From assembly GCF_015265475.1 (NCBI RefSeq), contig NZ_CP054493.1, forward strand, positions 992,001-1,056,000: DNA of 64,000 bases. Reading direction: 5' to 3'. The notes under the pieces are model-generated. The model saw nothing but the letters and a program-made list of their open reading frames with translations. It had not been told where the DNA came from and did no database searches. Every line of letters begins with the position of its first letter. The first letter of the stretch is position 1. Source of the DNA: Candidatus Sulfurimonas marisnigri. GTDB lineage: Bacteria > Campylobacterota > Campylobacteria > Campylobacterales > Sulfurimonadaceae. Below are positions 1 through 64,000 of the stretch, piece by piece. The position numbers and the translations under genes are program-made.

Positions 1-743
1 TAGGTGCAAATACTTATGAGTCTCAGTATAACATAGGTACTCAAGCAGCTGAGAATGCAATTGCAGCTGCTAAAGGCATATCTTATGCTCATGCTATGAA
101 TTTACCAATTGATGAGAGTAGAATTCCACCATTTGTTAAGCCATTTTTAGAGATGGGTCAAAAGATAGGTTTCTTAGAGTCTCAGATTAACAAATCTCAA
201 ATTATTGCTATAAAAGTAAGTGGTCAAGGTGAGATAGGTAAGTATGTAGAGTCTCTTGCTACTTTTGTTGCAGTTGGTGCAATGAGCCAAACTAGTGATG
301 ACACAATCAACTATGTAAATGCTGATTTTGTAGCTAAAGAGAAAGGTATAAAAGTAGAATCTGAAGCTCTTGTTGATTCAACTGTTTATAAAAACCTAAT
401 TACAATTAAGCTTACTACGGCTGAGGGTGGAACTACTACAATTAGTGCAACAATATTTGATGATAACGTATTCCGTATAGTTGCAATTGATGGTTTTGAT
501 ATTGAAGTAGCACTTAAAGGTGATTTAGTAATACTTAAAAATACTGATGTCCCTGGTGTTATTGGTAGTATAGGGTCAATTTTGGCTAACCATAACGTCA
601 ATATCGCAGACTTCTCACTAGCAAGAAATAATAAAGCACAAGCTATTGCTGTTATTCTTGTTGATAGTATCGTTAATGAGGCTACTCTTAACGAACTTCA
701 ACAGTTAGAAGCTTGCTTAAGCGTCAACTACGCACGTATATAA
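1..743 (+). CDS. serA: D-3-phosphoglycerate dehydrogenase, C-terminal part (cut by window edge)
   Basis: The reading frame is open from base 3 and has no start inside the window, so this is the 3' part of a longer gene. The product would oxidise 3-phosphoglycerate in the first step of serine synthesis. What is visible is the intervening (allosteric substrate-binding) domain followed by a C-terminal ACT domain with the typical signature DVPGVIGSIGSILANHNVNI. That two-domain C-terminus is characteristic of long-form SerA. An internal ATG at 96 is not the real start because similarity-like sequence (TQAAENAIAAA) runs upstream of it. A perfect hairpin lies just after the stop. Confidence 0.9.
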   Translation, partial: GANTYESQYNIGTQAAENAIAAAKGISYAHAMNLPIDESRIPPFVKPFLEMGQKIGFLESQINKSQIIAIKVSGQGEIGKYVESLATFVAVGAMSQTSDDTINYVNADFVAKEKGIKVESEALVDSTVYKNLITIKLTTAEGGTTTISATIFDDNVFRIVAIDGFDIEVALKGDLVILKNTDVPGVIGSIGSILANHNVNIADFSLARNNKAQAIAVILVDSIVNEATLNELQQLEACLSVNYARI

Positions 744-760
744 ATCTAACTTCTCTTTTA

Positions 761-789
761 ATCTACATGTCAATTATTGACATGTAGAT
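761..789. terminator. Perfect hairpin after serA built from CTACATGT half-sites
   Basis: A 13-bp perfect stem (761-773 with 777-789) and a 3-base loop lie 18 bases after the serA stop. The arms contain ATCTACATGT, a variant of the iterated palindrome seen elsewhere in the window. No clear T-run follows, so termination is inferred from position and stem strength only. Confidence 0.5.
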
Positions 790-913
790 AACTTCAATTC
801 CTATTTCATTTTCTTATACTTAATTAAAGTTAACTAAAGAATATTAGGCTAAAATTCTTAGTAAATATTCATGTTATATATTATTTTAAAAGGTTATAAA
901 GTCTATGAATTAT

Positions 914-1977
914 GGCTTAATGAAAAACATGGGGGTCTAAAAAGTGCTTGAAAGTATGTTATATTGGTAGTAAACAAAGGTTAATTTATAAATGGCTGTA
1001 AAAAACTGCAAAGATATGTCCAAGTTGTCAAAAAAACAACACTAAAAAGATAGGTATAAGACGAGGTATTCAGAGATACAGATGTAATGATTGCAACAAG
1101 AAATTTCAGTCCAAAAGAAGACCAAAAAACTTACAAGAAGTTATCTTTAAAAAGTATGTTTATAGAAGACAAATCCTACTTCATTTAGCTGAAGATTATA
1201 AACACAGCATTCCATGGATAAGAAAGCAAATATTTGATTATGAACCTTTAGAGAAAGTTCATAATCCTAGAGCAGTAGTTATTGTCTGTGATGCTACTTT
1301 TTACGGAAAGAAAAAAGACAAGCTAGGTACACTAGTTTTTAAAGATATTTTATCTGGCGAGGTTCTTATTTGGAAGCATGTACAAAGTGAACTAACTAAA
1401 GACTATAAGCAACTTCTTCAAAGACTTTTAGATATGGGCTATACAATAAAAGCTATTATAATTGATGGCAAAAGAGGCTTATACAAGGCTTTTAAAGATT
1501 ATCCAGTGCAAATGTGTCACTTTCATCAAAAGAAAGTTATACAAAGATATATCACAATGCATCCAAGACTAGAAGCCGGTAAAGATCTTCAAAAAATTAT
1601 GTACAACCTGACATCAACAACTCAAACTATTTTTACAAAAAAGCTAAATGAATGGTATGAAAAGTATAAAGATTTTTTAGCAGAAAAGACTATAAATCCT
1701 GACACATTCAAAGAGTCATTTACTCATCAAAAACTTGTATCCGCTTACAAGAGTTTAAAGACAAATCTACCTTACCTTTTTACTTACAAAAATGAGAAAA
1801 ACATTAAAATACATAACACGACAAATGCAATAGATGGCGGTGTATTTTCTCCCATGAAAAAGTTACTCAAAATACACAATGGATTTACTAAAAGTTTGAA
1901 GTTGAAAATTGTTGATGATTATCTAGTTAGTTATAAGAAAAAATGATTATTCAGACCCCCGAATTTTTCATTAAGCC
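914..1977 (+). mobile_element. Insertion sequence, IS256-variant (Zn-binding transposase) with terminal inverted repeats
   Basis: The element is about 1.06 kb and is bounded by 25-bp inverted repeats at 914-938 and 1953-1977 that match at 22 of 25 positions; both begin GGCTTAATGAAAAA and end GGGGGTCT. A single transposase frame lies between them. No direct target duplication is visible at the two outer flanks. The exoprotein reading frame begins immediately after the right repeat, so the element defines the 5' boundary of that fragment. A decayed copy of the right end occurs at 37878-37920. Confidence 0.85.
1002..1946 (+). CDS. Transposase, IS256-variant Zn-binding type; start unclear
   Basis: The frame is open from 1002 to 1946 and contains an N-terminal zinc ribbon (CPSC near codon 6 and CNDC about 26 codons later), then a DDE-type catalytic region with VIVCDATF and IIDGKRGL, and a C-terminal NTTNAIDGG-FSPMKK block typical of IS transposases. 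There is no ATG upstream of the zinc ribbon in this frame. An ATG at 992 sits in another frame and would join this one by a one-base shift inside the six-A run 1000-1005, so the copy either uses frameshifting, a non-ATG start, or carries an inactivating indel. A start at the internal ATG 1434 would lose the zinc ribbon and the first catalytic Asp. Confidence 0.75.
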   Translation, partial: KTAKICPSCQKNNTKKIGIRRGIQRYRCNDCNKKFQSKRRPKNLQEVIFKKYVYRRQILLHLAEDYKHSIPWIRKQIFDYEPLEKVHNPRAVVIVCDATFYGKKKDKLGTLVFKDILSGEVLIWKHVQSELTKDYKQLLQRLLDMGYTIKAIIIDGKRGLYKAFKDYPVQMCHFHQKKVIQRYITMHPRLEAGKDLQKIMYNLTSTTQTIFTKKLNEWYEKYKDFLAEKTINPDTFKESFTHQKLVSAYKSLKTNLPYLFTYKNEKNIKIHNTTNAIDGGVFSPMKKLLKIHNGFTKSLKLKIVDDYLVSYKKK

Positions 1978-2835
1978 GCAAAATACACAGAATCAGCACT
2001 GGACTATAGCCACGATTCATCACTAGCAGATACCAACACACACAACAACGGACAAGTAACAACTTTCCCATCAGTGTTCAATGATAATACACTTGCAACT
2101 AATAATACTGAGTTTAGTGGGTTGGATAAAGTTGTTGGGGATGATAAAATATTTCATGTTCCAGGAACTTTTTCAGACAAAAGAGATGTTGAAAAGAGTT
2201 TTGAAGATGGGTTAAAAAACTTTTACAAAGATGATAAATTAGTTGTAGTTGACCTTGGCAGAGTACTTGAAAATAGTTATGATGATAGAGATAAACTAGC
2301 AGAAATTGTTGTTAAACAAATTATACAAACAATAAAAGACAATCCAGATGAACCAATACGAATTACAGGTCATTCACATGGTGGAAATGTTCAAAAACTA
2401 GTGACACAAAAATTAGTTGAACAGGGTTATAAAAATGTAGTTGATGATGTAATGTACTTAGGAACACCTGTAACAGATAAGCATGTAATGAATAATAAAG
2501 CATTAAAAGATACTGCTACGGTAATTAATGCTTATGATAAGAGTGATTTTGTTCAAAAGAATGGTGGCGATGGTACAACTAGCTTTTTTGGAATTAATAA
2601 ATTTGAAGTTGGTTCGGCTGGTCAAACAATAGAAAATAATTATAGAGTTACAAATATAGAAGTGGAATCACCAAATCAAGGTCTTGAGACTAATAGTATC
2701 TTCAGTTTAAATCCAATAATAACTATAGGAAAAATCATTAATAAACAGTATCAAGATAAGCTTGAAGACCACTCTAATATTGATAAAGTAGAAGTGTTGC
2801 AGCAAATAAAAGAGAAGATGAAAAATGATAAATAA
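1978..2835 (+). CDS. Orphan C-terminal fragment of a large exoprotein with a lipase-like (GHSHGG) domain
   Basis: The frame opens directly at the right end of the insertion sequence, with no credible start; the first ATG is at 2074 and gives 253 residues. Counting from that ATG, a nucleophile-elbow motif GHSHGG lies at 99-104 (Ser101), with YDKSD near 154-158 and EDHSNI near 231-236 as plausible Asp and His of an alpha/beta-hydrolase triad. This resembles lipase-type toxin tips of contact-dependent exoproteins. The next gene overlaps by 11 bases and encodes an exported protein, as expected for an immunity partner. The toxin role is inferred from layout; whether the fragment is expressed is unknown. 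Confidence 0.6.
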   Translation, partial: AKYTESALDYSHDSSLADTNTHNNGQVTTFPSVFNDNTLATNNTEFSGLDKVVGDDKIFHVPGTFSDKRDVEKSFEDGLKNFYKDDKLVVVDLGRVLENSYDDRDKLAEIVVKQIIQTIKDNPDEPIRITGHSHGGNVQKLVTQKLVEQGYKNVVDDVMYLGTPVTDKHVMNNKALKDTATVINAYDKSDFVQKNGGDGTTSFFGINKFEVGSAGQTIENNYRVTNIEVESPNQGLETNSIFSLNPIITIGKIINKQYQDKLEDHSNIDKVEVLQQIKEKMKNDK

Positions 2836-3517
2836 AATACTGATTTTACTATTTATATTATTGAATTATGTAAATGGAGATGATTGTTATCCTGATAGAT
2901 ACTATTACAATTATAATAATAAAAAAATACTTAATATACCTCTTAAGCAAGAATGTATGCTTATTAATAGAGTTTCAAATTTCAAATTTAATTTGGGCTA
3001 TTTTTTCTTTGCTGGTAAAAACCCATTTCAAGTTCCAAAAATTTTCTCAGCTATACAAAGTCCTGCATATTTTTCAGATGAGATATTAAATGAGTTAAAG
3101 ATAAGTAATGGGAAGTATCAACCAATGCTTATTTATTCAAACGATGATAAATATACTTTTATATTAGTTTTAGAAATTGATGAAATTATTTATAAATTTA
3201 ATGTTACTTCGGATTACTTTGATGAAGCTAATCAATTAAGTTTATATCCTAGTGGGTATGGTGACACAGATAAAGAACAACATTATCCAATTTTTATTGA
3301 TGACAATAAATTGATTTTTATAGCAACAAATCATCTTAAAGTTATTGATGCTAAAAAGTATATATTTTCTAGTGATATTTATTTTATTGAAATTGAATTG
3401 CCATTTAATGGTTCTGAGAATGCTGAAGTTATTCATAAAGGTTATTATTTATTACCTAAAGGTTTTCGCAATTATTCGAATAAAGAAATTAAAAACTTTT
3501 TTAAAAAAAGCAAATAA
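2825..3517 (+). CDS. Exported protein of unknown family, putative immunity protein to the upstream lipase-like fragment
   Basis: The 230-residue product starts with a clear signal peptide (basic MINK, then a hydrophobic stretch ending near VNG at residues 17-19) and has no lipobox. No domain was recognised. It overlaps the hydrolase fragment by 11 bases, the usual toxin-immunity arrangement. A periplasmic location would suit neutralising an enzyme that attacks membrane lipids. The gene is visibly more A+T rich than its neighbours, which fits recent acquisition. The immunity role is inference from position and signal peptide. Confidence 0.5.
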   Translation: MINKILILLFILLNYVNGDDCYPDRYYYNYNNKKILNIPLKQECMLINRVSNFKFNLGYFFFAGKNPFQVPKIFSAIQSPAYFSDEILNELKISNGKYQPMLIYSNDDKYTFILVLEIDEIIYKFNVTSDYFDEANQLSLYPSGYGDTDKEQHYPIFIDDNKLIFIATNHLKVIDAKKYIFSSDIYFIEIELPFNGSENAEVIHKGYYLLPKGFRNYSNKEIKNFFKKSK

Positions 3518-3534
3518 AAATAGATAAGCCATAA

Positions 3535-5241
3535 CTTCTACATGTAGAGACTAAAAACCTAGAAGTTGCATCGGTTCAAGACAAGCTAAAAACTAAAACA
3601 AGAAGTATGGGAGCAAGTGCAGGTTTCGGAACAAGTGGACTAAGCAGTGTAGGTGCAAATATGGCAAAAGCAGATATGAACTCTAAGCAAACAGTTCTTA
3701 CAAGCTTAACAGGAAACAAAGTAGATATTTCAGTACAAGAAAATACAACACTAAAAGGTGCAACTATTGCAAGTGTAGATAAAGAGGGTAATGACAATAA
3801 CAACCTAACCCTAAAAACAGACACCCTACATGTAAGCTCACTAAACAACACCCTAAACTCAAAAAGTATTTCTGTTGGTATAAATGTAGGAGGAAGTATA
3901 AAAGACAACACAGCTTCAAATGTTGCACTAAACTTCTCAAACGATACAACCAACAAAAAAACTAAAACCCTAGCAACTCTAGGAAATGGTAATATCTTCG
4001 TAGCAAACAAAGAAGACTCAGACACTAAAATGCTTAACTCTGATATAGCAAACAACGAAGTAGATATTTATGATATATCTAGTCATAAAGGTTTGAAGGG
4101 TGAGTTGGATACTAGACTGCTTACTGAAGAAGGTAGGGCAGAGATAAAAGAGGATGCTAAAAAAGCTGGTGAAGAGATGCAGGAATTGGATAAGATACTT
4201 CCAAGTGCTAATAATGAAAATGAAGTTTTAGCGGGAATAGGTAAAACATTAAATTTACTAAATACGGTGAGTTTAGGTATTATACCAAGTGATGATAGTG
4301 ATGGTGGATTGATAGGTCAAATACCTGTGTTGTTTGGGCAACATGATGTTAATCAAAAAGTAATAAAAGTAGTATCAAAGGATTCTTTATATATGAAAGA
4401 AAACCCAGACAGTTTTGTAGCTATGAAAGATAGTGATTATTATAAAAACGCATCAAAAGAAACAAAAGACATGTTAGACCTAAGAAGTGATTTGTATGTG
4501 TCAAAAGTGCCTATTAAAGTAGACAAAAATAGTGCAACTTATCAAAACGCTACAAATGGTATGATGAATACCGAAGCAGATGCAATTAAGAATGCAATAA
4601 ATCAAACTCATAAAAAAGCTGATGATATTGATAAAACTGTAAACTTAACACTAAACTACAATCCAACACATGGATTACTAGGTGATGGTTTAGAATCACT
4701 AGTAGATAAAGTAGGAGGAACAACAGGAATGGCGGAACAAACAGGAGAGTTTATAAGAGATGTGACAACTGCTAGAGGAAAAGACGGTTCAAACTTTGCA
4801 GCACACTCTCAGGCAAACATCTTGACAAAATCAGGAATAGAATATATAAATGAAATATCAATTAATAATCCAGCGTTAGGGTTTTTAAGTAGGGATTATT
4901 ATATGGATACAACAAAAGCCACAAAAAAAGAGCAAGAAGCAGGTATTCCAACATTTAAAGGATATGGCTCACCTATTAACACCGAGGATATGGATGGTGT
5001 AATTGGAGAATATGGTCTAAAATATAATTATAAAGGAATGACAACAAACTCACATGACTTCGTAGGAGAAGTACTAGGTGGAAATGAAGCTAACAATGAA
5101 GATAGAGGATTGATTAGGTTAACAGACCCTATAAACCCAGTAACATATATAGAAGGGTTGGTTTTATTTACAGACTATTCACCTCATAGTACTTATAAGT
5201 GTAATCCTGCTAATGGCGATATGTGTGGAGATAAGAAATAA
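3535..5241 (+). CDS. Orphan C-terminal part of a hemagglutinin-type exoprotein with a hydrolase-like tip
   Basis: The frame is open from 3535, just after a stop at 3532; the first ATG is at 3607 (544 residues). Upstream of that ATG it reads LLHVETKNLEVASVQD, typical of hemagglutinin-repeat exoproteins, and residues 1-130 continue in the same repeat style (TTLKGATIASVDKEGN). The C-terminal half has YNPTHGLLGD (351-360), TTGMAEQTGEF (372-382) and AAHSQAN (398-404), a nucleophile-elbow-like motif, with SPHSTY near 525-530 as a possible catalytic His. The N-terminal secretion and repeat regions are missing, so this is an orphan tip. The next gene (lipoprotein) is coupled through TAATG. Confidence 0.65.
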   Translation, partial: LLHVETKNLEVASVQDKLKTKTRSMGASAGFGTSGLSSVGANMAKADMNSKQTVLTSLTGNKVDISVQENTTLKGATIASVDKEGNDNNNLTLKTDTLHVSSLNNTLNSKSISVGINVGGSIKDNTASNVALNFSNDTTNKKTKTLATLGNGNIFVANKEDSDTKMLNSDIANNEVDIYDISSHKGLKGELDTRLLTEEGRAEIKEDAKKAGEEMQELDKILPSANNENEVLAGIGKTLNLLNTVSLGIIPSDDSDGGLIGQIPVLFGQHDVNQKVIKVVSKDSLYMKENPDSFVAMKDSDYYKNASKETKDMLDLRSDLYVSKVPIKVDKNSATYQNATNGMMNTEADAIKNAINQTHKKADDIDKTVNLTLNYNPTHGLLGDGLESLVDKVGGTTGMAEQTGEFIRDVTTARGKDGSNFAAHSQANILTKSGIEYINEISINNPALGFLSRDYYMDTTKATKKEQEAGIPTFKGYGSPINTEDMDGVIGEYGLKYNYKGMTTNSHDFVGEVLGGNEANNEDRGLIRLTDPINPVTYIEGLVLFTDYSPHSTYKCNPANGDMCGDKK

Positions 5242-5969
5242 TGAGATATTTAATTTTAATACTAGCAATAATCTTTTTTAGTGGGTGTTCTTTTGGTTCT
5301 TCATATAGAAATGTAACACCTAATGAATATATTGAGAATAAATATGTTAGCGTCAATATTGCCGATAGTTCATATAGAATAAATAAAAAATATGACACTG
5401 TACCTAAGTTAGAAACTGGACTACCTAGTTTTAATAAAAGTAGAAACGGTACAAGCTATAAAATCAATTTTAGAACCTACCCATATAAAGATGCACTTTT
5501 TTATAAACAATTTTTCAATAAAGATGCAGTGTATGATGACAGTGATATTGTAAAAGAAACTTATGATGAAAATGATAAAGAACAAGGAATAAACTATAAA
5601 AAAGGATGGCAAGTTTATGTTAATGATATGAGATGTGCTGGAGGAGTTTATGCCAGAGTATCAAAAGGCTTGTACCAACATGTGGATAAGAACTATGGTA
5701 TAACTTGCGGTTACTACGATAAAACAGAAGGCAGACGATTATTAGATATAAGTTATAGCTACTTCTATGCTAATGGCAATACAAGACTTCAAAAGGATAA
5801 AGATAAACCAAGAGAAGAACTTGTAAGTCAAGAACAAGCTGAAGAAGGTTTAAAAGAAGCAGTAAAAGCTTTAGTAAAAACCATAAAAATAAAAAACTTA
5901 GATAAAGAGAGAATGGAAAAAGAGGGCTTAATGCACTATGATAAAGAGTTTGAATCAACTAAGTGGTAA
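5241..5969 (+). CDS. Lipoprotein of unknown family, putative immunity protein
   Basis: The 242-residue product begins with a lipoprotein signal peptide whose lipobox reads FSGC (Cys16), so it should be anchored in an envelope membrane. No known domain was recognised. The start codon overlaps the stop of the exoprotein fragment by one base (TAATG), implying coupled translation. Position and localisation suggest immunity against the upstream hydrolase-like domain. Highly charged lysine-rich C-terminus. The role is inferred, not shown by homology. Confidence 0.5.
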   Translation: MRYLILILAIIFFSGCSFGSSYRNVTPNEYIENKYVSVNIADSSYRINKKYDTVPKLETGLPSFNKSRNGTSYKINFRTYPYKDALFYKQFFNKDAVYDDSDIVKETYDENDKEQGINYKKGWQVYVNDMRCAGGVYARVSKGLYQHVDKNYGITCGYYDKTEGRRLLDISYSYFYANGNTRLQKDKDKPREELVSQEQAEEGLKEAVKALVKTIKIKNLDKERMEKEGLMHYDKEFESTKW

Positions 5970-5983
5970 ACAGTTGATATTGT

Positions 5984-6042
5984 GACATGTAGAAATAAAA
6001 AATGTGCAAACCCATAAACCTAAAATCTAACTTCTACATGTC
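5984..6042. repeat. Inverted repeat carrying CTACATGT-type arms after the immunity gene
   Basis: GACATGTAGAA at 5984-5994 and its exact complement TTCTACATGTC at 6032-6042 form an 11-bp perfect stem with a 37-base loop, 15 bases past the lipoprotein stop. It may act as a terminator or be a scar of the iterated CTACATGTAG family. Confidence 0.45.
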
Positions 6043-6153
6043 AAACTTAAACCCTAAAAATTATCTACATGTAGATATCACAAAAACTATACTACCCCAA
6101 AAAGTAAAGGGAAGGTTGATAGAGGTTAAAGTATCTAGTAGAAGAAACCATTA

Positions 6154-6169
6154 ATGCCATTTATGGCAT
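6154..6169. promoter_or_regulatory. Palindromic operator candidate upstream of the XRE/Fic pair
   Basis: ATGCCAT-TT-ATGGCAT is a perfect 7+2+7 palindrome ending 21 bases before the XRE start and abutting a TATAAT-like CATAAT. Toxin-antitoxin operons are typically autoregulated by the antitoxin binding such a site; that is the inferred role. Confidence 0.5.
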
Positions 6170-6190
6170 AATACTTCTAAAGGAGTTGTT

Positions 6191-6571
6191 ATGAAAAGGT
6201 TAGACTTAATAAATCAAATCATTGCTAGAAAAGAGCAACTTGGTATCACTATAGAAAATCTTGCTAAGCTTAGTGGTGTTGGCGTAAGAACAATTAATAG
6301 ACTATTAAAAAATGAAGATGTTAAGTTAAGCACTATTGAGCATGTAACAAACTTCTTAGGATTAGACTTTGCAGGCAATGAACAAGTATCTATACAAGCC
6401 TTAAAGAAGCATAGAGCGCATGAGAAAGCTTTGTTTTTAGCTTCTGTAGTTCAAGGTACATCAGCACTGGAGATGCAGGGTTTAGAAGATGATAGTTTAA
6501 ACACCATCATAGCCGCTTACGAAAAAGAGTTTCTTAGTGGAAGTTATAAAGATACTCTATGGGTAGCTTAA
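6191..6571 (+). CDS. XRE-family helix-turn-helix regulator, putative antitoxin partner of Fic protein
   Basis: The 126-residue protein has an N-terminal helix-turn-helix (about residues 15-60, with LAKLSGVGVRTINRLLKNE) and an acidic helical C-terminus. A good ribosome site (AAAGGAG, 6179-6185) precedes the ATG. The fic gene starts one base after its stop, so the pair is one transcript. By arrangement it should be the DNA-binding antitoxin or regulator of the Fic enzyme. It resembles the 'mobile mystery protein A' partner in layout, but that family assignment was not verified. Confidence 0.7.
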   Translation: MKRLDLINQIIARKEQLGITIENLAKLSGVGVRTINRLLKNEDVKLSTIEHVTNFLGLDFAGNEQVSIQALKKHRAHEKALFLASVVQGTSALEMQGLEDDSLNTIIAAYEKEFLSGSYKDTLWVA

Positions 6572-6572
6572 A

Positions 6573-7175
6573 ATGATACATTCTACAAAACCTATAGACG
6601 ATGCTACTCCACTTGATGACATATCAGGACTAAAACTACCAAGAGATAAAGTTTACTCTCTTAAAGAGATCTATGTTGCAGAAGCAAATAATATAGCAGT
6701 TGCAACAATTAAATACTTGTCAGCACCACCATCTAAAAAAGTAGCACCGTTCTCTTATGAATGGCTCTCAAAGCTTCACGAAGAGATGTTTGGAAATGTA
6801 TGGGATTGGGCTGGAAAGTTTAGACAAGTAGAACTCTCTATTGGTATAAAGGCTTATCAAGTGCCAACAGCATTAAAAGAACTAGCAGATGATATAGCTT
6901 ATTGGGATAAGAATAAAACATTTAACATATACGAAACAGCGACAAGGATACATCACAGAGCAGTTCAAATCCACCCTTATAAAAACGGTAATGGTCGCTG
7001 GTCAAGAATGTTAGCAAATATATATCTTAGACAGAATGGTTCTATGCCCGTAAAATGGCAAGAAGACTTACTATCAAAAGAGAATCCCAAACGAGATGAG
7101 TATATTCAAGCACTTAAAGCTGCTGATAATGGGGATTATTCATATTTAATTGAGATGCATAAAAGAACATACTAA
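6573..7175 (+). CDS. Fic/DOC family protein (mobile mystery protein B-like)
   Basis: Fic enzymes transfer AMP or other nucleotide-derived groups to target proteins. The core motif is visible at residues 134-145 as HPYKNGNGRWSR, with the catalytic His134; the position usually held by Asp or Glu is Asn138. Upstream blocks EWLSKLHEEMFGNVWDWAGKFR (63-84) match the group called mobile mystery protein B, known from TA-like pairs on mobile DNA. The length (200 residues) is normal. It is translationally linked to the XRE gene. No inhibitory (S/T)xxxE(G/N) helix was identified with confidence in this protein. Confidence 0.8.
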   Translation: MIHSTKPIDDATPLDDISGLKLPRDKVYSLKEIYVAEANNIAVATIKYLSAPPSKKVAPFSYEWLSKLHEEMFGNVWDWAGKFRQVELSIGIKAYQVPTALKELADDIAYWDKNKTFNIYETATRIHHRAVQIHPYKNGNGRWSRMLANIYLRQNGSMPVKWQEDLLSKENPKRDEYIQALKAADNGDYSYLIEMHKRTY

Positions 7176-7350
7176 TAATTACCTATAAACCTTTCAACGA
7201 CTTTTGACTGGCGGTTTAATTTATAGGAATGTTAGGTTGTGTGTTAATGATATTGAAAAGTTTTATATATATTGATAGTTTATTGAAAAAATTCATATTT
7301 TATTGTAAAATACATTACAGTAACTGATATTACTATAAGTGCAGGACAGA

Positions 7351-8655
7351 ATGAAATTTTACAATAGAGGAAAAGAACTTAAAAACCTTGAAGAGATAGA
7401 AAATTCATCAAAAATATCTTCGAAAATGACAGTGATTGTTGGACGAAGAAGAATTGGAAAAACAAAACTAATCCAAGAGGCATACAAAGAGAAGATATAT
7501 CTATTTGTCTCTAAGAAAAATGAAGTACTTCTATGTGAAGAATTTATCTCAATAATTCAATATGCTTTGGATGTAAAAATATTTGGTCAAATAACAAAAT
7601 TCAAAGACCTTTTTGAATACCTTATGAACTTAGCCACTACAAAACCTTTCACGCTTGTAATAGATGAATTTCAAGAGTTCCTGCAAATTAACGATAGCAT
7701 TTATTCTGACATGCAAAACATCTGGGATAAATACAAAGATAATTCTAAGATGAATTTAGTACTTAGTGGTTCTATCTATTCACTCATGAAGAAAATCTTT
7801 GAAGATAAAAAAGAACCTCTCTTTGGTCGTGCAAATAATAAGATTCATTTAAAACCATTTACAGTAAAAACAATCAAAGAGATTCTACAAGAGAATTATC
7901 CAGAGTTCACAAATGATGATTTATTGTCATTTTATATATTGACCGGTGGTGTAGCAAAGTATGTTGAAATACTTGTAGACAATTCTGCTTTTACATTAGA
8001 CAAACAGCTTAACCTTATCTTTGATGAGTATTCACTATTTTTAGAAGAGGGAAAAAACTTACTTATCGAAGAATTTGGCAAAGAGTATACAACATACTTC
8101 TCAATATTGTCTCTTATCGCATCATCTAAGACTGCTAGGGTAGAAATAGAGAGCATCTTGGGTAAAAATGTAGGTGGTTATCTTGATAGACTAGAAAATG
8201 AATACACAATCATAAAAAAAGTGAAGCCTATCTTTGCAAAAGAGGGAAGCAGAACTTTAAGATACGAAATAATAGATAACTTTTTCAACTTTTGGTTTAG
8301 ATTTATATACAAATATAAGAGTGCTATTGAAATAGAAAATTATGAGTATGTAAAAGATATTGTAAACAGAGACTATACAACATATAGCGGACGCTTTTTA
8401 GAGAAGTATTTTATAGAAAAAATAAAACTTTCTAACCAGTATTCAGATATCGGCACATACTGGGAAAGAAGGAACGAAAACGAGATAGATATCGTTGGCG
8501 TAAATGATGATAGTAAAACTATGTTAATTGCTGAAGTTAAAAGACGAGCTCAAAAAATAGATATAAATAAACTTCAAGAAAAAGCTACAAAATTAGTATC
8601 TAAGCATAAGAACTACGAAGTTCAATATCTTGGATATTCTTTGGAAGATATGTAG
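7351..8655 (+). CDS. ATP-binding protein, archaeal-ATPase/DUF234 type with PD-(D/E)XK-like C-terminus
   Basis: The N-terminus has YNRGKELKNLEEI and a Walker A loop VGRRRIGKTKLIQ, followed by a Walker B-like LVIDEFQEF and sensor LVLSGS. After a winged-helix-like middle, the C-terminus (last 90 residues) contains GRFLEKYF, EIDIVGVND and LIAEVKRR, an arrangement like the PD-(D/E)XK nuclease fold of DUF234 ATPases. The frame can be extended to a GTG at 7339, but the ATG at 7351 has AGGA four bases upstream and gives the canonical N-terminus. It stands alone between TA pairs. Its cellular role is not known; a mobile or defence-associated ATPase is the best guess. Confidence 0.8.
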   Translation: MKFYNRGKELKNLEEIENSSKISSKMTVIVGRRRIGKTKLIQEAYKEKIYLFVSKKNEVLLCEEFISIIQYALDVKIFGQITKFKDLFEYLMNLATTKPFTLVIDEFQEFLQINDSIYSDMQNIWDKYKDNSKMNLVLSGSIYSLMKKIFEDKKEPLFGRANNKIHLKPFTVKTIKEILQENYPEFTNDDLLSFYILTGGVAKYVEILVDNSAFTLDKQLNLIFDEYSLFLEEGKNLLIEEFGKEYTTYFSILSLIASSKTARVEIESILGKNVGGYLDRLENEYTIIKKVKPIFAKEGSRTLRYEIIDNFFNFWFRFIYKYKSAIEIENYEYVKDIVNRDYTTYSGRFLEKYFIEKIKLSNQYSDIGTYWERRNENEIDIVGVNDDSKTMLIAEVKRRAQKIDINKLQEKATKLVSKHKNYEVQYLGYSLEDM

Positions 8656-8750
8656 TTTCCCTGGTTTGTATACTTAATTACACCCCTGTGAATGAATCTC
8701 CACTTTTAACAACTAAAAAAATATCTACATGTAGAACCTAAACACAGCCC

Positions 8751-8817
8751 AAACAACAACCATAAAAGGTGCAACTCTCAAAGCAGATGACACTCTACAG
8801 GTAGAGACTAAAAACCG
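8751..8817 (+). pseudogene. Hemagglutinin-repeat exoprotein scar
   Basis: This stretch translates as TTIKGATLKADDTLQVETKN, the same style of repeat as in the exoprotein fragment at 3535-5241. It shares the 16 bases GTAGAGACTAAAAACC exactly with 3544-3559. The frame breaks off on both sides and the sequence runs straight into the AbiE-like promoter. It is a remnant left by recombination or deletion inside an exoprotein gene. Confidence 0.65.
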
Positions 8818-8837
8818 TTTTTTTAATTAAGTCTCAT

Positions 8838-8866
8838 TTGACAATTAGGCGGTATTCGCCTATAAT
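8838..8866 (+). promoter_or_regulatory. Sigma-70 promoter with embedded palindrome for the AbiE-like operon
   Basis: TTGACA (8838-8843) and TATAAT (8861-8866) are separated by exactly 17 bases. The spacer carries TAGGCG-GTATT-CGCCTA (8846-8862), a 6-bp inverted repeat overlapping the -10 box, a likely operator for autorepression. A ribosome site AGAGGA lies just before the ATG at 8885. Confidence 0.8.
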
Positions 8867-8884
8867 TATAAAAAGAGGATAATT

Positions 8885-9334
8885 ATGACTCAACAAGAAA
8901 TTAGTAGATTATTGGACATTCCGGATAGAACACTTAGGGATTGGAAGAAGAATAGAAGTAGGCTTTACGATGTATTAGAATCGCTTGATTATGATGAGAC
9001 TAAAGAAAAACAGTCATTTCAAGATACAAATGATGTTGTAGTATTTAATCCTAAGAAGTACACTACTAACTGTTTTTGGCAGACTAATGAAACAAGTAGT
9101 CAGACAGTTTATTCTATTATCTACAATTACTTATCTTTGATGGATGCTAGTGACATAAAACAGATATGTAAAGAGTATGGAAAATCACTTGTCAGGTATG
9201 TACTCAATGATAAATACAAAAAAATGTATGATAAAGGCTATATAAGCACTGGTGGTATGGATATCCAACTAAGCGGTAGCTACAATAAAAGTGAAATGTA
9301 CAAAGAACTCTCTAGGATAATCAATGACTGCTAA
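8885..9334 (+). CDS. Helix-turn-helix protein, putative AbiEi-like antitoxin
   Basis: The 149-residue protein opens with a helix-turn-helix (QQEISRLLDIPDRTLRDWKK, residues 3-22). The rest has no recognised domain. It overlaps the AbiEii-type nucleotidyltransferase gene by 11 bases, and a palindrome lies in its own promoter. In type IV AbiE systems the antitoxin represses its operon through an N-terminal winged helix; here the HTH is shorter and of the transposase-resolvase style, so assignment as antitoxin rests on context. Confidence 0.6.
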   Translation: MTQQEISRLLDIPDRTLRDWKKNRSRLYDVLESLDYDETKEKQSFQDTNDVVVFNPKKYTTNCFWQTNETSSQTVYSIIYNYLSLMDASDIKQICKEYGKSLVRYVLNDKYKKMYDKGYISTGGMDIQLSGSYNKSEMYKELSRIINDC

Positions 9335-10004
9335 TGTAATCAAAACACTCAAAAAAATCCAAGATTTAGATTTGTTCAACGATGATTTGTATTTCATCGG
9401 TGGTACTGCACTCTCATACTACATAAATCACAGAATATCTGAAGATATAGATGTCGTAAGCCCCAATATACTCAACCATAAAGCAATAATCTCATCAATG
9501 TTGTCTATCAATGCTAACAAAGTCAAAGATGAAAATGTATTTGCTCTAAGATTAGCAGGTTTGTTTCCAGATGAACATATGTTGAAATTTAATTTAGATG
9601 GTGTAAAAGTAGAATTCTTTAAAGCTAGTAGAACTCTACAATTAGAAATACTAGAGCAATCATCATTTAAACAGTTTGAAAATTCAAATATTAAGATACT
9701 AGATTTAAAGTCAATTGCTAAATTAAAAATTGTAGCACTATTTTCAAGAGATAAGTCTAGAGATCTTTTTGATTTTGGAGCGATACTAGATAATAATGTT
9801 CTATCTATAGACGAAATATTAGAAATAGCCAAAAAGCTAACTAAAATAGAGACTAAAGAATCTCTACTCATGTACATCAACGATAAAGTACAACCCCTTA
9901 ACGATGAAACAGTTTATCTGGATGAAAAAGAGCGGTCATACTTGTCATTTATCGAGATTAAAGCGAGAGTCTTACAATCGATTGAAAGTATAAATGAAAG
10001 TTGA
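9324..10004 (+). CDS. Nucleotidyltransferase AbiEii/AbiGii toxin family protein
   Basis: Residues 23-49 contain the family signature FIGGTALSYYINHR followed by SEDIDVV, the GG...(D/E)xD nucleotidyltransferase active site. A second conserved block, KILDLKSIAKLKIVALFSRDKSRDLFDF (about residues 128-155), matches the AbiEii family. Members act as toxins of type IV abortive infection systems by adding nucleotides to RNA. The gene overlaps its HTH partner by 11 bases. Length 226 is within the family range. Whether this copy gives phage defence is untested. Confidence 0.8.
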   Translation: MTANVIKTLKKIQDLDLFNDDLYFIGGTALSYYINHRISEDIDVVSPNILNHKAIISSMLSINANKVKDENVFALRLAGLFPDEHMLKFNLDGVKVEFFKASRTLQLEILEQSSFKQFENSNIKILDLKSIAKLKIVALFSRDKSRDLFDFGAILDNNVLSIDEILEIAKKLTKIETKESLLMYINDKVQPLNDETVYLDEKERSYLSFIEIKARVLQSIESINES

Positions 10005-10011
10005 TATTTTA

Positions 10012-10147
10012 AGGGGACCGTTCATAATTCCGTGTCAATCGGGTAAAATTATATTTACTCAAGGAATGACACATGAAAATAGAAATCGATGTAGAGCAAT
10101 TTGCTCGTGATATAAAAGCTGGTAAAAGTATTGGCGGTTCAGATTGA
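10012..10147 (+). pseudogene. Left end of an IS256-family element with truncated transposase
   Basis: Sequence from 10012 (GGGGACCGTTCATAATTCCG) looks like an IS256-type terminal repeat. An ATG at 10073 opens a 24-codon frame reading EIDVEQFARDIKAGKSIGG, the standard N-terminus of IS256-family (mutator) transposases, then hits TGA at 10145. The remainder of the transposase is missing. This marks an old insertion and deletion at the right border of the accessory island. Confidence 0.65.
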
Positions 10148-10183
10148 TATGTCAACCCTGTATCATATAAAGAATACAACATT

Positions 10184-10257
10184 CTAAGCAACCATTTCTT
10201 TTAGTAACATCTTTTCTTCGAACTCTACAGGCGACAAGTAGTTATTTATGCTATACT
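10184..10257 (-). pseudogene. C-terminal remnant of an IS3-family transposase (OrfB)
   Basis: Read on the minus strand the stretch gives KYSINNYLSPVEFEEKMLLK followed by four residues and a stop. The NNYLSPVEFE motif is typical of the C-terminus of IS3-group OrfB. Nothing upstream of it in this frame survives. The sequence differs from the complete IS3 element at 53873-55163 (which ends YISPNEFEKRYN), so it derives from another element. It abuts the IS256 remnant. Confidence 0.65.
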
Positions 10258-10284
10258 TTTTTAGAAAAATAAAAGGGATGTCTT

Positions 10285-11379
10285 ATGTATAAAAAGTACC
10301 TTATTAATATGAAAAACTCTGAATCATATTTTAGAATGTTTATAGCTTCACTAGTTTTACTCTACGCCATTTATAGCTCATCATTCATTTTCGCTTTTAT
10401 AAGTATGATTATATTTTACACAGCATCTACAAGATTTTGTTTTACATACTATTTATTTAATATAAATAAAAAATACAGCATAGATAACTACTATCTTTCT
10501 CTTTTACCAAAGTATAGAACTTCTCCTGTTTTTATATTTGACAACAAGGGTGAAATAACTTTTGAAAATAGCTTTTCTAAGCATGAATTACCAGATATAA
10601 CATCTATTAAAACATTAAATGTAACTAACTACGAGAGCATCATTGAAAATAATATAGAAGATACTATGGAATTTGATAGCAATGGTAAAAATTATCAAAT
10701 AAAATTGAAAGGTATATCCGAGGAAAATTTTATATTAGCTTACTTTACAGATGTTACAGAATTGGTAGAATTAAATAAAGCTATTGAAGATACACAAAGA
10801 GAAGTCATTTATGCCATGGGTGAAATAGGTGAAACTCGTTCTAGAGAAACAGGGAATCATGTAAAAAGAGTTGCCCTTTACTCAAACAAACTTGCACTTT
10901 TATATGGCCTATCAAAAGAAGAAGCGGATAAATTACAAATGGCTTCTCCTATGCTTGACATAGGTAAAGTAGGAATTCCTGATGCAATATTAAATGCTCC
11001 AAGAAAATTAACAGTAGATGAGTTTGAAATAATGAAGACACATGCCTCTCTTGGTTATGACATGTTAAAAAGTTCAAGCAAGCCAATACTTCAAGCAGCA
11101 GCAATTGTAGCGAACGAGCATCATGAAAAATTTGATGGCAGTGGCTATCCTAACGGTACAATTGGTGAAGATATTCACATCTATGGTCGTATCACTGCTG
11201 TTGCTGATGTTTTTGATGCACTTGGTTCTATTAGAGTATATAAAAAAGCATGGCCTCTTGAAAATATTTTAGAATTCTTTCAAAGGGAGAGTGGCAAACA
11301 TCTTGACCCAAAACTAGTAAAATTATTTACAGATAATCTAGATGAATTTTTAGTTATACGAGACAAGTTCAAGGATTAA
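10285..11379 (+). CDS. Membrane HD-GYP domain protein with degenerate HD motif
   Basis: Two hydrophobic segments (about residues 17-48) anchor a PAS-like region (80-160), followed by an HD-GYP domain (about 170-350). HD-GYP proteins hydrolyse cyclic di-GMP. The entry His192 (ETGNHVKR), HH279-280, the GYP motif (FDGSGYP, 283-289) and RITAVADVFDAL are present. The signature HD dyad reads LD (ASPMLDIGKVGIPD; Leu224-Asp225), so one metal ligand is lost through a codon CTT (10954-10956) where CAT would give His. The protein is either catalytically impaired, a binding-only receptor, or uses altered metal ligation. An unrelated IS remnant lies immediately upstream. Confidence 0.85.
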   Translation: MYKKYLINMKNSESYFRMFIASLVLLYAIYSSSFIFAFISMIIFYTASTRFCFTYYLFNINKKYSIDNYYLSLLPKYRTSPVFIFDNKGEITFENSFSKHELPDITSIKTLNVTNYESIIENNIEDTMEFDSNGKNYQIKLKGISEENFILAYFTDVTELVELNKAIEDTQREVIYAMGEIGETRSRETGNHVKRVALYSNKLALLYGLSKEEADKLQMASPMLDIGKVGIPDAILNAPRKLTVDEFEIMKTHASLGYDMLKSSSKPILQAAAIVANEHHEKFDGSGYPNGTIGEDIHIYGRITAVADVFDALGSIRVYKKAWPLENILEFFQRESGKHLDPKLVKLFTDNLDEFLVIRDKFKD

Positions 11380-11573
11380 TGTGAAATATTATGACTAAGA
11401 CTCTAAAGATTTAATGTTCCTTAATCTTACATGTGTAACCAAACAAAGCTCACAAACTCAAAACTACTAGTAAACAACAAAACATATCCCTAATTAAATA
11501 ATAAAAAAAACTAAAAACAAATAGATTATGATAAAATCAACGCATAAGTTCAAATAATTATATAGGGGTAAGT

Positions 11574-13121
11574 ATGAACAGAGATAATCTTATAGCATTT
11601 TCTATATTTGCTATATCAACTGCTGGTTTCTTTTTATGGGGTTTTAAATTTATACCATCACACCATTTATTGCTTTTTTCTGTTGCGGCGGTTTTTGGAA
11701 TATTTATGGCATTTAATATCGGCGGAAATGATGTTGCAAACTCTTTTGGTACAAGTGTTGGTGCTAAAACAATAACAATAAAACAAGCTCTTGTAATTGC
11801 AGCTATTTTTGAGTTAAGTGGTGCTATCTTTGCTGGTGGAGAAGTAACAGACACTATTCGAAAAGGTATAGTAAATATTCCTTCATCTGACTTTGACCCT
11901 ATGTTATTTGTGTTGGTTATGATGTCTTCACTTTTAAGTGCTGGATTATGGTTGTTTTTTGCTTCAAAAAAAGGACTACCAGTCTCAACCACTCACTCTA
12001 TTGTGGGTGGTATAGTTGGTGCAAGTTTAGCAATGGGTTATGTTGTCACAAATGGCGATAATGTCATCTCTATGGTTAGCTGGAGTAAAATAGGACAAAT
12101 AGCAGCTAGCTGGGTAATATCTCCTTTATTAGGCGGTATCTTGTCTTATGGTATCTATTACTACATAAAAGTCAATATATTAACAAAAAGCAAAAATTCA
12201 GTTCAAAGATTAGATTCAATAAAAAGCCGTCTTAATTATTTGAAAGAAGCTTATAAAATTACTTTAAAAGACAAGCCTGCTGATGTTCAACTAAATGAAC
12301 TAAAACAACTAGCGCATATGAATGATGATGATGAAGCCAAATTTGAAACTGCCAGCCATTATGAAAAGAAAATTGAAAAGTTAAAAGCCGAAGCTAAACA
12401 TATCGATGTATTTGCACATTTACGAAAGTATATACCTCTCGTTGGTGCATTTGCCGCTTCTATAATATCTGGAATGTTGCTATTTAAGGGTTTAAAGCAC
12501 CTAAAACTAGCTGTTAGTATGATAGAAACTATATGGATTATATTTGTTATTGCAACAGCTGCATATCTTATAAGTTTTGCAATAATAAATATTATGGGAA
12601 AACATGATGTACATAAAGCAACTCTTAGAATTTTCTCTTGGCTTCAAATCTTTACAGCATCAGCATTTGCTTTTAGTCATGGAGCAAATGATATAGCAAA
12701 TGCGATAGGACCATTTGCTGCTATTTTAGATGTATTAAAAACTGGTGAGATAAATGCACAAGCTCCTGTTCCCATTGTTGCTATGGCAACCTTTGGTGTG
12801 GCTCTTATAGTAGGACTTTGGTTTTTAGGAAAAGAGGTTATTCAAACTGTAGGAACTCGTTTGGCAAAAATCTCACCTGTAACCGGATTCTCAGCAGAAC
12901 TTGGTGCAAGTGCAGTTATATTGTTGGCTACAAAAATGGGTATTCCAGTATCTTCCACACATATACTAATTGGTGCAGTTTTAGGAATAGGGCTATTAAA
13001 CAAAGATGCAAACTGGGGTTTAATGAAGCCAATAGCTTTAGCATGGATAATTACATTGCCAATTGCAGCAGTTTCATCAGCAGTATTCTTTTTTATACTA
13101 AAAGTAATAGTTGGAATATAA
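11574..13121 (+). CDS. pitA: PiT-family inorganic phosphate transporter
   Basis: The 515-residue membrane protein has the duplicated PiT signature: FNIGGNDVANSFGTSVGAK near residues 47-65 and FAFSHGANDIANAIGPFAAI near 363-382, each followed by a helix bundle with GLPVSTTHSIVG and GIPVSSTHILIG. A hydrophilic central loop of about 80 residues (215-290) separates the halves. It would import phosphate, or another anion, with protons or sodium. No phoU-like gene is adjacent. The gene is monocistronic with its own upstream region (11380-11573). Confidence 0.92.
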   Translation: MNRDNLIAFSIFAISTAGFFLWGFKFIPSHHLLLFSVAAVFGIFMAFNIGGNDVANSFGTSVGAKTITIKQALVIAAIFELSGAIFAGGEVTDTIRKGIVNIPSSDFDPMLFVLVMMSSLLSAGLWLFFASKKGLPVSTTHSIVGGIVGASLAMGYVVTNGDNVISMVSWSKIGQIAASWVISPLLGGILSYGIYYYIKVNILTKSKNSVQRLDSIKSRLNYLKEAYKITLKDKPADVQLNELKQLAHMNDDDEAKFETASHYEKKIEKLKAEAKHIDVFAHLRKYIPLVGAFAASIISGMLLFKGLKHLKLAVSMIETIWIIFVIATAAYLISFAIINIMGKHDVHKATLRIFSWLQIFTASAFAFSHGANDIANAIGPFAAILDVLKTGEINAQAPVPIVAMATFGVALIVGLWFLGKEVIQTVGTRLAKISPVTGFSAELGASAVILLATKMGIPVSSTHILIGAVLGIGLLNKDANWGLMKPIALAWIITLPIAAVSSAVFFFILKVIVGI

Positions 13122-13140
13122 AAAGTAAACTAAAGGTTTT

Positions 13141-13191
13141 GTCTCAAGCTTTAAATGATAGCTTAGATATAATCTTTATTAAGATTGAGAC
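13141..13191. terminator. Weak stem-loop after the phosphate transporter
   Basis: GTCTCAA (13141-13147) and TTGAGAC (13185-13191) can pair across a 37-base A+T-rich loop, 20 bases after the pitA stop. Only seven base pairs and a long loop support it. Confidence 0.25.
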
Positions 13192-13209
13192 CTCTGATTA
13201 ATTAATAAA

Positions 13210-13274
13210 CTAGATTCCAAGTCAAGCTTGGAATGACGATAACTCCGTCACTCTGAACTTGATTCAGATTCTAG
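13210..13274. repeat. Imperfect 65-bp palindromic repeat (REP-like)
   Basis: The element reads CTAGATTCCAAGTCAAGC then TTGGAATGACG, and its second half is an imperfect inverted copy ending GATTCAGATTCTAG. The core 'GGAATGACG ... CGTCACTCTGAACTTGATTCAGA' resembles the short palindromic repeats spread through many bacterial chromosomes. It lies in the pitA-DUF502 spacer. Only one copy was noticed in this window. Confidence 0.6.
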
Positions 13275-13316
13275 TGGCTAATTATTCAGAGAATTTGATT
13301 AAAAAACGGAGCAAAA

Positions 13317-13988
13317 ATGACAAATAAAAAATCACCTATAAAGCACTTTTTAGAAGTGACACTTCAAGGGGTGTTTTGGCTACTTCCTATAGTAGCGGTT
13401 GTAATGATTGTACTATGGCTATATAATAAAGTTGATTTATTGGCACACGGTGTATTTACGCTTATTGGTTTTGCACCACAAAATAACGGATTTTTATGGC
13501 TGCTTATTGTTGTAGTTATTTTTGTATTTCTTTTATATATTGTCGGTCATCTGATGGAGACAAGAGTAGCTAATTTTTTAGAGACATTAATCTCAAAGAT
13601 ACCAGGCTACTCAACAATCAAAGACATTATAGGTATATTTAACTCTTCAAAAAAAGGTGAAACGCAGGTTTTAGTAGTAGCTATAAGAGGCTTCGCAAAC
13701 GAGGGGTACAACATAGGGCTTATGTACTCTCAAAAAGAGAGCATTATAAAAGAGCACTACACAGTAACTTTATCGCAAACACCAATCCCAAACGGTGGAT
13801 ATATGTTTGAAGTACATAAAGATAATATTTTTGTTATTGAAGAAGCAAAGTTTGATGACAACTTGAAGTATCTGCTCTCTATGGGTGTGAAAAGTATGTC
13901 TGATATTGTAAAAGTACAACCAAAACGAATAAGTGATTTCATTTCACTAAGCGACTGGCTGGGGAGAAAAAATGGGATTAGAGATTGA
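13317..13988 (+). CDS. DUF502 family membrane protein
   Basis: The 223-residue protein has two hydrophobic segments (about residues 14-35 and 55-80) followed by a soluble domain with the DUF502 pattern ETLISKIPGYSTIKDIIGIFN and a conserved FANEGYNIGLM block. Homologues occur in many Proteobacteria and plants (LIKE-COV) without an agreed biochemical role. The stop overlaps the start of the CYTH gene by 17 bases, suggesting co-expression. Confidence 0.85.
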   Translation: MTNKKSPIKHFLEVTLQGVFWLLPIVAVVMIVLWLYNKVDLLAHGVFTLIGFAPQNNGFLWLLIVVVIFVFLLYIVGHLMETRVANFLETLISKIPGYSTIKDIIGIFNSSKKGETQVLVVAIRGFANEGYNIGLMYSQKESIIKEHYTVTLSQTPIPNGGYMFEVHKDNIFVIEEAKFDDNLKYLLSMGVKSMSDIVKVQPKRISDFISLSDWLGRKNGIRD

Positions 13989-14448
13989 AAGAAAATTTTT
14001 AATAGATATAGACAAAGTTGAGAATTTAGAAAATGGATACGAAATTAAGCAGGGTTATATTCAGACTAAAGATAAAACTACTGTTCGTGTGAGAGTAAAG
14101 GGTGACGAGGCGTTTATAACCATAAAAGGTAAAAATGTGGGTGCATCAAGAGTTGAATTTGAGTACTCTATACCGCTCGATGATGCAAATGAAATGTTAG
14201 AGAAGTTATGCTCAAAACCATTTATAGATAAGAAAAGGTATCTTGTTGAGCATAAAAATCATACTTGGGAAATAGATGTGTTTCATAAGGAAAACGAAGG
14301 TCTAATAGTTGCAGAAGTGGAGCTTGAAGATGAAAATGAGATTGTTGAATTGCCGAAGTGGATTGTAAAAGAGGTGACTGGTGATGCCAGATACTATAAC
14401 TCTAATCTTTTAGAGAATCCATTTTCCAAGTGGGAAACAAATTTGTAA
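13972..14448 (+). CDS. CYTH domain protein (triphosphate tunnel metalloenzyme-like)
   Basis: The 158-residue protein starts GLEIERKFLI, the ExExK signature of CYTH enzymes, and carries the further charged strands TVRVRVKGDEAFITIKG, EFEYSIPL, KKRYLVEH, EIDVF and AEVELEDE that line the tunnel. Such proteins hydrolyse inorganic triphosphate or related substrates with Mg2+. The single-domain length is normal for bacterial members. It overlaps the DUF502 gene and converges on the efflux operon across a hairpin. Confidence 0.9.
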   Translation: MGLEIERKFLIDIDKVENLENGYEIKQGYIQTKDKTTVRVRVKGDEAFITIKGKNVGASRVEFEYSIPLDDANEMLEKLCSKPFIDKKRYLVEHKNHTWEIDVFHKENEGLIVAEVELEDENEIVELPKWIVKEVTGDARYYNSNLLENPFSKWETNL

Positions 14449-14451
14449 AAC

Positions 14452-14475
14452 TACATGTAGAGAGTTCTACATGTA
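14452..14475. terminator. Bidirectional hairpin between convergent CYTH and efflux genes, made of two CTACATGTA palindromes
   Basis: A 9-bp perfect stem (14452-14460 with 14467-14475) and a 6-base loop lie between two convergent stop codons (14448 and 14480). One exact CTACATGTAG (14451-14460) and one near copy (14467-14476) form the stem, so two neighbouring copies of the iterated palindrome appear to serve as a terminator. Confidence 0.5.
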
Positions 14476-14479
14476 AGAG

Positions 14480-16162
14480 TTAATCTAAATTAAAATGTCT
14501 TTGTAAATCTGCTTTAAACAGAAGTATCGGCACAACTATAAGTGAAGCCACAACTGCCGCTATTGTTCCAAATATTAGAGCAACTCCTAGACCGCCAAAT
14601 ACAGCGTCACCAGCCAAAAGTGTTGAAGCAAGGATAATGGCTGCCGCAGTCAAGAAAATAGGTTTAGCACGTGTTGCTGTTGCGTATGCGATAGCTTCAG
14701 CATTTGGCATTTTCTTTTCGTCCATTAGAGATTTTGTAAAGTCTATAAGAAGTAGTGAATTACGAGAACTAATACCTATTAGGGCGATAAAGCCTATAAG
14801 AGAAGTAGCTGTCAAAAAGAAAGTGTCTGCTGTGAAAACATCCATAATCCAGTGACCTACAATTACACCTATAATTGAGAGGAATGAGCCTAAAAGTATG
14901 ATACCGCTAAGAGTATAACTTTTATAGTAGATAACCATAAGCAAAAAGATAAGAACCAAAGCAGCTATAAATGCAGCACCAAGCTCTACAAAAGTATCTA
15001 GTGTTACTTCCATCTCTCCGTCCCAGATTAGCTTATATACTTTAGAAGTCTGCTTATCAGTTAGTTGCAAGTTGAATAGACCTATTTTTTCAATCTCATA
15101 TTTATCTGTAAATGTGCTTAAAATCACATCTCTAGCATCCATAAGAGGATAAACCTGAGAAACCATATCTGTCTCAGCCATAACATTTGTCATTTGGTGT
15201 AGGTTTTTACTCATAATCATAGGGTTTGATTTTTTAGCAGTAACTTCTACAAGCTCTGTAATAGGTATCATCATCCCCATTTTATTCATAAGTTTCAAAG
15301 ATGAAAGCTTTGCTTTTATAGAGTTAATATCTTTAGATGAAAACTTTTTAGACTCTTTGCTTAATGAGAGGTAGATTGGGATTTGATCACTAATAGTATC
15401 TGAGTTTTTAACAGCTATCTGCATCCCTTCAAAAGAGAGGTAGAGTATGTCGTTTAACTGTTTTATATTTACTTCAGATATTGCAACTTTTGTACTTAAA
15501 ACTTTTAGCTCAAAAGTATCGTAAATCTCATCATGCATAATTTCTACATCAACCAAACCGCTTGTAGTTTTAAATACGTCTGCAACTCTGTTTGATAGCT
15601 TTCTAATGCCTGTAGCATCATTTCCGTAAATCTCAGCAACTATTGCCGCTAAAACAGGAGGTCCAGCTGGAGGTTCAACAAAAGATATATTTGTGCCTTC
15701 ATATATAGAGGCACAGTTTTTCAGTATGCTCGGTCTCATTCTTTGAACCATAAAGTACGACGGCTCAACTCTGTCATGTTTTTTTGTAAGGTTTAAGACT
15801 ATTTCTGCAACATTCTCGCTGTTTTTAAAGTGTGAACCTTTTATAAGACCTGCAAAGTCAAGGGGAGCACCCATCCCCAAAAATACCTCTAAGTCTGTAA
15901 CCTCTTTTTCTTTTTGAACTAAACCAACTACACAGTCTGTTACCTCTTTTGTTTGCTGAATAGAGCTACCTTCAACAAGTGTAGTATAAATACTGAATGT
16001 ATCGTTATTTTTGCCAGGGAGCATTTTTGCCAAAACCATTTTTGTTGGAGCTATCATCATTACTGATAGTATAAAGGCAAGTAGCGTTGCAAGAAGTATA
16101 AAGTTTCTCTTCTTTGGACTCTGTATGCCATTTAGAACAGCATTGTGAAATTTTTCAAACAT
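14480..16162 (-). CDS. RND efflux permease, C-terminal half (separate ORF)
   Basis: The 560-residue product corresponds to the second half of an AcrB/HAE1-type permease: transmembrane helix 7 near residues 22-43, a periplasmic porter/docking region (about 60-380, e.g. FVEPPAGPPVLAAIVAEIYGND), then helices 8-12 with GFIALIGISSRNSLLLIDF and ATATRAKPIFLTAAAIILAS. Its ATG overlaps the stop of the N-terminal half by one base (TAATG), so the two halves are probably made in equal amounts and assemble into one pump. Most RND permeases are a single chain of about 1,000-1,100 residues; the sum here is 1,087. Confidence 0.85.
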   Translation of the reverse strand: MFEKFHNAVLNGIQSPKKRNFILLATLLAFILSVMMIAPTKMVLAKMLPGKNNDTFSIYTTLVEGSSIQQTKEVTDCVVGLVQKEKEVTDLEVFLGMGAPLDFAGLIKGSHFKNSENVAEIVLNLTKKHDRVEPSYFMVQRMRPSILKNCASIYEGTNISFVEPPAGPPVLAAIVAEIYGNDATGIRKLSNRVADVFKTTSGLVDVEIMHDEIYDTFELKVLSTKVAISEVNIKQLNDILYLSFEGMQIAVKNSDTISDQIPIYLSLSKESKKFSSKDINSIKAKLSSLKLMNKMGMMIPITELVEVTAKKSNPMIMSKNLHQMTNVMAETDMVSQVYPLMDARDVILSTFTDKYEIEKIGLFNLQLTDKQTSKVYKLIWDGEMEVTLDTFVELGAAFIAALVLIFLLMVIYYKSYTLSGIILLGSFLSIIGVIVGHWIMDVFTADTFFLTATSLIGFIALIGISSRNSLLLIDFTKSLMDEKKMPNAEAIAYATATRAKPIFLTAAAIILASTLLAGDAVFGGLGVALIFGTIAAVVASLIVVPILLFKADLQRHFNLD

Positions 16163-17745
16163 TAGTGATTATCCTCGCTGCTTTGGTCTGGTTTTTTTAG
16201 CATTCTAGCTGCCAAGTAAGGTGTAAATATATATGCTACAAATAGTGAAGCAACAAGAGCAACAGGAACATTTGCCGGGATTGGCTTCATAAACTGACCC
16301 ATCATCTGCCCAACGAATGCCATTGGAACCATAGTCATAATAATTGCTAAAGTTGCAATATTTGTAGGTGGTCCAATCTCATCTGTAGCCTCTACCATAA
16401 GATTATCGAGTGTTTTATCTGCAGAATCTTTTGAGTGCAAGTGTCTGTGGATGTTTTCAATAACAATAATTGCAGCATCAACCAAAAGACCAAGTGAAAG
16501 TAAAAATGCAAATAGGGTAATTCGGTTAATAGTCTGATCAGTTAAATAAGCAACAAAAAGGGTAATTGCTAAAATTGCTGGAACTGTAAAAGTAACAATA
16601 AGAGACTCTCTCCAGCCAAGAACTAAGATAAGTAGGATTGCTATAATTACAATAGATAGAACAAGATGATATACAAGTTCATTTACTGCCTCATTTGCCC
16701 TTTGCCCGTCATTTCTTGTTATAGTAAATCCGATTCCCTCTTTGTTTAAAACCTCTCTGTAGGTTTCAAGTTCTGTCTTAACAGCCTCTGCGATTATTAC
16801 GGCATTTGTCCCCTGAAGTTTTGAAACAGTAAGGGTAACCTGCTCTTTAAGTGGCATAAAATTACCGCTTTCATCTCTTTGACTAATATGAGCTGATTTA
16901 AAGTTTTGAATATCATATGAGTCTTCTACTTTTGCTATCTGCTTTAGGTAGATTGGTGAGCCATTGTATTGAGCTACTATTATATTTCCAATATCATCAG
17001 CGCTCTCAATCGCATTTTTGACACCAAGTATAATAAGCTTATTTTCTTCAGTTCTGTTTTTTACGGCTGGAACACTGTATGAAAGTGAGTTTACCCCTTG
17101 CACAATTTGACCCATAGAGATATTGTAACCAGAGAGTTTATTAATATCTACTTCTATATTGAACTGGTGTCTATTACCACCTTTTAGCTCTGTAACGGCC
17201 ACATTATTTAGACCATTTATTTGGTGTTGAATATCTTTAACTTTGTCGTATAGCTCAGTTTTACTCATCTGCTTATTTTTTGAGTAAAAAGCAACAGAAA
17301 CAACGGGAATGTCAACATCAATATCAAGAGGTTTTATAATAGGGTTCATCGCACCTTTAGGAAACATACCTGAGTTTTGCATAATCTTGTCATACACTTT
17401 AAGGTTTGACCCCTCTTTTTCCTCACCAATAAAAAATGCGGCATTTACAATTCCGACATTATCCATAGCCATTCCAGAGATGTGCTCAACTCCCTTTACC
17501 TCTTTAAGCTTTCGCTCTAGTGGTTTAACAATAACTTTTTCTATCTCGGCTGCACTAGCACCTGGAAGAGCAACAATTACAGTAGAACCACTTACTACCA
17601 TCTGAGGGTTCTCTTCTCTTGGCATAATCATAAGGGCTAGATATCCAATGGAGAGTAAAAATATACCCAATACAATAGTTAGAGGATTTCTTAAAAATCC
17701 AGATGCCAGTTTCCCGGCTATATCATTTGGTTTATAATTATTCAT
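16162..17745 (-). CDS. RND efflux permease, N-terminal half (separate ORF)
   Basis: The 527-residue product has helix 1 (about 19-39), the porter region with PREENPQM, VALPGASAAEIEKVIVKPLE and a run of helices 2-6 after residue 340 (LVYHLVLSIVIIAILLILVLGWRES; LGLLVDAAIIVIENIHRHL, the conserved helix-4 Asp region). It ends after helix 6 at FTPYLAARMLKKPD, precisely where RND proteins have the cytoplasmic loop before helix 7. It follows the adaptor gene by 10 bases. The substrate cannot be read from sequence. Confidence 0.87.
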   Translation of the reverse strand: MNNYKPNDIAGKLASGFLRNPLTIVLGIFLLSIGYLALMIMPREENPQMVVSGSTVIVALPGASAAEIEKVIVKPLERKLKEVKGVEHISGMAMDNVGIVNAAFFIGEEKEGSNLKVYDKIMQNSGMFPKGAMNPIIKPLDIDVDIPVVSVAFYSKNKQMSKTELYDKVKDIQHQINGLNNVAVTELKGGNRHQFNIEVDINKLSGYNISMGQIVQGVNSLSYSVPAVKNRTEENKLIILGVKNAIESADDIGNIIVAQYNGSPIYLKQIAKVEDSYDIQNFKSAHISQRDESGNFMPLKEQVTLTVSKLQGTNAVIIAEAVKTELETYREVLNKEGIGFTITRNDGQRANEAVNELVYHLVLSIVIIAILLILVLGWRESLIVTFTVPAILAITLFVAYLTDQTINRITLFAFLLSLGLLVDAAIIVIENIHRHLHSKDSADKTLDNLMVEATDEIGPPTNIATLAIIMTMVPMAFVGQMMGQFMKPIPANVPVALVASLFVAYIFTPYLAARMLKKPDQSSEDNH

Positions 17746-17755
17746 AAGCAGTGCC

Positions 17756-18544
17756 TTATTTAATAATTACAGTAGCATACATACCAGGATATACTGATTT
17801 GTAACTGTTTTTAAATGAAATTTTAATCTGAAATGTGTGAGTCATCGGGTTTGAATTGGGGATAATCGCACTTACTGTCCCTATCACTTTTATGTTTTGT
17901 GATGGTATGTTCACAGTAACCTTTGTTCCATGCTTTATGCGGCTTAAATCATTTTCAGCTATTTCAGCAGATATTTTAAGATTAGTTAAATCTGAAAGTA
18001 TAATAGCTGGCATACCAGGCATAGCCATCTCACCGACTTTTATGTTTTTATTTACAATAACACCGTCATTTGGCGCTTTTATATTTAGGTATCTGTACTG
18101 GTTTTTAACTTCTGCTAATTGTGCTTCTGCTTGTGTCACTTGCTTCTTTGCTATGTTTATCATATTCGCTAAATTTTGTTCAGCAAGTGAAAGATTCTCA
18201 ACTTCAAACTTTGAAACCATATCTTTTTCAAGAAGTCTCTTATGACGCTCTAGGTTTAGTTTTACATTTGTGTATTGGTTTTGATACATTTGAAGGGAGA
18301 GTTGCGCTTGTGAAATACCAAGTTGAACCTGAGTAAGCGCGGAGTCGATTTCTTTTGAATCAATAGTATAAAGAAGGTCTCCTTTTTTTACAAAGTCACC
18401 CTCGGAAACTTTGACTTCTGTTACAAAGCCCATAAAACGGCTTGTTATCATCTTTTTATTATCACTTATAACTGTTCCTGAAAGTGTTATGCTCTCTGCT
18501 ACAAGCGAAGCTCCCAGTGCTAAAAGTATTAAAAATCTCTTCAT
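17756..18544 (-). CDS. RND periplasmic adaptor (membrane fusion protein)
   Basis: The 262-residue protein has a signal peptide (residues 1-16), a biotinyl-lipoyl half-motif (GFVTEVKVSEGDFVKKGDLLYTID, 39-62), a coiled-coil hairpin (about 70-150), the returning lipoyl half (RYLNIKAPNDGVIVNKNIKVGEM, 152-174) and a beta-barrel domain. It links the inner-membrane permease to the TolC-like channel. The start overlaps the tolC-like gene by four bases. It is short for the family because the C-terminal membrane-proximal domain is minimal. Confidence 0.9.
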   Translation of the reverse strand: MKRFLILLALGASLVAESITLSGTVISDNKKMITSRFMGFVTEVKVSEGDFVKKGDLLYTIDSKEIDSALTQVQLGISQAQLSLQMYQNQYTNVKLNLERHKRLLEKDMVSKFEVENLSLAEQNLANMINIAKKQVTQAEAQLAEVKNQYRYLNIKAPNDGVIVNKNIKVGEMAMPGMPAIILSDLTNLKISAEIAENDLSRIKHGTKVTVNIPSQNIKVIGTVSAIIPNSNPMTHTFQIKISFKNSYKSVYPGMYATVIIK

Positions 18545-19950
18545 TTATCTTCTCCATTTGCTAATTTTTCTAATGCGAATATTCTTTCGTTTCTCTTGTT
18601 TCTTGCTTGATTAAGTTGCAGAATTTTTTGAATTTGTTCAGACTGTTTTATGATTACGTCACTCATGGAAGAGAGTTTCTCTTTATATCTTCCCTCGTAG
18701 TTTTTGTAAATCTCATCAGCAAGAGCCAACTCTTTTTCTAGAGAGATTATATCGTGATTATAAGTGTCAATCTCTGTTTTTATTTTGTCTATCTGAAGTG
18801 CTATGCCACTGTTTGCAAGTTGAACTTGAGTCTTTGTTTTTATAAAATCAAGACGTGCCTTTTCAACATTTGCACTGTCTATCCCGCCGTTAAATATATT
18901 CCAAGTAAGTCTAGCTCCGATTGTATAGGCTGCATGGTCAGATGCTTCACCCAAAAATGAGTTGTCAGCAGTTGACACTTCTGCAAAAGCCCCAATCATA
19001 GGGTAGTACGAAGCCTCAGAGAGTTGAACCATACTTTTTTTAATCCCCAGTCCATTATTTGCTCTTTTTATATCTATGTTAGAACTTAAAATATCATCAT
19101 TTGTGTATGATGGCATCGGCATATCCATAGATGGAGTTTGAATCTCTGTGACTTTTTGGTTTAGTAAAAAGCTGATAAAGTGGTAAAGAAGTTTTTGATT
19201 AGAGTCCATTTGAGAGATAAGTCTCTCAACATTTCCCTTTTTGGCTTTTACTTCAAGCAGGTCTACTTTTTTTGCATAACCTACCTCTATCATATTTTTT
19301 GTAATAAGTTCAAGGGTGTCAATATTTTGTAAAATAGTATTGAGATTTTCACTTGAGTTTCTCAAAAGAGCCATATCATAAAAGCTTTTTCTGATTTGAT
19401 AAATTTTTTCGTTTACAACTTGCTTTTTTTCAAGAGTTTTCATTTTTGTCATAGAATTCATGATATCTGTATAGCTAGAGATTTTAAAGCCTGTGAAAAT
19501 AGGCACTTCGTACTTTAGTTTACTCTGAAAAAAGTTTCTTGAGTCAGGGTAGTTTAGGTCATCTGGTTGTACAGCAAGTAGTCCACTCATATCCGATGGA
19601 GCAATATCTGCTGCTGCACCACCTATAGCTTGCCCAAGCGGTGTTAAAAACTCATTAAAACCAAAATCACCAAAAGTCGCCTCTCTAGAGGTTAGTTTAA
19701 AGCCAAAAACATTTCCCGCATCATCAGAGTTTGCAAAATCTTGTATAAAATCTAGTTTACCCCAATGGTTTCCTGAAGCTGTTTTTACATCTTCTTTGGC
19801 TGATTGCAACTCTAACGAGGCACTTTTTATCTCTAAGTTCTCTTTTTTTAAAATTTCTATAGCAGCAGTCAAGTCAATAGATTCTGAGGCATATATAATT
19901 GATGAATTAAGGATAAACGCAGTAAAGAGCAGACCGAATCTTTTTTTCAT
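18541..19950 (-). CDS. TolC-family outer-membrane efflux protein
   Basis: The 469-residue protein starts with a signal peptide (to about ASE, 22-24) and contains the two long helical hairpin repeats of TolC-type channels (e.g. KLKYEVPIFTGFKISSYTD near 150 and ARLTWNIFNGGIDSANVEKAR near 345). It is the first gene of a minus-strand operon tolC-like, adaptor, split permease. Its upstream region (19951-20151) is shared divergently with the 20152 gene. Confidence 0.88.
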   Translation of the reverse strand: MKKRFGLLFTAFILNSSIIYASESIDLTAAIEILKKENLEIKSASLELQSAKEDVKTASGNHWGKLDFIQDFANSDDAGNVFGFKLTSREATFGDFGFNEFLTPLGQAIGGAAADIAPSDMSGLLAVQPDDLNYPDSRNFFQSKLKYEVPIFTGFKISSYTDIMNSMTKMKTLEKKQVVNEKIYQIRKSFYDMALLRNSSENLNTILQNIDTLELITKNMIEVGYAKKVDLLEVKAKKGNVERLISQMDSNQKLLYHFISFLLNQKVTEIQTPSMDMPMPSYTNDDILSSNIDIKRANNGLGIKKSMVQLSEASYYPMIGAFAEVSTADNSFLGEASDHAAYTIGARLTWNIFNGGIDSANVEKARLDFIKTKTQVQLANSGIALQIDKIKTEIDTYNHDIISLEKELALADEIYKNYEGRYKEKLSSMSDVIIKQSEQIQKILQLNQARNKRNERIFALEKLANGEDK

Positions 19951-20151
19951 AAAGTTCCTTTGTTTTTATCTTATTAAATTAAGCTTTGATTATAACATAT
20001 ATGTCTTTAAGTTATATTGATAGAATATAGCAACTCTAATTTAACTAATCTTGTTTGAAGTAAATTGTATTTAACATTCTCAAAAGAACTACTTAAACTA
20101 TGGATAGTTTTGATAGAATAAGAGATTAATTAAAAAGGCAAAAATATAGAG

Positions 20152-20472
20152 ATGCAAATGGTAGTAGATTCCTTGAGAGCCAAGGGGAAGATTTATAAAA
20201 AAATGTTAGAGATAGCCCCCAAAGAGCTTGGAGTGCGAAACAAGATAAAAATATTTAAAGCTACGGATGTGACCGGGTATTTTTGGGTAATTATTGCAGT
20301 TAGCCAAAAGAGTAGAATACTTATGAAAGATGTACATAAATTTGAAGAGATTTATGCAAAGTTAACCATTTTTTGCGGGCATAATTTTAAACACAAAATT
20401 ATTTTTATAGATGCACCGCTATGCTCCAAAGCTAGTGAAGCATTTAAAAAGCAAGGGTGGAAGATTCACTAA
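20152..20472 (+). CDS. Conserved-looking protein of unknown function (106 aa)
   Basis: The product is basic, with no signal peptide or membrane segment. It has mixed alpha/beta character (FWVIIAVSQKSRILMKD, HKIIFIDAPLCSKASEAFKKQGWKIH). No family was recognised. It is first in a tight operon with coaX, hisG and a methyltransferase: its stop overlaps the coaX ATG (TAATG). The genuine start could be the second Met two codons later. Confidence 0.6.
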   Translation: MQMVVDSLRAKGKIYKKMLEIAPKELGVRNKIKIFKATDVTGYFWVIIAVSQKSRILMKDVHKFEEIYAKLTIFCGHNFKHKIIFIDAPLCSKASEAFKKQGWKIH

Positions 20473-21089
20473 TGCTACTTTGTGATATTGGAAATACTTC
20501 GTTTCATTTTCTTGACGGTGATGAAGATTATAAAAAAGATGCTAAAACTTTTGAACCATCAACCGTTCAAGAGAGGGTCTTTTATATTTGTGTAAATCCA
20601 GATGTCAAAAATATTTTAAAACCTTTAAAAAACTGGGTTGATTTGTCTCTACATGTAGATATGTCAAAATACTATGAAACAATCGGTATAGATAGAGTTA
20701 TTGCATGTGAAGATATAGGCGATGGTATTGTCATAGATGCCGGAAGTGCAATTACGGTTGACCTTGTAAAAAGTGGAAAATATGAGGGTGGTTTTATATA
20801 TCCAGGGCTTATGGCTATGAGTAACGCATATAAAAATATATCAACAGTTTTGGATTACTCATTTAACTTTGAGCTAGATTTAGATAAAATGCCAAAAAAT
20901 TCCAGAGATTCCATAAGTTATGGATATCTTAAAACACTTCAGAGTGAAGTTCTCTCTCATAATATGAAAATAGTTTTAACGGGTGGAGATGCAAAAGAGT
21001 TTGCGAAAATCTTTACTGAAGCAATAATCGACGAGAGAGTAGTGTTTAACGGGATGAAAAAGATAATGAAAAAGGCAAATATATGTTAA
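20472..21089 (+). CDS. coaX: Type III pantothenate kinase
   Basis: The enzyme phosphorylates pantothenate in the first step of coenzyme A synthesis. The start chosen at 20472 (overlapping the previous stop by one base) gives the canonical N-terminus MLLCDIGNTSFHF with the phosphate-binding DxGNT motif. Further ASKHA-fold motifs are GIDRVIAC and DAGSAITVDL (the catalytic region), GGFIYPGLMAM and LTGGDAKEF. The product is 205 residues, somewhat short but typical of epsilonproteobacterial CoaX. An upstream in-frame ATG at 20457 would add five residues lying inside the previous gene. Confidence 0.92.
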   Translation: MLLCDIGNTSFHFLDGDEDYKKDAKTFEPSTVQERVFYICVNPDVKNILKPLKNWVDLSLHVDMSKYYETIGIDRVIACEDIGDGIVIDAGSAITVDLVKSGKYEGGFIYPGLMAMSNAYKNISTVLDYSFNFELDLDKMPKNSRDSISYGYLKTLQSEVLSHNMKIVLTGGDAKEFAKIFTEAIIDERVVFNGMKKIMKKANIC

Positions 21090-21712
21090 CAGTTGCACTT
21101 CCAAAAGGTCGTATCGCAAAAGAGACTTTAGAGATTTTTGAGACAATTTTTGGTGACACTTTTAAATTTGATGATAGAAAACTAATCCTTGATACTCCAG
21201 ATTTTCGTTTTTTACTTGTTAGAAATCAAGATGTGGCTACATACGTTTACCACCAAGCAGCAGATATCGGTGTTGTTGGACTAGATACTTTAGAAGAGCA
21301 GGGCTTAGATGTTATTCGCCTTCTTGACCTTAAGCGAGGCATCTGTAAAGTTTCAATCGGTATGAAAAACGGTGAAAAACTTGACCTTGATAAGCCAGAT
21401 ATTAAAGTTGCATCAAAAATGGTAAATATCACTAAGCGTTACTTTGAAGAGCGTGCCGTATCTGTTGATATTATTAAGCTTTATGGCTCTATAGAACTGG
21501 CTCCAATTATTGGACTTGCTGATATGATAGTTGATGTTGTTGAGACAGGTGCTACAATGAAGCAAAATGGTTTAGAAGTTGTAGAAGACATTATGACTTC
21601 ATCAACTTACCTGATTGCCAACAAAAACAGCTACATCGCTAAAAAAGATAAAGTTTTAGATATCTATGAAAAAATCAACGAAGTTATCAAAGCCGAACAA
21701 GAAGCTAAATAA
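21083..21712 (+). CDS. hisG: ATP phosphoribosyltransferase catalytic subunit, short form
   Basis: The 209-residue enzyme condenses ATP and PRPP in the first step of histidine synthesis. Recognisable blocks are VALPKGRIAKETLE at the N-terminus, ADIGVVGLDTLEEQG, and the PRPP-binding GLADMIVDVVETGATMKQNGL. It lacks the C-terminal regulatory domain, so it is the HisGS type that needs HisZ as partner; hisZ is not in this window. It overlaps coaX by seven bases. Confidence 0.95.
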   Translation: MLTVALPKGRIAKETLEIFETIFGDTFKFDDRKLILDTPDFRFLLVRNQDVATYVYHQAADIGVVGLDTLEEQGLDVIRLLDLKRGICKVSIGMKNGEKLDLDKPDIKVASKMVNITKRYFEERAVSVDIIKLYGSIELAPIIGLADMIVDVVETGATMKQNGLEVVEDIMTSSTYLIANKNSYIAKKDKVLDIYEKINEVIKAEQEAK

Positions 21713-21714
21713 TT

Positions 21715-22410
21715 ATGACAACACAGATGACTAACCTAGACCTATACGCAAAAGCTGAACACCTTCTGGGAATTGAAGAAGCAACTGAAGCACTTTATGA
21801 CCTTTATCGCTCAGAACTAGATGAATATAATGTAAAAACACTTCTAGATGTGGGTTGTGGCCGTGGCGGTTTTATGGAGCGTATGATTAGTGATGGCGTT
21901 ACATGTAAGGGAGTTGACCTTAGCTCTATTATGGTTGAAGAGTGCAAGCTTAAAGATCTTGACGCCGAGTGCATTGACGTTAGTGAAGTGTCGGGCAAGT
22001 ACGATGCTGTTGTGAGTATATTTGATGTTCTTAACTTTTTAGATAATGACGCTCTTATAAAGTTCTTAGATGCAATAGCTGAAAAACTAAATGATGATGG
22101 AATCTTTATTGCAGATATAAATACCCGTTACGGTTTTACTGATGTGGCTGAGGGAACTATGACTAATGACACAGATGAAGAGTTTCTAAGTGTAGATGCT
22201 CAGTTTGAAAATGATGAACTGTATACAAAATTTACCCTGTTTGAAAAAATAGAAGATGACATGTATAAAAAACATCAAGACACAATAGTTCAATATTTTC
22301 ACAAAATAAAAACATTCCAAAATCTTTCCGCTTTAAAGCTTGTAGAGAAGCAAACTTTTTCTCTTTATGACACTGAGGATAAAACACTTCTTATTTTTAA
22401 GAAGAGATAA
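21715..22410 (+). CDS. Class I SAM-dependent methyltransferase
   Basis: The 231-residue protein shows motif I LLDVGCGRGGFMERM (about 41-55), an acidic loop GVDLSS, and a post-I region AVVSIFDVLNFLD. The substrate is not evident. It starts two bases after hisG and closes the operon. An N-terminal helical region (residues 1-35) probably caps the active site. Confidence 0.82.
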   Translation: MTTQMTNLDLYAKAEHLLGIEEATEALYDLYRSELDEYNVKTLLDVGCGRGGFMERMISDGVTCKGVDLSSIMVEECKLKDLDAECIDVSEVSGKYDAVVSIFDVLNFLDNDALIKFLDAIAEKLNDDGIFIADINTRYGFTDVAEGTMTNDTDEEFLSVDAQFENDELYTKFTLFEKIEDDMYKKHQDTIVQYFHKIKTFQNLSALKLVEKQTFSLYDTEDKTLLIFKKR

Positions 22411-22414
22411 TATA

Positions 22415-22870
22415 TTAGTAAATTTTTATATTAAATCTTAGCCCAAACATCTCTGTAGTGGTTAAAAAATCAAGCTTAATATATTTGTTTTTATAGTAAA
22501 GCAGTGGTAAGATGATTATACTTGTATCATTACTGTTATCTTGACACTCAACTGACTTAAGAGCGCTAAAGCAGTAACCCTTTTGGTATCCTCCAATTAA
22601 CTGTAATCCAAATGATTTATTTAACTCAAAAAGGTATCCAACTCCTGCAACATCAACTTCTTTGTCTCTTGAATTTGTAAAATGGTTATAAGTTAAGCTG
22701 TATTTATTGTCGGTTATATACTCTAAACCATAAGCATCATGCTTCTCATTAAACTTCTCTTCGCTACCATCTCTATCTATAAAGTGTGAAGAGAATATAT
22801 AAGCAGTTACATATAGCTCATCTGCTTTTATAAAAGTAAAAAGAAATAATAATAGTATATGAAATTTCAT
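22415..22870 (-). CDS. Exported protein of unknown function, beta-strand rich
   Basis: The chosen ATG gives 151 residues beginning with a signal peptide that ends near IKA-DEL; the frame runs eight codons further upstream but that would bury the signal peptide. The mature part has alternating polar/aromatic strands and two Cys (FSALKSVECQD region), ending in RFNIKIY, a plausible outer-membrane C-terminus. It could be a small beta-barrel; no family was recognised. It converges with the methyltransferase gene. Confidence 0.6.
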   Translation of the reverse strand: MKFHILLLFLFTFIKADELYVTAYIFSSHFIDRDGSEEKFNEKHDAYGLEYITDNKYSLTYNHFTNSRDKEVDVAGVGYLFELNKSFGLQLIGGYQKGYCFSALKSVECQDNSNDTSIIILPLLYYKNKYIKLDFLTTTEMFGLRFNIKIY

Positions 22871-22975
22871 AAAGCAATTGTAGCTAAAAAGCACTCTACG
22901 TTTATATATTTACAATTAAAGTATATTTATTTTTGTATACTTCCAAACAAATAATATGATTTTTTGGAGAATTAA

Positions 22976-23665
22976 ATGGAATTAATTCCAGCTCAAAACC
23001 TACTTTATATGCTTCTTCCTCTCTCGTTAGTATGGTACTTTTATTATAAATGGATAGACAATAGCAAAGAAGTACTCTATGCAAGCAGCAGAATGGTGGT
23101 TCAACTATTCCTAATTGGCTATGCATTAGTATATATTTTTGAGAATGATTCATGGTATATAGGTCTTTTAATAATTGTTATTATGATTACAATGTCGAGC
23201 TTTATAGCTTTAAGAAATCTGCAGGACAAATCTCTTCATGTATACTCTGTAATAGTTTTTGCTATAGCAATCGGAGGAACTATAAATCTTGTTTTAGTTA
23301 TAAAATTTGTATTGGAGCTATCTCCATTTTATGAACCAAGGTACGTCATACCAATCGCAGGTATGATATATGCAAACTCTATGAATGCTGTGTCTCTAGG
23401 CGCAGAGAGATATGAAAAAGAGTTAATAATTTCAACATATGAGCAAGCAAGAAAAGTTGCCTTAAAAGCTTCATTAATACCTAAGATAAATACATTTTTA
23501 GCAGTTGGGATTGTTTCACTTCCCGGTATGATGACAGGACAAATTCTTTCAGGTGTGGACCCTTTGATTGCTGTTAGATACCAGATAGTTGTAATGGCAA
23601 TGATTTTTTCAAGTGCTGGAATTAGTGTAGTCTTATATCTTCTTATGCTAAATAAGCAAAAGTAG
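22976..23665 (+). CDS. FetB/YbbM-type ABC permease (UPF0014)
   Basis: The 229-residue polytopic protein carries the UPF0014 hallmarks SRMVVQLFLIGYAL, YVIPIAGMIYANSMNAVSLG and LVSLPGMMTGQIL-like (VSLPGMMTGQILSG). In E. coli the FetAB pair exports iron; related proteins handle other metals. No ATPase partner lies next to it, so the ATP-binding subunit must be elsewhere. About seven transmembrane segments are visible. A ribosome site GGAG precedes the ATG. Confidence 0.87.
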   Translation: MELIPAQNLLYMLLPLSLVWYFYYKWIDNSKEVLYASSRMVVQLFLIGYALVYIFENDSWYIGLLIIVIMITMSSFIALRNLQDKSLHVYSVIVFAIAIGGTINLVLVIKFVLELSPFYEPRYVIPIAGMIYANSMNAVSLGAERYEKELIISTYEQARKVALKASLIPKINTFLAVGIVSLPGMMTGQILSGVDPLIAVRYQIVVMAMIFSSAGISVVLYLLMLNKQK

Positions 23666-23780
23666 TCTTTATTAACATATAAAAACAATATAATTAGATA
23701 AAAGTTATTAAAATTTAACGTTGCTTTTATAAATCAGTAGTTATACTCAGCTTGTACAAAAAAACAAAAGAAGGATTTTC

Positions 23781-24395
23781 ATGTTAAAAGTTATTATTTC
23801 TATAGTGTTCGCAATATCACTGTTAAACTCTGCAGAGTTAAGCTCTACAAATGGTTGTGAGTTGTCTCAGGTTGGTGAGTTTGGTGTAAATTTCAAAGCA
23901 TTTAAAACTCCAAGCAAAATTGGTGTTGGCGGCGGATTTGATAGTGTGAATTATAAAGCTGCATCATTGAGCGGGGAAAGTTTACAAGATATATTTGTTG
24001 GTTCATCTGTTAATATTGAGACTAAAAGTGTAAATTCAAAAAATCCTGGTCGAGATGCTAAACTTGTTGAATCTTTCTTTTATGTTATGGTTGGCAAAAA
24101 TATAAGTGCTAAAATAATAGCTATAAAAGATGATAAAAAAGCAGAAGCAGGACAAAGAACAGGTTCACTTTTAGTTGAGATTAATATGAACAACATCGTT
24201 AAAGAAGTTCCTATGAGGTTCACTTATAATGCTGGAGTATTTGTAGCAGAGGGTGTGATAGATGTTTTTGACTTTAATGCAAGTAAAGCACTATCTTCGA
24301 TAAATAAGGCATGTTTTGGCTTACATCAAGGAAAAACTTGGAATGATGTCAATATAGGGTTTACAACAAGCATTAAATCTGCAGGTTGTGAATAA
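23781..24395 (+). CDS. YceI family periplasmic protein
   Basis: The 204-residue protein has a signal peptide (1-18) and the YceI lipocalin-like pattern: CELSQVGEFGVNFKAFKTP at the mature N-terminus, GESLQDIFVGSSVNIETKSVNS, and a C-terminal beta-strand series with MRFTYNAG and VDVFDFNASKALSSINKAC. YceI proteins bind isoprenoid-type lipids. The gene appears to be transcribed alone or with the next small gene (22 bases on). Confidence 0.85.
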   Translation: MLKVIISIVFAISLLNSAELSSTNGCELSQVGEFGVNFKAFKTPSKIGVGGGFDSVNYKAASLSGESLQDIFVGSSVNIETKSVNSKNPGRDAKLVESFFYVMVGKNISAKIIAIKDDKKAEAGQRTGSLLVEINMNNIVKEVPMRFTYNAGVFVAEGVIDVFDFNASKALSSINKACFGLHQGKTWNDVNIGFTTSIKSAGCE

Positions 24396-24417
24396 ATATT
24401 GACAACTAAGGGTTTGT

Positions 24418-24681
24418 ATGAGCCATAGACATAAGGTAAAGATAGAAAAACTATTTGAGCACCCGGTATCTGGAAATATTGATGGGCGAAAGGTGCTTAG
24501 TGCATTAGAACATTATGGTGCTAGAATAGAGATGACAAAGCATAACAAGGCAAAAATATTTATCAAAAATAAAGAGATGATTATGGCACTTGCTCATAGC
24601 AGTATTTTAACAAAAGATACGATATTAAAGCTAAGACACTTTTTAGAAGAGGTTGGATTAGTTCCTGATAGTATAGAGTAG
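24418..24681 (+). CDS. Small conserved protein, HicA-like fold family (function unknown)
   Basis: The 87-residue protein starts MSHRHKVKIEKLFEHPVSGN, which matches a widespread family of small bacterial proteins whose N-terminus reads HP(V/I)SGNI-W. The family resembles HicA RNA-binding domains, but there is no HicB partner here and the toxin label would be unjustified. It follows the YceI gene closely and converges with the phosphoesterase gene. Confidence 0.65.
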   Translation: MSHRHKVKIEKLFEHPVSGNIDGRKVLSALEHYGARIEMTKHNKAKIFIKNKEMIMALAHSSILTKDTILKLRHFLEEVGLVPDSIE

Positions 24682-24684
24682 AGA

Positions 24685-25806
24685 CTAAATCTCTGCTTCT
24701 ATAAGTATCTCTGTTATCTCTGAAGAAGCACCTAGTCTCATAGGTGGTCCCCAAAATCCTGTTCCTTTATTTACATATATTTGAAGTTTATCATTGTGTT
24801 GATGTAGCCCAGATATGTAAGGTTGTTGCAGTTTTACTAAAAGCCTAAAAGGGTAGAGTTGTCCACCGTGAGTATGTCCGCTTAAAACCAAGTCAACACC
24901 ATCTTTTACCTCTTCTATATACCTTGGTTGATGAGCTAGAAGAATAGTTGGAGAATCTTTTTTTGCTAGAAGTGCTTTTTGTAAATCTGGCATATGCGTT
25001 TTAGCTCTGTACCCGAAGATATCATAGACACCCGCTAAGTTAAAGCCTTTGCCATCCTCGCCAATATACACATTTTCATTTTCAAGGACTCGTATACCTA
25101 TAGATTTCACTCTGTCGATGATTTTTGTAATATTGTGAAAATATTCATGGTTCCCTACAATGAAAAAAGTTCCATATTTTGAGTTTAAAGATTTTAGTTC
25201 TTGTAGAGTATCTTTTGCATGGTCTATGTCTATATCTATTAAATCTCCTGTTATCACTACAATATCTGGCTTCAGAGCATTTACTCTTTTTACTATGTCT
25301 TTGATAAATTTTGCATTGATAAGGCCGCTTATATGTATGTCGCTAAGTTGAACTATTTTATATGGGCGTTTTAAATCTTTGATTTTTATTGTAACACGCT
25401 CTAGTTTTACAAATCTTGCTTCATATATTGACCTTAGAGTAAGAGTTGTTGCAACTGTAAGTGATGATATATCGAGTGATTTTTTAAAAAACTTTCTTCT
25501 TGACTCCGAGATTGGTGCAAATGAGAGCAAGACCCTAGAGATGTCATAAATAATAGTTGTACAAAAAAGCAAAAAAAGTATCCCGATAGGGAGCGAGAGC
25601 ATAAAGTATAACCAGTTTGGAATGTTTAAATAATATCTGCCGGACATGTAGCCAATAATTCCCAAAAGGTTTATAATAAGAAAAATACGCAAGTAGCGTT
25701 TAGTAGTTGTTTTTATATCTAGCTTTGCAATAAGCCGCTTAGATATATACATGTTAAGAAGAATAAAAACACCAAAGAAGGCAGTGAAAAATAGTATAGG
25801 ATTCAT
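24685..25806 (-). CDS. Membrane-anchored metallophosphoesterase (YkuE/YaeI type)
   Basis: The 373-residue protein has three or four N-terminal hydrophobic segments (about 1-95), a short linker containing a twin-arginine-like patch is not evident, and a calcineurin-like domain with QLSDIHISG (D-x-H), DIVVITGDLID (GD), FIVGNHEYFHN (GNHE), LLAHQPR and LSGHTHGGQLYPF (GHTHGG). All metal ligands are present. Relatives hydrolyse UDP-diacylglucosamine or act at the envelope. The stop lies three bases from the convergent 24418 gene. Confidence 0.88.
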   Translation of the reverse strand: MNPILFFTAFFGVFILLNMYISKRLIAKLDIKTTTKRYLRIFLIINLLGIIGYMSGRYYLNIPNWLYFMLSLPIGILFLLFCTTIIYDISRVLLSFAPISESRRKFFKKSLDISSLTVATTLTLRSIYEARFVKLERVTIKIKDLKRPYKIVQLSDIHISGLINAKFIKDIVKRVNALKPDIVVITGDLIDIDIDHAKDTLQELKSLNSKYGTFFIVGNHEYFHNITKIIDRVKSIGIRVLENENVYIGEDGKGFNLAGVYDIFGYRAKTHMPDLQKALLAKKDSPTILLAHQPRYIEEVKDGVDLVLSGHTHGGQLYPFRLLVKLQQPYISGLHQHNDKLQIYVNKGTGFWGPPMRLGASSEITEILIEAEI

Positions 25807-25860
25807 AAGTTGAAGTATATCAAAGATAATGGTATGATTGTATAAAAAAGATTTTTAGAA

Positions 25861-26505
25861 ATGAATAGTTGTAAAATATGCGCAAGTGACACAGTTGCTA
25901 TAACTGATGAGAAGAGTAAAAAGATATATCACAAATGTTCTACATGTAGATATATATTTTTAAATGAGCAGTTTTATATAGATGAAGAGCATGAAAAAAA
26001 ACACTACGATAAACACCACAATAACTTTGAATCATTAGGGTATGTCAAGATGTTCGATGATTTAATTGATGATTTTGTAGAACCACATTTGCAAAATATA
26101 GAGAGTGCATTAGACTTTGGGTGTGGTGAGGGCGAAGTTTTACCTATACTTTTAGAGCGTAGAGGTATTTCATGTGACAGATATGATCTTTTTTATTTTC
26201 CAAAAAAAATATATGAAGATAAAAAGTACAGCTTAATCTGCTCTACCGAGGTGTTTGAACACTTGCAAAATCCGCTTGATATGTTGAAAAAGCTACTTCT
26301 ACATGTAGAGAAAAACGGGTATCTTTTGATTATGAGTGCTTTTCATCCAAACAACGATGAAAAGTTTTTAAAGTGGTGGTATATTCGTGATATTACACAT
26401 ATAGGTTTTTTTGACATCTCAACGTTTGAGTATTTGGCTAAAGAGTTAAACTTGAAGATTATCAAGCATAATAGTAAAAACACTATTATACTTCAAAAGA
26501 TTTAG
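25861..26505 (+). CDS. SAM-dependent methyltransferase with N-terminal zinc ribbon
   Basis: The first 35 residues hold two Cys pairs (CKICAS and CSTCRYIF) typical of a zinc ribbon, followed by a class I methyltransferase domain with DFGCGEGEVLPIL (about 83-95) and CSTEVFEHLQNPLDMLKKL. This layout resembles methyltransferases acting on sugars or small metabolites. The substrate is not known. The C-terminus overlaps the convergent nitroreductase gene by four bases. It contains two CTACATGTAG copies within the coding sequence. Confidence 0.8.
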   Translation: MNSCKICASDTVAITDEKSKKIYHKCSTCRYIFLNEQFYIDEEHEKKHYDKHHNNFESLGYVKMFDDLIDDFVEPHLQNIESALDFGCGEGEVLPILLERRGISCDRYDLFYFPKKIYEDKKYSLICSTEVFEHLQNPLDMLKKLLLHVEKNGYLLIMSAFHPNNDEKFLKWWYIRDITHIGFFDISTFEYLAKELNLKIIKHNSKNTIILQKI

Positions 26506-27131
26506 TCTATAAACTCTACTACCTTTTTGAAGGGGAGTCTAACTTGTGTCGACTGTTCATTAATTCTATATCCAAAAGGCAAAAGCATAGATACTTGATA
26601 CTTCGTAGTATCAAGTTTTAAAATCTCTTCAACTCTATCTTTGTCAAAACCCTCAATAGGACACGAGTCTATACCAATAAATGCTGCAGCACTCATCATA
26701 TTACCAGCTGCTATATATGTCTGTTTTGATGTCCACGCATAGATGTTTTCATCACTGCTTAGAGTCTTTTTTAGGTGTTCTGAGTAGATACTAAGATACA
26801 TATCCAACATCTCTTTTTTCATCTTTCTTCTAGAAAACCGTTTTTTTGGTAAGCCTGACTCTAATTTTGCAGACTCAATTCCCGCCAACACTACCACTAA
26901 ATGAGAACATGTAGTTATTTGCGCCTGGTTCCAGCACTCTGGTTTTAGCTTAGCTTTTAACTCTTTATTTGTTATAACCAAGAACTTCCACGCCTCCATA
27001 CCAAAAGAAGATGGTGACTTTCTGCCACACTCTAAAATATAGTTTATATCTTCATTAGATATTTTTTTTGTTTCATCAAAAACTTTGCAAGCGTGTCTAA
27101 AGTCCATAGATTTTAAAAAATCATTTTTCAT
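26502..27131 (-). CDS. Nitroreductase family NAD(P)H-dependent flavin oxidoreductase
   Basis: The 209-residue protein has the FMN-binding start RHACKVFDETKKIS, the dimer motif GRKSPSSFGMEAWKFLVI and the C-terminal GIDSCPIEGFDKDRVEEIL followed by LLPFGYR, all characteristic of the NfsB/NfnB group. Likely substrates are quinones or nitro compounds; the physiological one is unknown. Located alone between convergent and divergent neighbours. Confidence 0.9.
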   Translation of the reverse strand: MKNDFLKSMDFRHACKVFDETKKISNEDINYILECGRKSPSSFGMEAWKFLVITNKELKAKLKPECWNQAQITTCSHLVVVLAGIESAKLESGLPKKRFSRRKMKKEMLDMYLSIYSEHLKKTLSSDENIYAWTSKQTYIAAGNMMSAAAFIGIDSCPIEGFDKDRVEEILKLDTTKYQVSMLLPFGYRINEQSTQVRLPFKKVVEFID

Positions 27132-27203
27132 ATAGTGGTCCTCGAAAATATTTTAGTAAGTTTATCATAAAAAGTATTCATTGAAAAAGAGGTAGAAGAA
27201 GTT

Positions 27204-27221
27204 CCACCTCAAAAGAGGTGG
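27204..27221 (-). terminator. Hairpin terminator after the DUF3373 gene
   Basis: CCACCTC (27204-27210) pairs with GAGGTGG (27215-27221) around an AAAA loop, 26 bases after the stop of the minus-strand gene at 27247. On the minus strand the hairpin is followed by T-rich sequence. Confidence 0.65.
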
Positions 27222-27246
27222 ATGTTGGATAAATTAAGCTAAATGC

Positions 27247-28794
27247 CTAGAAAAATGCATTAACTTTAAGATAAAAGTTTTCTTGTAATGCATCCATGTC
27301 TTGAGAGTCTGTACCATCTACAGTACCGAAGTGCCAGCCAGAACCAGTATAATCTTCTTGCATTCTTAAGTAACCAAAACGAATAGAGATATTACTTGCT
27401 AAAGGTTGAATGATATATGCTTCATGAACAGTACCACGAATAGCTAGTTTGTTAAAAGGATCTTCTGAACCCTGAGTTGCTGACCACCAGCTCTCATCAC
27501 CCATATTGAACTCATAACCAACCTTAGTTCCCCAGCTACTTTTAGTATCGTACTGGAAACCTAAATAGATTGCTGAACCATTGTCTTTTATTAGTGTACC
27601 ACCTGCAACTGTAGCGTAGTAAGGATTTGCATTAGGTTCACCACCAATACCGGTAGTACATGTACCGTTTGCTGTCATATTCGTATCAGTATAGTTTACA
27701 CAGTTTCCATTTGAGTCTGTATCAGAGATAGCATAATGAAAGAAAGCGTCAAGGTTACCATCAACCATACTGCGAGCCTCTATACCAAAACCGTAGTTAG
27801 TGATATCACCAAGTGATTGTTGATTCTTGATCTTTGTGTTTGCTGATACTTGTTCAGCAGTATCTCCGCCTAAAAAAGGTGTAGCTTTAATATCTCCATT
27901 ATTGTTTATTCCAACCCAGAATGTATTCTCAACACCTAAAAACTTTAATTCTGTTTCAAGAAATAGTCCCATAACATCCATATCTTGGATATTTTCACGG
28001 TTACATTGGTAGTAAAAACCATCATCGTTTAGAGTAAAACCTTTACCATAGATTGCACGAAGATAAGTTTTCTCCATCCCCGTAACTTTTGAAAGATTAG
28101 CAGTTAAGATAGCACCTTGAACATTACTCTCAAATACTAAACTTGGAAATACAGACTTACGAGGCTTGTTCTCCATCATGTTTAGACTCATACCACCAGT
28201 TGTTGGGAGTATTCCTAAACTAGCAATCATAGGTACAGCACCATCATTGTTAAATTTTAAGTCAAAGTAAGCACGATCAAAATCTATAGCACGAAATTTT
28301 GTAGAACTAGCAGATGGAAGTTCTGCTCCTATGTCTTGTGGACTAAGTTTACAGATTCTCTGGTCACCTTGAGAACTCCAGTTGATGATCATACGACCAA
28401 CAAAGCTAGTATTATTAGTAAAATTTGCCTTACCTGCAAGTTTTAGACTACCAGAGTAGAAAGGATCCCACTCTTTTACCTGAGGGAAAGCAACCTCACG
28501 TTTGTGTGCAGTAGGAACTTGAGCAAGAGTTTTGCCAATATTTGCACCCATACCATTGTTGTCATAAGAGAATGAATCCATTCTAAAACCAAGGTCAGCC
28601 GACCAACTAAGTTTATTTGAAAAAGCTTTAGTCTCAACTTTTTCAGTAACTTCCCAAATCTCTGTACGGTCAGTTTCAGCAGTCTTTGCTTGTTTCTCAA
28701 GTACATCAATTCTTGCTTTTAATTCTTCTAGTTCACCAGCAAAAAGTGTACTACCTGCTAATAATAGTGATAATGTTATTGTTGATAATTTCAT
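27247..28794 (-). CDS. DUF3373 outer-membrane protein
   Basis: The 515-residue protein has a signal peptide (to FAG, 18-20), a short coiled-coil (ELEELKARIDVLEKQAKTAE, 21-40) and then a long beta-rich region with alternating strands, ending in NFYLKVNAFF with a terminal Phe, typical of outer-membrane barrels. DUF3373 proteins are characteristic of Campylobacterota and behave like porins. Its partner gene 28815-29081 lies 20 bases upstream. Substrate unknown. Confidence 0.85.
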   Translation of the reverse strand: MKLSTITLSLLLAGSTLFAGELEELKARIDVLEKQAKTAETDRTEIWEVTEKVETKAFSNKLSWSADLGFRMDSFSYDNNGMGANIGKTLAQVPTAHKREVAFPQVKEWDPFYSGSLKLAGKANFTNNTSFVGRMIINWSSQGDQRICKLSPQDIGAELPSASSTKFRAIDFDRAYFDLKFNNDGAVPMIASLGILPTTGGMSLNMMENKPRKSVFPSLVFESNVQGAILTANLSKVTGMEKTYLRAIYGKGFTLNDDGFYYQCNRENIQDMDVMGLFLETELKFLGVENTFWVGINNNGDIKATPFLGGDTAEQVSANTKIKNQQSLGDITNYGFGIEARSMVDGNLDAFFHYAISDTDSNGNCVNYTDTNMTANGTCTTGIGGEPNANPYYATVAGGTLIKDNGSAIYLGFQYDTKSSWGTKVGYEFNMGDESWWSATQGSEDPFNKLAIRGTVHEAYIIQPLASNISIRFGYLRMQEDYTGSGWHFGTVDGTDSQDMDALQENFYLKVNAFF

Positions 28795-28814
28795 TTATAT
28801 TCTCCTTAAAATGT

Positions 28815-29081
28815 CTATTTAGGTACTGTTGACTGATCTTTATCAGCAGAACGCTCATTTAAATAACTTAACAGTGCAGCACGATCACCGTCACTTAAAC
28901 CATCAATTCCAAATTTTGCCAGTTTGGCAGGTTTTGAGAAATAACGAGTCCACTGAGCCTCAGTCTTGTTTCCACCAGCTTTTGCATAAACACCCTGTGC
29001 TAAAGCACCTAAATCTGCTGCCATTAGTTGAGTTGCAAGTAGTGCTGCAGCAACCAATGATACAATTGTTTTTTTATTCAT
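28815..29081 (-). CDS. Small exported cytochrome c-like protein lacking the heme motif
   Basis: The 88-residue protein has a signal peptide (to LMA, 19-21) and a mature part that follows the pattern of small c-type cytochromes (QGVYAKAGGNKTEAQWTRY ... DGLSDGDRAALLSYLNERSADK). No CXXCH is present; indeed the mature protein contains no Cys, so heme c cannot be attached. It sits 20 bases upstream of the DUF3373 gene and is probably co-transcribed. It may be a structural relic or accessory subunit. Confidence 0.65.
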   Translation of the reverse strand: MNKKTIVSLVAAALLATQLMAADLGALAQGVYAKAGGNKTEAQWTRYFSKPAKLAKFGIDGLSDGDRAALLSYLNERSADKDQSTVPK

Positions 29082-29150
29082 AGTCTTTCTTCCTTTTTTA
29101 TGATTTTGGTTTATAACTAACAGTTCACACCTTCTTAAATATATCTCCTT

Positions 29151-30794
29151 TTAAATTTTAAACTGATTTGCTTCTTGGGATAACAATTCACTAGTTTGTA
29201 TCAATTTTGATGATGCAGAAACAGTATCTATACTTAACAACTTACTATCCTCACTTAGTTTTGCAATTTCTAAATTGTCTTTGTATAGTAAGTTCATTAT
29301 TTCTTCCACATCTTTAGAATATGTAACCGTCATAGAGACATCTTTACGTACATTGTAAATCATATCTGAAGCTTCTGTTAATGTATTGTTTATTAGTAGT
29401 ACATCATCTGATAAAGCTTGTGACTCTTTAGCCCCTGCAGCTGTTTGTTCAGATGAATCTTGAATCCCTTGAACAACAACCGAGATACTTGCACTTATCT
29501 CTGAAAGACTATTTTGAGTTCTCTCTGCTAGTTTTCTAACTTCATCAGCAACAACAGCGAAACCACGTCCGTGTTCACCGGCACGAGCAGCTTCTATAGC
29601 TGCATTTAATGCAAGTAGGTTAGTCTGGTCTGCAATATCATTTATAATGCCTAAAACATTTTTAACATCTTCAGCATCACTACTGAGCGATCTTAGTTTG
29701 TCTGCCAAATCTGTAAAGTGCTCTGCTGAATTGTTAGCTTGTGTATTTAGTCTTTTTGATTTGTTTTTTGCGTCATCAATTGATTCAACTGCTACATTTA
29801 TTTTATCATCAGCTTCAATCGCAGAGTTCTTTGACTCCTCAACTTTTGTCAATGAGTGTTTTGCGTGCTCACCAGAAGAAGTTGTTTTTTCTAAAATTGT
29901 TTCTGAAGAAACACCAACTTTTTTCGATAAAACATCAATATTTTCTGATGAAGAAAGAACATCTCTTGAAGCATCAGTAACCTTTTTGATAGCAGAGGAG
30001 AATGATTGTGTCAAATCATTAATAGAGTCAGAGATTGTTAAGAGTTCTGGTTCCAATGTTGATTTACAACTTATGACTAAATCTTTATTTTTACTTATGT
30101 CGTTTAGTAAACTAGATATGTTTCTTATAGAATTTGTAATTCCTTTTTGTATAAAAAGTGAAAAAAGAATCTGTATAAGTGCTGCAATTAAACTAATTAT
30201 AATTAATTGGCTGTTTGCATCTTTTAGTGCATCTTCAATTGCTAACTCCTTAGCAGCTTTGTTTTCAATTACAAATTTAGAAAAAATCGTCATCTCTTTA
30301 AAAAGATTATCAACAAGTTTATTTAACTCACCTGTTTCAAAAGTTGCTTCCTCAGGATCATCAATTATATTTTTAATAAAACTTTTCCCATTTTTAAAAA
30401 ATGTCACATACATTAATCTTACTTTTTCAAGCTTCTCTGTTAGCTGTTTTCTATCTTCAGGATCTTGAAAAGTTTCAGTTTTTGTTGATAAATCTTTTAT
30501 GAGAGAGTTTATATTTTCATTTTCATTACTTAAGCTAGCTAATTCACTCTCTTTTTTTAGGGCACCTTCATAAAAGTTACCTCTGATAGTGTTTAGTTTT
30601 ATTTCAAGGTTTATAGTTGACTCAAAAAAAGAGTTTAATTGTGTCTTTTCATCATTCTTTTCTTTAAATAAAGAGAAAGCACCCGTAGCTATTAAAAAAA
30701 TTACCGACATTGACATAATCCCGATAAAAGACAATAAAATTAACTTTAACTTTATACTACACTTTTCTTTGCTATTAAACATACATAATGACAT
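29151..30794 (-). CDS. Methyl-accepting chemotaxis protein
   Basis: The start at 30794 has AAGGA seven bases upstream; the frame could be extended six codons to a TTG that overlaps this ribosome site, which is less likely. The protein has a membrane segment near residues 17-40, a helical sensor region, a second segment around 200-220, a HAMP-like linker and a long coiled signalling domain whose hairpin tip reads [22 protein letters not shown] followed by [18 protein letters not shown]. The ligand is unknown. It lies upstream of the pdxA-pdxJ pair on the same strand but is separated by a 137-base gap. Confidence 0.92.
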
Positions 30795-30948
30795 CTTAAA
30801 TTCCTTTTTCAAGTCTTTAACTCTAATTATTGGTTGACTTGGTTTTAATTTATTAATAACTAGTTTATCTGCAGTGGCTAATATTATAACTTAAATAAAC
30901 ATTTTGCATAAAGACATTAAGTTGACATTATAAGGACATTTAGATTAG

Positions 30949-31872
30949 CTAAGGCTTAATTAGGATGTTTGCAGAGTGCTTTATTGCATTTATATAGCTA
31001 AGAGTTTTGGCTTCACCCTTGTACGAAATATCAAAAGCAGTTCCGTGATCTACAGATGCTCTCATGATGGGAAGGTTCAAAGATATATTTATGCTCTCAT
31101 CGAAGTAAAGTGCTTTTAGAGGTGCAAGCCCTTGGTCGTGATACATTGCTATAAAATATTTAAAGTTTTTTCTAAACTCTGGAGTAAATGCTATGTCGGG
31201 GACAATTGGACCTACAAACTGCTCAAAACCAAGTTTTTTATTGGCACTTTTTATTGCCTTGTATATTCTTAGCTCTTCGTTTCCAAGAACACCATTGTCT
31301 CCTGCATGTGGGTTTAGACCCAAAACTGCAATTTTTTCATTTGGGATAGAGTTATGTAAATCTAAAAAGAATTGTTTTAACTTTTTATATTCTATAGAGG
31401 AAGCTACATCTTTTAGTGGAATATGCTCAGTGAATAGTGCTACAAACATCTCTTCGCATCCAAGCATCATTATCGCATCTTTTTTAAAGTATTTACGAAG
31501 TACGTCTGTATGACCTTTGTACTCTAATCCTGCCATCATCCACGCCTCTTTATGTATTGGCATAGTGACAACAGCATCTGTTTCTTTAGTTTCACAAAGT
31601 CTTACTGCATGCATAAAAGAGTCAAATGAGTAGTTTCCCGATTTAGCAGACACTTTTCCTGCTTCTATATTGAAATCGCCATCTACAAATGATATTTCAA
31701 AGTCATCAGGGATCTCTACATGTAGAAGTTTAGAGGCTTGTTCTAGCATATATTTGTTAATGCAGTAAATAGGAGTACATAACTTTGAGATCTCTTTATG
31801 AGCTTTTAGAATTATCTCAATGCCTACACCATTTAAATCACCAACACTTATAGATATTTTTGGTTTATTCAT
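30949..31872 (-). CDS. pdxA: 4-hydroxythreonine-4-phosphate dehydrogenase
   Basis: The 307-residue enzyme oxidises 4-hydroxythreonine 4-phosphate in the DXP-dependent pyridoxal phosphate pathway. Signatures include ISVGDLNGVGIEI at the N-terminus, TMPIHKEAW, FKGHTD-like YKGHTDVLRK, LGLNPHAGDNG and MYHDQGLAPLK, which holds metal-binding His. The start overlaps the pdxJ stop by four bases. The length is slightly short versus enterobacterial PdxA, as in other Campylobacterota. One CTACATGTAG copy lies inside. Confidence 0.94.
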   Translation of the reverse strand: MNKPKISISVGDLNGVGIEIILKAHKEISKLCTPIYCINKYMLEQASKLLHVEIPDDFEISFVDGDFNIEAGKVSAKSGNYSFDSFMHAVRLCETKETDAVVTMPIHKEAWMMAGLEYKGHTDVLRKYFKKDAIMMLGCEEMFVALFTEHIPLKDVASSIEYKKLKQFFLDLHNSIPNEKIAVLGLNPHAGDNGVLGNEELRIYKAIKSANKKLGFEQFVGPIVPDIAFTPEFRKNFKYFIAMYHDQGLAPLKALYFDESINISLNLPIMRASVDHGTAFDISYKGEAKTLSYINAIKHSANILIKP

Positions 31873-32657
31873 CTAGTAGTCAACCTTTTCATCTCTTTTA
31901 CAGCATTAGCCAAACCGCTAAAAACACTTCTGGCAATTATGCTTTGGCCAATATTTAGTTCTGTAATCTCTTGTATCTTCATCATATAAGATACATTGTG
32001 ATAGTTTAGTCCATGCCCAGCTGCTACTTCAAGACCAATCTTTTTAGCATGTTTAGCAGCATTTATAATATCTTCTATTGAATTCTCAAGTCTCTCTTGA
32101 AGTTCATAGCGTGGAAGTTCTAGCTCTTTTATAGAGTGGTTGGAGTGAGAGAGTGAAGAGTTAAGCATAGCGAAAACATTTGCAAAGCTTCCGGTATGAA
32201 GCTCTACCATCTCTGCTCCTAATTCCTTAGATTTTTCTATAGCTTGTAAAGTAGGGTCAACAAATAGTGAAACAGGAATTATAGAGTCATGAAGTTGTTC
32301 AATAGCATAAGAAATTTCATCTTCATAAGTGAAAACATCAAGTCCACCCTCTGTTGTTACCTCTTCTCTTTTTTCAGGAACCAAAGTAGCACGGTGAGGC
32401 TTCAGTTTGCAAACTATGCTTAATATATCTCTATTTATAGAGCACTCAAGGTTTACAGGCAGAGTAGAGTGCTTTAAAATATTTGATGCATCAATGTCTT
32501 GTATATGTCTTCTGTCTTCTCTCAAATGAATAGTTATTTGGTCGGCGCCACTTGCACATGCCACATAAAGCGCATTTAAAATATCTGGGTCATTTACCCT
32601 TCTTGCTTCTCTTAAAACTGCTACATGGTCTATGTTTACACCTAGTGTCATACTCAA
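31869..32657 (-). CDS. pdxJ: Pyridoxine 5'-phosphate synthase
   Basis: The 262-residue TIM-barrel enzyme condenses the PdxA product with 1-deoxyxylulose 5-phosphate to pyridoxine 5'-phosphate. Signatures: GVNIDHVAVLREARR near the N-terminus, DQITIHLREDRRHI, PHRATLVPEKREEVTTEGGLD, and AAGHGLNYHNV. It forms an operon with pdxA (four-base overlap). Confidence 0.96.
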   Translation of the reverse strand: MSMTLGVNIDHVAVLREARRVNDPDILNALYVACASGADQITIHLREDRRHIQDIDASNILKHSTLPVNLECSINRDILSIVCKLKPHRATLVPEKREEVTTEGGLDVFTYEDEISYAIEQLHDSIIPVSLFVDPTLQAIEKSKELGAEMVELHTGSFANVFAMLNSSLSHSNHSIKELELPRYELQERLENSIEDIINAAKHAKKIGLEVAAGHGLNYHNVSYMMKIQEITELNIGQSIIARSVFSGLANAVKEMKRLTTR

Positions 32658-32806
32658 TTTATTATCCTCAATTTTTATGGTAGCAATTATATCTAAGTAA
32701 ATATAAGTTTAATAGTAATAATATAGCATTATTTTTGTACTTGCTATTAATTAGGTTTAGAGATTAAATCAATAAAGTATATCTAAGATGTGATATTAAA
32801 AGAAAG

Positions 32807-32830
32807 TATCGAGACCCAAGGGTCTCGATA
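32807..32830 (-). terminator. Strong hairpin terminator after the MAD-repeat genes
   Basis: TATCGAGACCC (32807-32817) pairs perfectly with GGGTCTCGATA (32820-32830) around an AA loop, 16 bases past the stop at 32846. On the minus strand it is followed by ACTTTCTTTT, so it is a good intrinsic terminator for the paralogous pair. Confidence 0.8.
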
Positions 32831-32845
32831 TAAAATGAGTTAAGT

Positions 32846-33991
32846 TTAGTTAATAGAAGAAATAATTCCCAGAGCTAACTGCTGAGAAGCTAATAGAGAG
32901 ATCTGTGTTGTTGCAATATTTGCACTTTGTAACCCTTGGCTCAGAAGAATCTGATCTGCACTAAAGCCAATATTGTCTGACATCATAAGGATCTTATCTG
33001 CCATTTCCAAGATAGAGTTTGACATAGACCCAATATCTGCAGAGATATTTAACATACTATTCATAGAGTCAAGAAGTACGCTGTCTCTAGTAAAAACTTC
33101 TAAGACCGAGATAGAACCATTATAACCTTCCATGACTGCACCAATAGATGTCATAATAACACTAAGGTTGGTTAATGAAGTTAATGTGCCTGAATCTATA
33201 TACATTGTGTTGTTACTTGTATCTGAATCTATTGTTGCTTGAAAATCTTGTACTTTTACTAAATAATTCTCTATATCTATTTTTACATCTTCAAGTTTTG
33301 AAGCCATTGTCCAACGTGTAAATCCTACTAAGACCATCTTTGCAACTAGGATATTTCCGTCTGTAACAAGTGAGTCCAGGCTAAGGTCATAGCTTGCTGT
33401 TTCTGCTACAGATACAAGTGAAAGTATATTTGTCTGTGTCGTTAAGATACTGTTTTGCGTTAAAACAAGATTTTCACTTTGAATGACTTGTGTCTCAAGA
33501 ATACGGTCTGCCATCAAACCGATATTGTCCGCCATGATTAAGATATTATCTGCCATCTCACCGATACGATCAGCCATCTCACCAATGTCACTTGAAAGTT
33601 GTAAGCTTGCTCTGATACCATCACCAAGTGTAAATGCATCAGTAGTGGGTGCAAGTAGAGCAATATCATTTGATAATAAAAATGATTGATTAGATATAGC
33701 AGCTACATTAATAAAAAGTCCTTGTGCTAACATCAAAGTCTCATCATCAAGTGTAATTGGCCCTGTAAAACCATTGTTTGTGACAATAATAGCGTCAATA
33801 ATTGCCTGCGCTTCTTTGTTAAGCGAAATGAGTGGTGCACACATAGTCTCATTAGTAATCACCACATTAGAAATACTACTGTTTAACTCAGTCATAGAAT
33901 TATTGATATTGATTAGATCTGTTTTAAGATCTGCCTGAAGAAATGATGCCGATAAGGCAAGAAGTGCAATCAGTTTAATATATATTTTCAT
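32846..33991 (-). CDS. Secreted MAD-heptad repeat protein A (unknown family)
   Basis: The 381-residue protein has a signal peptide (to LQA, 18-20) and no recognised domain. It contains two copies of a helical module (about residues 129-190 and 310-372) built from seven-residue units such as IGEMADR, IGEMADN, ILIMADN, IGLMADR, then a Q/S/T-rich tail (TQVIQSENL ... TTQ). Ile and Met occupy the a and d positions of a heptad and Asp is fixed, which suggests amphipathic helices forming a coiled-coil or fibre outside the inner membrane. It follows paralogue B by nine bases with a shared terminator. No function can be assigned from sequence. Confidence 0.7.
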   Translation of the reverse strand: MKIYIKLIALLALSASFLQADLKTDLININNSMTELNSSISNVVITNETMCAPLISLNKEAQAIIDAIIVTNNGFTGPITLDDETLMLAQGLFINVAAISNQSFLLSNDIALLAPTTDAFTLGDGIRASLQLSSDIGEMADRIGEMADNILIMADNIGLMADRILETQVIQSENLVLTQNSILTTQTNILSLVSVAETASYDLSLDSLVTDGNILVAKMVLVGFTRWTMASKLEDVKIDIENYLVKVQDFQATIDSDTSNNTMYIDSGTLTSLTNLSVIMTSIGAVMEGYNGSISVLEVFTRDSVLLDSMNSMLNISADIGSMSNSILEMADKILMMSDNIGFSADQILLSQGLQSANIATTQISLLASQQLALGIISSIN

Positions 33992-34000
33992 CTTTACTCC

Positions 34001-35146
34001 CTATAGTCCAAAGTTTTTAATCACAGTAATCATAATTGACTGTGATGATAATAGTGATGATTCTGTAAGTGCAACATTTGTCATCTGAATGTTTTGAGTC
34101 TCTGCAATACGATCTGCCATCAGACCGATGTTGTCAGCCATAATAAAGATTTTATCTGCCATTTGCATAATGCGATCCGACATAACACCAATATTTTTTG
34201 TCAGTTGTAACATAGTATCTGTAGCATCTGAAAGAATCACAGTGTCAGTTAACGGTGCAATCTGTTCAATTGTTCCTGAATACGCTTCCAAAGAAGCCCC
34301 TAAACTCACATAGATTCTTGAAAGATCACCTAACATTGTCAATGTGTCAGCATTGACATAATGACTCATATGTGCACTGTTTGTTACCACTGTGTCTAAA
34401 AGTGCTGTTGTCCTCTCTAAAAGAGCAACTGTTTGTGCTTCAATACCTGTCAGTTCAACTTCCATATTTAAACTGTTTAAACTAACCGCTTGCATAGCAA
34501 TAGAAAGTACATCTACATCATCTACTATCTGACCTAAAGTAAGGTTATAAGCAATCGTAGAAAGTGAATCACTTAAAAGTATCATATTCTGCTGCGTGAT
34601 CAAGATCGAACTTTGTGTTACAGCAAGGTTTTGACTTTGGATTACTTGTGTTGTTATGATCCTGTCTGCCATCAAGCCGATATTATCTGCCATGATTAAA
34701 ATACGATCTGCCATCTCCAAGATACGATCTGCCATGGCACCTATATCTTGAGAAAGTTGTAAGATAGCGTCAACTCCTGCGCTATACTCAAAAAGTTCAC
34801 CCGTAGCTGTAATATCTGTTAACTCCATTGACAGACTTATTGAGTGTATACTCATATTTTGAACTAAATATGATAAAGATGTAAGCGCGTCCATATCTAC
34901 GTCTGTAGCAGAGAAATCTGTCATGCTTGTTGTCGCGTTAGCAACACTTTGTGTAAAGTCTTCAATTGACTGGTTTAATACCCCCATTTCCATACAAGCA
35001 GCATCTTGGTGGAAAGTAAAGTTTACCAATTCATCTTTTAGATTGTTCCCCTCAACGACTAAGTCTTGCAAGTCTGTGTGAATATCTGCGCGTAATGTTA
35101 TACTTGATAAAAATAAGACAACTAACAATTTAATTATATTTTTCAT
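34001..35146 (-). CDS. Secreted MAD-heptad repeat protein B (paralogue of A)
   Basis: This product is also 381 residues, with a signal peptide (to LRA, 18-20) and the same architecture: one Cys near residue 51, first module about 126-190 (IGAMADR, ILEMADR, ILIMADN, IGLMADR) and second module about 308-372 (IGVMSDR, IMQMADK, IFIMADN, IGLMADR). The modules are more regular than in A. Equal length and shared repeats show a tandem gene duplication on top of an internal one. It is the first gene of the pair; a 14-bp inverted repeat lies in its upstream region. Confidence 0.7.
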   Translation of the reverse strand: MKNIIKLLVVLFLSSITLRADIHTDLQDLVVEGNNLKDELVNFTFHQDAACMEMGVLNQSIEDFTQSVANATTSMTDFSATDVDMDALTSLSYLVQNMSIHSISLSMELTDITATGELFEYSAGVDAILQLSQDIGAMADRILEMADRILIMADNIGLMADRIITTQVIQSQNLAVTQSSILITQQNMILLSDSLSTIAYNLTLGQIVDDVDVLSIAMQAVSLNSLNMEVELTGIEAQTVALLERTTALLDTVVTNSAHMSHYVNADTLTMLGDLSRIYVSLGASLEAYSGTIEQIAPLTDTVILSDATDTMLQLTKNIGVMSDRIMQMADKIFIMADNIGLMADRIAETQNIQMTNVALTESSLLSSQSIMITVIKNFGL

Positions 35147-35167
35147 ATAAATTCCCCTCTTTTATTA

Positions 35168-35219
35168 TTATTATTACTTATAATTAAGTTATGCAAATTA
35201 TATCAATAAGTAATAATAA
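35168..35219. promoter_or_regulatory. 14-bp perfect inverted repeat between divergent genes
   Basis: TTATTATTACTTAT (35168-35181) has its exact complement ATAAGTAATAATAA at 35206-35219, separated by 24 A+T-rich bases. It sits 22 bases upstream of the MAD-repeat operon start and could bind a dimeric regulator or simply be an A+T-rich coincidence. Confidence 0.4.
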
Positions 35220-35236
35220 ATAGATTACATTAATAT

Positions 35237-35584
35237 ATGATTATTATAAATTATAAAAAATTAAGTTTATGGTTTTATGCTAGCAATAAAGAAGTAATAG
35301 TAGAAAATTACATCAATGAAGGAAATGTCTATATATCTATAGCGGAGCAAACAGATAGCCTAACTCTTAATATCTGTGATAATGCCGGCGGAGTGAATGA
35401 AGATATAATTAATAAAATTTTTGAGCCATATTTTTCAACCAAAGGTGAGAAAGATGGGACAGGTTTGGGTCTTTATATGAGTAAAACTATAGTTGAGAAG
35501 CATATAGGCGGTACATTATCTGTGTATAACTCAGATGATGGTGCTTGTTTTGAGATAAAACTACCTCTAAGCGCAAAAGTTTAG
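35237..35584 (+). pseudogene. C-terminal fragment of a sensor histidine kinase (HATPase domain only)
   Basis: The 115-residue frame covers the ATP-binding domain from about the N-box onward: NICDNAGGVNEDIINKIFEPYF (G1 and F boxes), TKGEKDGTGLGLYMSKTIVEKH (G2) and a final beta-strand GACFEIKLP. The phosphoacceptor His domain, sensor region and the true start are absent, and the first 13 residues do not look like kinase sequence. It is therefore a decayed or truncated kinase; an expressed fragment is possible but would lack the His box. Confidence 0.7.
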
Positions 35585-35605
35585 GGTAGTTGAATAGAGA
35601 CCTAC

Positions 35606-35710
35606 TTATTTTGAACGATAACCTGGGTGTTGATAGTCATTACGCTCACATGCAGTGAACATACTTGCAATTCCAAGTGCTAAAATTAAAGTTAATACAA
35701 TTTTTTTCAT
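35606..35710 (-). CDS. Very small lipoprotein-like peptide (34 aa)
   Basis: The frame encodes 34 residues with a basic start (MKK), a hydrophobic core and a lipobox-like FTAC at 18-21, followed by a short polar tail ERNDYQHPGYRSK. GAGGAA lies upstream of the ATG on the minus strand. Short entericidin-like lipoproteins have this layout. It sits 19 bases upstream of, and on the opposite strand to no, competing gene, between the kinase fragment and yyaL. It could also be an accidental frame. Confidence 0.5.
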   Translation of the reverse strand: MKKIVLTLILALGIASMFTACERNDYQHPGYRSK

Positions 35711-35728
35711 ATTTATTCCTCTTTTTGG

Positions 35729-37663
35729 TTAAAAACTTTTGGCGATTATATCATTAATATTGTTTAAATTATCTGTATTTGCAAAACAGCTTTTTGCGCC
35801 ACAAACCATAAAATCTTTGTCATCAGTAGCTTTTCTTTGTATAAAAGGGTAGGTGATTAAGCTAAGCTGTAATGCACTGTTTTGCAGGTTTTTTATGTTC
35901 GACTTGATAACTCTATCTCCCTTTAAATGCCTTAACATTTGACGTAACATGTAAGGATATACAACAGGACGGCGTCCTAGCTCATACGAGTTGTATTCTA
36001 TGGTTTTAAAAGCAAAATGAGCATATTTGTCATCTTCGAGCAGAGTACCTAAAGATATTAGTACATCTACCATTATACTTACTGAACTTGTGTATGTATT
36101 GTCAGCTATATCTGCTTTTGTTTCAAACTCTCCTGTACTGAATTTCCAAACACCATTTTTGTAAAACTCTTCTAGTGCCATATTTGTAAAATGATGGGCT
36201 TTAACTAGATACACTTCATCTTGAGTTGAATTGAATGCTAAAATTAGAGCTTGTGCAAGATAAGCGTAGTCTTCTAAAAAAGCTTCTACTTTTGGTTTTT
36301 TATGTATAAGTGTAGTATGGTAAAGTTTTCCCTCTATAAACATAGTTTTTAGTAGTGCATCAAGGCTTTTTTTCCCTCTTTGTTTATATTTTGCATCAAT
36401 ATTTCCTAAAACAAAAAGAGATTTTATCATCATGCTTGACCATGAGGTTTGAATTTTTTTATCACAAAACGGGTACTCTCTAGAGGCTCTTAAATCACCT
36501 AGTAGAATTTTTATAGTTTCAAACTCTTTTGGTGCCTCTGCATCTTTAAATCTGATAATATTTTTGCCCTCAAAGTTTCCACTTTTTGTAATACTAAGAC
36601 TCTGCAGAATATCTTCAATGTTTTCATAGTTGTTCACCTGTAAAATATTATAAACTTCCTCATAGGTATAAATAAAGTAAGTTCCCTCTTCGCCGTCACT
36701 GTCTGCATCACTGGCACTGTAAAAAAGGTTGTCTTCACTCATAAAGTTTTGCCAAAAATCTGCAATCTCTTTGGCTACATGTAGAAAACTCTCATCTTTG
36801 TATGCAAGATAAGCATTTGCATAAACTTCACAAAGCAGGGCGTTATCATAAAGCATCTTCTCAAAGTGAGGAACTACCCACTCGTTGTCAACTGAGTAGC
36901 GACAAAATCCGCCGTCAACCAAGTCATACATCCCACCCTTTTTCATACTGTTTAAAGTATGAAGCAACATGGAAGAGGCCTCTTTGTCGCCATATAGTTT
37001 GTCAATAGTAAGGAGTGTTCCAAGTGTGCTTACATGTGGAAACTTAGGTGCAACCGAGAAACCTCCATCTTTTGTCTGATAGTTATTCTTAACCTGAAGC
37101 ATAAAGTTCTTGACGAAATCCTCTTTTAGTAGAGTTGCCTCTTTTGGGTGTTCAATATGATTTAGAAAACCTTCAATTTCATCTGCATTTTTATAAATTT
37201 GTTCATCATTTTGGGCTATCTTCTCACCAATAAGTTTTGTAAGTTCTATAAACCCCATCCCTTGAATGCTCCCACCTTGAGACTCTGGAGGTATATAAGT
37301 TCCTGCAAAAAATGGTTTGTTTTGTGGGGTACAAAAAATAGATGTTGGCCAACCTCCGGCACGACGGTTGAGCAACATGTGAACTTCTTGATAATGTTTA
37401 TCTATGTCAGGTCTCTCTTCTCTATCAACCTTTATAGATACAAAATGCTCATTTAAAATATCTGCACATATCTGGTTCTCAAACACAGTCTCTTCCATTA
37501 CATGACACCAGTGACATGAACTGTAACCTATAGATATAAATATTGCTTTGTTTTCAGCCTTTGCTTTAAGAAAGGCTTCGTCACCCCAAGGATACCAATC
37601 TACGGGGTTCTCTTTGTGTTGTTGTAAATATGGTGAGTCTTCTTTTTCTAATCTGTTTGACAT
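35729..37663 (-). CDS. yyaL: YyaL/spermatogenesis-associated-20-like thioredoxin-domain protein
   Basis: The 644-residue protein has an N-terminal thioredoxin-like DUF255 domain with [21 protein letters not shown] and the redox-like motif [11 protein letters not shown] (residues 48-58), then a six-hairpin (alpha/alpha)6 glycosidase-like region with [32 protein letters not shown] and [13 protein letters not shown]. The biochemical role of this widespread family is unsettled. A truncated, mutated copy of its N-terminus is found at 52570-52792. One CTACATGTAG copy is inside the gene. Confidence 0.9.
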
Positions 37664-37978
37664 AATATTTTCCTACATGTAAGGTGTATAAATTAATTAT
37701 TTGTAGAGTATGGAAATATTGATGAGAGATTGCTTAAGTGTTTTTTATTTGATGGATTTTAAGTTTGCTATTTAAGTGTACTTTGAATAGAACTGTGATT
37801 TAGAATAGCTTTGATTTTGAGTAAACTAACTCCATTAATAGCGAGATGGGAAGTTTGAAGTTAAAAAGGTTGATTATAAGGGAAAATGATTATTTAGGAG
37901 CCCAAATTTTTCATTAAGCCTAATTGTCTTAATTATTATAAAATAAATGTAAAAAAAATTTATTATAATTGGATATAA
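37664..37978. other. Gene-free stretch with upstream region of yyaL and a decayed IS right end
   Basis: No intact gene is visible. The left part serves as the yyaL upstream region. From about 37830 on the plus strand, a frame reads LTNSINSEMGSLKLKRL, similar to the C-terminus of the IS256-variant transposase, leading into the IS terminal repeat remnant at 37878-37920. The last 58 bases precede the GNAT-nitrilase gene. Confidence 0.6.
37878..37920 (+). mobile_element. Decayed right end of the IS256-variant element
   Basis: The sequence AAAATGATTATTTAGGAGCCC followed by AAATTTTTCATTAAGCC closely matches the right end at 1940-1977 (AAAATGATTATTCAGACCCCC then GAATTTTTCATTAAGCC). The preceding AGTTTGAAGTT also matches 1891-1901. 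No left repeat was found nearby, so this is a solo remnant. Confidence 0.7.
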
Positions 37979-39517
37979 ATGGAAACTCAAAATAAAGAAA
38001 ATATTGAACTAAAATTTCTTAATATAGATGACTATGATGAAATTACAGAGACTATGCTTTTATCTTATGAAACAATGCCTGAAGCTTATTGGAAAAAAGA
38101 GCAAGTAAAGTCATTGATTGATAAATTTCAAGATGGACAGGTAGTTATTAAGGTCGATGGAGAAATAGCTGGATGTGCTTTTTCTATTATTGTTAATTAT
38201 GATGAATTTTCAAATCATCACACGTATAAAGAAATAACTGGAGACTATACTTTTGATACACATACAAAGGATGGAGATATACTCTATGGAATTGACGTAT
38301 TTGTAAAACCAAAGTTTAGAGGGCTCAGAATTGGCAGACGCTTATATGACTATAGAAAAGAGTTGTGTGAAAACCTCAATCTTAAAGGTATAGCTTTTGG
38401 TGGAAGAATTCCAAATTATCATAAGTACGAAAATGAAATGTCACCAAAAGAGTATATTGATAAGGTCAAAAGAAAAGAGATTCATGATCCTGTGCTCAAC
38501 TTTCAGACTTCAAATGATTTTCACCCATCAAAAATCTTAAAAGGTTACCTTGAAGGGGATCAAGATTCAGGAGAATTTGCAGTTTTACTAGAGTGGGATA
38601 ATATTTATTATGAAAAACCGAGTAAAAAAATCAGTACAAATAAGAAAGTTGTACGACTAGGACTAATTCAGTGGCAGATGCGACCATATAAAAACTTGGA
38701 AGAACTGTTACAACAAGCTGAGTATTTTATTGATACGGTTTCAGGATACCGCTCAGATTTTGCTCTATTTCCTGAATTTTTTAATGCACCTTTGATGGCT
38801 GAAAACAATCATCTTTCGGAACCTGATGCGATAAGAGAACTAGCTAAACATACCCATGACATTATTCAAAAGCTCTCAGAGTTTTCTATATCTTATAACA
38901 TCAATATCATCTCAGGTAGCATGCCAGAAATAAAAAATGGACACTTGTATAATGTTGGTTACTTATGTAGACGAGATGGTACTATAGACCGTTATGAGAA
39001 GATACATGTAACACCAGATGAGGTAAAAGTATGGGGTATGCAGGGTGGACACGAAATAAAAACATTTGATACAGATTGCGGAAAAATAGGGATACTCATA
39101 TGTTATGACTCTGAATTTCCAGAACTCAGCAGATTACTAGCAGATGAAGGAATGGATATTTTATTTGTTCCATTTTTAACTGATACTCAAAACGGTTATT
39201 CTAGAGTTCGACATTGTTCTCAGGCAAGAGCTATTGAAAATGAGTGTTATGTTGCTATCGCAGGAAGTGTAGGAAACCTACCAAATGTTCATAATATGGA
39301 TATGCAGTTTGCTCAGTCAATGGTATTTACACCTTGTGATTTTGCTTTTCCAACAAATGGAATTAAAGCAGAGGCAACTCCAAATACAGAGATGGTTTTA
39401 ATAGCGGATGTTGATATAGGCCTTTTAAGAGAATTGCATGAGTTTGGAAGTGTAAAAAATCTTAAAGATAGAAGAAAAGACATATTCGAATTAACAAATA
39501 AAACTAAATCTATTTGA
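37979..39517 (+). CDS. GNAT acetyltransferase-nitrilase fusion protein
   Basis: The 512-residue protein joins an N-terminal GNAT domain (about 1-215; acetyl-CoA loop KPKFRGLRIGRRLYDYR, 110-126) to a C-terminal carbon-nitrogen hydrolase domain (about 225-505). The nitrilase triad is visible as Glu266 (LFPEFFNAP), Lys341 (YEKIHVTPDE) and Cys375 (ILICYDSEFPEL). Such fusions are known as bifunctional GNAT/carbon-nitrogen hydrolases, substrate unsettled. It lies upstream of putA with a 373-base gap, so functional linkage to proline use is only suggestive. No clear ribosome site precedes the ATG. Confidence 0.9.
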   Translation: METQNKENIELKFLNIDDYDEITETMLLSYETMPEAYWKKEQVKSLIDKFQDGQVVIKVDGEIAGCAFSIIVNYDEFSNHHTYKEITGDYTFDTHTKDGDILYGIDVFVKPKFRGLRIGRRLYDYRKELCENLNLKGIAFGGRIPNYHKYENEMSPKEYIDKVKRKEIHDPVLNFQTSNDFHPSKILKGYLEGDQDSGEFAVLLEWDNIYYEKPSKKISTNKKVVRLGLIQWQMRPYKNLEELLQQAEYFIDTVSGYRSDFALFPEFFNAPLMAENNHLSEPDAIRELAKHTHDIIQKLSEFSISYNINIISGSMPEIKNGHLYNVGYLCRRDGTIDRYEKIHVTPDEVKVWGMQGGHEIKTFDTDCGKIGILICYDSEFPELSRLLADEGMDILFVPFLTDTQNGYSRVRHCSQARAIENECYVAIAGSVGNLPNVHNMDMQFAQSMVFTPCDFAFPTNGIKAEATPNTEMVLIADVDIGLLRELHEFGSVKNLKDRRKDIFELTNKTKSI

Positions 39518-39890
39518 GTTAGCTAGAAAAAAATATTAAATTAAAAAGGGTCGGGAAGTATTGTGTACAAATGCATTGAAAGAGCTATAAGCAGTTATTT
39601 GACGCGTGTTATGAGCTTCTTGATAATCTGAATAACCATATATAAAGGATTAGAATAATTTTTCAAGACAATCTGAATTGTTAATTTAATGGATAAGTGT
39701 TTATTAAATTATGGTCATTCCAGTTTGAAAAAAGATATAATAAGGAGGCTACACAAAATTAGGTTTTTACTGAATTTGTAAGTGTCTATAAAAGTGGAGT
39801 CATTCTAAACTCAATAAAATCTTAAAAGTTATATAAAGTTGAGTAGTGAATATGAAAAAACTATAAGAATGTAGTGCATGAGGAAAATAT
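39518..39890. other. Gene-free stretch with probable IS256 transposase remnant and putA upstream region
   Basis: No open gene. At about 39565-39610 a plus-strand frame with internal stops reads CTNALKEL-AVI-RV, resembling the TNAIESLNSVIRR block of IS256-family transposases. The right half, including AAGGAGG at 39740-39750 that is not followed by a usable start, presumably contains the putA promoter. ATGs near 39850 lead to very short frames only. Confidence 0.4.
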
Positions 39891-42800
39891 ATGAGCATAC
39901 CAAAAAAAACAGTTCAAGAAGTAAAAAGTGTCGCTTATGAGTGGCAAAAAAAGATACAGGTTTCAAGAAAAGGTAAGGAACAGGATTTTCACGACATGAT
40001 GATGAAAATGCTGAAAAATCCTATTAATAAGATATTCCTTATTGAGTTACTTGACCAAAGTTTTCGTTCAAAAGATGGAGATAGAGTTGCTGATCAGTTA
40101 GAGCATATCTTTGCCAAATATAAAAGTACAGACTTTTTTTCTCAATTTGAACAGATCCTTATCTGGTTATTTCGTGATGTAGGTATTTATGTAAGTTCTA
40201 TATCTATTCCCCTTTTTATTAAGTATCTTCGAAATGACATTAGTAGCATAGTTATTAAGGGCGAAGATCCAGTTTTAGCTAAACATATGAAAGCTAGAAA
40301 AAATGAGGGAACTCGTGTAAATATCAATGTCATTGGAGAGATAGTACTAAGTGAAGAAGAAGCGCAAGAGAGAGTAGATAAATATATAAAACTTTTAGAA
40401 AATCCAGATGTTGATTACCTCTCTATAAAAATATCAAATCTTTTTTCTCAGATAGTTCCACATGCACATCATAATAACATTGTTAAAATTTCGAAGCAGT
40501 TAGAAAAAGTTTATAGCACGGCTATGAAAAACAGATATAAAGATAAAGATGGTAAAGAGAAGTATAAATTTGTAAATCTTGATATGGAAGAGTATAGAGA
40601 TATTGAAATCACTATTGATTCATTTAAAAATGTTTTAGAAAAAGAGGAATTTAAAGATTTTCACGCAGGTATTGTTATCCAAAATTATCTACCAGATGCT
40701 ATGATTTATATCAAAGATTTAGTAGCTTGGGCTAAGAATAGAGTTCTTAATGGTGGAGCCCCTATAAAAATCCGTATTGTAAAAGGTGCAAATCAAGAGA
40801 TGGAGTTAACCGAAGCTTCTTTAAGAGGTTGGCCTAATGTTACTTATTCATCAAAAGCGGAGAGTGATGCAAACTTTAAGATAGCAATGGATTTTTTGCT
40901 AGACCCCGAAGTAGCGCCATATGCTCATACCGGTATAGCCTCTCATAATCTTTTTGACCATGCTTTAGCTATGCTTTTAGCAAAAGAGAGAGGAACACAG
41001 AAATACTGTTCCGCTGAGATGTTAGAGGGGATGAGTGAGGCAGCTTATGAAGTCCTAAAGAAGGAAGGCTTAAATGTAATACTTTACGCCCCAACCGCTA
41101 CAAAAGAAACATTTACAAATGCTATTGCTTATCTTGTTCGACGATTTGATGAAAATACAGCAGATCAAAATTTTTTAAGACATAGTTTTGGTCTTGAAGT
41201 CGATACTCCAGCTTGGGATACTCTCATAAAAAGTTATGACGACGCCATCGCTTTAATACCAACTGTTCATCAAAAACCATACAGAACGCAAGATAGAAAC
41301 AAAGAGATAACCAAGAAAGATATTGACATAAGATATTATCAATTTGAAAATGAACCAGATACAGATTTTATTTTATCTGCAAACAGAAAATGGGCGGAGA
41401 GTATCTGCGATAAATGGCAAAATATTGGTAAAGTTGGTGGTTTTAACGCTTATCCAGTTGTTGGTGGTAAAATAGTTAAAAGAGACGATAATATTATAGA
41501 GGTAATAGATAAATCTCAATATCATGAAAAAAAAATAGCCGGACATTATATGTCAGCAAATGAAGATGATATGAGAGTAGCTATCGCTACTGCAAAAGAG
41601 GACCCAGATGGTTGGAGAAAATTACACTATTTAGAAAGACAAAGAATTTTAATGGATGTGGCGCATGAGTTAAGATTGGCAAGAGCTGATTTAATTGGTG
41701 TTGCTGCCGCTGAAGTTGGAAAAGTTTTTACTGAGACAGATGTAGAAGTAAGTGAAGCGATAGACTTTGCAAATTTTTATCCTTATAGTGTGGCTAAAAT
41801 GTCAGGTCTTACAGGTGTTGAAGCAAGTGGTAAAGGCGTTGGATTGGTTATAAGTCCTTGGAATTTCCCTATCGCTATTCCTGTTGGAGGAGTTGTGGCA
41901 TCTTTGGCCGCTGGAAATACGGTTATACTAAAACCTGCTAAAGATTCAATCCTTTGTGGATATAGGCTTTGTCAATGTTTCTGGGATGCAGGGGTAAGTA
42001 AAAATACACTTCAGTTTCTACCTGCTCTTGGAAGTGAAGTTGGTAAGCATGTTATACCTAATGAAAATATTGATTTTACTATATTTACAGGCTCAGATAA
42101 GACAGCGTATCGAATCATAAAATCACGTCCAGATATAAGTTTAAGTGCTGAAACTGGTGGTAAAGATGCCACCATAGTAACAGCACTTGCGGATAGAGAT
42201 CAGGCTATTAAAAATGTAGTTGTATCTGCCTTTCATAACTCTGGACAGAAATGTTCAGCTACATCATTGTTAGTTTTAGAAAAAGAATTATATGAAAACA
42301 AAGCTTTTAAAAAGACTTTAAAAGAGGCAGTAGAGTCACTTCAGACAGGTTCAGTGTGGAATTTTGCAAATCGAATAGGTACTCTTTCAAATCTACCTGC
42401 AGGAAGTCTTAAAAAATCACTTACATATCTTGATGATGGTGAAGAGTGGCTTGTCCCACCTTCTTATGCAGATAAAGGCAACCCTTATATGCTTACACCA
42501 TCTGTGAGATGGGGAACAAAAAACAATGATTTTTGTCATATGAACGAATTATTTGGTCCAGTACTTAGTGTAATGTGTGCAGACAATCTTGATCATGCTA
42601 TAGAACTAGTAAATGCAACGGGATATGGTTTAACTTCAGGTATAGAAACGCTAGATAAAAGAGAACAAGATTATTGGAGGGATAAAATCCTTGCAGGAAA
42701 TCTTTATATAAACCGTGGGACAACTGGAGCTATTGTAACTCGTCAGCCATTTGGTGGGATGAGAAAGTCTGCTATTGGGAGCGGTAAAAAAGCTGGTGGT

Positions 42801-43478
42801 TTTAACTATGTTAGCCAATTTATGAATATTGATTATAAAAAGACTAATCTTTATGAGAGTTGTTCAACACAGTTCATAGATCAGATGCGAAGTTTCTTGA
42901 CTAGAGATACTGTATTTAATGATGAGTGCGAGTTGGCACTTCGACATATCTGTCATTTTGCTCATTGGCATGAAGTTGAATTTTTAAAAGAGCATGACTA
43001 TGCATACATACGTGGTGAGAGCAATATTATCCGATATCTTCCAGTTGAGAGTGTGCTTTTAAGAGTAGAAGAGAATGATGCGTTAGATGAGATTTTAACG
43101 ACTATTATTGCTATTAAAATGATTGGCGCAAAGCTTCATGTTTCTATACCTAAGAAGAGTAAAAAAGCGGAACTTATTTGGCTAGAATCAAAACAAACTT
43201 CATTTATAGGTAAAGAGGACAGCATAAGTAGAGATGACGAAGATGAACTAATCGAGATTATGACTAAGGTTCAAAGAGTCAGATTTTTACATCCAGATAA
43301 TGTAACGCAAAATATTTATGAGCAAGTTGCAAGTAAAGCTATATACATAGCACACGATCCTTTTGTTTCACATGGTCGTTTAGAACTAATGCACTACTTT
43401 ATCGAGCAAAGTATCTCAAACAGTTACCATAGATATGGTAACTTAGGGATTCAAGGTTTAACTTTAGAGGAGGTTTAA
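39891..43478 (+). CDS. putA: Bifunctional proline dehydrogenase / L-glutamate gamma-semialdehyde dehydrogenase
   Basis: The 1,195-residue protein oxidises proline to glutamate in two steps. The proline dehydrogenase barrel (about 60-480) shows LSIKISNLFSQIVPHAHH, VRLVKGANQEMELTEA-like IRIVKGANQEMEL and TGIASHNLFDHALAM. The aldehyde dehydrogenase part (about 530-1,000) has VISPWNFPIAIPVGGVVASL, SAETGGKDATIV and the catalytic Cys788 in HNSGQKCSATS. A C-terminal extension of about 190 residues follows, common in long PutA. It lacks an N-terminal ribbon-helix-helix, so it should not self-repress. ProB and ProC genes lie downstream. Confidence 0.95.
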   Translation: MSIPKKTVQEVKSVAYEWQKKIQVSRKGKEQDFHDMMMKMLKNPINKIFLIELLDQSFRSKDGDRVADQLEHIFAKYKSTDFFSQFEQILIWLFRDVGIYVSSISIPLFIKYLRNDISSIVIKGEDPVLAKHMKARKNEGTRVNINVIGEIVLSEEEAQERVDKYIKLLENPDVDYLSIKISNLFSQIVPHAHHNNIVKISKQLEKVYSTAMKNRYKDKDGKEKYKFVNLDMEEYRDIEITIDSFKNVLEKEEFKDFHAGIVIQNYLPDAMIYIKDLVAWAKNRVLNGGAPIKIRIVKGANQEMELTEASLRGWPNVTYSSKAESDANFKIAMDFLLDPEVAPYAHTGIASHNLFDHALAMLLAKERGTQKYCSAEMLEGMSEAAYEVLKKEGLNVILYAPTATKETFTNAIAYLVRRFDENTADQNFLRHSFGLEVDTPAWDTLIKSYDDAIALIPTVHQKPYRTQDRNKEITKKDIDIRYYQFENEPDTDFILSANRKWAESICDKWQNIGKVGGFNAYPVVGGKIVKRDDNIIEVIDKSQYHEKKIAGHYMSANEDDMRVAIATAKEDPDGWRKLHYLERQRILMDVAHELRLARADLIGVAAAEVGKVFTETDVEVSEAIDFANFYPYSVAKMSGLTGVEASGKGVGLVISPWNFPIAIPVGGVVASLAAGNTVILKPAKDSILCGYRLCQCFWDAGVSKNTLQFLPALGSEVGKHVIPNENIDFTIFTGSDKTAYRIIKSRPDISLSAETGGKDATIVTALADRDQAIKNVVVSAFHNSGQKCSATSLLVLEKELYENKAFKKTLKEAVESLQTGSVWNFANRIGTLSNLPAGSLKKSLTYLDDGEEWLVPPSYADKGNPYMLTPSVRWGTKNNDFCHMNELFGPVLSVMCADNLDHAIELVNATGYGLTSGIETLDKREQDYWRDKILAGNLYINRGTTGAIVTRQPFGGMRKSAIGSGKKAGGFNYVSQFMNIDYKKTNLYESCSTQFIDQMRSFLTRDTVFNDECELALRHICHFAHWHEVEFLKEHDYAYIRGESNIIRYLPVESVLLRVEENDALDEILTTIIAIKMIGAKLHVSIPKKSKKAELIWLESKQTSFIGKEDSISRDDEDELIEIMTKVQRVRFLHPDNVTQNIYEQVASKAIYIAHDPFVSHGRLELMHYFIEQSISNSYHRYGNLGIQGLTLEEV

Positions 43479-43586
43479 GTCTATGTAATGGTAGTTTTCA
43501 TGGTATATCTCAGCAAATGAAAACTCTGTTCAAAAATAATTAACCATAACCATAGATTTAAATTTTAAATAAAATAAGGGGAAAAA

Positions 43587-44384
43587 GTGAAAAGAATAGT
43601 TTTTAAAGTAGGAAGCAGTGTTTTAACGGAAACAACAAACATAGCAAATGAGAGGATGTTGAACCTGGTCTCTTTAATTGTTGAAGCTAGGAAAAAATAT
43701 GAAGTAATTTTAGTCTCATCTGGTGCTGTAGCGGCTGGATATACAGCAGTTCAATTAAATAGAAGTATCCCTGAAAGTAAAAAGGTTTTAGCTTCTGTCG
43801 GGCAATCTGTCCTTATGAGTTCTTATAAAAATAAGTTTGATATTTTTGATGTAACTATCTCTCAAATACTATTAACAGAGGAAGATTTTGACTCAAGAGT
43901 ACATACTGAAATATTTCAAGATATTATAGATAGAACATTAAGAAATGACATTTTACCTATTGTAAATGAAAACGATATCTCAACAACTCCAGATCAGCTA
44001 TTTGGAGATAATGACCAACTATCCGCTCATGTTGCTTACTATACAGGAGCTGATATGCTTATAATATTAAGCGATATTGATGGTTATTACGATTCTAACC
44101 CTAAAGATAATCCTAAAGCGCAAATAAAAAAAATAGTAACCCAAATAAAAGAGGAGGAGTTAAATCAAGAACATACTCCAAACTCTAAATTTGCAACGGG
44201 TGGGATTGTCACAAAACTTAAAGCGGCCCAATACATTATGAGTAAAAATAGAGAGATGTTTTTATGTAATGGTTTCGATTTAACGTCCGCTAGAGAGTTT
44301 TTGATAGATGGAGTGCATAACAAAGGCACTCTCTTTACTAGCAAGCAAGAAAAAAAAGAAGAAGAAAAAAAAGGTAAAAAATGA
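43587..44384 (+). CDS. proB: Glutamate 5-kinase, short form without PUA domain
   Basis: The 265-residue enzyme phosphorylates glutamate in proline synthesis. Motifs: RIVFKVGSSVLTE at the N-terminus, LVSSGAVAAGY, PIVNENDISTT, FGDNDQLSAHVA, LSDIDGYYDSNP and ATGGIVTKLKAA. The usual PUA domain is missing, as in other short bacterial forms; the C-terminus is lysine/glutamate rich. It overlaps proC by four bases. Its presence directly after putA couples synthetic and catabolic genes. Confidence 0.95.
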   Translation: MKRIVFKVGSSVLTETTNIANERMLNLVSLIVEARKKYEVILVSSGAVAAGYTAVQLNRSIPESKKVLASVGQSVLMSSYKNKFDIFDVTISQILLTEEDFDSRVHTEIFQDIIDRTLRNDILPIVNENDISTTPDQLFGDNDQLSAHVAYYTGADMLIILSDIDGYYDSNPKDNPKAQIKKIVTQIKEEELNQEHTPNSKFATGGIVTKLKAAQYIMSKNREMFLCNGFDLTSAREFLIDGVHNKGTLFTSKQEKKEEEKKGKK

Positions 44385-45148
44385 AATTAACTTTTATTGG
44401 AAATGGTAATATGGCTAAAGCTCTTATAGAGGGATTAGTCTCAAATTATGATATAGAGGTGTTAGGTAGAAATGAAAAAACTCTCCAAACACTTAAAAAT
44501 AAACTTCCTAAAATAACGACAAAAGTTATAGGTAAAAGTGAAGATATAACTGGAAAAAACATAGTTCTTTGTGTGAAACCTTACTCTCTTCCTGATTTAG
44601 CACCGAAGTTATCTGGAGAAGCAGACACCATTTTTTCTGTATTAGCTGGAACATCCATAGATAGCATAAGAGCACAGATAAAATCTAAAAAATACATAAG
44701 AACTATGCCAAATTTAGGAGCTAGTTTTTTAAAGTCAATGACTACTATAACTGGTGATGAAGAGTTAAAAGAGACAGCTCTTGAAATATTTAACAATATC
44801 GGAACTGCTCTATGGTTAAGTACTGAAAATGAGCTAGACATAGCTACTGGAGTTGCTGGAAGCGGTCCTGCATATCTCGCACTTATTGCTGAGAGTTTAG
44901 CTGATGGCGCGGTAAATCAAGGACTAAAAAGAGAAGATTCTCAGATTTTAGTGCAAGGTCTTTTTGATGGCTTTGCTGCATTAATAGCAAATGAAAACCC
45001 TGCACTTATAAAAGATGGCGTAATGAGCCCTGGTGGAACGACGGCAGCAGGATATGCGGCACTAGAGAGATGCAATGTTCGTCATGGGATGATGGAAGCG
45101 ATAAGCGATGCTTATTCAAAAGCTAAAGAATTAAAACTTAAAAACTAA
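44381..45148 (+). CDS. proC: Pyrroline-5-carboxylate reductase
   Basis: The 255-residue enzyme reduces P5C to proline. The dinucleotide-binding start is LTFIGNGNMAKALIEG, the middle has SVLAGTSIDSIR and RTMPNLGA, and the C-terminal signature VAGSGPAYLALIAESLADGAVNQGLKR with MSPGGTTAAGYAALE is intact. It overlaps proB by four bases (ATGA) and is followed 12 bases on by ppnP. Confidence 0.96.
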   Translation: MKLTFIGNGNMAKALIEGLVSNYDIEVLGRNEKTLQTLKNKLPKITTKVIGKSEDITGKNIVLCVKPYSLPDLAPKLSGEADTIFSVLAGTSIDSIRAQIKSKKYIRTMPNLGASFLKSMTTITGDEELKETALEIFNNIGTALWLSTENELDIATGVAGSGPAYLALIAESLADGAVNQGLKREDSQILVQGLFDGFAALIANENPALIKDGVMSPGGTTAAGYAALERCNVRHGMMEAISDAYSKAKELKLKN

Positions 45149-45160
45149 AAGGAAATAAAA

Positions 45161-45478
45161 ATGACAAAATTAGAAAATATATCGATGATAAAAGAAGCAA
45201 ACGTATACTTTGATGGAAAAGTTGTAAGTAGAACAATTTACTTAGAAGATGGAAGCCGACAAACTCTAGGTGTAATGCAAGCTGGTGAATACACATTTGA
45301 CACCAACGAAGCTGAAATTATGGAGATGATGAGTGGTGATTTAGAAGTAAAACTACCAGGAGAGAGTGAATTTAAAACTTTAAATACTCCAGAGAGTTTT
45401 AATGTTCCTGCAAATTCATCTTTTGATTTGAGAGTAAAAACTGTTACGGATTACTGCTGTAGCTACATTGTGGCGTAA
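45161..45478 (+). CDS. ppnP: Pyrimidine/purine nucleoside phosphorylase (DUF1255)
   Basis: The 105-residue cupin-like protein shows the PpnP pattern: ANVYFDGKVVSRTIYLEDGS, LGVMQAGEYTFDTNEAEIMEMMSGD and NVPANSSFDLRV-TDYCCSY. E. coli PpnP (YaiE) phosphorolyses several nucleosides. It lies 12 bases after proC and four bases before the proA fragment. The link to proline metabolism is probably only positional. Confidence 0.9.
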   Translation: MTKLENISMIKEANVYFDGKVVSRTIYLEDGSRQTLGVMQAGEYTFDTNEAEIMEMMSGDLEVKLPGESEFKTLNTPESFNVPANSSFDLRVKTVTDYCCSYIVA

Positions 45479-45481
45479 GCT

Positions 45482-45856
45482 ATGGAAGCGTTTTTGGTAG
45501 ATAAAGCTATTGCCAAAGATGCTCTTCCTAAGATAAAAGTCGTATTTAATAAGGCAGGAACTGAACTTAAAGGCTGTGCAAATACCCAAGAAATTATTAC
45601 CGTAACAAACGCAACTGATGAAGATTTTGATACTGAATATTTAGCCAATAATTTAAATATAAAATTAGTGGATGCTATTGGCGCGGCGGCGGTATATGTA
45701 AACTCTTCAACTAGATTTACAGATGGTGGCTCTTTTAGCCTTGGAGCGGAAGTCGGTATCAGCACAAATAAACTTCATACTCGTGGACCTATGGGTATAG
45801 AAGGACTTACTACGTATAAATTTAAGATTTATGGTAGTGGACAAATTAGAGCATGA
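45482..45856 (+). pseudogene. proA: Truncated glutamate-5-semialdehyde dehydrogenase (C-terminal part with internal deletion)
   Basis: The 124-residue frame is unmistakably the end of Pro[19 protein letters not shown] (normally an internal METLLV segment), [25 protein letters not shown], then [36 protein letters not shown] and [14 protein letters not shown]. The first ~270 residues, including the nucleotide-binding domain and catalytic Cys, are missing, and about 40 residues are deleted between KLVDAIG and AAAVYVN. It cannot be an active dehydrogenase. A full proA must be elsewhere if the strain makes proline this way. Confidence 0.88.
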
Positions 45857-46140
45857 AAAAATATACTAAAAGCTGAGACATGAAAACAAAGAATAATGTT
45901 TTTCTATTTGTAGCTCAATATTTTAGATGATTGATTTTTAAAGTATGTCTCTTGATTGTCAACTTAGGACTTGGTTTCAGCATATATTTAAAAGCAAAGT
46001 ACTTATTTAGAGGTAAATATAGCATAATCTATAGTATTAAAATATGTATTATTAACCTAATCTCATAATACTCTTTCAGATATAAAAATTGTTGTACTAT
46101 ATAGTAGATGTTTAAATTATATTTTTGGAGCATTAAGCCA

Positions 46141-47319
46141 ATGAAAAATGATCTGTTATTACAGTTAGATAGGCTGGCATACCCAGTGTTAATTTTAAAT
46201 GAGTCAAATGAATTTATTTGGTCTAATAATAAGTTTAACATCTTACATAAAAGTGCTCTTATAAACAAAAATAACATCCTCATTCGTGACATTGTTATAT
46301 CATCTATACTCCCCGTTTTAGATAGAGGAGAATATGAAGTTCAAAATATTAAAAAAAAGCATTATTTTTCTATTATAGAGTCGTCAATAGATTTGAATGG
46401 TAAAACTTGTAAATTTTTAAGTTTTTTTGATATTTCCAAACGAAAAGAACTAACAAGAGAACTTTCCGAAAAAGGGAAGATGTTTGAGTCATTAAGTGAA
46501 TATTTACCTGAGGGAATTGTTTTATACAATGAAAAAATTATTTATAGTAATCCAGCATTTGAGAAGCTAAGCGGGTATAGGGGTAGAGAACTAATGAGTA
46601 AAAATTTTATAGAACTACTTCTACCTAAAAGCCAATCTGAACTAAAAATAATAATGGATGGAATGCTTCTAAAACAAGGTAAAAAGTATGAATTAAATGC
46701 CCAGATTAGACGAAAAAAAGGTGACATACTCCATGTACAGGTTAAAACACAATCTTTAATGATAGATAATAATATACATTTTTTAAGTATCATATCTGAT
46801 ATAACACACAAAATAAAAGAACATGATAGGCTTAAGCAATTCGCATATGTTGATGCATTGACTGGTATTTATAACCGGAGAAAATTTGATGAACTATTAG
46901 AGGTTGAGTACAGTAGAGCAAAAAGATATAAACGTAATTTAAGTGCACTATTTTTTGATATTGATCATTTTAAAAAAGTAAATGATAACTTTGGACATGA
47001 TATTGGTGATGATGTTTTGAAAATGATGGCTCACTTGGTCAAATCAAATATAAGAGAAACAGATTTTTTTGCACGATGGGGAGGAGAAGAGTTTATCGTT
47101 CTTTTACCAGAAACTTCGCTAGAGGATGCTTTAACAATAGCAGAACATATTCGTAGTGGTATTGAATCTAAGATGTTTGAAATAGTAGGAAAAATTACGG
47201 TAAGTATTGGGGTGAGTAAAATTAAAGAGAAAGAACGTATTGAAACGTTTATAAAGCGTCTTGATAATGCACTATATAAAGCTAAACATGAAGGAAGAAA
47301 TAAAGTAGTTAAACTCTAA
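46141..47319 (+). CDS. PAS-domain diguanylate cyclase
   Basis: The chosen ATG (with GGAG upstream) gives 392 residues; a further in-frame ATG at 46108 has no ribosome site. Two PAS-like regions are seen (about 1-110; 118-230 with YNEKIIYSNPAFEKLSGYRG). The GGDEF domain follows (about 233-390) with DALTGIYNRRKFDEL, FFDIDHFKKVNDNFGHDIGD and the active-site motif WGGEEF (313-318). GGEEF is an accepted active variant. The product makes cyclic di-GMP. It lacks membrane segments, so it senses a cytosolic signal. It is convergent with mgtE. Confidence 0.92.
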   Translation: MKNDLLLQLDRLAYPVLILNESNEFIWSNNKFNILHKSALINKNNILIRDIVISSILPVLDRGEYEVQNIKKKHYFSIIESSIDLNGKTCKFLSFFDISKRKELTRELSEKGKMFESLSEYLPEGIVLYNEKIIYSNPAFEKLSGYRGRELMSKNFIELLLPKSQSELKIIMDGMLLKQGKKYELNAQIRRKKGDILHVQVKTQSLMIDNNIHFLSIISDITHKIKEHDRLKQFAYVDALTGIYNRRKFDELLEVEYSRAKRYKRNLSALFFDIDHFKKVNDNFGHDIGDDVLKMMAHLVKSNIRETDFFARWGGEEFIVLLPETSLEDALTIAEHIRSGIESKMFEIVGKITVSIGVSKIKEKERIETFIKRLDNALYKAKHEGRNKVVKL

Positions 47320-47387
47320 ATACAAAGTGTTTAACTAGGTCCATAACATTTGTATTTAGATACGGATAATAAATTATATAGTTTTAA

Positions 47388-48749
47388 TTAAAGTAAAATC
47401 AGTGTTGCTAAGCCTAGAAAACTAAAAAATCCAACTATATCTGTAACTGTGGTTAAAAGAACTGATGAACCTACAGCCGGGTCTATATCTACCTTTTTAA
47501 GAATTAAAGGGATAAGTGCACCAAAAAAACCTGCCGTTATGAGATTAATAACCATGGATGCGGCTATTACTACGCCGAGCAACGGTATAGAAAACCATGC
47601 CCATGCAATCAGACCAATTGTAACTGCAAAGATAGAACCATTCATAAGCGCTAAATAGACCTCTTTTTTTATTGTTTTTTTTGCATCATCATCACTAATA
47701 TCTCCCAGAGCCATCTGTCTTACGGTTACGGTAAGTGTCTGTGTTCCTGCATTACCGCCCATAGATGCAACAATGGGCATCAAAACGGCTAAAGCGACAA
47801 ATGATTGCAAAGTAGTATCAAACAAGCCAATAACTACAGATGCTACAATTGCTGTAAAAAGATTAATACCCAGCCAAAATGCTCTGTGCTTACCAATATG
47901 AAATAGGCTTTCCTCTTGCTCTGCTTCATCATTAACACCGGCAAGGTTATATAACTGACCAGTAGCACGCTCTTCAATAATGTCGTAGATATCATCAGAT
48001 GTGATACGACCAAGTAGTTTACCTTTTGAGTCAACAACAGGAATGACACCCATATCGTAGTTAGATGCAATCTCTACAACATCATGAATATCATCGATAG
48101 CATTTACAGCTACACTGTTAACACCCTCTTTTACCAACTCTTTATAATGTACATTTGGCCCTTGTAAAATCAAATCTTCTAAAGGTATGGAACCTAAAAA
48201 TTTATTTTTTCTACTAATAACATATACCTGATAAACACTATCTAACTCTTTTGCAGCTTTTAGACGCTTAAGCCTTCTTATAGACTCACCGACCTGCTCA
48301 TCAATGAAAGCTGAAAAAAGCTCAGTTTGCATGTATGAACCGGCTTGATAATCTCCAAAAGCGATGAGGTCTTCTAGATTTTCACGATCTTCTTGTGGTA
48401 GATGTTGTAGAACTTCCTCGGCAATATCTTCATCAATTTCTTCAATATTACGAATAAGTTCAGCAGCATCATCTGTGTCGAGTGTGTTTGTTATCTCTGC
48501 AAGTTCATTGGTTGTAAAATGCTCTACAAACTCTTCATGACACTGCTTTGGTAACTCAATAAGAACAGCTGCTTTGAGCTCTTCAGGGAATTTTGCTAAC
48601 TCTTGTAAATATACTTTTTCATCATAATTACGTAACTCTACCAACAATTCTGCAATATCATAAGGATGTAAATTTGTATCAAATCCTTCAACATATCTCT
48701 GAACTTTATTCTCAAGTAATTTAATCAGTTCTATAGATGTCAGTTTCAT
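47388..48749 (-). CDS. mgtE: Magnesium transporter MgtE
   Basis: The 453-residue protein has the superhelical N domain (about 1-130, LVELRNYDEKVYLQELAKFPEE), two CBS domains (130-255; VIPVVDSKGKLLGRITSDDIYDII) and five C-terminal membrane helices with PIVASMGGNAGTQTLTVTVRQ, the conserved pore motif, and DPAVGSSVLLTTVTDIVGFF. Cytosolic Mg2+ gates the channel through the N and CBS domains. It is last in an operon with three upstream genes (16-base gap). Confidence 0.95.
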   Translation of the reverse strand: MKLTSIELIKLLENKVQRYVEGFDTNLHPYDIAELLVELRNYDEKVYLQELAKFPEELKAAVLIELPKQCHEEFVEHFTTNELAEITNTLDTDDAAELIRNIEEIDEDIAEEVLQHLPQEDRENLEDLIAFGDYQAGSYMQTELFSAFIDEQVGESIRRLKRLKAAKELDSVYQVYVISRKNKFLGSIPLEDLILQGPNVHYKELVKEGVNSVAVNAIDDIHDVVEIASNYDMGVIPVVDSKGKLLGRITSDDIYDIIEERATGQLYNLAGVNDEAEQEESLFHIGKHRAFWLGINLFTAIVASVVIGLFDTTLQSFVALAVLMPIVASMGGNAGTQTLTVTVRQMALGDISDDDAKKTIKKEVYLALMNGSIFAVTIGLIAWAWFSIPLLGVVIAASMVINLITAGFFGALIPLILKKVDIDPAVGSSVLLTTVTDIVGFFSFLGLATLILL

Positions 48750-48765
48750 TTTATCTTCCTATGAT

Positions 48766-49416
48766 TTAAAGATTTATTTTTTCATTTAGTAATGATTTTT
48801 GTTTTTCTATAATTGTTTCTTCAGTTTGAACAATCTTTTTAAATTTTGCATAAAGTCTATACTCAATAAAAATTGCATATAGACCAAACACTGCAAGTAC
48901 TACTAGTACATATTTTAGATTAACATCAAGATAGTCAAGTATCATAGCAGTAACTGCTCCCCCAACAATAGCAGAAGATACTACAAATGAACGTAACATC
49001 AAGTATTCTTTTATATTAATTTCATCTTGCATAAAATCAATAGTATGAATCCTTGAAATCTCAAATGTAATTGCCTGTAGAGTGAAAATACTCAAAATTG
49101 CATATGTAAAAACAACAATGTTTATAGTTACTAATGAATAGCTGAATATCTGTATGATATCTAAAACTATTACAAAAAGATAAATATGATAGATTTTAGC
49201 CTTTTTAAACAGTGGCTGAATCAAACCGTCAGTAGCACCTATAAGCATATACAAACTTATCATAAATACCGGCAGATGAGTACCTTCAAGCTTTGTGATA
49301 TAAGGCATAATTACCCAATCTATGTAAGTTGTTAAAAAAAGTACCATAACTTGAAGCTTTAATAGCTTACTGCCACCTAACGCTTTAAAAAGATCCTTAT
49401 AATGTCTCACCGGCAT
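48766..49416 (-). CDS. Polytopic membrane protein of unknown function
   Basis: The 216-residue protein has about five or six hydrophobic segments and a charged C-terminal tail. It resembles part of an MFS-type transporter (e.g. ISLYMLIGATDGLIQPLFKKAK) but is only half the usual length. It overlaps the GNAT gene by 20 bases and precedes mgtE by 16, so it belongs to the operon. Function unknown. Confidence 0.65.
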   Translation of the reverse strand: MPVRHYKDLFKALGGSKLLKLQVMVLFLTTYIDWVIMPYITKLEGTHLPVFMISLYMLIGATDGLIQPLFKKAKIYHIYLFVIVLDIIQIFSYSLVTINIVVFTYAILSIFTLQAITFEISRIHTIDFMQDEINIKEYLMLRSFVVSSAIVGGAVTAMILDYLDVNLKYVLVVLAVFGLYAIFIEYRLYAKFKKIVQTEETIIEKQKSLLNEKINL

Positions 49417-49846
49417 ATTCTAACTCCATAAGATAGGCATCACACCCATCACGATAGAAGGATTTTAGTACTTTAACTACGTTAAACCCTACTTTTTTAT
49501 ATAAAGATATTGCTACTTCGTTATATATACGCACCTCAAGAATAAAAAGTTTGAAATCTAGAGATATCAAATCTTTATATATTACTTTCCATAGTTTCTC
49601 AGCAATTTTTTTTCCACGATATTCCTTGCTAATTCCAATAGAATACAACTTGGCATTAGTTCGTTTTATTAAGACCAAAACATATCCTGCAATATTCCCG
49701 TCTATCTCTGCAATATATAAGAGATTATTACGTACATGGTATGCAAATGAACCTCTAGATAAAGGATAGTTCTTTATGCTAAATAGTTCTTTCTCTAGAG
49801 TATAGAGCTTCGAAACATCGCTAGTTTCTGCTTTACGAATTATCAT
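49397..49846 (-). CDS. GNAT family N-acetyltransferase (RimI-like)
   Basis: The 149-residue protein shows the GNAT acetyl-CoA loop IGISKEYRGKKIAEKLWK (about 72-89) and the C-terminal strand LFILEVRIYNEVAISLYKKVGFNVV (about 99-123) typical of RimI-like enzymes. The start overlaps the DUF2156 gene by four bases. The substrate is not known; the operon contains another acyl-transferase-fold gene. Confidence 0.85.
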   Translation of the reverse strand: MIIRKAETSDVSKLYTLEKELFSIKNYPLSRGSFAYHVRNNLLYIAEIDGNIAGYVLVLIKRTNAKLYSIGISKEYRGKKIAEKLWKVIYKDLISLDFKLFILEVRIYNEVAISLYKKVGFNVVKVLKSFYRDGCDAYLMELEYAGETL

Positions 49847-50823
49847 TTTTGGTAAATTGTATATTTTGGCACAAGTTTAAATGGACGATAAGACATCTTA
49901 ACCTTGCGAAGGTTCTCAAATCCCATATCATCACCTACATTAATATATGCAACACCATAATGTTCTTTAAGCATTTTAGAAAACTCACGGAAGATAAACT
50001 GAGCACATCCAAGAATTTCAAAATCTGTTTTTTCAATAATAACAGTCGCAGTATCTTCATTAATACGCTCACCAACTGTAAAGCCTTTTAGCTCGCCATT
50101 TATGTAAATAACTAATCCAACAAGTGATAGTGCTTCGTAGTTTTTAAGCATTTGCTTAACAGCAAAGCGTTCTTGGTGAATACCCTCAAGGAAATTTTCC
50201 GCCTCATCTCCTGACATATATTTCACCCTATCAGAAACCCATTTATTAAAGAGTTTCATTATCTCATCTTTATGTATAGCGCTGTCAAGCTGTTCAATAA
50301 TATACTCAGGATAAGACTTTGTAAACTTGTTGATCTCTGTACGTTTTGTATGATAGCTATTTCCACGCAGTTCAATTAAGCTATCAACTGAGTAGATGTA
50401 GTCAACCAGTTTTTTTTCTAAAATATAGTGTTCAAGCATAACAAACATACTCTCTGCTTCATCAGTAGATTGAATAAACTCTTCAAGCATTGATTCCTGT
50501 ACATAGTCTATGCGAGCATAGTAAGGTGAAGAGTTGTTAGCATTCATAATCTCAAAACAGCGTATTATCGCATCTGTAATATATTTTTTCTTTCCTAATG
50601 GTGGCAATAACATTGTCAACTCACCGCCTGTCATTACAAATAGACAGAAACACTTATTTATGATAGCATAGAAGCCACTACTATTAGCTAGCCATATATA
50701 ATTTGCAGCGAAAGTATAATCGCTAAGATCAACATCAAGCTTTGCAAGATACTTCTCTATTATAGGTTTTGAATCAAGTGTGAAAGGCTTGAGCGTTTGT
50801 TTATTTACTGTTAAATTAGCCAT
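49843..50823 (-). CDS. DUF2156 domain (phosphatidylglycerol lysyltransferase-like) protein
   Basis: The 326-residue soluble protein has the DUF2156 double-GNAT pattern, with ISDKPIIEKYL-like start (LDSKPIIEKYLAKLDVDLSDYTFAANYIWL) and the C-terminal block FTVGERINEDTATVIIEKTDFEILGCAQFIFREFSK. The family includes the aminoacyl-transfer part of MprF, but the membrane flippase domain is missing here. It is first in an operon with a GNAT enzyme, a membrane protein and mgtE. Substrate unknown. Confidence 0.85.
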   Translation of the reverse strand: MANLTVNKQTLKPFTLDSKPIIEKYLAKLDVDLSDYTFAANYIWLANSSGFYAIINKCFCLFVMTGGELTMLLPPLGKKKYITDAIIRCFEIMNANNSSPYYARIDYVQESMLEEFIQSTDEAESMFVMLEHYILEKKLVDYIYSVDSLIELRGNSYHTKRTEINKFTKSYPEYIIEQLDSAIHKDEIMKLFNKWVSDRVKYMSGDEAENFLEGIHQERFAVKQMLKNYEALSLVGLVIYINGELKGFTVGERINEDTATVIIEKTDFEILGCAQFIFREFSKMLKEHYGVAYINVGDDMGFENLRKVKMSYRPFKLVPKYTIYQK

Positions 50824-51021
50824 TTTAATCCTCTTTGTGTATTAAATATATTTGGAATAATACATCGTTTTTTTTATTTTGCAGTAGGAATTTTTTATCC
50901 CCTAAAATAGCCTCTTAATAAGGGTTAATTTTCTAAAAATTGACTTTACTCCAATAGAGTTTTAAAATATTTTAAAATAAATCTAAAAAAAGGATATAGT
51001 TTTATTTTAAATAAATGAAAT

Positions 51022-51858
51022 ATGTTTCTAGCAACGGATTATAAAATGAAAATATATAACTTAACAGATACTCAACAAAAAGAGGCACTTATAAGTTACT
51101 CAGAAAATATAGCTTTAGAGCCATATCAAGCGGAACTGGTAAAACTTCAACAACATATTGAACGTCATAAGCTAAAGCTTATCATCCTCTTTGAAGGCCG
51201 TGATGCCGCTGGTAAAGGGAGTGTAATAGGCAGTGTCAGCAGATATCTTAATCCTAAACATTATAGAATTGTAGCTTTAGGTCGTCCTACTGAAGAAGAA
51301 CGTACACAATGGTATTTTCAGCGCTATATTAAACACTTTCCACATGGTGGAGAAGTTGTTCTCTTTGATAGAAGTTGGTACAACCGTGCGATGGTAGAAC
51401 CAGTATTTGGTTTTTGTTTGTCAGAGGAGCATAAGCTTTTTATGAAGCATGTAATTCCGTTTGAAGAATCTTTTGTAGAACAAGGAACTGTATTGGTTAA
51501 ACTTTACTTTAGTGTTAGTAAAGAGAAACAAGCTATTAGATTTGAGCAGCGCCGCACAGATCCTCTGCGTCAATGGAAACTAAGTGAAATAGACTTGCAG
51601 GCACAAAGTATGTGGGAGCAATTTTCAACAACAAAATACCGTATGCTAGAGAAGACTAATCACGAAAAAGCACCATGGCATGTTATACGCTCTAGTGACA
51701 AACATAAAGCACGATTAGAAACTATGAAGTTGATTTTAAATAAAATAGAATATGAGGGAAAAAGTCGTGCTATTGATTTGTCACCTGACTATAAAACTGT
51801 CTTTACAGCAAGTCAGGAGTTGGAGATTATGGATATGCACAAGTTACATAATATGTAG
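51022..51858 (+). CDS. ppk2: Polyphosphate kinase 2
   Basis: The 278-residue kinase transfers phosphate between polyphosphate and nucleotides. Walker A is FEGRDAAGKGS (57-67), the lid-side motif FDRSWYNRAMVEPVFGF (115-131) is intact, and QRYIKHFPHGGE and QFEQRRTDPLRQWKLSEIDL-like (RFEQRRTDPLRQWKLS) follow. The length fits single-domain class I PPK2. The chosen ATG lacks a clear ribosome site; a later ATG at 51046 is also possible. Confidence 0.93.
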   Translation: MFLATDYKMKIYNLTDTQQKEALISYSENIALEPYQAELVKLQQHIERHKLKLIILFEGRDAAGKGSVIGSVSRYLNPKHYRIVALGRPTEEERTQWYFQRYIKHFPHGGEVVLFDRSWYNRAMVEPVFGFCLSEEHKLFMKHVIPFEESFVEQGTVLVKLYFSVSKEKQAIRFEQRRTDPLRQWKLSEIDLQAQSMWEQFSTTKYRMLEKTNHEKAPWHVIRSSDKHKARLETMKLILNKIEYEGKSRAIDLSPDYKTVFTASQELEIMDMHKLHNM

Positions 51859-52279
51859 GATATATAAAGTGAGTATTTTTGATAAATAAGGAGTTACAAC
51901 TTATTTTGTTTATTAAGCATATTCTTGTTTGTATGAGAATTTTCTACTGCTATCGCAAATCTCAACGATATCAGCTGTATAAACTCCAACATGTTCCATT
52001 TCAAACACAAAGCCAAAATTATACACTTTATATTTGGATAAATATTATTTTTTTGTTTAAGCTAAATTTTAGCAAAAAAGTTTAATTTTGGGAGTATAAT
52101 TTCGATGCGAATAGGAAGTACAATCTACTTTGTATATCAATGCAGCTTGGCAGTTTACATTGATATACTCCTAATAAAAAAACGTGAATGTAGTTTTGTT
52201 TAGGATTAAGGTACAGTTTAATAAAACCGTATTGAAATCCTAACAAAATAATCTTATTAAAATATTAAGGATATGTAAT
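51859..52279. other. Gene-poor spacer with dyad structures and a possible coding remnant
   Basis: No intact gene is visible. On the minus strand from about 52035 to 51913 a frame without start reads FGFVFEMEHVGVYTADIVE, which looks protein-like but was not recognised. Between 52091 and 52243 several dyads occur: TATATCAATG/CATTGATATA (52133-52142, 52158-52167), GGAGTATA/TATACTCC (52091-52098, 52164-52171) and TTAGGATT/AATCCTAA (52200-52207, 52236-52243). They might belong to a structured RNA or a regulator site. The last 30 bases hold the ribosome site of the next gene. Confidence 0.35.
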
Positions 52280-52495
52280 ATGAAGATTTCAATACTTGTA
52301 AAAGCTGCTCTATTAGCAACTCTATTTTTAGTACCTTTAAATGCAAAAGATACTAGTGATGAACAAAACTGTGATACAGTTTACGAACTGTGTACAGAAA
52401 AATGTGGAGATAAAGAATCTTGCATTGATAAATGTGAAAAAAAATACGATAAGTGTACTGAATCACAAGAAAATTCTAAAAAAGACTCCGAATAA
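52280..52495 (+). CDS. Exported Cys-rich small protein with symmetric six-Cys pattern
   Basis: The 71-residue product has a signal peptide (to LNA, 20-22) and six Cys at 31, 38, 42, 48, 52 and 59, giving C-6-C-3-C-5-C-3-C-6-C, a mirror-symmetric spacing. This suggests a disulfide-clamped helical hairpin in the periplasm. No family was recognised. A good ribosome site (AAGGATATG) precedes the ATG, and a hairpin follows the gene. Confidence 0.65.
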   Translation: MKISILVKAALLATLFLVPLNAKDTSDEQNCDTVYELCTEKCGDKESCIDKCEKKYDKCTESQENSKKDSE

Positions 52496-52533
52496 CCAAA
52501 CCGCTATTAGGTCCTTACTACCTTTCTATTTGC

Positions 52534-52567
52534 AATAAGGTTCACTGCTAATTTCAGTGAACTTATT
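52534..52567 (+). terminator. Hairpin after the Cys-rich gene
   Basis: AATAAGGTTCACTG (52534-52547) and CAGTGAACTTATT (52555-52567) form a 13-bp stem with one bulged G and a 7-base loop. No long T-run follows, so termination efficiency is uncertain. Confidence 0.5.
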
Positions 52568-52569
52568 AT

Positions 52570-52792
52570 CTGCACCATATTGTGAACTTTCTGATAGTGC
52601 TTATATATATATATATATATATATATATCTGCTTTCTCTTCTCTGTCTACCTTTATAGATACAAAATGTTCATTTAAAATGTCTGCACACTCCTGGTTTT
52701 CAAATACTGTCTCTTCTATCACATCACACCAAGAAAACAAATCAACTGGATTCTCCTTATGTTATTGTAAATATGGTGATTTATTTTTTAGC
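52570..52792 (-). pseudogene. Broken copy of the N-terminus of yyaL
   Basis: Read on the minus strand the sequence gives SPYLQ-stop-HKENPVD, then, after a deletion of about 30 codons, [33 protein letters not shown] and, beyond the TA run, KHYQKVH. These match residues 10-95 of the intact yyaL at 35729-37663. A stop replaces a Gln codon, the redox CHWCH is altered, and a (TA)n tract interrupts DID-KHYQ. It is a decayed duplicate. Confidence 0.85.
52602..52628. repeat. (TA)13 dinucleotide repeat inside the yyaL pseudogene
   Basis: About 27 bases of uninterrupted alternating T and A lie where the intact gene has GATATAGATAAA-type codons for Asp-Ile-Asp-Lys. It encodes IYIYIYIY in the degraded frame. 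The tract probably expanded after the copy lost function. Confidence 0.85.
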
Positions 52793-52891
52793 TAATTTAA
52801 TTATTTTCTATTAGTTGTATAGGTAGTGTTTTAGTTTTAATATAAAAATCAAGAGAAACGAGATGATTATTTGAGTTGTCGCTGTATATAT

Positions 52892-52899
52892 CCCCCCCC
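52892..52899. repeat. Eight-base C tract (G8 on the minus strand)
   Basis: In an A+T-rich spacer, eight consecutive C occur. On the minus strand they fall at codons 2-5 of a 36-codon frame (ATG at 52904, AAGGGGGGGGAT) that ends before the yyaL remnant. Tracts of this kind are used for phase variation in related Campylobacterota; the short frame has no recognised product. Confidence 0.6.
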
Positions 52900-53052
52900 T
52901 TCATTATGAGTATAAATAATCTATATCATAATTAGATACTTATAGATTAAGTCTAAGGAAAAAACAATATAAATATTATTTATTTAAATATAATATTAAG
53001 TGAGCAAAAATAATCGCTATGCTATACTCAGCTTTAATACAAAGGAAAGACT

Positions 53053-53424
53053 ATGGCATATATAGATTTAACAACAAAAAACTTTGACGAAACACTTGAT
53101 AATAACGAAATAGTCATTATAGATTTTTGGGCAGAGTGGTGTGGTCCCTGTAAACAATTTGCTCCAATTTTTGAAAAAGTAGCAGAAGATAACCCTGATA
53201 TTACCTTTGCTAAGGTCAATACCGAGGAACAACAAGCTCTGTCAGGGCAGTATGGTGTTCGTTCGATTCCAACGCTTATGGTAGTGCGAGATGGTGTCAT
53301 CCTACTTAATCAAGCAGGTATGCTACCTGAAGAAGCCTTTGGTAAGCTCATCAATCACGTTAAAGGGCTTGATATGGATCATGTACGTGAAGAGATGACT
53401 AAGGATGAAGAGGATGACGAGTAA
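53053..53424 (+). CDS. Thioredoxin
   Basis: The 123-residue protein has the active site WCGPC (29-33) within IDFWAEWCGPCKQFAPIF, the buried Asp25 region, the cis-Pro RSIPT (Pro73) and an unusual acidic C-terminal extension (MTKDEEDDE). It lacks a signal peptide, so it acts in the cytoplasm. No thioredoxin reductase is adjacent. A ribosome site AAAGGAAAG precedes the ATG. The C-terminal tail makes it longer than the usual ~105 residues. Confidence 0.93.
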   Translation: MAYIDLTTKNFDETLDNNEIVIIDFWAEWCGPCKQFAPIFEKVAEDNPDITFAKVNTEEQQALSGQYGVRSIPTLMVVRDGVILLNQAGMLPEEAFGKLINHVKGLDMDHVREEMTKDEEDDE

Positions 53425-53489
53425 TATAATTACTATTTACGCCAATTCAAATACTAAGTGCAACACCTGTTGATAAAATACTTAAGAGT

Positions 53490-53804
53490 TTATTCCTCAT
53501 CATCATCAAATTCATCCAAATCAAACTCTATTTTTACAGGTTCTTCTATTACTTCTTTTATATCACTAATATCTTCAGCAGAGATGTTTAGGGCCATTGA
53601 GATAAATAAGGCTAAATCATTATCATCTATAATTTCTTGGCATACTTTAGATGTATTGTAAATAGTAAGTATTCCGTCTTTTACGAGTACATCTCTAGTG
53701 CCAATACCTAGTTCTGCCGCTATATTATGTAAGTCTGGACGATTAAGATGTAGCCCGTCAACTTTCATTGAGAAGCCTGTTCTTATCTTTTTTCCTGGAT
53801 GCAT
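53490..53804 (-). CDS. Acidic protein of unknown function (104 aa)
   Basis: The product has an N-terminal basic region (HPGKKIRTGFSMKVDG), a middle with LHNIAAELGIGTRDVLVKDG, and a very acidic C-terminus ending DLDEFDDDEE. No known family was recognised. A ribosome site AGGAAG precedes the ATG on the minus strand. It converges with the thioredoxin gene and lies just outside the IS3 element. Confidence 0.5.
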   Translation of the reverse strand: MHPGKKIRTGFSMKVDGLHLNRPDLHNIAAELGIGTRDVLVKDGILTIYNTSKVCQEIIDDNDLALFISMALNISAEDISDIKEVIEEPVKIEFDLDEFDDDEE

Positions 53805-53890
53805 TTTTCTTCCTATTTTTAAAATATTTTTATTAATTAATTTTTGAAACTATAGCTAAATAGTTCAAACCTTGGAATGTCCCCTATAAA

Positions 53891-54730
53891 CTAGACAATT
53901 ACTAACCCAGTAAAAACATATATATTTGAAGACTCCATATTGTATCTTTTTTCAAACTCATTTGGTGAAATATAATCTAAATAACTATGTCTTCTTTTTG
54001 AGTTGTAGAACATTTCTATATATTCAAATATTTTAGAGGCTGCAATTTTTCTCGTTAAAAATATCTGTTTTCTGACAAGCTCTTTTTTTATAGTTTTGAA
54101 GAAGCTCTCTGCAACAGCATTATCATAACAGTTGCCTCGTCTGCTCATGCTAAGAGTGATATTATTCTTTTTTGCAAATGTTTTATACTCATAGGAGCTG
54201 TATTGACTTCCTTGATCTGAGTGAAGAATTACATTGTCGTCCTTGTTAAGTCTTGCAACTGCCATTTTGAGAGCATTTATAATTAAAGGTGTTGTCTGTC
54301 TATGTCCTGTTGCCCAGCCAATAATTTTTCTACTATATAAATCTATAACAGTCGCTAAGAATATCCATCCCTCTTTAGTTCTAATATAAGTTATATCACT
54401 AACCCATGTGTCATTTGGCTTTCCTGCTATAAAACATTGATGCAGATGATTTGGATGTGCTTTATGAACTGGACCAGCTTTAGAGTAAGGCTTGCGTTTA
54501 TAAGTGCCAACACCATAGAGTTTGGCTTCGCTCATAAGTCTAGCTACTCTTTTTTTATTGACATGTATGCCGAGTTCCTTTAAATCCTTATGAATATTTC
54601 TATGACTATATACACCCTTTGAGTCTCGATAAGCCTCTTTTATTTGAATGAGCAATTCTTGATTTTCAAGTTCTCTATTGGATATAGGTTGATTAAGCCA
54701 CTGATAGTATCCGCTACGGTGCACTTGCAT
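53891..54730 (-). CDS. IS3-family transposase OrfB (DDE integrase)
   Basis: The frame from the ATG gives 279 residues; upstream it stays open through KYSFIKEHSQFYTVHRLC to the A6G slippery site at 54824-54830, so the natural product is an OrfAB fusion made by -1 frameshifting. The rve integrase core has WVSDITYIRTKEGWIFL (first Asp), VILHSDQGSQYSS (second Asp) and DNAVAESFFKTIKKEL (Glu). The C-terminal block YISPNEFEKRYN closes it. The stop lies in the left inverted repeat. Confidence 0.93.
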   Translation of the reverse strand: MQVHRSGYYQWLNQPISNRELENQELLIQIKEAYRDSKGVYSHRNIHKDLKELGIHVNKKRVARLMSEAKLYGVGTYKRKPYSKAGPVHKAHPNHLHQCFIAGKPNDTWVSDITYIRTKEGWIFLATVIDLYSRKIIGWATGHRQTTPLIINALKMAVARLNKDDNVILHSDQGSQYSSYEYKTFAKKNNITLSMSRRGNCYDNAVAESFFKTIKKELVRKQIFLTRKIAASKIFEYIEMFYNSKRRHSYLDYISPNEFEKRYNMESSNIYVFTGLVIV

Positions 54731-54789
54731 AACTTTACACAGTCTATGAACTGTGTAAAATTGACTATGCTCTTTGATAAAAGAGTATT

Positions 54790-55074
54790 TTAACTTGTGT
54801 GGCTTGCAAAGTACACCGCGGCCTTTTTTAAGATGTCACGCTCCTCTGTAACTATTTTTAGTTCTTTTTGGAGTTTCTTTATCTCTGCTTGAGATTCATC
54901 TTGTAGTTTATGCTTTTTAATAGCTTCTGGGGATTCTAATCTCTTAATCCATCCACTTAAAGAAGTTGGATGAATTCCAAGTCTCTGCGCCGTATCTGTA
55001 ATACTGTAACCATTGTCGGTAACTTGTTTTACTGCCTCTATTCTAAACTCTTCGCTATAAATTATTCTTGCCAT
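54790..55074 (-). CDS. IS3-family transposase OrfA (helix-turn-helix)
   Basis: The 94-residue protein has the HTH segment YSITDTAQRLGIHPTSLSGWIKRL (about residues 19-42) and a leucine-rich coiled-coil (EIKKLQKELKIVTEERDILKKA). It ends at AVYFASHTS. The AAAAAAG heptamer at 54824-54830 just before the stop is the probable programmed -1 frameshift site that makes OrfAB. Confidence 0.92.
   Translation of the reverse strand: MARIIYSEEFRIEAVKQVTDNGYSITDTAQRLGIHPTSLSGWIKRLESPEAIKKHKLQDESQAEIKKLQKELKIVTEERDILKKAAVYFASHTS
54824..54830 (-). promoter_or_regulatory. Programmed -1 frameshift slippery heptamer A6G
   Basis: AAAAAAG on the minus strand lies within codons LKK of orfA, 34 bases before its stop. 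In the -1 frame the sequence continues open into orfB. This is the classic IS3 arrangement for making the active transposase. Confidence 0.75.
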
Positions 55075-55190
55075 TTTTAACCCTATTAAATCTCATAATG
55101 TATTAACATTATTTTATCTAAATTACTGAATTAAATAATGTCTAGTTTATAGAGGACATTCCAAAACTTTAATTCATACAACTAGATACT

Positions 55191-55793
55191 TTATTGATCA
55201 GTGATGTCTAAGTCTTTTGCTTTTATGACACTATTTTGTTTTGATTCCATCTTTGTACCTAACCAAAATCCAGCGGCGGCAAGGGCGATTAGTCCTAGTA
55301 AAACCACCCAAGCTTGTACGTGCATTAATTGAGACAGGGTTTGGCTCTCTGGACCTTTAGCAGCTACATACAGAGGTAGAATCGTGTCAAATAAAATGGC
55401 AAATAAAAATACACCGATGAGCATACCCAGCATAAAAATGAGAGCATCAATACGCCCCGTGAATAAACCGACTACAGAAGTGCCGGGGCAATATCCACCA
55501 ATGGCAAGTCCGGCACCCAAAAGCGCACCCCCAACAGCCATTGCCCAAAAGAACGTTGTCTGTACGTTTAAAGCATCTAATCGTACCCATCCAAAGAGAT
55601 CAAAAAACCATAGTCCTACTGCTGCTACCACGATGGCTACGAACATCACTTTAAAAATGCTCCAGTCTTTAAACGTAAACTGGGCATTTAGTTTACGGGG
55701 ACTTCCAAGCCCAGATACTTCGAGAAAATAGCCAAAGAAAAAACCGCCAATGATAATCATAATACCGCTGGTGTATTCAAAAGGAAAATTCAT
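55191..55793 (-). CDS. YeeE/YedE family (sulfur-compound) transporter, second subunit
   Basis: The start at 55793 has GAAGGA seven bases upstream and overlaps the stop of the previous gene by four bases (ATGA); the frame runs upstream but that part overlaps the first gene in another frame. The 200-residue product has about five helices and the motif IGGYCPGTSVVGLFTGR with a conserved Cys. YeeE/YedE proteins move thiosulfate or similar species. The IS3 element ends 28 bases downstream. Confidence 0.87.
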   Translation of the reverse strand: MNFPFEYTSGIMIIIGGFFFGYFLEVSGLGSPRKLNAQFTFKDWSIFKVMFVAIVVAAVGLWFFDLFGWVRLDALNVQTTFFWAMAVGGALLGAGLAIGGYCPGTSVVGLFTGRIDALIFMLGMLIGVFLFAILFDTILPLYVAAKGPESQTLSQLMHVQAWVVLLGLIALAAAGFWLGTKMESKQNSVIKAKDLDITDQ

Positions 55794-56308
55794 TGCCATA
55801 TCCTTCGTGTAATGAGAGAGACTAATATCCCTGCAACAAAAAATGCAATAAGAAATACAAATGCAGCTACCGCCAGTGTTGCGCCGCCTGAGAGGCCCAG
55901 CCCACTTGTGCATCCATGTGCAAGCTTTGCTCCAAAGCCAGTGAGTATCCCGCCACCTAAAGCCAGTGCAACTCGAGAGTATACGCCGATGTTTTGACCA
56001 CGTTCAATATTGAAGCGAAACCGTCCACTCATAAAACTCCCTACAAGCGCACCCAAGGCTACCCCTGCAATTTCCCAGCTTATCCAACTATTCAGTGGGT
56101 TTCCGTTAGCAGCAAATGTAAAGAAAAAATTGTTATTTTCTGTCCACACAGGCACAACCGTATCACTCAGCCATGCGCTCAGACGAACAAAAAAGCCACT
56201 GGCTCCAATCCCATGCCCCGTAATAAGAAACATGAACATAAGTGCTAAACCGAGCCCAATACCGGCAGTTAGAGGGGACAAGAACGCTCTTGGTTGTTTA
56301 TTTTTCAT
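55790..56308 (-). CDS. YeeE/YedE family (sulfur-compound) transporter, first subunit
   Basis: The 172-residue membrane protein has the motif KLAHGCTSGLGLSGGATLAV with the conserved Cys that, in the TsuA family, hands thiosulfate across the membrane. Together with its coupled neighbour it forms the two half-size units commonly annotated as YeeE/YedE. A sulfur-oxidising lifestyle would suit thiosulfate or sulfur uptake. GGAG lies 9 bases upstream of the ATG. Confidence 0.87.
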   Translation of the reverse strand: MKNKQPRAFLSPLTAGIGLGLALMFMFLITGHGIGASGFFVRLSAWLSDTVVPVWTENNNFFFTFAANGNPLNSWISWEIAGVALGALVGSFMSGRFRFNIERGQNIGVYSRVALALGGGILTGFGAKLAHGCTSGLGLSGGATLAVAAFVFLIAFFVAGILVSLITRRIWQ

Positions 56309-56581
56309 TATCGTACTCCTTTTAATGAATGTAAATCATCATATTAATTTTAATATACTTGAAATAGGGTGGGTTCTTTTGCAGTTGAACTATAGGAGAA
56401 TAACTAAAACTAGTTATAAAATCACTACAACATTTAATAGTTACTGAAGATGAAGAGCTGCATTAAACTTTAAATTTACGTATGACAAATGCCTAAAAAC
56501 AGCATTTGTATTATACAATTCTGAGAACTACTAGATACTTATACAAAATTATGAACGCTCTCATATAACTAACTAATATTT

Positions 56582-56674
56582 TTATATAAAAGGTCTTAAA
56601 AATACCTCCGCTGCCACCGCGACAGCACCCATTACAGAAAATCCTCCGAAGAGACTTGCAAAAAGCTTTTTCAT
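56582..56674 (-). CDS. Very small hydrophobic peptide (30 aa), possible small membrane protein
   Basis: A minus-strand frame of 30 codons reads KKLFASLFGGFSVMGAVAVA then a short polar end. It has a basic N-terminus followed by one hydrophobic helix, like small membrane proteins or a signal peptide. A GGG/GGA-rich site sits close to the ATG. There is no other support; it could be chance. Confidence 0.35.
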   Translation of the reverse strand: MKKLFASLFGGFSVMGAVAVAAEVFLRPFI

Positions 56675-56774
56675 TTCCAACCCTTTTAAATATTTACCGA
56701 AATTATAGATTTAATTAATGGAGGAATTATGAAGTTTTAATTACAAAAGCTAATACTTATCTCTTTAGTCATTA

Positions 56775-58172
56775 TTATATATTCAAAGGCACACCAAATT
56801 CCATTATGTGTGCCTCATGCCCTAACTCATTTTTTATTACATTTGCAAATATCTCCATCTTCTCAACTTCCCCATGGATTAAACAGAGTTTTTTCATATT
56901 TTTAACTGGACGCATCCAGTCTATTAATTCACGTTGGTCTGCATGAGCAGAAAAACCATTAATCGTATAAACCTTCGCTTTTGTGACAATATCTTCTCCG
57001 TAGATATTAACTGAATCTGCACCATCAACTATACTGCGTCCCAACGTTCCTTCAACTTGATAACCAACAAAAATAAGAGAATTTTTAGGATTCCAAAGTC
57101 TATGTTTTAAATGATGCATAATACGACCACCATTACACATGCCACTACCTGCAATAATAATAGCTTTTTTATTAACTTTGTTGATAGCAATAGACTGGTC
57201 CCTTGAAGTGATTGGCTCAAGCCATGCAAATGAAAAAGGGTCCTTCCCGCTTCCTGGTCTGTATTGAATCTCATCACTTAAATGAGTTGTATATTGATTA
57301 TAAAGCTTTGTTGCTTTAATAGCCAGTGGACTATCAAGGAATACCCTACATTTTGGCAACTCTCCATTGTCATGCATCTCATGGAGTAACCAAAGTATCT
57401 CTTGAGTTCTCTCCAGCGCAAAAGATGGAATAAGTACATTACCATTATTTTTCAGAGTTGATACAACCGCTTTTTTAAACTCTTCTACACTATCATCTAG
57501 CAGTTTATGTGTACGATCACCATAAGTTGATTCTATAAATAGTGTATCTGCTTCATCTAGCTTGTCATGGTTATCAATGACCAATCTCTCTGGAGAGCCA
57601 ATATCACCTGAAAAAACTATACGCTTATGATTGTTTTGCTCCTGATAATCAATCATAACAAAAGCACTTCCCATAATATGACCAGCATTACCGAATGAAA
57701 CTCTTACATGTTGCTTTAGTTTATGTTCTTCAAAATATTCCAGCGTGCGCCATTGTTTAGTATAAACTTGCTTGACATCATCCTTAGTATACAATGGTTC
57801 TTTAACACTCTCTTCATCACCATGTCTACGAGCTTTTCTTCTTATAGTTTTATACTCTTCTAGCAATATACTAGCACTATCAAGAAGCATAATTTTAGAA
57901 ATATCACGAGTAGCTTTTGTAGATATAATCTCTCCATTAAATCCATCTTTAACTAGCTTTGCTACTCTCCCAACATGGTCAAGATGAGCATGAGTCAAAA
58001 TAAGATAGTGTATTTTTTCAGGCTCAAACCCAAATGGCTCATAATTTCTTTCACTTCCGCCATCACCTTGAAACATACCACAATCAATTAAAATTTTTAT
58101 TGAGCCGATTTTGAGAAGATGACAAGAACCAGTTACAGTTTTTGCAGCTCCATATGAAGTGACAGTTACCAT
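56775..58172 (-). CDS. MBL-fold metallohydrolase, beta-CASP RNase-like
   Basis: The 465-residue protein has the metallo-beta-lactamase metal motif LTHAHLDHVGR (His61, His63, Asp65, His66), downstream FGNAGHIMGSAFVM, VFSGDIGSPER and ESTYGDRTHK, then a beta-CASP region with IPSFALERTQEILWLLHE and GSGMCNGGRIMHHLKHRL, and the C-terminal INGFSAHADQRELIDW. A KH domain is absent. Such proteins are predicted exonucleases/endonucleases on RNA (YSH1/CPSF-like). Start at the ATG preceded by AGGAG-like sequence (CAGGAGTAC). Confidence 0.92.
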   Translation of the reverse strand: MVTVTSYGAAKTVTGSCHLLKIGSIKILIDCGMFQGDGGSERNYEPFGFEPEKIHYLILTHAHLDHVGRVAKLVKDGFNGEIISTKATRDISKIMLLDSASILLEEYKTIRRKARRHGDEESVKEPLYTKDDVKQVYTKQWRTLEYFEEHKLKQHVRVSFGNAGHIMGSAFVMIDYQEQNNHKRIVFSGDIGSPERLVIDNHDKLDEADTLFIESTYGDRTHKLLDDSVEEFKKAVVSTLKNNGNVLIPSFALERTQEILWLLHEMHDNGELPKCRVFLDSPLAIKATKLYNQYTTHLSDEIQYRPGSGKDPFSFAWLEPITSRDQSIAINKVNKKAIIIAGSGMCNGGRIMHHLKHRLWNPKNSLIFVGYQVEGTLGRSIVDGADSVNIYGEDIVTKAKVYTINGFSAHADQRELIDWMRPVKNMKKLCLIHGEVEKMEIFANVIKNELGHEAHIMEFGVPLNI

Positions 58173-58314
58173 AAAGTACTCCTGAACTAGAATGTAGACT
58201 TTCTAATAATCTATTATATTCAAAATTAATAAAGTTTGCATTAAGCTTTAAGCATAAGTCGTATAGAATGTGTGGACGAATATATTATTTACAAATCTAA
58301 ATAAAGGGGATGTT

Positions 58315-58416
58315 ATGGCAAAAGGTCAAGATGCAAAAAAATCAGTTAAGAAAACAGCAACAAAAAGTTTGAAAGAAAAAAGAAATGATAAAAAAACTAA
58401 AAAAGCTCAAGACTAA
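58315..58416 (+). CDS. Small lysine-rich protein (33 aa)
   Basis: The frame encodes 33 residues, about 40% Lys/Arg, starting MAKGQDAKKSVKKTATKS and ending KKTKKAQD. AAAGGGGA lies 7 bases upstream of the ATG. Similar short basic proteins occur as nucleic-acid-binding or ribosome-associated peptides in many bacteria. It is isolated between mbl and the pentapeptide gene. Function inferred only from composition. Confidence 0.55.
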   Translation: MAKGQDAKKSVKKTATKSLKEKRNDKKTKKAQD

Positions 58417-58514
58417 AATTCTAAAATAAGCTTTTTAAACTCTTTCATATGTGACTATTCCCTTAAATATTTTGGGATACCTATAACATCAATGAGTATT
58501 TAAAAGGGATAGAA

Positions 58515-58829
58515 ATGGCGGTAGTAAGTATTGTAAATAATTTAGACTGTTTTGCAGAGGAATTTAAAGGTATTACTCTTCATGACTCAAAGATTGAAAA
58601 AGCGGAATTTGAATCGTGTCCATTTATATCTTGCGACTTTAGTGAAACTTTCTTTTTCTCTTGCAGGTTTGTTGAATGCCGATTTGAAAACTGTAATCTA
58701 ATTATGCAGTCTGTTTTAAGGTTCAACCAGTTAGTTTATATACGTGGGGGAGTACTTCTTGGTAATGCATTGGTACTTGTGGCAGTTATGGAAGTGGAAA
58801 AAGTTGTAAGACAAAAAAGTTTCACATAA
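58515..58829 (+). CDS. Pentapeptide-repeat-like protein, probably truncated
   Basis: Residues 28-62 follow the pentapeptide pattern A(D/N)LXX (KAEFESCPFISCDFSETFFF ... CRFVECRFENCNL), as in quinolone-resistance-type beta-helix proteins. After residue 62 the pattern stops and the rest (LRFNQLVYIRGGVLLGNALV) does not continue the helix. The repeat array is much shorter than usual, so this may be a frameshifted or truncated family member. GGGA upstream supports the start. Confidence 0.5.
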   Translation: MAVVSIVNNLDCFAEEFKGITLHDSKIEKAEFESCPFISCDFSETFFFSCRFVECRFENCNLIMQSVLRFNQLVYIRGGVLLGNALVLVAVMEVEKVVRQKSFT

Positions 58830-59000
58830 AATCGAGTCTCTAAGTTTGTGAACTTGAACCCTTTATTGTTATTGTCTATTATTGTAGCAAATTAAGAACA
58901 TAAATAAATAAAAGTTTATAATGTCAAAGATAATTTTTGAAGTTAAAATGAAAGATATAGTTGATAATATGTTAATATTAAAACAAAGGATTATACATAG

Positions 59001-59858
59001 ATGGCATCTGGAATTTTTGCACTCTTAGATGATATAGCTATACTTGCAGATGATGTTGCGGTTGCCAGCAAGATTGCCACTCAAAAAACTGCGGCAATAC
59101 TCGGAGACGATTTAGCAGTAAATGCACAAAAAGCTACTGGGTTTGATCAATCACGTGAGTTGGCAGTAATTTGGGCTATTACAAAAGGTTCTTTAAAAAA
59201 CAAGGTTATTATATTGCCAATAGCATTTCTTTTAAGCAGTTTTGCTCCTAGTGTAATTATATATATACTTATACTTGGAGGGCTCTATCTTCTATATGAG
59301 GGTACTGAAAAAATTGAAGAGTATCTGTTTCATAGAAATAATAAAGAAGTAGATAAAAAGATACTCCATTCAACAAAAGAAAACATCTTAGAGATAGAAG
59401 AAAAAAAGATAAAATCAGCAATACTTACAGACTTTGTGCTATCTATTGAGATAGTAGTTATCGCTCTTACAACTGTACTTAACAAACCATTTGAAGTTCA
59501 GGTAATTTCAACGGTATTTGTTGCACTTGTAGCAACTTTTGGCGTATATGGCATTGTTGCATTGATAGTAAGAATGGACAACGTAGGCTTTTGGCTGATA
59601 GATAAAAAACATATAAAAAGCGGCAGTTTTTTGATAGGTACCATGCCAAAACTGATTAAACTCTTAGCTCTAGTTGGTACATTTGCTATGATTTTAGTTG
59701 GAGGAGGAATACTAGCTCATAATATAGAATTTTTTCATCACTATTTTATAAGTGCTATTCCGGCTATTATAAATGAGTTAATCGTAGGTTTGATTATAGG
59801 AGTGGTTACTCTCGTGTTTGTAAAAATATTTAAAACCTTTAAAAAGGAAAAGTCATGA
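59001..59858 (+). CDS. DUF808 family membrane protein
   Basis: The 285-residue protein begins ASGIFALLDDIAILADDVAV and has VNAQKATGFDQSRELAVIWAITKGSLKNK, the signature of DUF808 (YedI). About six to eight hydrophobic helices follow. The family's role is not known, but it is widespread in Proteobacteria. It overlaps the next small gene by four bases. AAAGGA lies upstream of the ATG. Confidence 0.9.
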   Translation: MASGIFALLDDIAILADDVAVASKIATQKTAAILGDDLAVNAQKATGFDQSRELAVIWAITKGSLKNKVIILPIAFLLSSFAPSVIIYILILGGLYLLYEGTEKIEEYLFHRNNKEVDKKILHSTKENILEIEEKKIKSAILTDFVLSIEIVVIALTTVLNKPFEVQVISTVFVALVATFGVYGIVALIVRMDNVGFWLIDKKHIKSGSFLIGTMPKLIKLLALVGTFAMILVGGGILAHNIEFFHHYFISAIPAIINELIVGLIIGVVTLVFVKIFKTFKKEKS

Positions 59859-60064
59859 ACATTAAATTAGCTTCTACTTTGACACTAATAACACTCGTTA
59901 TTATATTTATTTTTCAAAATGTAGCTGTAGTTGAGATTAAATTTCTCTTTTGGTCCACTCAAATATCGAGATCTTTATTTATATTTTTTCTACTTTTAAT
60001 AGGAATTGTAATAGGGTGGCTTTTACATATTTATTACAAAGACAAAAGTGAAAATAAAATATGA
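59855..60064 (+). CDS. LapA-like small membrane protein
   Basis: The 69-residue protein has two hydrophobic segments (about 8-25 and 40-59) around a central NVAVVEIKFLFWSTQISRS, the pattern of lipopolysaccharide assembly protein A domain (DUF1049). The start overlaps DUF808 by four bases (ATGA), so both are co-translated. Confidence 0.82.
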   Translation: MNIKLASTLTLITLVIIFIFQNVAVVEIKFLFWSTQISRSLFIFFLLLIGIVIGWLLHIYYKDKSENKI

Positions 60065-60195
60065 CTTCACCTTAATAGTAAAAATGAGGGAAAAGTTCCA
60101 AAAGGTACTCCTTTAGAATTTAATATTCTATCGGTCTGACACAAAGTTTTGAACACTTCCACACAGAATTGCTAACACTCCTAATTGTTCATATT

Positions 60196-60417
60196 TTATA
60201 CTAAACCTTTCTTTACCATGGATATAACCATAGGTATGTTTATTCCATCATTATTATAACCTTCATCTATACATGCTTCACAAACATCTCCCATTGGGCA
60301 GTCGCTATTTGCAAGCAGTTCTTCTAAGGTATTTAAATTATTTGTCTTCATACATGTAGCTATATCTTTTATACTTAAAGAGTTGCAAACACATACCTCT
60401 GTATCTAAATCAATCAT
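60196..60417 (-). CDS. BFD-like [2Fe-2S] protein
   Basis: The 73-residue protein has the cluster ligands C-x-C (VCVCNSLSIKDI, Cys8/Cys10) and CPMGDVCEACIDEG (with a CxxC pair plus an extra Cys) typical of BFD-like [2Fe-2S] domains of bacterioferritin-associated ferredoxin. It would bind a [2Fe-2S] cluster and act as a redox or regulatory mini-protein. It lies 13 bases downstream of a zinc-ribbon gene on the same strand. Confidence 0.75.
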   Translation of the reverse strand: MIDLDTEVCVCNSLSIKDIATCMKTNNLNTLEELLANSDCPMGDVCEACIDEGYNNDGINIPMVISMVKKGLV

Positions 60418-60430
60418 TTGTTCACTCCGT

Positions 60431-60730
60431 TTATTTTTTAGACTTATCTTCTGGTGTAAATTTTTTATCGTGGAATTTATACCACTTACACCTTTTTTTA
60501 TTTTTTATGCTGTATATATTATATGTAAATTTTCTACCGCACTCCTGACATTCAAATGTAGCACGGTTTTTAAATTTATTGTAGTTTACAAATAAGAAGT
60601 TTCCAACTTGATCGCCTTTTTTGTAAATAATTTTTTCATTTTTTGCATAAGAGCTTTCAGCTAATAGGGCATCTTCTCTCTGCTTTACAAGCCAAGTTGG
60701 TTCTTCGTCTTCTTCAAATTCGTAGTTCAT
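60431..60730 (-). CDS. Small zinc-ribbon-like protein of unknown function
   Basis: The 99-residue product has a single CQECG pair (about residues 75-79) and a further Cys in KKRCKWYKF, suggesting an incomplete zinc ribbon or a metal site, and is otherwise charged. No family was recognised. It is in a minus-strand cluster with 60746-60931 and the BFD-like gene. Confidence 0.55.
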   Translation of the reverse strand: MNYEFEEDEEPTWLVKQREDALLAESSYAKNEKIIYKKGDQVGNFLFVNYNKFKNRATFECQECGRKFTYNIYSIKNKKRCKWYKFHDKKFTPEDKSKK

Positions 60731-60745
60731 ATATAGTAAAGATGT

Positions 60746-60931
60746 TTATTTATAGTTTATGGTTCTTATAACTGAGTTTTTAACATCAAATATATTCCCA
60801 TACTCATCTTCAACAATAGCTACACCAATATCTGAAAATACTGTAATAACTTTGATTTGTTTGCCTTCGTATGTTTGTCTGTAGCCAGAGTCATAAGAGT
60901 GTGAAATTTCTGGGTTTGTCTGGTATGTCAT
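60746..60931 (-). CDS. Small hypothetical protein (61 aa)
   Basis: The product is mostly beta-forming (KQIKVITVFSDIGVAIVEDEYGNIFDVKNSVI) like a small SH3-type barrel. No family was recognised. It is probably the first gene of a three-gene minus-strand unit (15 bases before the next). AAAGGA-like sequence (TTAAGGAT) precedes the ATG. Confidence 0.5.
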   Translation of the reverse strand: MTYQTNPEISHSYDSGYRQTYEGKQIKVITVFSDIGVAIVEDEYGNIFDVKNSVIRTINYK

Positions 60932-61019
60932 ATTAAATCCTTAAAAGATATATATTAAGCTATGCAATTTTTATTCCAATTGTAAGGGTTGATTTGTGAG
61001 CGTTAGGATAAAATACTAA

Positions 61020-61898
61020 ATGATAAACTACTCACACCCACTATTTAGACCTCCTGCAGAAGCTGATAACGTAATTATTCAAGCAACATACGGTTGTAGT
61101 TACAATAACTGTAGCTTTTGTTCCATGTATAAAACAAAGAGCTATAAAGTAAGAGATATGGAAGATGTTTTTAAAGATATAGATAAATTGGCTACACATT
61201 ATCCAGCGGCAAGTAAAATTTTTCTAGCCGATGGTGATGCGCTCTCTTTGGATACAAGCTATCTGGTTAAATTACTTCAATACCTCCAGAAATCATTTGT
61301 TAAACTAAGGAGGGTGTCGCTGTATGCATCTGCACAAAATCTTCTTGAAAAATCACAAGAGGAGCTAGAACTTCTTGTGTTTAACAAACTAAACTTAATC
61401 TACTATGGAGTTGAGTCAGGAAGCGATACAGTACTAAAAAAGATTACTAAAGGTGTTAACTCAAGCCAAATCATAGAGTCTCTAAATAGAGCCTCTGCTT
61501 CTGGTATGAAAATATCAGCAACAGTTATTTTAGGTATAGGAGGAGAGAAGTATACAACTGAGCATATCCAAGATACTGCTAAGATTGTAAATGCTACAAC
61601 TCTCAACTATCTATCAACTCTGCAGTTAGGTTTAGAAGATGATGCTAAAGATAATTTTTATAAACACTTTAATGATTTTACTATGCTTGACGATTACCAG
61701 ATATTAGATGAGCAGAAAAGATTTTTACAACTCTTAAACCCTCTAAATAAAGTAATATTTCGCTCTAATCACGCTTCTAATGCCCTGCATCTCTCAGGAA
61801 CAATCCCAAAGGATAGAGATAGGTTAATAGAGGAGTTAGACACAGCATTGGAAATTGGCAGAGATGCTTTAGTGCCTGAGATATTTAGAAGTTTTTAA
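61020..61898 (+). CDS. Radical SAM protein
   Basis: The 292-residue protein binds a [4Fe-4S] cluster through Cys26, Cys31 and Cys34 in YGCSYNNCSFCSMYK, a CX4CX2C variant seen in one common radical SAM subfamily. It also has IFLADGDALSLDT and YYGVESGSDTVLKKITKGV, the usual SAM-binding and substrate segments. Function unknown. It ends 16 bases before hrpB on the same strand and is likely co-transcribed. Confidence 0.88.
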   Translation: MINYSHPLFRPPAEADNVIIQATYGCSYNNCSFCSMYKTKSYKVRDMEDVFKDIDKLATHYPAASKIFLADGDALSLDTSYLVKLLQYLQKSFVKLRRVSLYASAQNLLEKSQEELELLVFNKLNLIYYGVESGSDTVLKKITKGVNSSQIIESLNRASASGMKISATVILGIGGEKYTTEHIQDTAKIVNATTLNYLSTLQLGLEDDAKDNFYKHFNDFTMLDDYQILDEQKRFLQLLNPLNKVIFRSNHASNALHLSGTIPKDRDRLIEELDTALEIGRDALVPEIFRSF

Positions 61899-61914
61899 AA
61901 GTATAATAGCAAAT

Positions 61915-64000
61915 ATGAAAAGCCTCCCAATAAATGAAGTCTTAGAAGATATTAAAAGCTCACTAGGCACCAACTCAACACTTATACTGCAAGCTCCTCC
62001 TGGGACCGGAAAAAGTACACTTGTTCCAATCTCTTTACTTAGCGAGTCTTGGCTTGGCGAGAAGATGATAATTATGCTTGAGCCAAGAAGAGTTGCGGCT
62101 AGGATGGTAGCAACTCAAATGGCGAAACTCTTGGGTGAAGATGTCGGAGATAGCGTTGGTTATCAGGTTAAAATGGATAGTTGTTACAGTAAAAAAACAA
62201 AAATCCTTGTAGTAACTGAAGCTATCTTGGTTCGTATGCTTCAAGCAGACCAAACACTTTCAAAAGTGGCTTTAGTTATTTTTGATGAGTTTCATGAGAG
62301 AAGTATTAACAGCGACCTCTCTTTGGCTCTGTCTTTGCAAGTTCAAGAGCTACTGCGAGATGATTTAAAAATTTTAATAATGTCAGCAACGCTTAACTCA
62401 CAAGAGATTTCAAAACTGCTAGAGAGTGCTCCTGTGATCACTTCACAAGGTAAGGCCTATGAGGTGGAAGTTAATTATTTAAATATAAATACAAAGCAGC
62501 CCGACAGCAGGTCCATAAACACGCTTGTATTGAGTGCAATTCTTAACTCTATTAAAGATGACGAGGGGGATATTTTAGTTTTTTTACCTGGAGTCAAAGA
62601 GATAAAAAACTTGCAAAACTCACTACATGTAGCTTTAAAAAACAAAGATATTTCAGTTTTGCCTCTATACTCAGCACTAGGTAAAAAAGAGCAGGATAGA
62701 GCCTTACAAAACTCTACCTGTAGAAAAATTATTCTCTCAACTAACATAGCCCAGACATCTTTAACCATTGAGGGTGTAAGAGTTGTTATTGATACCGGTT
62801 TAGAAAAACTATCAAGATATAACCACTCAAACGCCATGGACCATCTGGAGATGTCGTTTATATCTAAAGAATCAGCAATTCAAAGGTCAGGAAGGGCTGG
62901 ACGTGTCTCAAACGGAAAGTGCTACAGACTTTGGCATGAGGGGAAAGTCGTGCTTGAGTCAACAAAGCCTGAGATACTAAGGTCAGATTTAAGTTCACTG
63001 CTTTTAGACCTTGCTCTGTGGGGAGTTGATGATTTTAATGAACTTAAATGGCTTGATATTCCAAATGAGAAGCTTATACAAGAGAGCAGGGTTGTTCTAA
63101 AAGAGTTGCAAATGTTAGATGACTCCTATAAAATCACTCTCTTTGGGAGACAAGCTTTGAGTCTTGGAGTGCATCCCCGCTTCTCTTATATGATTTTAAA
63201 AGCCAATGATATGGGGTATGCATATGAGGCCTCTCTTTTGGCAGCACTTTTAAGTGAAAAAGATATTTTTAAAGATTCACGAACAGACAGTAGTATACTA
63301 TCTAGGTTTATCCATCTTTATGAAAAAGATTTTGATGAAAACTACATACATGTACACAGAGCGAGAGAGGTTTTAAAACAGACGGATTTTTTTTACTCTA
63401 AACTTAAAAAGATTAAAAAAGTGGATAAAAAAAGTTCTGTTTTAAATAAAGATATATTAGCAGTATTACTTCTTTTGGCTTATCCAGATAGACTTGCGAT
63501 GCAAAGAGCAAAGAATGAAAATAGATATAAACTCAGTAATGGCAAAGGGGCAATCCTACATCTAGAAGACTCTATGTTTAACGAAGAGTTTTTAGTTGTG
63601 CCAAATCTAAATGCAAACGAAAGCGACTCTTTTATAAATTTGAGTATGAGTATATCGATGCAACAGATAGAGAAGTATTTTAGCGATTTTATAAAGCAGG
63701 AAGAGTCTATAAACTACAACAAACAAAATAAAAAATTTGACATAAGAGATAACAGCTATTTCTTGCAGTTACAGCTTTACTCATCTGTAAGTAACCAAAG
63801 CTCAAAACACAACTACAAAAAACTGATTTTAGAGTTAATTAAAAAAGAGGGCTTGGGACTTCTTACATGGAGTAGAAAAGCAACTAGCTTAATGGCAAGG
63901 GTAAACTTTGTAAACAGACATTTGGAGTTGATGTTTGAAGATTTAAGCGATGAGAGACTACTTGAGAGTTTAGAGAGTTGGCTGGAGCCGTATCTTGATG
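61915..64000 (+). CDS. hrpB: ATP-dependent helicase HrpB (3' end outside the window)
   Basis: The frame is open from the ATG at 61915 to the window edge (about 695 codons). DExH helicase motifs are APPGTGKST (27-35), EPRRVAARMVA, DEFHERS (124-130), MSATLN and AIQRSGRAGR, followed by the HrpB-type C-terminal region (LFGRQALSLGVHPRFSYMIL; AYPDRLAMQRA). HrpB proteins are RNA-helicase-like enzymes of uncertain target. The stop codon lies beyond the window. One CTACATGTAG copy lies inside. Confidence 0.94.
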   Translation, partial: MKSLPINEVLEDIKSSLGTNSTLILQAPPGTGKSTLVPISLLSESWLGEKMIIMLEPRRVAARMVATQMAKLLGEDVGDSVGYQVKMDSCYSKKTKILVVTEAILVRMLQADQTLSKVALVIFDEFHERSINSDLSLALSLQVQELLRDDLKILIMSATLNSQEISKLLESAPVITSQGKAYEVEVNYLNINTKQPDSRSINTLVLSAILNSIKDDEGDILVFLPGVKEIKNLQNSLHVALKNKDISVLPLYSALGKKEQDRALQNSTCRKIILSTNIAQTSLTIEGVRVVIDTGLEKLSRYNHSNAMDHLEMSFISKESAIQRSGRAGRVSNGKCYRLWHEGKVVLESTKPEILRSDLSSLLLDLALWGVDDFNELKWLDIPNEKLIQESRVVLKELQMLDDSYKITLFGRQALSLGVHPRFSYMILKANDMGYAYEASLLAALLSEKDIFKDSRTDSSILSRFIHLYEKDFDENYIHVHRAREVLKQTDFFYSKLKKIKKVDKKSSVLNKDILAVLLLLAYPDRLAMQRAKNENRYKLSNGKGAILHLEDSMFNEEFLVVPNLNANESDSFINLSMSISMQQIEKYFSDFIKQEESINYNKQNKKFDIRDNSYFLQLQLYSSVSNQSSKHNYKKLILELIKKEGLGLLTWSRKATSLMARVNFVNRHLELMFEDLSDERLLESLESWLEPYLD

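Follow-up and report, generated by a model that had tools for sequence, protein, structure and literature searches.

Two adjacent genes, A and B, are arranged in tandem on the minus strand of the window, the whole stretch of 64,000 nucleotides of Candidatus Sulfurimonas marisnigri DNA that was analysed. Gene A, the first of the pair, occupies positions 34001..35146 and gene B, the second, positions 32846..33991, with the start of B 9 nt past the stop of A. As stated in a preliminary description of this DNA, both are open reading frames (ORFs) for exported proteins of 381 aa, and each protein is composed of two modules. By inspection, residues 1-20 form a signal-peptide-like N terminus in A (35087..35146, minus strand; MKNIIKLLVVLFLSSITLRA) and in B (33932..33991, minus strand; MKIYIKLIALLALSASFLQA), and N termini of the same kind can be recognised by inspection in the orthologue rows shown of alignment A1. 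A GGAG stretch resembling a ribosome-binding site can be read directly past the stop of A, before the start codon of B. A terminator-like hairpin of 10 pairs with a T-rich tail (32807..32830, minus strand) is found after B; it is a consensus match only, and three terminator-like sites were found in the region against 1.1 expected. Because of the 9-nt spacing, the GGAG stretch and the hairpin past B, the sequence looks like that of a two-gene transcription unit, in which A and B would be co-transcribed.

The boundaries of A module 1 (34559..35086), A module 2 (34004..34558) and B module 2 (32849..33400) were taken from alignment A1 and the modules were aligned in alignment A4, B module 1 being located at 33401..33931; all four are on the minus strand. 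Each module carries one MAD core on the same strand, detected with the core profile A3, which has these four cores among its own rows: A core 1 (34571..34777, E 1.1e-32), A core 2 (34019..34225, E 2.7e-30), B core 1 (33413..33619, E 1.3e-32) and B core 2, which is degenerate (32861..33067, E 1.8e-26). Throughout the 2.49-Mb genome, A and B are the sole two matches of A used as query at E up to 10, and the core profile finds four cores, all within A and B. The two proteins share 37% identity. Their mature forms have GRAVY values of +0.37 (A) and +0.32 (B) and charges of -30 and -36, respectively; in our own judgement, made without a comparison set, they are apolar for acidic soluble proteins.

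MAD heptads, conserved residues and selection

Pairs of M[AS][DN] triplets exactly 7 residues apart number six in A and five in B, the maximum being one such pair in 20,000 residue shuffles of each protein. The run IGAMADR-ILEMADR-ILIMADN-IGLMADR, pointed out in the preliminary description, is block 1 of A. The heptads had been called strict in both blocks of both proteins, which overstates the regularity of block 2 of B, a degenerate stretch in which one exact MAD is left (SMSNSILEMADKILMMSDNIGFSADQ). The Q/S/T-rich stretch reported to follow the heptads is real, and part of it is strongly conserved (TQxxQxxN...).

In module numbering, the a and d positions 109, 112, 116, 119, 123, 126, 130, 133, 137, 140 and 144 are 83-100% apolar; from residue 109 to 133 they are 97-100% hydrophobic, and d105 reaches only 47%. 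T147, Q148, Q151 and N154 are conserved at 96-100%. According to the heptad phase, Met (position d) faces inward and Asp outward, and some outward residues are conserved as well (R122 in 93%, D128 in 92%, D135 in 97% and N136 in 100%), others being weaker (D121 56%, position 129 39%). Binding of metals, one of the functions first considered, does not appear to be supported: by this phase the Met residues point inward and no cluster of His or Cys stands beside them; His makes up 1.4% of A and is absent in B, and each mature protein contains one Cys. According to the predicted models, helix 2 of module 1 begins at this residue, Cys51 (codons 34994..34996 in A and 33839..33841 in B, minus strand). 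A Cys is aligned to it in 44/44 A/B proteins, and in 43 of them it is the sole Cys past residue 30.

Conservation is unevenly distributed along the modules. Mean pairwise identity among the 44 proteins is 34% over helices 1-3, 80% in the MAD region and 53% at the end of helix 5 for module 1, the values for module 2 being 34%, 63% and 45%, respectively. The family is under purifying selection, with dN/dS of 0.08-0.18 in 10 of 13 comparisons; in three of these ten dS exceeds 1.7 and is a rough value, and the remaining three comparisons were saturated in dS. Six single-module proteins (L004-L006 and L010-L012) are shorter by one heptad, exactly seven residues.

Distribution, pairing and history of the family

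No Pfam or NCBIfam model scored above its cut-off for A or B, and no family convincingly matched the modules among the matches listed (25 of 62 families). The NCBIfam models coaB (17.4 of 217 bits) and TrmY (18.9 of 183 bits) were rejected as implausible and far under their cut-offs. Membership of a known family by sequence was also rejected, since every match obtained from Pfam, NCBIfam and the PDB sequences was either under threshold or of low complexity; those of low complexity include antiparallel coiled coils of designed proteins, starting at E 1.1e-8. The DUF7162 (PF23721) profile matched 40 of the 96 modules at E up to 1, with 23.3 bits for A and 12.1 for B against a cut-off of 27, and its best stretch covers 22 residues. 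Literature term searches retrieved no description of the A/B family. Judged by sequence, A and B belong to a real and coherent family that is unnamed in the libraries searched, in line with the initial suspicion that it might be undescribed.

A scan of genome contigs with A yielded 29 loci, 21 of them full-length (L015-L035) and eight single-module (L036-L043); the scan was seeded with six short peptides taken from A and is biased towards relatives in which these are conserved. The 21 A orthologues show 41-72% identity and can be aligned over the full 381 aa, and B follows A at all 21 loci. When the window, G962 and four genomes belonging to one sister genus (G237, G330, G347 and G400) are added, A and B are found side by side in 27/27 full-length cases; in G347, G400 and G962 the pair was deduced from the presence of two ORFs, each about 400 aa long and containing two cores. 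An unpaired ORF of this size with two full cores does not occur among the matches listed by the core-profile genome searches.

Other Campylobacterota had been named as the place to look for the repeat. It does occur there but is not confined to them, relatives being present in records named Campylobacterota, Desulfobacterota and Gammaproteobacteria. With the core profile A3 at E up to 1e-4, matches were obtained in 19/397 genomes drawn from the phylum of the window (five with the pair), in 8/274 of the class draw around Thioalkalivibrio (one with the pair, Thioalkalivibrio itself), in 21/257 of the class of L028 (11 with the pair) and in 4/245 of the phylum draw around L038, where the open frames have 218-261 aa and one core. 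A set of 60 genomes gave 12 matches including the window's own; the other 11 were weaker (E 4.9e-16 to 2.2e-4, open frames of 158-696 aa). No relative was detected in viral contigs searched with A and the core profile or in plasmids and phages searched with one single-module relative, and phage, plasmid or viral cargo was therefore rejected; the viral structure library gave no match at E up to 0.001.

The MAD core is also part of larger proteins. Some genomes of the window's phylum encode giant proteins of 2399 and 3673 aa that repeat it, one of which (L086) adjoins an ORF with Ig/cadherin/RTX adhesin-type domains, and L088 is a 699-aa core-bearing protein with a Tat/lipobox-like start (by inspection). 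Both observations suggest that the motif is located outside the cytoplasm in other proteins too. In comparison with giant RTX/LapA-type adhesins, A and B have no adhesin domains, and the 3673-aa protein scored 19 bits against LapA, under the cut-off of 27.

In a tree of the 96 modules, A1, B1, A2, B2 and the single modules form five groups with the least possible changes (4). A is one clade (100/100) and so is B (100/100), the B1 group being weakly supported (76/58). Since first modules group with first modules and second modules with second ones, this tree shows, for the sequences compared, that the module was duplicated first and the gene later, spread coming last; duplication at the two levels had already been proposed in the preliminary description. 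The distance matrices of A and B are correlated (r 0.91). A single origin per phylum was rejected, at marginal significance, because neither Campylobacterota (AU p 0.041) nor Gammaproteobacteria (AU p 0.049) form one clade in the concatenated A+B tree. L020-L022 form a group (99/98) with the rows of Geobacteraceae and Desulfuromonadaceae. Among the 13 rows that carry the label Desulfobacterota in this tree are MAGs with no name more precise than 'Proteobacteria', 'Pseudomonadota' or 'Deltaproteobacteria'; L019 is one of them, and six others (L017, L018, L020, L022, L023 and L029) were assigned to the class of L028.

The pair has apparently been passed between distantly related bacteria, and the insertion site is evidence more direct than the phylum trees. 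In the window, 3.07 kb separate pdxJ from a gene for a DsbH-like thioredoxin. This stretch (32658..35728, no strand assigned), which is absent from the same junction in relatives, contains A, B and a 115-aa remnant of a histidine-kinase ATPase (35237..35584, plus strand; HATPase_c E 2.9e-16), which is 47% identical to an L137 ORF of 404 aa across 95 aa. pdxJ was found in 38/41 genomes, and the stretch upstream of it was read in nine of the same genus: five have only 10-129 bp between pdxJ and the DsbH-like gene, four have other genes, and the A/B pair is at this junction in none of the nine. The two nearest relatives, L015 and L016 ('Sulfurovum'), keep the pair at other sites, beside a DNA polymerase III alpha-type gene and beside an OMP decarboxylase gene, respectively. 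In the sister genus (L087), the pair stands beside genes that, judged by inspection, resemble an efflux operon and a nitrogenase cluster. Within flanks of up to 6 kb, no neighbour is common to distant loci, the largest cluster spanning 5 of the 29. The nearest upstream ORF has the opposite orientation in 13/19 loci and the nearest downstream ORF in 14/20, as judged from mechanical ORF calls. The pair represents a bacterial family without a name, which has a conserved site and a predicted structure that can be tested, and which is present as a two-gene unit at unrelated places in several phyla.

Predicted fold of the modules

The model of B module 1 obtained from a 96-row alignment (pLDDT 86.9, pTM 0.83; pLDDT across all five models 79.6-86.9) is a compact bundle of five helices, comprising residues 2-22, 31-53, 63-96, 99-133 and 141-176. 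In this model the MAD heptads correspond to helix 4, a turn near NIGLM (module residues 134-140) and helix 5. The preliminary description had envisaged envelope fibres. A fibre or continuous coiled coil was discarded, since in the monomer module model the heptads are split by the turn into a helix-turn-helix within the bundle, with no long coiled coil. The full-length model of A, built from 44 rows, is all helical (pLDDT 69.9, pTM 0.47), with pLDDT of 48-67 over residues 121-180.

Comparison of the module model with the PDB by VIA-align placed eight fungal entries at the head of the list (Z 14.5-16.5, rmsd 2.1-2.5 A over 142-150 aa): 5j5k (Z 16.5), 5j5l (16.4), 5ecf (15.1), 6j6f (15.0), 5e7x (14.8), 5fb7 (14.7), 6zpp (14.5) and 5csd (14.5). 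Five of them are Mp1p LBD1/LBD2 and two are AFMP4p, these seven being fatty-acid-binding domains, and one is g7941. Designed proteins come next (Z 13.1 and 12.8), flagellar chaperones being found lower (Z 9.7-10.0). The full-length A model matches single Mp1p-type domains at Z 12.9-15.2 and rmsd 2.3-3.7 A; module 1 (model residues 18-185) is paired with 5j5k (Z 15.2, 2.4 A, 146 aa) and module 2 (model residues 196-371) with Mp1p LBD2 (5fb7_A, Z 13.6, 2.6 A, 148 aa), and a designed protein ranks third (Z 14.8, rmsd 26 A). In Foldseek searches with the module, the designed protein 9mg8_B was first (5.8e-3), with 6zpp at 8.2e-3 (TM 0.62) and 5j5l at 8.6e-3 (TM 0.66), TM being given by target length; with the full-length A model, both hits under 0.001 were designed proteins and 5j5l had an E of 0.1. 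Resemblance of the A/B modules to the Mp1p/AFMP4p fold is held as probable, and not as certain, because helical bundles reach Z of about 14 by chance (the typical best for five helical models).

The predicted five-helix bundle covers 92-95% of the single fungal domains of Mp1p LBD, AFMP4p and g7941. However, the A/B modules are bacterial, are only 8-15% identical to these domains and have no profile match with them, and the MAD heptads, the two-gene pair and the invariant Cys are features of A/B that the Mp1p-type domains do not share. These fungal domains are assigned to the HsbA family (PF12296). In the window's genome, PF12296 matched nothing at E up to 10, and it exceeded its cut-off in 0/19 genomes (three single-module genomes and 16 of the 23 labelled pair carriers), none of its weak matches lying at an A/B or single-module locus; a module profile run against PDB sequences did not recover the Mp1p-type chains. 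HsbA, a small secreted protein presumably of the same fold, differs from A and B in that these have no PF12296 match.

HsbA of Aspergillus oryzae, a hydrophobic surface-binding protein, adsorbs to a polyester and recruits a cutinase (PMC9394342), and Mp1p, which has two such domains and 13 single-domain homologues, binds palmitic and arachidonic acid (PMC5488042, PMC4999278). The titles of the PDB entries of the matched fungal domains also name palmitic or arachidonic acid binding. Like the predicted A/B family, the Mp1p-type proteins described there are exported and contain one or two domains. The models suggest that a fold known from fungal fatty-acid capture may exist in sediment and vent bacteria; a fold shared with fungal domains shows no function.

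Candidate functions

The explanation that we favour, tentatively and at slightly less than an even chance, is that A and B are an exported pair of five-helix bundles that capture hydrophobic molecules or coat hydrophobic surfaces. It is proposed for two reasons, the likeness to the fungal fold and the character of the mature proteins, which are highly acidic although apolar as a whole. Each protein would consist of two five-helix bundles of the general Mp1p/AFMP4p fold, acting outside the cytoplasm. Ile (a) and Met (d) would line the inner face of helix 4 and of the first half of helix 5, and the Gln/Asn/Thr stripe (TQxxQxxN) that continues on helix 5 could act as a polar clamp. A Met-lined pocket with this clamp, its residues being assigned by heptad phase, is therefore the putative binding site. 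The single invariant Cys of each protein, located in module 1 where helix 2 starts, may form a link between A and B or take part in ligand binding. Ligand binding, a surface or periplasmic location, an A-B complex and a role for the Cys are what we infer here. The pair would be a concrete candidate for the handling of insoluble hydrophobic substrates, including elemental sulfur, a question raised in the literature (PMC10045233).

None of the neighbours and co-occurring genes tested (29 loci; FadL and dsrA) supports hydrophobic capture. Within the flanks read at the 29 loci, no neighbouring gene suggests a link with lipids. FadL porins (PF03349, E up to 0.001) are present in 17/19 pair carriers (of the 23 labelled ones, G440, G442, G347 and G400 were left out) and in 17/20 same-genus genomes without the pair, one of which (G011) has a single-module relative; FadL was rejected as a lipid-uptake partner because it is equally common with and without the pair. 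Besides, the alignments point to conserved outward residues (R122, D128, D135 and N136) that a ligand pocket alone does not explain, and these would call for assembly or a partner in addition.

Assembly could also be the whole function, the MAD hairpins docking A and B into a periplasmic or surface coat with no small ligand, and this we consider possible but unlikely. In its favour, these four residues, at 92-100%, are conserved like the a/d core, and the A-B pairing is constant in the 27/27 cases; the recurrence of the core in the giant proteins, one of them beside the RTX/cadherin-type adhesin ORF, points in the same direction. However, the predicted modules are compact, and no filament-forming family was found among the matches listed (25 of 62 families) or in the PDB sequence search. 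It is still less likely that A and B bind a partner protein as a secreted adaptor or chaperone, the helix 4-5 hairpin holding, for instance, an adhesin or an outer-membrane protein. The conserved stripe on helix 5 and the flagellar chaperones among the lower fold matches (Z 9.7-10.0) are consistent with this role, but no conserved client-like neighbour was seen within the stretches read, and the nearest relatives carry the pair at different places.

A role as sulfur carrier is improbable. The apolar pocket would hold S8 or polysulfane chains, and the lone Cys would open the ring and pass sulfur to the cell. Pair carriers named to genus or family belong to sulfur-cycle taxa, and the invariant Cys at the N terminus of helix 2 would suit this chemistry. 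For acidophiles, thiols of outer-membrane proteins have been proposed to activate solid sulfur, and in Campylobacterota the way in for solid sulfur is described as not settled (PMC10045233). Against a sulfur carrier, dsrA (searched at E up to 1e-20) is not discriminating: it was found in 11/16 pair carriers tested, most of them Desulfobacterota and none Campylobacterota, and in 2/4 gammaproteobacterial carriers versus 93/274 genomes in the class draw. It is also present in 6/7 single-module genomes given. dsrA was thus rejected as a sulfur-metabolism marker of pair carriers, since it does not separate them. In addition, Cys is missing from the corresponding position of the single-module relatives L036-L043, and none of the genes next to the pair was recognised as a known sulfur gene. 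We give a similarly small chance to A and B being a secreted Cys-linked or Cys-reactive pair whose Met-lined pockets take up elemental sulfur or polysulfanes, or which coats sulfur particles. If this were true, they would be the extracellular protein that has been missing for sulfur solubilisation in several sulfur-cycle lineages, and would have spread as a cassette of two genes.

Finally, low-complexity heptad sequences without specific function, alike by convergence, are hardly credible: unrelated-looking proteins with similar runs do occur in the Thioalkalivibrio class draw (L079 and L081), but the A/B proteins are orthologous over the full 381 aa, keep an invariant Cys and invariant Gln/Asn residues, show low dN/dS (0.08-0.18) and have correlated A and B distances.

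Other proteins with MAD cores or heptads

The MAD core, the conserved heptad segment present twice in each protein of the pair, is also found in a second family of proteins of about 700 residues, encoded at loci L014, L059, L076 and L088 (7339-9438) of other genomes. The core of this family reads EEVG(I/L)MADR(I/V)LWMAVQIG(Q/V)MADRIGEMADRIVYTEQLI in the first three of these loci. The L088 protein carries a Tat/lipobox-like leader at its N terminus and had no match in a Pfam search with E values up to 0.01.

The core is repeated in two giant methionine-rich proteins, one of 3673 residues with six core matches (L085, 3468-14489) and the other of 2399 residues with five (L086, 2380-9579). An ORF near the latter contains Big_9, cadherin-like and RTX domains.

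Among the 274 genomes drawn from the class around Thioalkalivibrio, two proteins (L079, 1441-2001; L081, 1369-1920) combine MSxNI-type heptads, which are probably convergent, with an apparent membrane anchor.

Surroundings of the pair

Divergent from the pair, and within the inserted stretch, lies a stand-alone HATPase fragment of 115 residues (window 35237-35584), which is a histidine kinase remnant. In the sister genus (L087, 1088-17763) the pair is flanked, by inspection, by RND efflux operon-like and nitrogenase cluster-like genes.

Other features of the window

At 27247-29081, a DUF3373 protein adjoins a protein of 88 residues that begins with a signal-like segment and matches nothing in Pfam, and a chemotaxis receptor gene is located close to both. 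A perfect TA dinucleotide run of 13.5 copies occupies positions 52602-52628.
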